Below are positions 1 through 13,234 of a stretch of DNA of 13,234 bases, one piece after another (the stretch's first letter is position 1; the number at the start of each line of letters is the position of its first letter). The notes under the pieces are model-generated. The model did no database searches and was not told where the DNA came from. It saw only the letters and a program-made list of their open reading frames with translations. Origin of the DNA: Firmicutes bacterium UBA6132 (GTDB taxonomy: Bacteria > Bacillota_A > Clostridia > Tissierellales > Sedimentibacteraceae); the NCBI GenBank assembly GCA_002435835.1, contig DIVM01000063.1, forward strand, positions 1-13,234, in the 5' to 3' direction. A program made the translations under genes and the position numbers.

Positions 1-39
1 GCAGGATGATAAATTATAATTCAAGCTATACTGTAGCCC

Positions 40-68
40 TTGACTCAAATTAAATTAGGATATATAAT
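40..68 (+). promoter_or_regulatory. Sigma-A promoter of the SLH gene
   Basis: TTGACT at 40-45 (5 of 6 to the -35 consensus) is followed by exactly 17 bp and a perfect TATAAT at 63-68. Transcription would begin near 75, about 45 nt before the ATG at 120. It is one of the best housekeeping promoters in the window, although the gene behind it is broken. Confidence 0.8.
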
Positions 69-119
69 GTATAATTGGAAAACATTACAATAAAACAATA
101 GCATTTGAGGGAGAATGTG

Positions 120-940
120 ATGAAAAAAGGATTTTTAATGTTGGTAATAATAATGGGAGTTTTATTTTCAAACCATGCAGTATTTGCAGAATCTATGACT
201 GACTATAATAAAGAAGCGGATATACTTAATACTTTAGGACTTTTCAATGGGACAAATAATGGTTATGAATTAGACCGTGTTCCAAAACGAGTTGAATCCG
301 CAGCAATGCTGGTTAGACTATTAGGGGCTGAAGAAGAAGCAAAAGAAATGAATTTCAAGCATCCATTTACTGATGTTCCTGTTTGGGCAGATACAATAGT
401 TGGATACATGTATGAAAAAGGATATACAAAAGGAATTGGTGATAATAAATTTGGTTCAGAACAAGTAACAAGTTCAAGAGATTTCTCAACATTTATGCTA
501 AGAGCATTGGGTTATTGAGATACAGATTTTAATTATCAAGATGCTTTGAATTTTGCTATTGAAAAAGGTATTATAACTTCTGATGAAGCCAAGGAGTTGC
601 AAGAAATAGAATTTAAAAGAAATGAAATGGTTCTGATATCATATCGTACACTTAAAGTACCCGTTAATAATGAAACAAAGTTATTATCAGAAAAGTTAGT
701 TGACAATAATGTAATAACTGCGCAAACTATGGCCAAAGTGGCGTATCCACCAATAATATAGAAAATATTATTGACCTTATGCTTAGCTCATTCTTTGTTA
801 ATGGTGAAAATGCTCATCGAATAAACGGTGAATTTGTTGATGGAGAACCTATTCAAATACTCTACCGAGGTTGTGAACAATTTACACTTCTTGATGAAAA
901 TGAAGAAGTTATAGGAATTACAATACTTGAAACAGAATAG
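120..940 (+). pseudogene. Decayed secreted S-layer-homology (SLH) protein
   Basis: The start is ATG 120, with AGGGAG at 108-113 six bases upstream; a TTG at 105 lies on the ribosome site and is unlikely. The first 24 or so residues form a signal peptide (MKKGFLMLVIIMGVLF..., likely cut after VFA). SLH-type repeats follow, with the motif FTDVPVWADTIVGYMYEKGYTKGIG then LRALGY. An in-frame TGA at 516-518 interrupts the third repeat. The same frame continues without a gap (DTDFNYQDALNFAIEKGIITSDEA...) to a TAG at 759-761. The coding sense then moves to another frame, consistent with a one-base deletion between about 707 and 758, and runs through NNIENIIDLMLSSFFVNGE to a stop at 938-940. SLH repeats normally anchor exported proteins to secondary cell-wall polymer. 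A single C-to-G change (TCA to TGA, restoring GYSDTDF) would explain the stop. With two lesions the gene is very probably dead; the 120-518 part could still make a short secreted two-repeat protein. Confidence 0.75.
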
Positions 941-953
941 AAATTAAATTAAT

Positions 954-981
954 ATAGCACCCAAGCGGGTGCTATTTCTTT
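954..981 (+). terminator. Rho-independent terminator after the SLH remnant
   Basis: A perfect 9-bp stem pairs 954-962 (ATAGCACCC) with 967-975 (GGGTGCTAT) around the tetraloop AAGC. It is followed by TTCTTTA and lies 14 bp after the stop at 940. This is a compact, GC-capped intrinsic terminator. Its position after 940 supports treating the frameshifted tail as part of the same original gene. Confidence 0.8.
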
Positions 982-1043
982 ATAAAATTAAATTTTTAAG
1001 TTATTTTATGACCTTTAATTTTTATACCCAAAATTAATAAACA

Positions 1044-1092
1044 GCCTCAAAAAATTCCTTAATTATCAAGAATAAATTGAGGCCTTTTCGAT
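1044..1092 (+). terminator. Hairpin in the convergent spacer, possible terminator
   Basis: GCCTCAA (1044-1050) pairs with TTGAGGC (1077-1083). Inside, ATTCCTT can pair with AAGAAT with one bulge, around the loop AATTATC. On the + strand CTTTTCGATTTCTTT follows, as expected of a terminator. It may back up the 954-981 terminator. The shared CTCAA/TTGAG sequence with the next hairpin suggests the two are related. Confidence 0.4.
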
Positions 1093-1108
1093 TTCTTTAA
1101 AATTATTA

Positions 1109-1140
1109 GACTATCTCAACAACTTATTTTTGAGACAGCC
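1109..1140 (-). terminator. Terminator of the symporter-amidohydrolase operon
   Basis: On the minus strand, GGCTGTCTCAA (1140 to 1130) pairs over all 11 positions with TTGAGATAGTC (1119 to 1109), using two G-U wobbles. TAATAATTTT follows. It begins 8 bp after the amidohydrolase stop codon, as expected for the operon's intrinsic terminator, although the U-run is imperfect. Confidence 0.65.
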
Positions 1141-1148
1141 CCACCTAA

Positions 1149-2546
1149 TTATATATTTGGTTTAATTTCTTTTTGTATTGGACAAATATATTCTTGTCCA
1201 TCTGTATACTCTTTAAATTCATCTTTGGCCTCTTGAAGAACATCAGGATTCTCTATAAGTTTTATAGCAGCCTTAGACATAACATCAGCTGCAAGAAGAG
1301 TTCCCTTCATCGCTAAGGAGGATTTTCCTTGAGCAACTAGCTGCCATGAGTGACCCGGAGTCCCTACTGTATAACAAGTTGCCATTATTTGAGCTGTAGG
1401 TACTACATTACTTACATCACCTACATCAGAGGAACCTGCTATTACAATATCCTTATGTTCATATGGTACTATGAAGTCACAGATAGGACTATCTAATAAT
1501 TTATTAAGGATTTCTTTTGGTTTGGATACCATTTTTAAAATCATATCCCCAGCTATATCCGTTTCACTTATTGTTTCTCTGAATTTTTTAGCATATTCTA
1601 TTTCTTCATCAGTGTACTCAGGAGCACCAACTTCTAGAAAACTATCATATAGAACTTTCTCTATTACACTATTAGAAAGTACATTTGAACAAGCCTTATC
1701 AAATATAATCTCTACTTCAGTTTCTGTCATTAATGCTGCACCTTGAGCAACTTTTACAACCCTATCATATAGCTTATTTACTTCTTTAATAGTAGAAGAT
1801 CTTATTAAATATAAAACTTCAGCATTAGCTTGTACTACATTAGGAGATACTCCTCCAGTATCCGTTATAGCATAATGAATTCTATCTGAATCTTGCATAT
1901 GCTCTCTTAAGAAATTTACTCCTACATTCATAAGTTCAACTGCATCTAGAGCACTTCTTCCTAAATGCGGACTAGCTGATGCGTGTGAGCTCTTACCTTT
2001 AAATTTAAAACATACTTGACAATTTGCAAGCAATGAGCCTGTCATTACTCCATTTACGGCAAAAGGATGCCATGTTATAGCTGCATCTAAATCATCAAAG
2101 ATTCCTTCTCTAGCCATATAAGCTTTACCAGATCCCCCCTCTTCTCCTGGACAGCCTATAATTTTAATAGTTCCACTTTGTTGTGTTTCTTTTAAATAAT
2201 CTCTTACTTTCAAAGCTGCTCCTATTGCTCCTACCCCAAGAAGATTATGTCCACATCCATGTCCATTGTTTGTGCCTTCTCTTGATTTTTTTACAGCTAT
2301 ATCTGCTTCTTGACTTAGGCCAGAAAGAGCATCATATTCCGCTAATATTCCTATAAAAGGTTTTCCGCTTCCATATGTTCCTACATATGCAGTTGGTAGA
2401 TCTGCTACTCCTTTTTCAACTTGAAATCCTTCTCCTACAAGAAGTGAAATCATTGCATTTGCTGATTTATTCTCGTGGAATCTTAGTTCTGCAAAATCCC
2501 AGATTTGTTCATTTAAGTTAGTTAATACGTTTTGATATTTCTTCAA
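1149..2546 (-). CDS. M20 family amidohydrolase, AbgB-like
   Basis: This cytoplasmic metal-dependent amidohydrolase of the M20 peptidase family (465 aa) is closest in pattern to AbgB, the p-aminobenzoyl-glutamate hydrolase subunit. Members remove acyl or aminoacyl groups from amino-acid conjugates. Visible motifs are ILAEYDALSGLSQ (67-79), the metal site GHGCGHN (95-101), GCPGEEGGSGK with the catalytic and metal glutamates (131-141), ITWHP (157-161), the SSHAS histidine in the lid domain (H188), and GTPGHSW near the C-terminus (395-401). No key residue appears missing. The start is TTG 2546: an in-frame TAG lies two codons upstream, and the next ATG (residue 32) would remove the conserved helix around WDFAELRFHE. 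AAGGGTG precedes the TTG at 6 bases. The gene overlaps the symporter gene by 29 bp, so translational coupling is likely. Substrate is unknown; AbgB itself acts on folate fragments, but here a dipeptide or N-acyl amino acid is equally possible. Confidence 0.88.
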   Translation of the reverse strand: MKKYQNVLTNLNEQIWDFAELRFHENKSANAMISLLVGEGFQVEKGVADLPTAYVGTYGSGKPFIGILAEYDALSGLSQEADIAVKKSREGTNNGHGCGHNLLGVGAIGAALKVRDYLKETQQSGTIKIIGCPGEEGGSGKAYMAREGIFDDLDAAITWHPFAVNGVMTGSLLANCQVCFKFKGKSSHASASPHLGRSALDAVELMNVGVNFLREHMQDSDRIHYAITDTGGVSPNVVQANAEVLYLIRSSTIKEVNKLYDRVVKVAQGAALMTETEVEIIFDKACSNVLSNSVIEKVLYDSFLEVGAPEYTDEEIEYAKKFRETISETDIAGDMILKMVSKPKEILNKLLDSPICDFIVPYEHKDIVIAGSSDVGDVSNVVPTAQIMATCYTVGTPGHSWQLVAQGKSSLAMKGTLLAADVMSKAAIKLIENPDVLQEAKDEFKEYTDGQEYICPIQKEIKPNI

Positions 2547-3942
2547 CTGCTACACCCTTCTCTCTAAATACTATTTTACTTGAAATTATAGCTCCTATTA
2601 AATACACAACACAAAATGCTAATGAAACCATGAACATTGCTACTGCTCCTTTGTACACAATTATGTTTAAGAGAATCGGCATAATTGCAAAGTTTAGAAC
2701 TGTTAATAATGTATATGACAACGAATAATTTCCTAATACAGGACTTTCCATTTCAGGATCACATATTCTTAGAAGTAATAATCCAGTTAAGAATACACCT
2801 GTACTCATACCAAATGCAGCTATCATATGCTCAAACCAATTATCTCTTAAAAACTTCTTACATAAGAATATGAATGGGAAGATAGTTGCAGCCATTCCTA
2901 CTACACAAGTTGTAAGAATTGGTGCCATATGTGTTAAAACCGCTTCTACAGGTAAACTTGCAATAGCAGCAACGATTGCATATTCAGTAAGTGTCCCTGA
3001 AATTTTACCTTTTATTTTACTATCAACTAAATAATCGATTTTTAGTTTCTGTATAATTCCCCAAATTGCAAACATAACAACAATTGCATAAGCCCAAATT
3101 GAAATACTGCTTAGACCTGGTATTGCAAATTTTTTAGCTAAAACTAACAATAGGTAAGCTATACCACATGCTGTAAGAATAATTGCTAAATGGAAAGCAA
3201 ATGTATCTATTGATGAAGACATCATAGTCTCTCTGCCAAGTGAACCTTGTTTCTTTATATCTTTCTCATAACCTAATTTCATGTTTTCTGGAATATCACC
3301 TGGTTTCTTAAGAATTGATGTATATCCCTTTCTAGCTGCCCAGTTAATCAAAACCATACCAAGTACAATTCCACCTATTAAACCGATTGTTGCAGTTGTA
3401 ACAGCAATTCCCTGAGAAAGTTCCCAATACGGAAGATTCAATTCTCTATACATGCTTCCTAGTAAACCAGCAGTGCCATGTCCACCAGAATAACCCATAC
3501 CTAACTCCCATCCAAATGCATCATATATCTCATATCCAGTTGCTTTAAATACAATATTAGTACCAAAACCTACAACATACTGAAGAAAAGCTACTACTCC
3601 CATTATGCAAAATAAAGGTAATATGGATTTTAATCCACCATTGCCATTACCTTCTCCGCTTTTACTTCCGCCAAGTTTTAGTCCTAAAGGTACTGAAGCA
3701 ACTATTGGAACTATTAAAATACCTGGAATTAATGAATACGTAGTAATCCATGATTGTGGTATAGGTAAGATATTTGATACTATTGGTCCTAATAACAATA
3801 ATAAAAATCCACCAATTACAGATGCTGGGATAAAAGTTTTCTGAAATAGTTTAACTTTAGCCCTAATAAAAGTACCGATTAATAAAAATACACTAAGTAA
3901 TGCCATGCTTTGAATTAATTCTGTTAATAATTGACTTGTCAT
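2518..3942 (-). CDS. GltS-like sodium/glutamate symporter family protein
   Basis: This 474-aa polytopic membrane protein of the Na+/glutamate symporter (GltS) family is longer than E. coli GltS (about 400 aa). It begins QLLTELIQSMALLSVFLLIGTFIRAKV, as in the family. It carries SGGHGTAG (152-159) in the first half and GMSTGVFLTGLLLLRICDPE (378-397) in the second, matching the pseudo-symmetric family signatures. Around ten hydrophobic segments are visible. A Gly/Asn/Ser-rich stretch (GGSKSGEGNGNGG, 91-103) forms an unusual flexible loop, and a charged loop spans about 203-240. The start is ATG 3942, five bases after a perfect AGGAGG; an earlier in-frame ATG at 3966 has no ribosome site. It is the first gene of an operon with the M20 amidohydrolase. 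The pairing suggests import of a substrate that is then hydrolysed, so the cargo may be a conjugated amino acid rather than free glutamate. Confidence 0.87.
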   Translation of the reverse strand: MTSQLLTELIQSMALLSVFLLIGTFIRAKVKLFQKTFIPASVIGGFLLLLLGPIVSNILPIPQSWITTYSLIPGILIVPIVASVPLGLKLGGSKSGEGNGNGGLKSILPLFCIMGVVAFLQYVVGFGTNIVFKATGYEIYDAFGWELGMGYSGGHGTAGLLGSMYRELNLPYWELSQGIAVTTATIGLIGGIVLGMVLINWAARKGYTSILKKPGDIPENMKLGYEKDIKKQGSLGRETMMSSSIDTFAFHLAIILTACGIAYLLLVLAKKFAIPGLSSISIWAYAIVVMFAIWGIIQKLKIDYLVDSKIKGKISGTLTEYAIVAAIASLPVEAVLTHMAPILTTCVVGMAATIFPFIFLCKKFLRDNWFEHMIAAFGMSTGVFLTGLLLLRICDPEMESPVLGNYSLSYTLLTVLNFAIMPILLNIIVYKGAVAMFMVSLAFCVVYLIGAIISSKIVFREKGVAVEEISKRIN

Positions 3943-3993
3943 TTTTAGCCTCCTATTTAAAGACACATAATTACTGCGTCTTTTATTAATTAA

Positions 3994-4022
3994 ATTTTAT
4001 CAAATTAGTTTGACTTTGTCAA
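3994..4022 (-). promoter_or_regulatory. Sigma-A promoter of the symporter-amidohydrolase operon
   Basis: On the minus strand a perfect TTGACA (4022 to 4017) is followed by 17 bp and TAAAAT (3999 to 3994, 5 of 6). The leader is about 45 nt. It contains a hairpin, AAAGAC/GTCTTT (3959-3964 with 3978-3983), just upstream of the AGGAGG of the symporter gene. Confidence 0.75.
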
Positions 4023-4038
4023 GTAATTATAGTAAATT
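4010..4038 (+). promoter_or_regulatory. Promoter of the divergent regulator gene
   Basis: TTGACT (4010-4015) is followed by 17 bp and TAAATT (4033-4038, 4 of 6). Its -35 lies in the spacer of the opposing promoter and vice versa, so the two cannot be bound at once. The two -35 boxes make the palindrome TTGAC-TTT-GTCAA (4010-4022), a natural place for a regulator to act on both directions. Confidence 0.5.
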
Positions 4039-4070
4039 AAAATTAATACGATTAGAGGAGTTTAGTTTAT

Positions 4071-5381
4071 ATGCTAAAAATATCTATTATAAGCCCTAAA
4101 ATTTCAATGTCTATTATTGATAAAATACTTAAAAAAAACGAATATTATTGTGAATTTTATACATATATTTACGAAAATTTAATTGATGTATTAGATATAT
4201 ATAATGAGTGTCATGATAAAGTGGATGGTATATTCTTTAGTGGAGAACGTGGATATATTTATCTAAACCAACAAATTGTAGACTTATCTATTCCTTGTAA
4301 ATTTATTTTCTATGACACAATACATGTCATGTCACTTTTATTAAATTTATCACTTGATAACCCAGGTCTACAATTAAATAGAGTATATACTGATTTTTTG
4401 GGGCCTTTTAATAATTACTATGGAGTTAAAAATTATATAAAAGAAGAGCACTTACCATTTTTTAATGAAACAAACTCTATTAATTATGAGGAGATGTTAA
4501 ATACAGCTCTAGAACTTTGGAATAATAATAAAATAGATTTAATGTTAACTAGATCAACTACCAACCTTAAAAAAATTGAGGAATCTAAGATACCATTTAT
4601 ACACATACTTCCTGATGAAGATATTATTGCAAATGCTATAGAAAAGGCAATAGATGAAATAAAGCTGGAGAGAGCTAAAAATTCATTTAAAGTAATTTGC
4701 TTTGTTAAACCATACTACAATTATGAACCAGATTTAAACGAAAGAGAATATGTTGAGATATCAATGCATAAGCAACTTATAGATATAAAGAAGGAACTGA
4801 ATAATAATATTAATATTTCACTTTTGTCTGGTAGATTCGAATTATTATTTTATGAAGAAGAAAAAGAACCTAATTTAAGAAAAATAAGATTTATAATTGA
4901 AGCTCTATCTAAAAATAAAGAAATTAAATTTAACATAGGAGCTGGTGTAAGCTCTGATTTTGATAATAGCAGATACTTAGCTGAAAAAGCATTGAAGGAA
5001 TCTATTAGGTACGGATTTAATGATGGATTTGCGATTTTAGATGATGAGAAGACAATAGGACCCCTTTCTCAAGTAAATACTCTAACTTATAACATCAATA
5101 ATCCAAATGTCGATTCATTTGCTAAAGATAATAATATCGATATTGGGAATATGTACAGGATTATGGGAATTTATAACGCAAATAATTATGAGGTCTTAAA
5201 TTCAGAGATTTTATCAAGGTGGCTTAATATCACTCAGAGAAGTTGTAATCGAATAATAATACAGCTATTAAAACATAATTTAATTGAAGAAATCAAATTG
5301 GAAGAAAATAAAGGAAAGGGAAGGCCTACAAAGTATTATAAATTTGTGGCTGAAAATATGGAAAAATTTAATTTATTATAA
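4071..5381 (+). CDS. Winged-helix regulator with degenerate GGDEF-like domain
   Basis: This 436-aa soluble protein lacks a signal peptide and membrane segments. Residues 1-195 form an alpha/beta sensor-like region (DGIFFSGERG at 52-61, then KIDLMLTRSTTNLKKIEESKIPFIHI) recalling the N-terminal effector regions of PrpR-type regulators. Residues about 205-335 look like a degenerate GGDEF/nucleotide-cyclase fold: KFNIGAGVSSDFDNSRYLAEKALKESIRYG, then FAIL and the tail TIGPL. No catalytic GGDEF signature is present, so it is probably a sensor and not an enzyme. Residues about 370-428 are a winged helix (LNSEILSRWLNITQRSCNRIIIQLLKHNLIEE), with a wing at KGKGRPTKYY. The start is ATG 4071, with AGAGGAG about ten bases upstream. 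It is divergent from the symporter-amidohydrolase operon, so it likely controls that operon and itself. Domain naming rests on pattern memory, not on a search. Confidence 0.7.
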   Translation: MLKISIISPKISMSIIDKILKKNEYYCEFYTYIYENLIDVLDIYNECHDKVDGIFFSGERGYIYLNQQIVDLSIPCKFIFYDTIHVMSLLLNLSLDNPGLQLNRVYTDFLGPFNNYYGVKNYIKEEHLPFFNETNSINYEEMLNTALELWNNNKIDLMLTRSTTNLKKIEESKIPFIHILPDEDIIANAIEKAIDEIKLERAKNSFKVICFVKPYYNYEPDLNEREYVEISMHKQLIDIKKELNNNINISLLSGRFELLFYEEEKEPNLRKIRFIIEALSKNKEIKFNIGAGVSSDFDNSRYLAEKALKESIRYGFNDGFAILDDEKTIGPLSQVNTLTYNINNPNVDSFAKDNNIDIGNMYRIMGIYNANNYEVLNSEILSRWLNITQRSCNRIIIQLLKHNLIEEIKLEENKGKGRPTKYYKFVAENMEKFNLL

Positions 5382-5432
5382 AATCTCGGAAATAATCAAA
5401 ATGGTTTAGGAAATATCGTATGTATTATTAAG

Positions 5433-5628
5433 TGAAGTGTCAGTTGGGTATGTATCAATCTTGTTTAATCGCCATTCTATCGGCAATTTTAATTTTTGTC
5501 GATAGAATGGTGATTAATTGTTGATAAGAATTAATTTATTTTAATATATAAACTCGTCAATAATCATGTCTGAAGCACAGCTGCTCAAGAGTCAAAGAAT
5601 AAGTTAGGTACCTATTACCGACACTTCA
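5433..5628. mobile_element. Inverted-repeat-bounded element, MITE-like or IS remnant
   Basis: TGAAGTGTC (5433-5441) recurs inverted as GACACTTCA (5620-5628). With a two-base gap the similarity continues inward: GT..T.GGTA..TA on the left against GGTAATAGGTACCTA on the right, giving imperfect terminal repeats of about 22-24 bp around 196 bp of non-coding DNA. The interior holds a very long hairpin (5465-5517). There is no transposase. No convincing target duplication is seen at the ends, so exact boundaries are uncertain. The right end stops 8 bp short of the stop codon of the dehydrogenase fragment. It could be a non-autonomous element, an internally deleted insertion sequence, or simply a terminator region with coincident repeats. 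Confidence 0.45.
5465..5517. repeat. Long hairpin with 22-bp stem
   Basis: Bases 5465-5486 (TTAATCGCCATTCTATCGGC plus AA) pair with 5496-5517 over all 22 positions, allowing two G-U pairs, around the loop TTTTAATTT. It lies 84 bp after the regulator stop. No clean U-run follows on either strand, so a role as transcription terminator for the regulator is possible but not typical. The stem could instead be internal structure of the surrounding inverted-repeat element. Confidence 0.7.
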
Positions 5629-5636
5629 GTAGTTTT

Positions 5637-6269
5637 CTACATAAATTCTTTTTTTCTGTATTTGATTCCTAATAATTCTTCGTAAACGCAAATCATAGCG
5701 CCTTTGTATTCTTCACCATAGCCTTTATTAAGTGCCATTTTATAAATTGAATTAGTTGCATCTAATACTGGTATTGGAATTGCTCTTTGTTGTGCTATTT
5801 CAACTGCACTTACTATATCTTTATAAGCAGCATTCATAGTGAAGCCGTATGAGAAATCGCCCTCTAACATTTTAGGAATGAAGAACTCTGATGCGTTGCT
5901 TCTTGCAGTTCCACTGTTTACTACTTTACCAATTTGTTCTGGTTCTAATCCTAATTTTACAGCCATAGGTAATAATTCTGCAATAGCTGATATGTTAACA
6001 TCATAGATACAGTTGTTTATCATTTTTGTTAATTGACCATTACCGTTTTTACCCATGTATACTACATTATTACCCATAAAATCTAAAAGAGGTTTAATTT
6101 TATTGAATACTTCTTCGTTACCGCCAACCATAATAGCTAAAGTGCCATCATCTGCTTTAGATTGTCTTCCCGAAATAGGAGCATCCATATAATATACATC
6201 TTTTGCTTCTACTTTCTCTGCTATCTTTAATGTTGCAAGATAATTTAAAGTACTGCAGTCAACTATAAT
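5637..6269 (-). pseudogene. 3-hydroxyisobutyrate dehydrogenase family, C-terminal fragment
   Basis: The reading frame is open from 6269 down to the TAG at 5637 and encodes the latter two thirds of a beta-hydroxyacid dehydrogenase (3-hydroxyisobutyrate / tartronate semialdehyde reductase family). Recognisable parts are VDCSTLNYLATLKIAEKV, the substrate-binding motif DAPISGRQSKADDGTLAIMVGG, and YMGKNGNGQLTKMINN, which carries the catalytic lysine and the Asn pair. About 90 residues are missing at the N-terminus, including the GxGxxG Rossmann fold that binds NAD(P); a stop (6270-6272) lies immediately upstream of the frame. An internal ATG at 6188 exists but would give a 183-aa protein with no cofactor site. 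The missing half is not elsewhere in the window. This is most likely a 5'-deleted relic, perhaps of the operon upstream or of a rearrangement involving the adjacent inverted-repeat element. Confidence 0.8.
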
Positions 6270-6442
6270 TTAAAATATTTAATGCTATAATTCTTGCTAA
6301 GGAGAGTGATAATTACATCTCTTACCAGAATTAAAACTAAAGGCAGTGCTTTGCATCATTGCTAATAGTATTTTGTTTAAAAAATCCCTATGAAAACTGC
6401 TTCGGTATTAACTCAACAAACTTCAAATAACAAATTAATAAC
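6270..6442. other. Gene-free spacer between DUF3841 and the dehydrogenase relic
   Basis: No open frame of meaningful length is seen on either strand, and I could not find the missing dehydrogenase N-terminus here. A weak imperfect hairpin (GGCAGTG...CATTGCT, 6342-6361) is present, but there is no clear terminator for the upstream operon. It may be scar DNA left by the deletion that removed the front of the dehydrogenase gene. Confidence 0.5.
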
Positions 6443-7039
6443 TTAATTTTCATAATATAATATGTCTTTAATATTTTCTTCCCTTATTTCCCAAATATTC
6501 GCTTGGATTCTGAATATGTCCCACTGATCCGTTTCAAATACTCTCATCCAACTGTCCATAACCTTTTTCCTTTCGGTAGGATAAAAGTGAGCTGTTTTCT
6601 TATCAATAAACGAAAAAGAATTTTTTATACCCTTTCTTTTCAAATCTTTTTCATATTCTTCCGCATCCTTTTTATCTTTTGGTATATAAAGATGATTTAA
6701 AACATAGTCCCATTTCATACTGTCAAAATAAATTATTTCAGATCTATCAACTTCAAGAACATATACTACCTCGCCTTCAATAGGTCTTAGCATGTATTCT
6801 TCACTTATTGAGCACCATACTGGGAATTCAACACCTTCAGGCTTAGGTACAATTTTATCCGCAGAATTAACAAACCATTTGTACAAATCAATAACATAGT
6901 CAGCAATAAGTTCAAACTTTTCTTCTAAATGCTCTTTATTGATCCTTATTACTCCGTTGTTTTTCAAATCATCCAAACTTTTAATATTCTGCCTTGTCCA
7001 AAGAGTTACTTTACCTGTTAAATCCTGCGATTTCATCAT
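6443..7039 (-). CDS. DUF3841 domain protein of unknown function
   Basis: This soluble protein has 198 aa, no signal peptide and no membrane segment. Its pattern fits DUF3841: VTLWTRQ near the N-terminus (11-17), a conserved centre with FPVWCSIS and EYMLRPIEGEVVYVLEVDRSEIIYFDSMKWDYVLNHLYIP, and a charged helical part rich in Lys/Glu. No catalytic motif is recognised and the family has no established function that I know of. The start is ATG 7039, five bases after GAGAGGT; the second ATG at 7036 is also possible. It sits 28 bp after the proline racemase gene on the same strand, so it is probably the last intact gene of the TRAP operon. That context hints at an accessory role in metabolism or regulation of the same substrate, but this is inference only. 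Confidence 0.75.
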   Translation of the reverse strand: MMKSQDLTGKVTLWTRQNIKSLDDLKNNGVIRINKEHLEEKFELIADYVIDLYKWFVNSADKIVPKPEGVEFPVWCSISEEYMLRPIEGEVVYVLEVDRSEIIYFDSMKWDYVLNHLYIPKDKKDAEEYEKDLKRKGIKNSFSFIDKKTAHFYPTERKKVMDSWMRVFETDQWDIFRIQANIWEIREENIKDILYYEN

Positions 7040-7067
7040 AATCTACCTCTCGATTTAAAATATTTTA

Positions 7068-8072
7068 TTATAACTCAAAACCTTCAGGATAAGGATCAGA
7101 AGGATCAATCATAAAGGTACTCATGCCAGTTATATAAGCTTGCCCAGAAATTTCTGGTATAATAGCTGTTATACCTTCTATTGTAGTTTCCTCAAGAATA
7201 CGGCAATGGAAGAGGCTACCTATTATGCTTTCATGTATAAATGGTTCTCCGATACCAAGCTCACCTTTTGAGTAAAGGAGTGCCATCTTTGCAGATGTGC
7301 CTGTACCACACGGGGATCTGTCTATGGCAGCACCGGTAACTAAGACAGCATTACGAGCTGAGACACCTGGCGTACCTGAAGGTGCAAAAAATTCAACATG
7401 AGTGACTTTATCAACGAAAGAAAGAAATGGATGTTGAATAGTAATCTGCTCATTTATGCATTTTCTTAGCAACACACCAATAGCTATTATTTCTTTTGAA
7501 TTTTCTGGGATAAGCTCTAAACCCATAGACTCAGCCGATAGTATAGCATACATATTTCCTCCATATGCGACGTCAAATTTCACTTCACCAAATTCAGGAA
7601 GATTTACGGTATAATCTCTACCAATAACAAATGCAGGAGCATTCACTAATGTAACCTTTTTTGCACATCCGTTTTCAACTTCAACACTCACCTTAACAAC
7701 ACCGCTTGGGGTATCTAAAACTATATTAGTAATAGGTTCGGTTACTTCTACCATACCAGTCTCCACAAGAGCAGTTGCAACACCAATTGTATCGTGTCCA
7801 CACATAGGAAGCCAACCACCTGTCTCAAAGTAGATTACACCTATATCTGCTCCAGGAGTACAAGGTGGAGTAAGAAAAGCTCCTGACATTACATCATTTC
7901 CTCGTGGCTCTAAACTTAGTACTTTGCGCATCCAATCATTTTGGTTTTGCATGTATACAAATTTTTCCTGCATATTATTACCTAAAATTACTGGAACACC
8001 GCCTACCACAGTGCGAGTAGGTTCTCCGCCAGTATGTGTATCAATAGTTTGAAAAGTTCTCCTAATTTTCAT
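7068..8072 (-). CDS. Proline racemase / hydroxyproline 2-epimerase family
   Basis: This 334-aa cytoplasmic enzyme belongs to the proline racemase superfamily, which inverts the alpha carbon of proline or 4-hydroxyproline without a cofactor, using two cysteines as acid and base. Both are present: C91 in PMCGHDTIG and C255 in DRSPCGTGTSAK. Having two cysteines argues against the trans-3-hydroxyproline dehydratase branch, where one is replaced by Thr. The N-terminal IDTHTGGEPTR and C-terminal PEISGQAYITGMSTFMIDP also fit, and the length is normal. Proline versus 4-hydroxyproline specificity cannot be decided by eye. The start is ATG 8072, since an in-frame stop lies four codons upstream. The strong AGGAGGTGG (8098-8106) is too far away for direct use (see findings). 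It follows dctM by 59 bp in one operon, so the TRAP system likely imports its substrate. D-proline produced this way could feed Stickland-type proline reduction, though no reductase is in the window. Confidence 0.88.
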   Translation of the reverse strand: MKIRRTFQTIDTHTGGEPTRTVVGGVPVILGNNMQEKFVYMQNQNDWMRKVLSLEPRGNDVMSGAFLTPPCTPGADIGVIYFETGGWLPMCGHDTIGVATALVETGMVEVTEPITNIVLDTPSGVVKVSVEVENGCAKKVTLVNAPAFVIGRDYTVNLPEFGEVKFDVAYGGNMYAILSAESMGLELIPENSKEIIAIGVLLRKCINEQITIQHPFLSFVDKVTHVEFFAPSGTPGVSARNAVLVTGAAIDRSPCGTGTSAKMALLYSKGELGIGEPFIHESIIGSLFHCRILEETTIEGITAIIPEISGQAYITGMSTFMIDPSDPYPEGFEL

Positions 8073-8131
8073 ATATAACGCTCATCTATAAGACAAGCCA
8101 CCTCCTTTAATATGTTAAATAATACTACCTG

Positions 8132-9409
8132 CTAAATACCCATGATTAAACTTGGTATATTTGTTATAAATGGTATGTAGGTTATAAGTACTAAGGCTAG
8201 CAATACAGCAAAAACAAATGGCATCGCACTTTTAACTGTTTCGCCAAAATTACATCTAGCAATATTAGTGGCAGAATAGAGACAAACACCAACTGGTGGA
8301 GTTGAAAGGCCAATAGTAAGATTAATACAAACAATCATTCCAACATGAATTGGATCCATGCCAAGACTTACCATAGCAGGAGAAAGTATTGGAGCTATTA
8401 GCATTATAGCTGGTGCACTATCCATAAACATTCCTACAATTAATAATGCAAAATTAATAAAAAGTAACTTAATGCTTAAAGGGTAAGGCATTGCAACTAA
8501 TGCTTCTGTTAACTTTGTGGTAATTTGTTCATTAGAAATAACCCAACCAAATAAATAGCAAGCACCAACAATTAGCATGACTGAACCACTATCAATTGCA
8601 CTATTAACTATAGATCGCCACAGACCTTTCCATGTAATACTTCTATAAAAAAATGCAGAGAGTAATACTGAATAAAGAACAGCAGCAGCTGCTGCTTCTG
8701 TTGGTGTAAGCCAACCTAAAATAATACCTCCTATAACAACAAGTGGCAAACCCAGACAAGGTATGGCAGAAAGTGTGGCTTCAAGCTTTTCTTTAACTGA
8801 AGCCTTTGGCTGTTTAGGATAATTACGTTTAGTAGCATAAACAAAAGCAACTAACATCATTAGTGCCCCCATAATAATACCTGGCACAATGCCTGCTATA
8901 AACATGTCTTTTACTGAGACCTTAGCCGAAGAAGCATAAATAACAAAAGCTAGGCTGGGCGGTATGACAGGGCAACAGGTAGAAGCAACAGCTGTAAGGC
9001 CAGCAGTGAATGGAGCATCATATCCCTCTTCTTTCATGGAAGGAATGAGTAAAGAGCCAACTGCAGCTGTACCAGCAACTGCTGAACCAGAAATTGTACC
9101 AAACATCATGCACACCATTATATCCACAAGTGCTAAACCACCGCGAATATGCCCAATAAAGGCCTGAGCAAAACGGACTAACCTTTGGGTTATCCCCCCC
9201 TGATTCATAATGTTGCCTGCTAACACAAAGAAAGGTAAACATAACAAAGTAAAACTATTTATACCATAGATAACACGTTGTGGCACTAAAAACCAGGATA
9301 TCTCCCCTATTGCAAAAGCATAAGTAATCGTAGAAAGAATCAATACAAACCCAATAGGGATTCCAATAGATAGAAAAACAAAGAATGAAACAAATAGCAA
9401 CCAAATCAT
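8132..9409 (-). CDS. dctM: TRAP transporter large permease, DctM
   Basis: This is the large membrane subunit of a tripartite ATP-independent periplasmic-type (TRAP) transporter, the ion-driven translocation channel. It is a 425-aa, highly hydrophobic protein with roughly 12 membrane segments. The family hallmark GTISGSAVAGTAAVGSLLIPSMKEEGYDAPFTAGLTAVAS is followed by PVIPPSLAFVIYA. The later half shows MDSAPAIMLIAPIL and NLTIGLSTPPVGVCLY, both typical. The start is ATG 9409, six bases after GGAGGT; an in-frame upstream ATG (9433) falls inside dctQ and is unlikely. The start overlaps the dctQ stop as ATGA, so the two subunits are translationally coupled. It works with DctQ and the DctP lipoprotein encoded upstream. 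Confidence 0.93.
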   Translation of the reverse strand: MIWLLFVSFFVFLSIGIPIGFVLILSTITYAFAIGEISWFLVPQRVIYGINSFTLLCLPFFVLAGNIMNQGGITQRLVRFAQAFIGHIRGGLALVDIMVCMMFGTISGSAVAGTAAVGSLLIPSMKEEGYDAPFTAGLTAVASTCCPVIPPSLAFVIYASSAKVSVKDMFIAGIVPGIIMGALMMLVAFVYATKRNYPKQPKASVKEKLEATLSAIPCLGLPLVVIGGIILGWLTPTEAAAAAVLYSVLLSAFFYRSITWKGLWRSIVNSAIDSGSVMLIVGACYLFGWVISNEQITTKLTEALVAMPYPLSIKLLFINFALLIVGMFMDSAPAIMLIAPILSPAMVSLGMDPIHVGMIVCINLTIGLSTPPVGVCLYSATNIARCNFGETVKSAMPFVFAVLLALVLITYIPFITNIPSLIMGI

Positions 9410-9951
9410 TCTACCACCTCCGAAACAGTACAATCATTTACATCCTCTGGAAGAGGCACACGTACTGGTTTTCCATAATATATAATTTCAAGCAATTGAA
9501 CAGTAGAATGATAAATCATCACTATACCGCAAATAGGCAAAGACATATAAAACCAAGCAATAGAAAAATTGAAAGAAACACCCAAATGTGTTATATTTGA
9601 AATTGTATATAGGGTACTTGCTACAGTAAAAACCATTAAAGTAATGATCATAATAACATGAGAAACAATTAGCATTATCTTTCTCAGTATACCATGAAAA
9701 GAGTTTATTAAAATATCAACACCAATGTGCAACATATAACGGCTAGCAACAGCACTGCCCAATAATGTCTGCCACACAAAAAGTAAACAAGAAATCTCAG
9801 AAGCCCATTTAAAGGATATGTTAATTTGACGCAGAAGCATTTGACCTATAACAATAACAGATAAAATAATTGTATTTATACCAAGTAGGATGCGGGAAAT
9901 ATTGTTAATACGTTCTCCTATTTGTTGAATTGTTGGTAAAAAATTTTTCAA
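9406..9951 (-). CDS. dctQ: TRAP transporter small permease, DctQ
   Basis: This small membrane subunit of the TRAP transporter has 181 aa and four hydrophobic segments (about 20-40, 55-75, 92-115 and 132-152). The family pattern FKWASEISCLLFVWQTLLGSAVASRYMLHIGVDIL spans segment 2 and the amphipathic helix after it. The start codon is TTG 9951, supported by GAGGAGG eight bases upstream; no in-frame ATG gives a complete first helix. It ends in the ATGA overlap with dctM. The short charged C-terminal tail is cytoplasmic by prediction. It is separated from dctP by 80 bp holding a strong hairpin. Confidence 0.9.
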   Translation of the reverse strand: MKNFLPTIQQIGERINNISRILLGINTIILSVIVIGQMLLRQINISFKWASEISCLLFVWQTLLGSAVASRYMLHIGVDILINSFHGILRKIMLIVSHVIMIITLMVFTVASTLYTISNITHLGVSFNFSIAWFYMSLPICGIVMIYHSTVQLLEIIYYGKPVRVPLPEDVNDCTVSEVVE

Positions 9952-9969
9952 AATATCGTCCTCCTCTTA

Positions 9970-10008
9970 TAAAGTTCTTTGAATTCTAAATTTACCCAAA
10001 GAACTTTA
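9970..10008 (-). promoter_or_regulatory. Intercistronic hairpin between dctP and dctQ
   Basis: TAAAGTTCTTTG (9970-9981) and CAAAGAACTTTA (9997-10008) form a perfect 12-bp inverted repeat with a 15-nt loop. In the mRNA it begins about 23 nt after the dctP stop and ends just before the dctQ ribosome site. There is no U-run. Such hairpins after a binding-protein gene commonly protect the upstream message and reduce downstream expression, giving more binding protein than permease; that role is inferred here. Confidence 0.65.
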
Positions 10009-10031
10009 CTAATGAAACCTGTTGTAATTTT

Positions 10032-11045
10032 CTATCTTACTTCATCCACCATTTTAACTAATTCTTTCCATTCAGGATGATTTTTAAATTGTTCGTCATA
10101 AACTGGTTTAACAGCAGCTTTCCATGCTTCGATATCTGATGGATAAGTAATATTATAGCCCTTAGATTTATATTTTTCGATAAGTTTATCATCCTCATCT
10201 AAAAATTTGCTACTTGCAAAGGCTCCTGCCTTCTCAGCACATGTTTTTACTATTTCTTGATCTTCTTTTGTAAGTTCATTAAACCATTTTTCATTGGCCA
10301 ACACTATACCACCTGAGTAGAAGTGATGAATAATGCAAGCAGAGTCAACTACATCAATATAACCTTCTGACTCTGCATAAACTAAACTGTTATCTTGAGC
10401 TTCAACAACATTTGTTTGTAAACTAGTATAAATCTCACCAGATGGTATAGCTATTGGAATCGCACCTAAAGCAGTATACATACCAGTGCTAATATTGTTC
10501 ATCATACTTCTGATTCGAAGATCTTTCATATCTTCTACAGAATTAATAACTTTACCATTAGTTAAAATATTTCTCCATCCATCTATATGAAAACCAAGAC
10601 CAATTACTCCGTCGACTTTATTAACGTCTTCAAGTATTGCTTTTCCAAATTCTCCTTTAAATGCCTTTTGCATATGATCATTATCATCAAACAAAAAAGG
10701 CATTCCTATAAGCTCCATATTAGGGGCAAAACCGCCTATGCTACCCGTTCCTACCCAAGCAATTTCGATATTACCAGATTGAGCCATCTCGAAAGCTTCA
10801 ATCTCGTCAGTAGTCATATCTCCTGCATGTACAACAACTTTAATACGGCCGTTACTAGATTCTTCAACTAATTTTTTAAACTCTTGTGCTCCCCAATCAT
10901 AGGGCGAACCTTGACTAGTTACATGAGCTACACGGATTTTAATTTCTTTCTCATTACTACTAGAGGTTTTTGAGGTATTACCACAACCACTTAATAATAA
11001 TGTTGATAAAGCAATAACTAATACCATTAACATACTTTTTTTCAT
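10032..11045 (-). CDS. dctP: TRAP transporter substrate-binding lipoprotein, DctP family
   Basis: This extracellular solute receptor of the TRAP system (337 aa) has a lipoprotein signal peptide, MKKSMLMVLVIALSTLLLSG, followed by C21, so it is anchored to the outer face of the membrane in a Gram-positive cell. A Ser/Thr/Asn linker follows, then the DctP fold. IRVAHVTSQGSPYDWGAQEFKKLVEE is the typical first strand and helix. The conserved ligand-contact region DLRIRSM (175-181) holds the likely carboxylate-binding Arg179, and IPSGEIYTSLQTNVVEAQDN matches the family's hinge and Asn motif. The presence of this Arg implies a substrate with a carboxylate. The start is ATG 11045, with AAGGAG six to seven bases upstream. 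It is the first gene of the operon and lies about 190 nt after a predicted sigma-54 start site. Together with the racemase, proline, hydroxyproline or a derivative is a reasonable but unproven cargo. Confidence 0.93.
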   Translation of the reverse strand: MKKSMLMVLVIALSTLLLSGCGNTSKTSSSNEKEIKIRVAHVTSQGSPYDWGAQEFKKLVEESSNGRIKVVVHAGDMTTDEIEAFEMAQSGNIEIAWVGTGSIGGFAPNMELIGMPFLFDDNDHMQKAFKGEFGKAILEDVNKVDGVIGLGFHIDGWRNILTNGKVINSVEDMKDLRIRSMMNNISTGMYTALGAIPIAIPSGEIYTSLQTNVVEAQDNSLVYAESEGYIDVVDSACIIHHFYSGGIVLANEKWFNELTKEDQEIVKTCAEKAGAFASSKFLDEDDKLIEKYKSKGYNITYPSDIEAWKAAVKPVYDEQFKNHPEWKELVKMVDEVR

Positions 11046-11246
11046 TTTTTTCTCCTTTTTAATTTTGGTAGTGTCAATAAAACACTCCTTTTATTTTATT
11101 TAAAATATCTATTTTCAAATGGTTACAAAGTTTTTTTATAAATAAAAAACAATGACCATCTTTTTTCTATTCTAATTGAAGTTCCCATAATGAATAAGGA
11201 AGCACATGGGGAAATTTAAGTTTATCACTAACCTAAAAATATATAA

Positions 11247-11261
11247 GCAATATTAGTGCCA
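11247..11261 (-). promoter_or_regulatory. Sigma-54 (-24/-12) promoter
   Basis: The minus strand reads TGGCAC-TAATA-TTGC: the conserved GG (11260-11259) and GC (11248-11247) are separated by exactly ten bases, as sigma-54 requires. The match to TGGCAC-N5-TTGC is complete. Transcription would start near 11235 and run into dctP. Flanking genes encode sigma-54 activators, which strongly supports the call. Confidence 0.85.
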
Positions 11262-11317
11262 ATTTTCTTTTAATATTTATGTTTAAAATTCAATGCCTTT
11301 TAGTAAAAAAAAAATAA

Positions 11318-11333
11318 GTACCAAATTTCATAC
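11318..11333 (-). promoter_or_regulatory. Proximal enhancer-like palindrome (UAS 1)
   Basis: GTACCAAATTTCATAC is a 16-bp imperfect palindrome (12 of 16 positions symmetric). It is centred about 90 bp upstream of the predicted sigma-54 start site, the usual place for an upstream activating sequence. It matches the second copy at 14 of 16 positions. Confidence 0.7.
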
Positions 11334-11359
11334 TTTTTTAAACAAATAATTAATACTAT

Positions 11360-11375
11360 GTACGAAATTTGATAC
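11360..11375 (-). promoter_or_regulatory. Distal enhancer-like palindrome (UAS 2)
   Basis: GTACGAAATTTGATAC is the second copy of the palindrome, centred 42 bp (four helical turns) from the first and about 132 bp upstream of the predicted start site. It lies only 15 bp beyond the stop codon of the nearer activator gene. The spacing on one DNA face suits cooperative binding of an activator oligomer. Confidence 0.7.
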
Positions 11376-11389
11376 TAATTAAAATTTAG

Positions 11390-12793
11390 TTAATATATTT
11401 GCAATTTATTTAATTTATTATGTAAAGTTTGTTTAGGTATTTTCAATAATTTTGCTGCTTCTGTTTTATTGTTATTGCATATTTTTAAAGCCTTAGTTAT
11501 TATTTCTTTTTCATATCTCTGCAATTTATTGTTTAGAGAATCAACAAAGTTATTTTGGTTTTTAGTAAATAAATTATCAGAATTCTGATTTTTAGTTTCA
11601 CATAATTTATGTCTTACATCTTCTATATTTATTTCTTTTTCTTCCTTAAAATTCATAATACTTTCAATTGTATGTTTTAGTTCTCTTACATTACCAGTCC
11701 AATCATAATCAGTTAAAACCTTTAATGCATCCTTTGTTATTCCTTCTATTTCTTTATCTAGTAATATGTTAAATATATTAATGTAATAGTTTACAAATAA
11801 TTCAATATCTTCCTTTCTATCTCTCAATGGCGGTATTTTCAACTCCGAAGAATTAAGTCTATAATATAGATCCTCTCTAAACTTTCCATTAGATATTGCC
11901 TTTAAAGGCTCTTCATTCATAGAAGCAATAATTCTAACATCAACATCTATAAATTTAGTATCTCCAATGCGCATTATTCTTTTGTCTTGTATAACTCTTA
12001 ATAATTTAACTTGTAATCCCATCGGCAAGGAATTAATCTCATCTAAATACAATACTCCATTATTAGCTATTTCAAATAATCCCATTTTGTCTTCAGCACC
12101 AGTAAAACTTCCTTTAACCGAACCAAATAAAATGCTTTCCATCAAATTTTCAGGAAATGCTGCACAGTTTTGTGAGACAAATGGAAATTTATTTCTGTTG
12201 CTCATGTTATGTAAGGCTTGAACAAACAATTCTTTTCCAACTCCAGTTTCACCGAACACCAAAACAGAAGAATCCAAATTTTTAATTAAACTTAAAGTTT
12301 CTTTTACTTTTTTTATTTCTTTACTATTACCTATTATAGACTCACATTTATAAATTGTGTTGTTTTTCAATACATTGGGTATATTATCGTATTGTTTTAT
12401 ATTGTTTATATGTATACTACATAATTTTTTAGATAAAATATCCATTTTAGTGATATCCTTATATATTTCCATTGAAGCAATGACTTTATCTTCTGCATAA
12501 ATAGGATAACAGGAAATAAGCAATGAGCTTTTACTTCCGCATTCATTACTTATATTTTGGTAATAGTCAATAATTGAAGGTGATCCGTTCAATACTTTAA
12601 GCATAAGGCTATTATTATTATTTAATTCGGGGAAAATTTGATGAAATTTTTTATTTTTTATTTCTTCAGGATTTAAGCCATTTAACGATTTAGCCTTTTG
12701 ATTAAATAGTGTTATGTCATATTTGCTATCTAAAACAACTATACCCTCATCAATCATTTCTATTAAATCCTTTAAAGGTATTTTTTTATACAT
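11390..12793 (-). CDS. Sigma-54 enhancer-binding activator, PAS-AAA+-Fis HTH
   Basis: This transcription activator for sigma-54 RNA polymerase has 467 aa. A PAS sensor domain spans about 10-115 (IDEGIVVLDSKYDITLFNQKA, ending in EIYKDITK). An AAA+ domain spans about 153-380 with Walker A GETGVGKE (181-188), the sigma-54 contact loop GSFTGA (228-233), Walker B GVLYLDE (246-252), the arginine-finger region FREDLYYRL (305-313) and DWTGNVRELKHTIE. A Fis-type helix-turn-helix lies at about 438-464 (NKTEAAKLLKIPKQTLHNKL). The overall plan resembles RocR-type amino-acid regulators. The contact loop has Ser in place of the usual Ala (GAFTGA). The start is ATG 12793, five bases after AAGGAG. It is 9 bp downstream of a second activator gene and just upstream of the dctP control region, so it is the prime candidate to bind the two palindromes. 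The PAS ligand is unknown. Confidence 0.92.
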   Translation of the reverse strand: MYKKIPLKDLIEMIDEGIVVLDSKYDITLFNQKAKSLNGLNPEEIKNKKFHQIFPELNNNNSLMLKVLNGSPSIIDYYQNISNECGSKSSLLISCYPIYAEDKVIASMEIYKDITKMDILSKKLCSIHINNIKQYDNIPNVLKNNTIYKCESIIGNSKEIKKVKETLSLIKNLDSSVLVFGETGVGKELFVQALHNMSNRNKFPFVSQNCAAFPENLMESILFGSVKGSFTGAEDKMGLFEIANNGVLYLDEINSLPMGLQVKLLRVIQDKRIMRIGDTKFIDVDVRIIASMNEEPLKAISNGKFREDLYYRLNSSELKIPPLRDRKEDIELFVNYYINIFNILLDKEIEGITKDALKVLTDYDWTGNVRELKHTIESIMNFKEEKEINIEDVRHKLCETKNQNSDNLFTKNQNNFVDSLNNKLQRYEKEIITKALKICNNNKTEAAKLLKIPKQTLHNKLNKLQIY

Positions 12794-12802
12794 AATTACT
12801 CC

Positions 12803-13234
12803 TTAATTAAAATCTATTACCCAATTAATATTATACTTTTTAATTTTAGAAAATAATGTTTGTTTTGGAATATTTAACAATTGTGCTGCCTTAGTAATAT
12901 TACCACCCGTTTTAATTAAATTATCTTCAATTAGCTTTATCTCATATGTATCCATATTATCTTTTAAAGACCTTGTAAAATAATTTTCTGTTAATTTACT
13001 TTTACAATTTGAATTGGACATAAATTTATTTATATATGTATCTGACAAGCGCTCAGTATTTATTTCTTTCTCATTTCTTATAGTACCCACAGTATTCTCT
13101 ACTAAATTCTGCAGTTCTCTTACATTTCCTGGCCATTTGTATTTGAGGAGCTTTTCTATTCCGTCTTGATTAATTTTCAGTCCCTGTTTATCGTATTTAT
13201 TCGCGTATTTAATCAGAAAAAACTCAGCTAATAG
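12803..13234 (-). CDS. Second sigma-54 activator, partial at window edge
   Basis: The frame is open from the window end (codon CTA at 13234) to the TAA at 12803, giving the last 143 residues of a protein that begins outside. LLAEFFLIKYANKYDKQ and LLKYKWPGNVRELQNLVENTVGTI are the lid end of a sigma-54 AAA+ domain, with the conserved GNVRELxN. A linker and a Fis-type helix-turn-helix follow (GGNITKAAQLLNIPKQTLFSKIKKY). An ATG at 13090 lies within the domain and is not the real start. The recognition region IPKQTL is identical to that of the downstream activator, so the two proteins probably recognise the same DNA sites and may be paralogues. The stop lies 9 bp before the next start, and the next gene's ribosome site begins at this gene's stop codon, so they are co-transcribed. 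Its sensor domain cannot be seen. Confidence 0.88.
   Translation of the reverse strand, partial: LLAEFFLIKYANKYDKQGLKINQDGIEKLLKYKWPGNVRELQNLVENTVGTIRNEKEINTERLSDTYINKFMSNSNCKSKLTENYFTRSLKDNMDTYEIKLIEDNLIKTGGNITKAAQLLNIPKQTLFSKIKKYNINWVIDFN

Follow-up and report, generated by a model that had tools for sequence, protein, structure and literature searches.

The window, i.e., the whole 13.2-kb stretch of DNA analyzed here (13,234 nucleotides of contig DIVM01000063.1 from Firmicutes bacterium UBA6132), contains two tandem bEBP genes followed by a proposed target operon. An intergenic region of 344 bp with a G+C content of 21% separates the stop of the complete bEBP gene (11390) from the start of dctP (11045) on the minus strand. 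The features, in the direction of minus-strand transcription, are as follows:

12803-13234, minus strand: second bEBP, truncated at the edge of the window, with just the C-terminal part present; HTH IPKQTLFSK
11390-12793, minus strand: bEBP, the proposed activator; PAS, AAA+ sigma-54 interaction domain and Fis-type HTH (IPKQTLHNK)
11317-11376, minus strand: terminator-like hairpin; 17-bp stem formed from both predicted operators, 26-nt loop, then a T-run
11375-11360, minus strand: predicted distal operator, GTATCAAATTTCGTAC; centre at about -133; top score with the matrix of relatives' sites
11333-11318, minus strand: predicted proximal operator, GTATGAAATTTGGTAC; centre at about -91; ties with the distal operator for the top score with that matrix
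11305-11314, minus strand: T10 run in the direction of activator transcription, behind the proximal site
11262-11246, minus strand: sigma-54 (-24/-12) promoter, TTGGCACTAATATTGCT; strict consensus; in the same position in some relatives
10032-11045, minus strand: dctP, encoding the solute-binding protein of a TRAP transporter; the proposed target operon begins with this gene
9406-9951, minus strand: dctQ
8132-9433, minus strand: dctM
7068-8072, minus strand: proline racemase / 4-hydroxyproline epimerase family protein (Pfam; under the cut-off of each NCBIfam equivalog matched)

The proposed activator has the domains of a bEBP (PF00158, 1.2e-61; PF02954, 1.6e-09). A gap of 9 bp separates the end of the second bEBP gene from the start of the activator gene, and the two genes are probably co-transcribed; the tandem activators differ in the recognition helix. 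The closest orthologues of the activator (P0002-P0008, compared as proteins only) are 65-73% identical to it, and one of them is named Tissierellia. In a tree of 68 rows (49 of the 120 listed proteins and 19 loci), the window's activator grouped with these proteins, which have N in place of H at the variable helix position. Sequences with Q at this position lay on one side of a branch with support of 100/99, and the QTLHNK rows and the window's clade lay on the other.

Two other genes of the window are recorded here. The ORF at 5637-6188 resembles an NAD-binding dehydrogenase without its N-terminal part, covering about the last 60% of the family profiles (from position ∼115 of ∼295). The 436-aa protein encoded at 4071-5381, next to a Glt_symporter-like gene, had no Pfam match at 0.001 and shows weak C-terminal similarity to Lrs14-type regulators.

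The sigma-54 promoter and the paired near-palindromes

The promoter TTGGCACTAATATTGCT follows the consensus TTGGCAC/T-N5-TTGCA/T with the exact GG-N10-GC spacing. The pattern TTGGCAY-N5-TTGCW matched once across both strands of the window, at this site, and none of 20,000 dinucleotide shuffles of the 344-bp intergenic sequence, scored on the same strand, produced a strict promoter. A sigma-54 element with strict spacing, as given in the preliminary description of this DNA, was thereby confirmed. Transcription would be expected to start near 11235, which gives a leader of ∼190 nt before dctP. An inverted repeat, TTCCCAT...ATGGGGA, is located in this leader at 11182-11212; a comparison of the window with Rfam, this repeat included, gave no match at the gathering score.

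In minus-strand order, the elements of the intergenic region are GTATCAAATTTCGTAC, GTATGAAATTTGGTAC, TTATTTTTTTTTT (11317-11305) and TTGGCACTAATATTGCT. The first two are identical at 14 of 16 positions, their starts are 42 bp apart, and within each copy six of the eight possible pairs are Watson-Crick pairs. Near-palindrome pairs agreeing at ≥ 14 of 16 positions were absent from 20,000 shuffles, those agreeing at ≥ 13 were found in 5, and those agreeing at ≥ 12 in 16. With zero mismatches, GTAYSAAATTTSRTAC occurs at just these two places in the window, and at two more with 2 or 3 mismatches. The two similar palindromes and their spacing of 42 bp had been reported in the preliminary description with centres near -90 and -132; both points hold, the centres being about -91 and -133 from the predicted start. 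The distances to the promoter are about 63 and 105 bp. A palindrome filter demanding more pairs missed the window's own sites, and the exact window variant was found as a pair in 1 of 398 genomes of the phylum, vs. 2 of 398 for the reversed control, which is the chance level.

Loci of related activators

Relatives were drawn from 299 genomes of the phylum, one order of 22 genomes and one class of 26 genomes. A scan of genome contigs with a single protein gave seven loci at 37-44% identity, and the same search of viral contigs gave none. Searches of the order and class genomes from several starting centres did not meet the clade of the window's close orthologues; more distant activators, 41-44% identical to the window's, had the same recognition helix, QTLHNK. 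As the comparison set we used the 12 genomes of the 26-genome class with an orthologue ≥ 59% identical to protein P0016. The relatives fall in two orders of one class, so the locus counts given below are not independent.

In 6 of these 12 loci (G275, G251, G150, G116, G227, and G342), a 16-bp GTC-N10-GAC site was present between the activator gene and the promoter, with a T-run behind it and, 21-34 bp upstream, a second copy that was poorer and partial. The frame of 16 bp and the sites of the relatives were chosen by eye, after the window had been viewed. The downstream sigma-54 promoters had no mismatches in two loci, one in one locus, and two in three. The distal copies were often poor palindromes, and a strict GT...AC filter retained a site in just two of the six loci (L011 and L017). 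The full layout was not found behind the activator gene in the other six loci (G382, G363, G408, G404, G177, and G080), and the layout is thus found in half rather than all of the orthologue loci of the class. The slot of G382 retains one site and a hairpin, and a paired site with a promoter is located ∼1.6 kb further on. The remaining five had no paired site before a promoter in the stretches scanned; in G404, a single strong hit of the matrix (15.1 bits) was not accompanied by a promoter, and G080 had a hairpin and T-run without the motif.

A matrix was constructed from the proximal sites of the six relatives, with the window sequence excluded. On the window, both palindromes scored 7.4 bits each, and the next best 16-mer scored -2.0; in 2000 shuffles, the best of the window's scores was reached in 0.45% and the second in none. 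The relatives' distal copies, which were outside the matrix, gave p values of 0.000, 0.027, 0.000, 0.002, 0.056, and 0.038 (combined, 3e-8, with 0/1000 counted as 0.001). Matrix hits of ≥ 9 bits are common, with 1 to 11 per stretch, and lone hits therefore mean little. A matrix-free search for upstream repeats of the hairpin core gave p values of 0.042, 0.113, 0.002, 0.003, 0.056, and 0.137 in the six relatives, of which three did not exceed 0.05. The value for the window was 0.000, and among nine loci from other activator groups none had a value of 0.05 or less. The window thus has what was taken to define a QTLHNK operator, a two-copy GT-N12-AC palindrome between the activator gene and the promoter. 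The preliminary description had not recognized the operator motif as that of a described regulator. Beside the relatives' GT-N12-AC sites, the motif appears to be one lineage's version of a more widespread motif rather than an isolated one.

The recognition helix bears on which of the tandem activators would use the sites. They might belong to the upstream bEBP at 12803-13234, or to both proteins, as neighbouring and probably co-transcribed genes would allow, but the QTLFSK helix of the upstream protein differs from the QTLHNK of the motif-bearing relatives, and we regard this assignment as highly improbable.

We also analyzed the sites away from the activator genes. Across 12 stretches, matrix hits were located no more than 400 bp from five promoters with ≤ 2 mismatches outside the activator slot; for two of these promoters, the hit was upstream. 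G382 has a pair of copies, spaced 22 bp, ahead of a sigma-54 promoter and the gene for a 778-aa protein, which had no NCBIfam match and is flanked by two Xaa-Pro peptidase-like genes (L120 8618-13667). The pair in G227, spaced 19 bp and with one copy that starts with GTATC like the window's, lies ahead of a promoter and the gene for trans-4-hydroxyproline dehydratase (HypD). The longest T-runs behind these pairs were 4 (G382) and 2 (G227), the run of 4 being uncommon in its slot (0.07). T-runs this short at the off-locus pairs suggest that the motif occurs as an operator whether or not termination is strong. The distance from the proximal centre to the promoter was 61-84 bp in the six relatives, 63 bp in the window, and 103 and 94 bp for the off-locus pairs. 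The spacings of the nine pairs (34, 21, 22, 23, 22, 22, 42, 22, and 19 bp) clustered in phase with the helical turn (Rayleigh test, p of about 0.005, from pairs that are not independent), with 34 and 19 off phase.

These observations agree with the preliminary proposal of a sigma-54 promoter with upstream activator sites, since the layout and a related motif recur in 6 of 12 relatives' loci and paired motifs precede two further promoters; its account of the A tract, discussed below, was incomplete. The genes beside the relatives' activators include HypD, which scored above the NCBIfam cut-off in two of two proteins tested (from L116 and L074), with similar ORFs of 810-813 aa in L115, L118, and L119, an activase-like protein (below its cut-off), and a sodium-dependent transporter. 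A racemase-family gene of the relatives is 54% identical to that of the window and exceeds the 4-hydroxyproline epimerase cut-off (386.8 vs. 376). By comparison with these genes, the operon of the window may have a role related to hydroxyproline or proline.

A hairpin and T-run behind the activator gene

An A10 tract between the promoter and the sites was noted in the preliminary description. It is present at 11305-11314, but it is better read in the direction of activator transcription, as the T-run of a putative intrinsic terminator formed by the same sites. Its orientation had been overlooked there, as had the mutual complementarity of the two copies. Because both are near-palindromes, the copies are complementary to each other, forming 14 Watson-Crick pairs and 2 G.U pairs without a mismatch; at the S positions, where each palindrome is imperfect, one copy is complementary to the other. 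The two-operator hairpin has a computed stability of about -18 kcal/mol (-17.9 to -18.4), and a hairpin at or below -12 kcal/mol was found in 0 of 400 shuffles of the slot. The fold of 11296-11390 had z = -3.6, whereas its halves alone were unremarkable (z = 0.3 for 11296-11345, and -0.7), and the fold of the proximal palindrome by itself reaches only -3 to -4 kcal/mol. A stable hairpin followed by a T-run behind a gene is the arrangement of an intrinsic terminator, and the slot looks like that of the activator gene. The loop of 26 nt and the low-G+C arms depart from the short loop and G+C-rich stem of such elements, and the slot was absent from the list of a simple terminator scan that considered loops of 3-8 only.

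Among 50 activator-gene rows, including the window, 18 had a sigma-54 promoter with ≤ 1 mismatch near the gene end. With the same script, a slot hairpin and T-run were detected in 12 of the 17 relatives among these; both were missing in L023, L025, L026, L029, and L037. The proximal site alone forms a hairpin in G251 (-15.4), G116 (-17.2), G227 (-13.2), and G342 (-9.9). The operators together form the stronger hairpin in the window (-18.4), G275 (-16.2), and G150 (-15.3), where the values for the proximal site alone are -3.0, -5.9, and -1.8, respectively. A T-run of 5-10 within 14 nt behind the proximal site was found in the window and all six motif-bearing relatives, a count that is biased upward, as is the Fisher p below, by the choice of the relatives' proximal sites partly for being slot hairpins. 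The slot-wise p values were 0.04 for the window and 0.04, 0.18, 0.08, 0.20, 0.11, and 0.08 for the relatives (Fisher, 0.002). The terminator role is less certain on account of this selection. In another activator group (L043, G046), a pair of TGCC...GGC palindromes, with a T-run behind each, lies between the activator gene and a sigma-54 promoter. This is possibly the same doubling of operator and terminator in a second group; the repeat test was not significant there.

The fold of the slot and its recurrence in 12 of 17 relatives make a serious rival of the explanation that the repeats serve only as the two arms of an intrinsic terminator for the activator gene, the real activator sites lying elsewhere. 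The arms do pair with each other better than each copy pairs with itself, and T10 follows directly downstream. However, the chance that an arm is itself such a palindrome is 2-4%, the relatives' matrix selects exactly these two sites, and a repeat of this kind is absent from the terminators of other activator groups (0/9). Paired motifs also stand upstream of two other sigma-54 promoters, where the T-runs are just 4 and 2. Given the layout in the relatives, the matrix scores, and the off-locus pairs, we dropped termination as the sole explanation and consider it quite unlikely.

Conversely, the palindromes could be activator sites only, the hairpin being a by-product and the T-run an incidental A tract. 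A palindrome present in two copies is automatically complementary, A/T runs are common in intergenic DNA with 21% G+C, and the single T-run p values are only 0.04-0.20, with a count inflated by the hairpin-based choice of proximal sites. Against this stand the T-run in the window and all six relatives, compared with runs of 4 and 2 at the off-locus operators, and the complementarity of both S positions between the window's copies. We consider this explanation unlikely, with somewhat more in its favor than the one that sees a terminator alone.

An operator pair that also terminates the activator transcript is the simplest account of all the features, and its terminator half is the weaker one. 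According to this account, the bEBP encoded at 11390-12793 would bind two helically phased 16-bp GT-N12-AC operators at about -91 and -133, assemble into an oligomer, and loop to the sigma-54 RNA polymerase at 11246-11262. The dctPQM genes and the racemase-like gene would then be switched on, probably by hydroxyproline, proline or a related ligand. When RNA polymerase reads through from the activator gene, the operators in the RNA would fold on each other and, with the T-run that follows, act as the intrinsic terminator of that gene. We assign a probability of about 0.62 to this explanation as a whole, a value set lower because the frame and the relatives' sites were picked by eye, and the proximal sites partly as hairpins. 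A broader proposal, to which we give slightly less than even odds on account of the same hairpin-based choice of proximal sites, is that in hydroxyproline/proline-linked bEBPs the activator's own enhancer sites form the terminator stem, in some species by operator-operator pairing. The bound activator could then be a roadblock for its own transcript or for transcription continuing into the target operon, coupling binding, termination, and activation.

Comparison with known systems

The best NCBIfam match of the window's activator is PrdR, the proline reductase activator, which is likewise connected with proline-related metabolism; the score was 398 bits vs. an equivalog cut-off of 795, so the protein is not PrdR. 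It shares its domain order with RocR-type bEBPs, and several homologues at 41-45% identity are labelled "arginine utilization regulatory protein"; the targets of the relatives studied here differ, being mainly hydroxyproline/proline genes and a transporter. Bacillus RocR has paired upstream sites. In the part of the text available, one study places activators of the RocR and PrdR types beside their promoters (PMC4428206). Hydroxyproline strongly induced hypD in two of three C. difficile strains, and the available part of that report does not name the regulator (PMC9044972). Among the matches listed in the open-licence literature, the titles and abstract beginnings included none on bEBP sites overlapping a terminator and named no sigma-54 activator of hypD.

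The present analysis predicts an operator for a group of bEBPs associated with trans-4-hydroxyproline dehydratase, the enzyme of an anaerobic pathway, and names candidate target genes of this group. If the dual reading is correct, one DNA element would serve as both enhancer and terminator, constraining the evolution of both, and such an element could deceive programs that search for motifs as well as those that search for terminators. Like intrinsic (Rho-independent) terminators, the window has a stem and then a T-run just behind a gene; unlike them, it has a low-G+C stem, a 26-nt loop, and arms that resemble protein-binding palindromes.

The closest comparison is with the clostridial bEBP regulons of Nie et al. 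(2019; PMC6615313), who described 39 groups. The words "terminator" and "palindrom" are absent from the main text of that paper, and its Table 1 gives no TRAP transporter or hydroxyproline dehydratase as a target. The sites described in the available text are mostly 100-250 bp from the promoter, compared with about 63 and 105 bp in the window. As far as that text extends, the regulators share with the window's activator the combination of PAS, AAA+, and Fis-type HTH, a location mostly beside the target operon, a sigma-54 promoter, and often multiple upstream sites. In the same text, 15 of the 39 groups have TGT-N10-12-ACA sites, which are close to the GT-N12-AC frame of the window: the GT-N12-AC core is present in both copies, and the sole match to the outer base is at one end of the distal copy.
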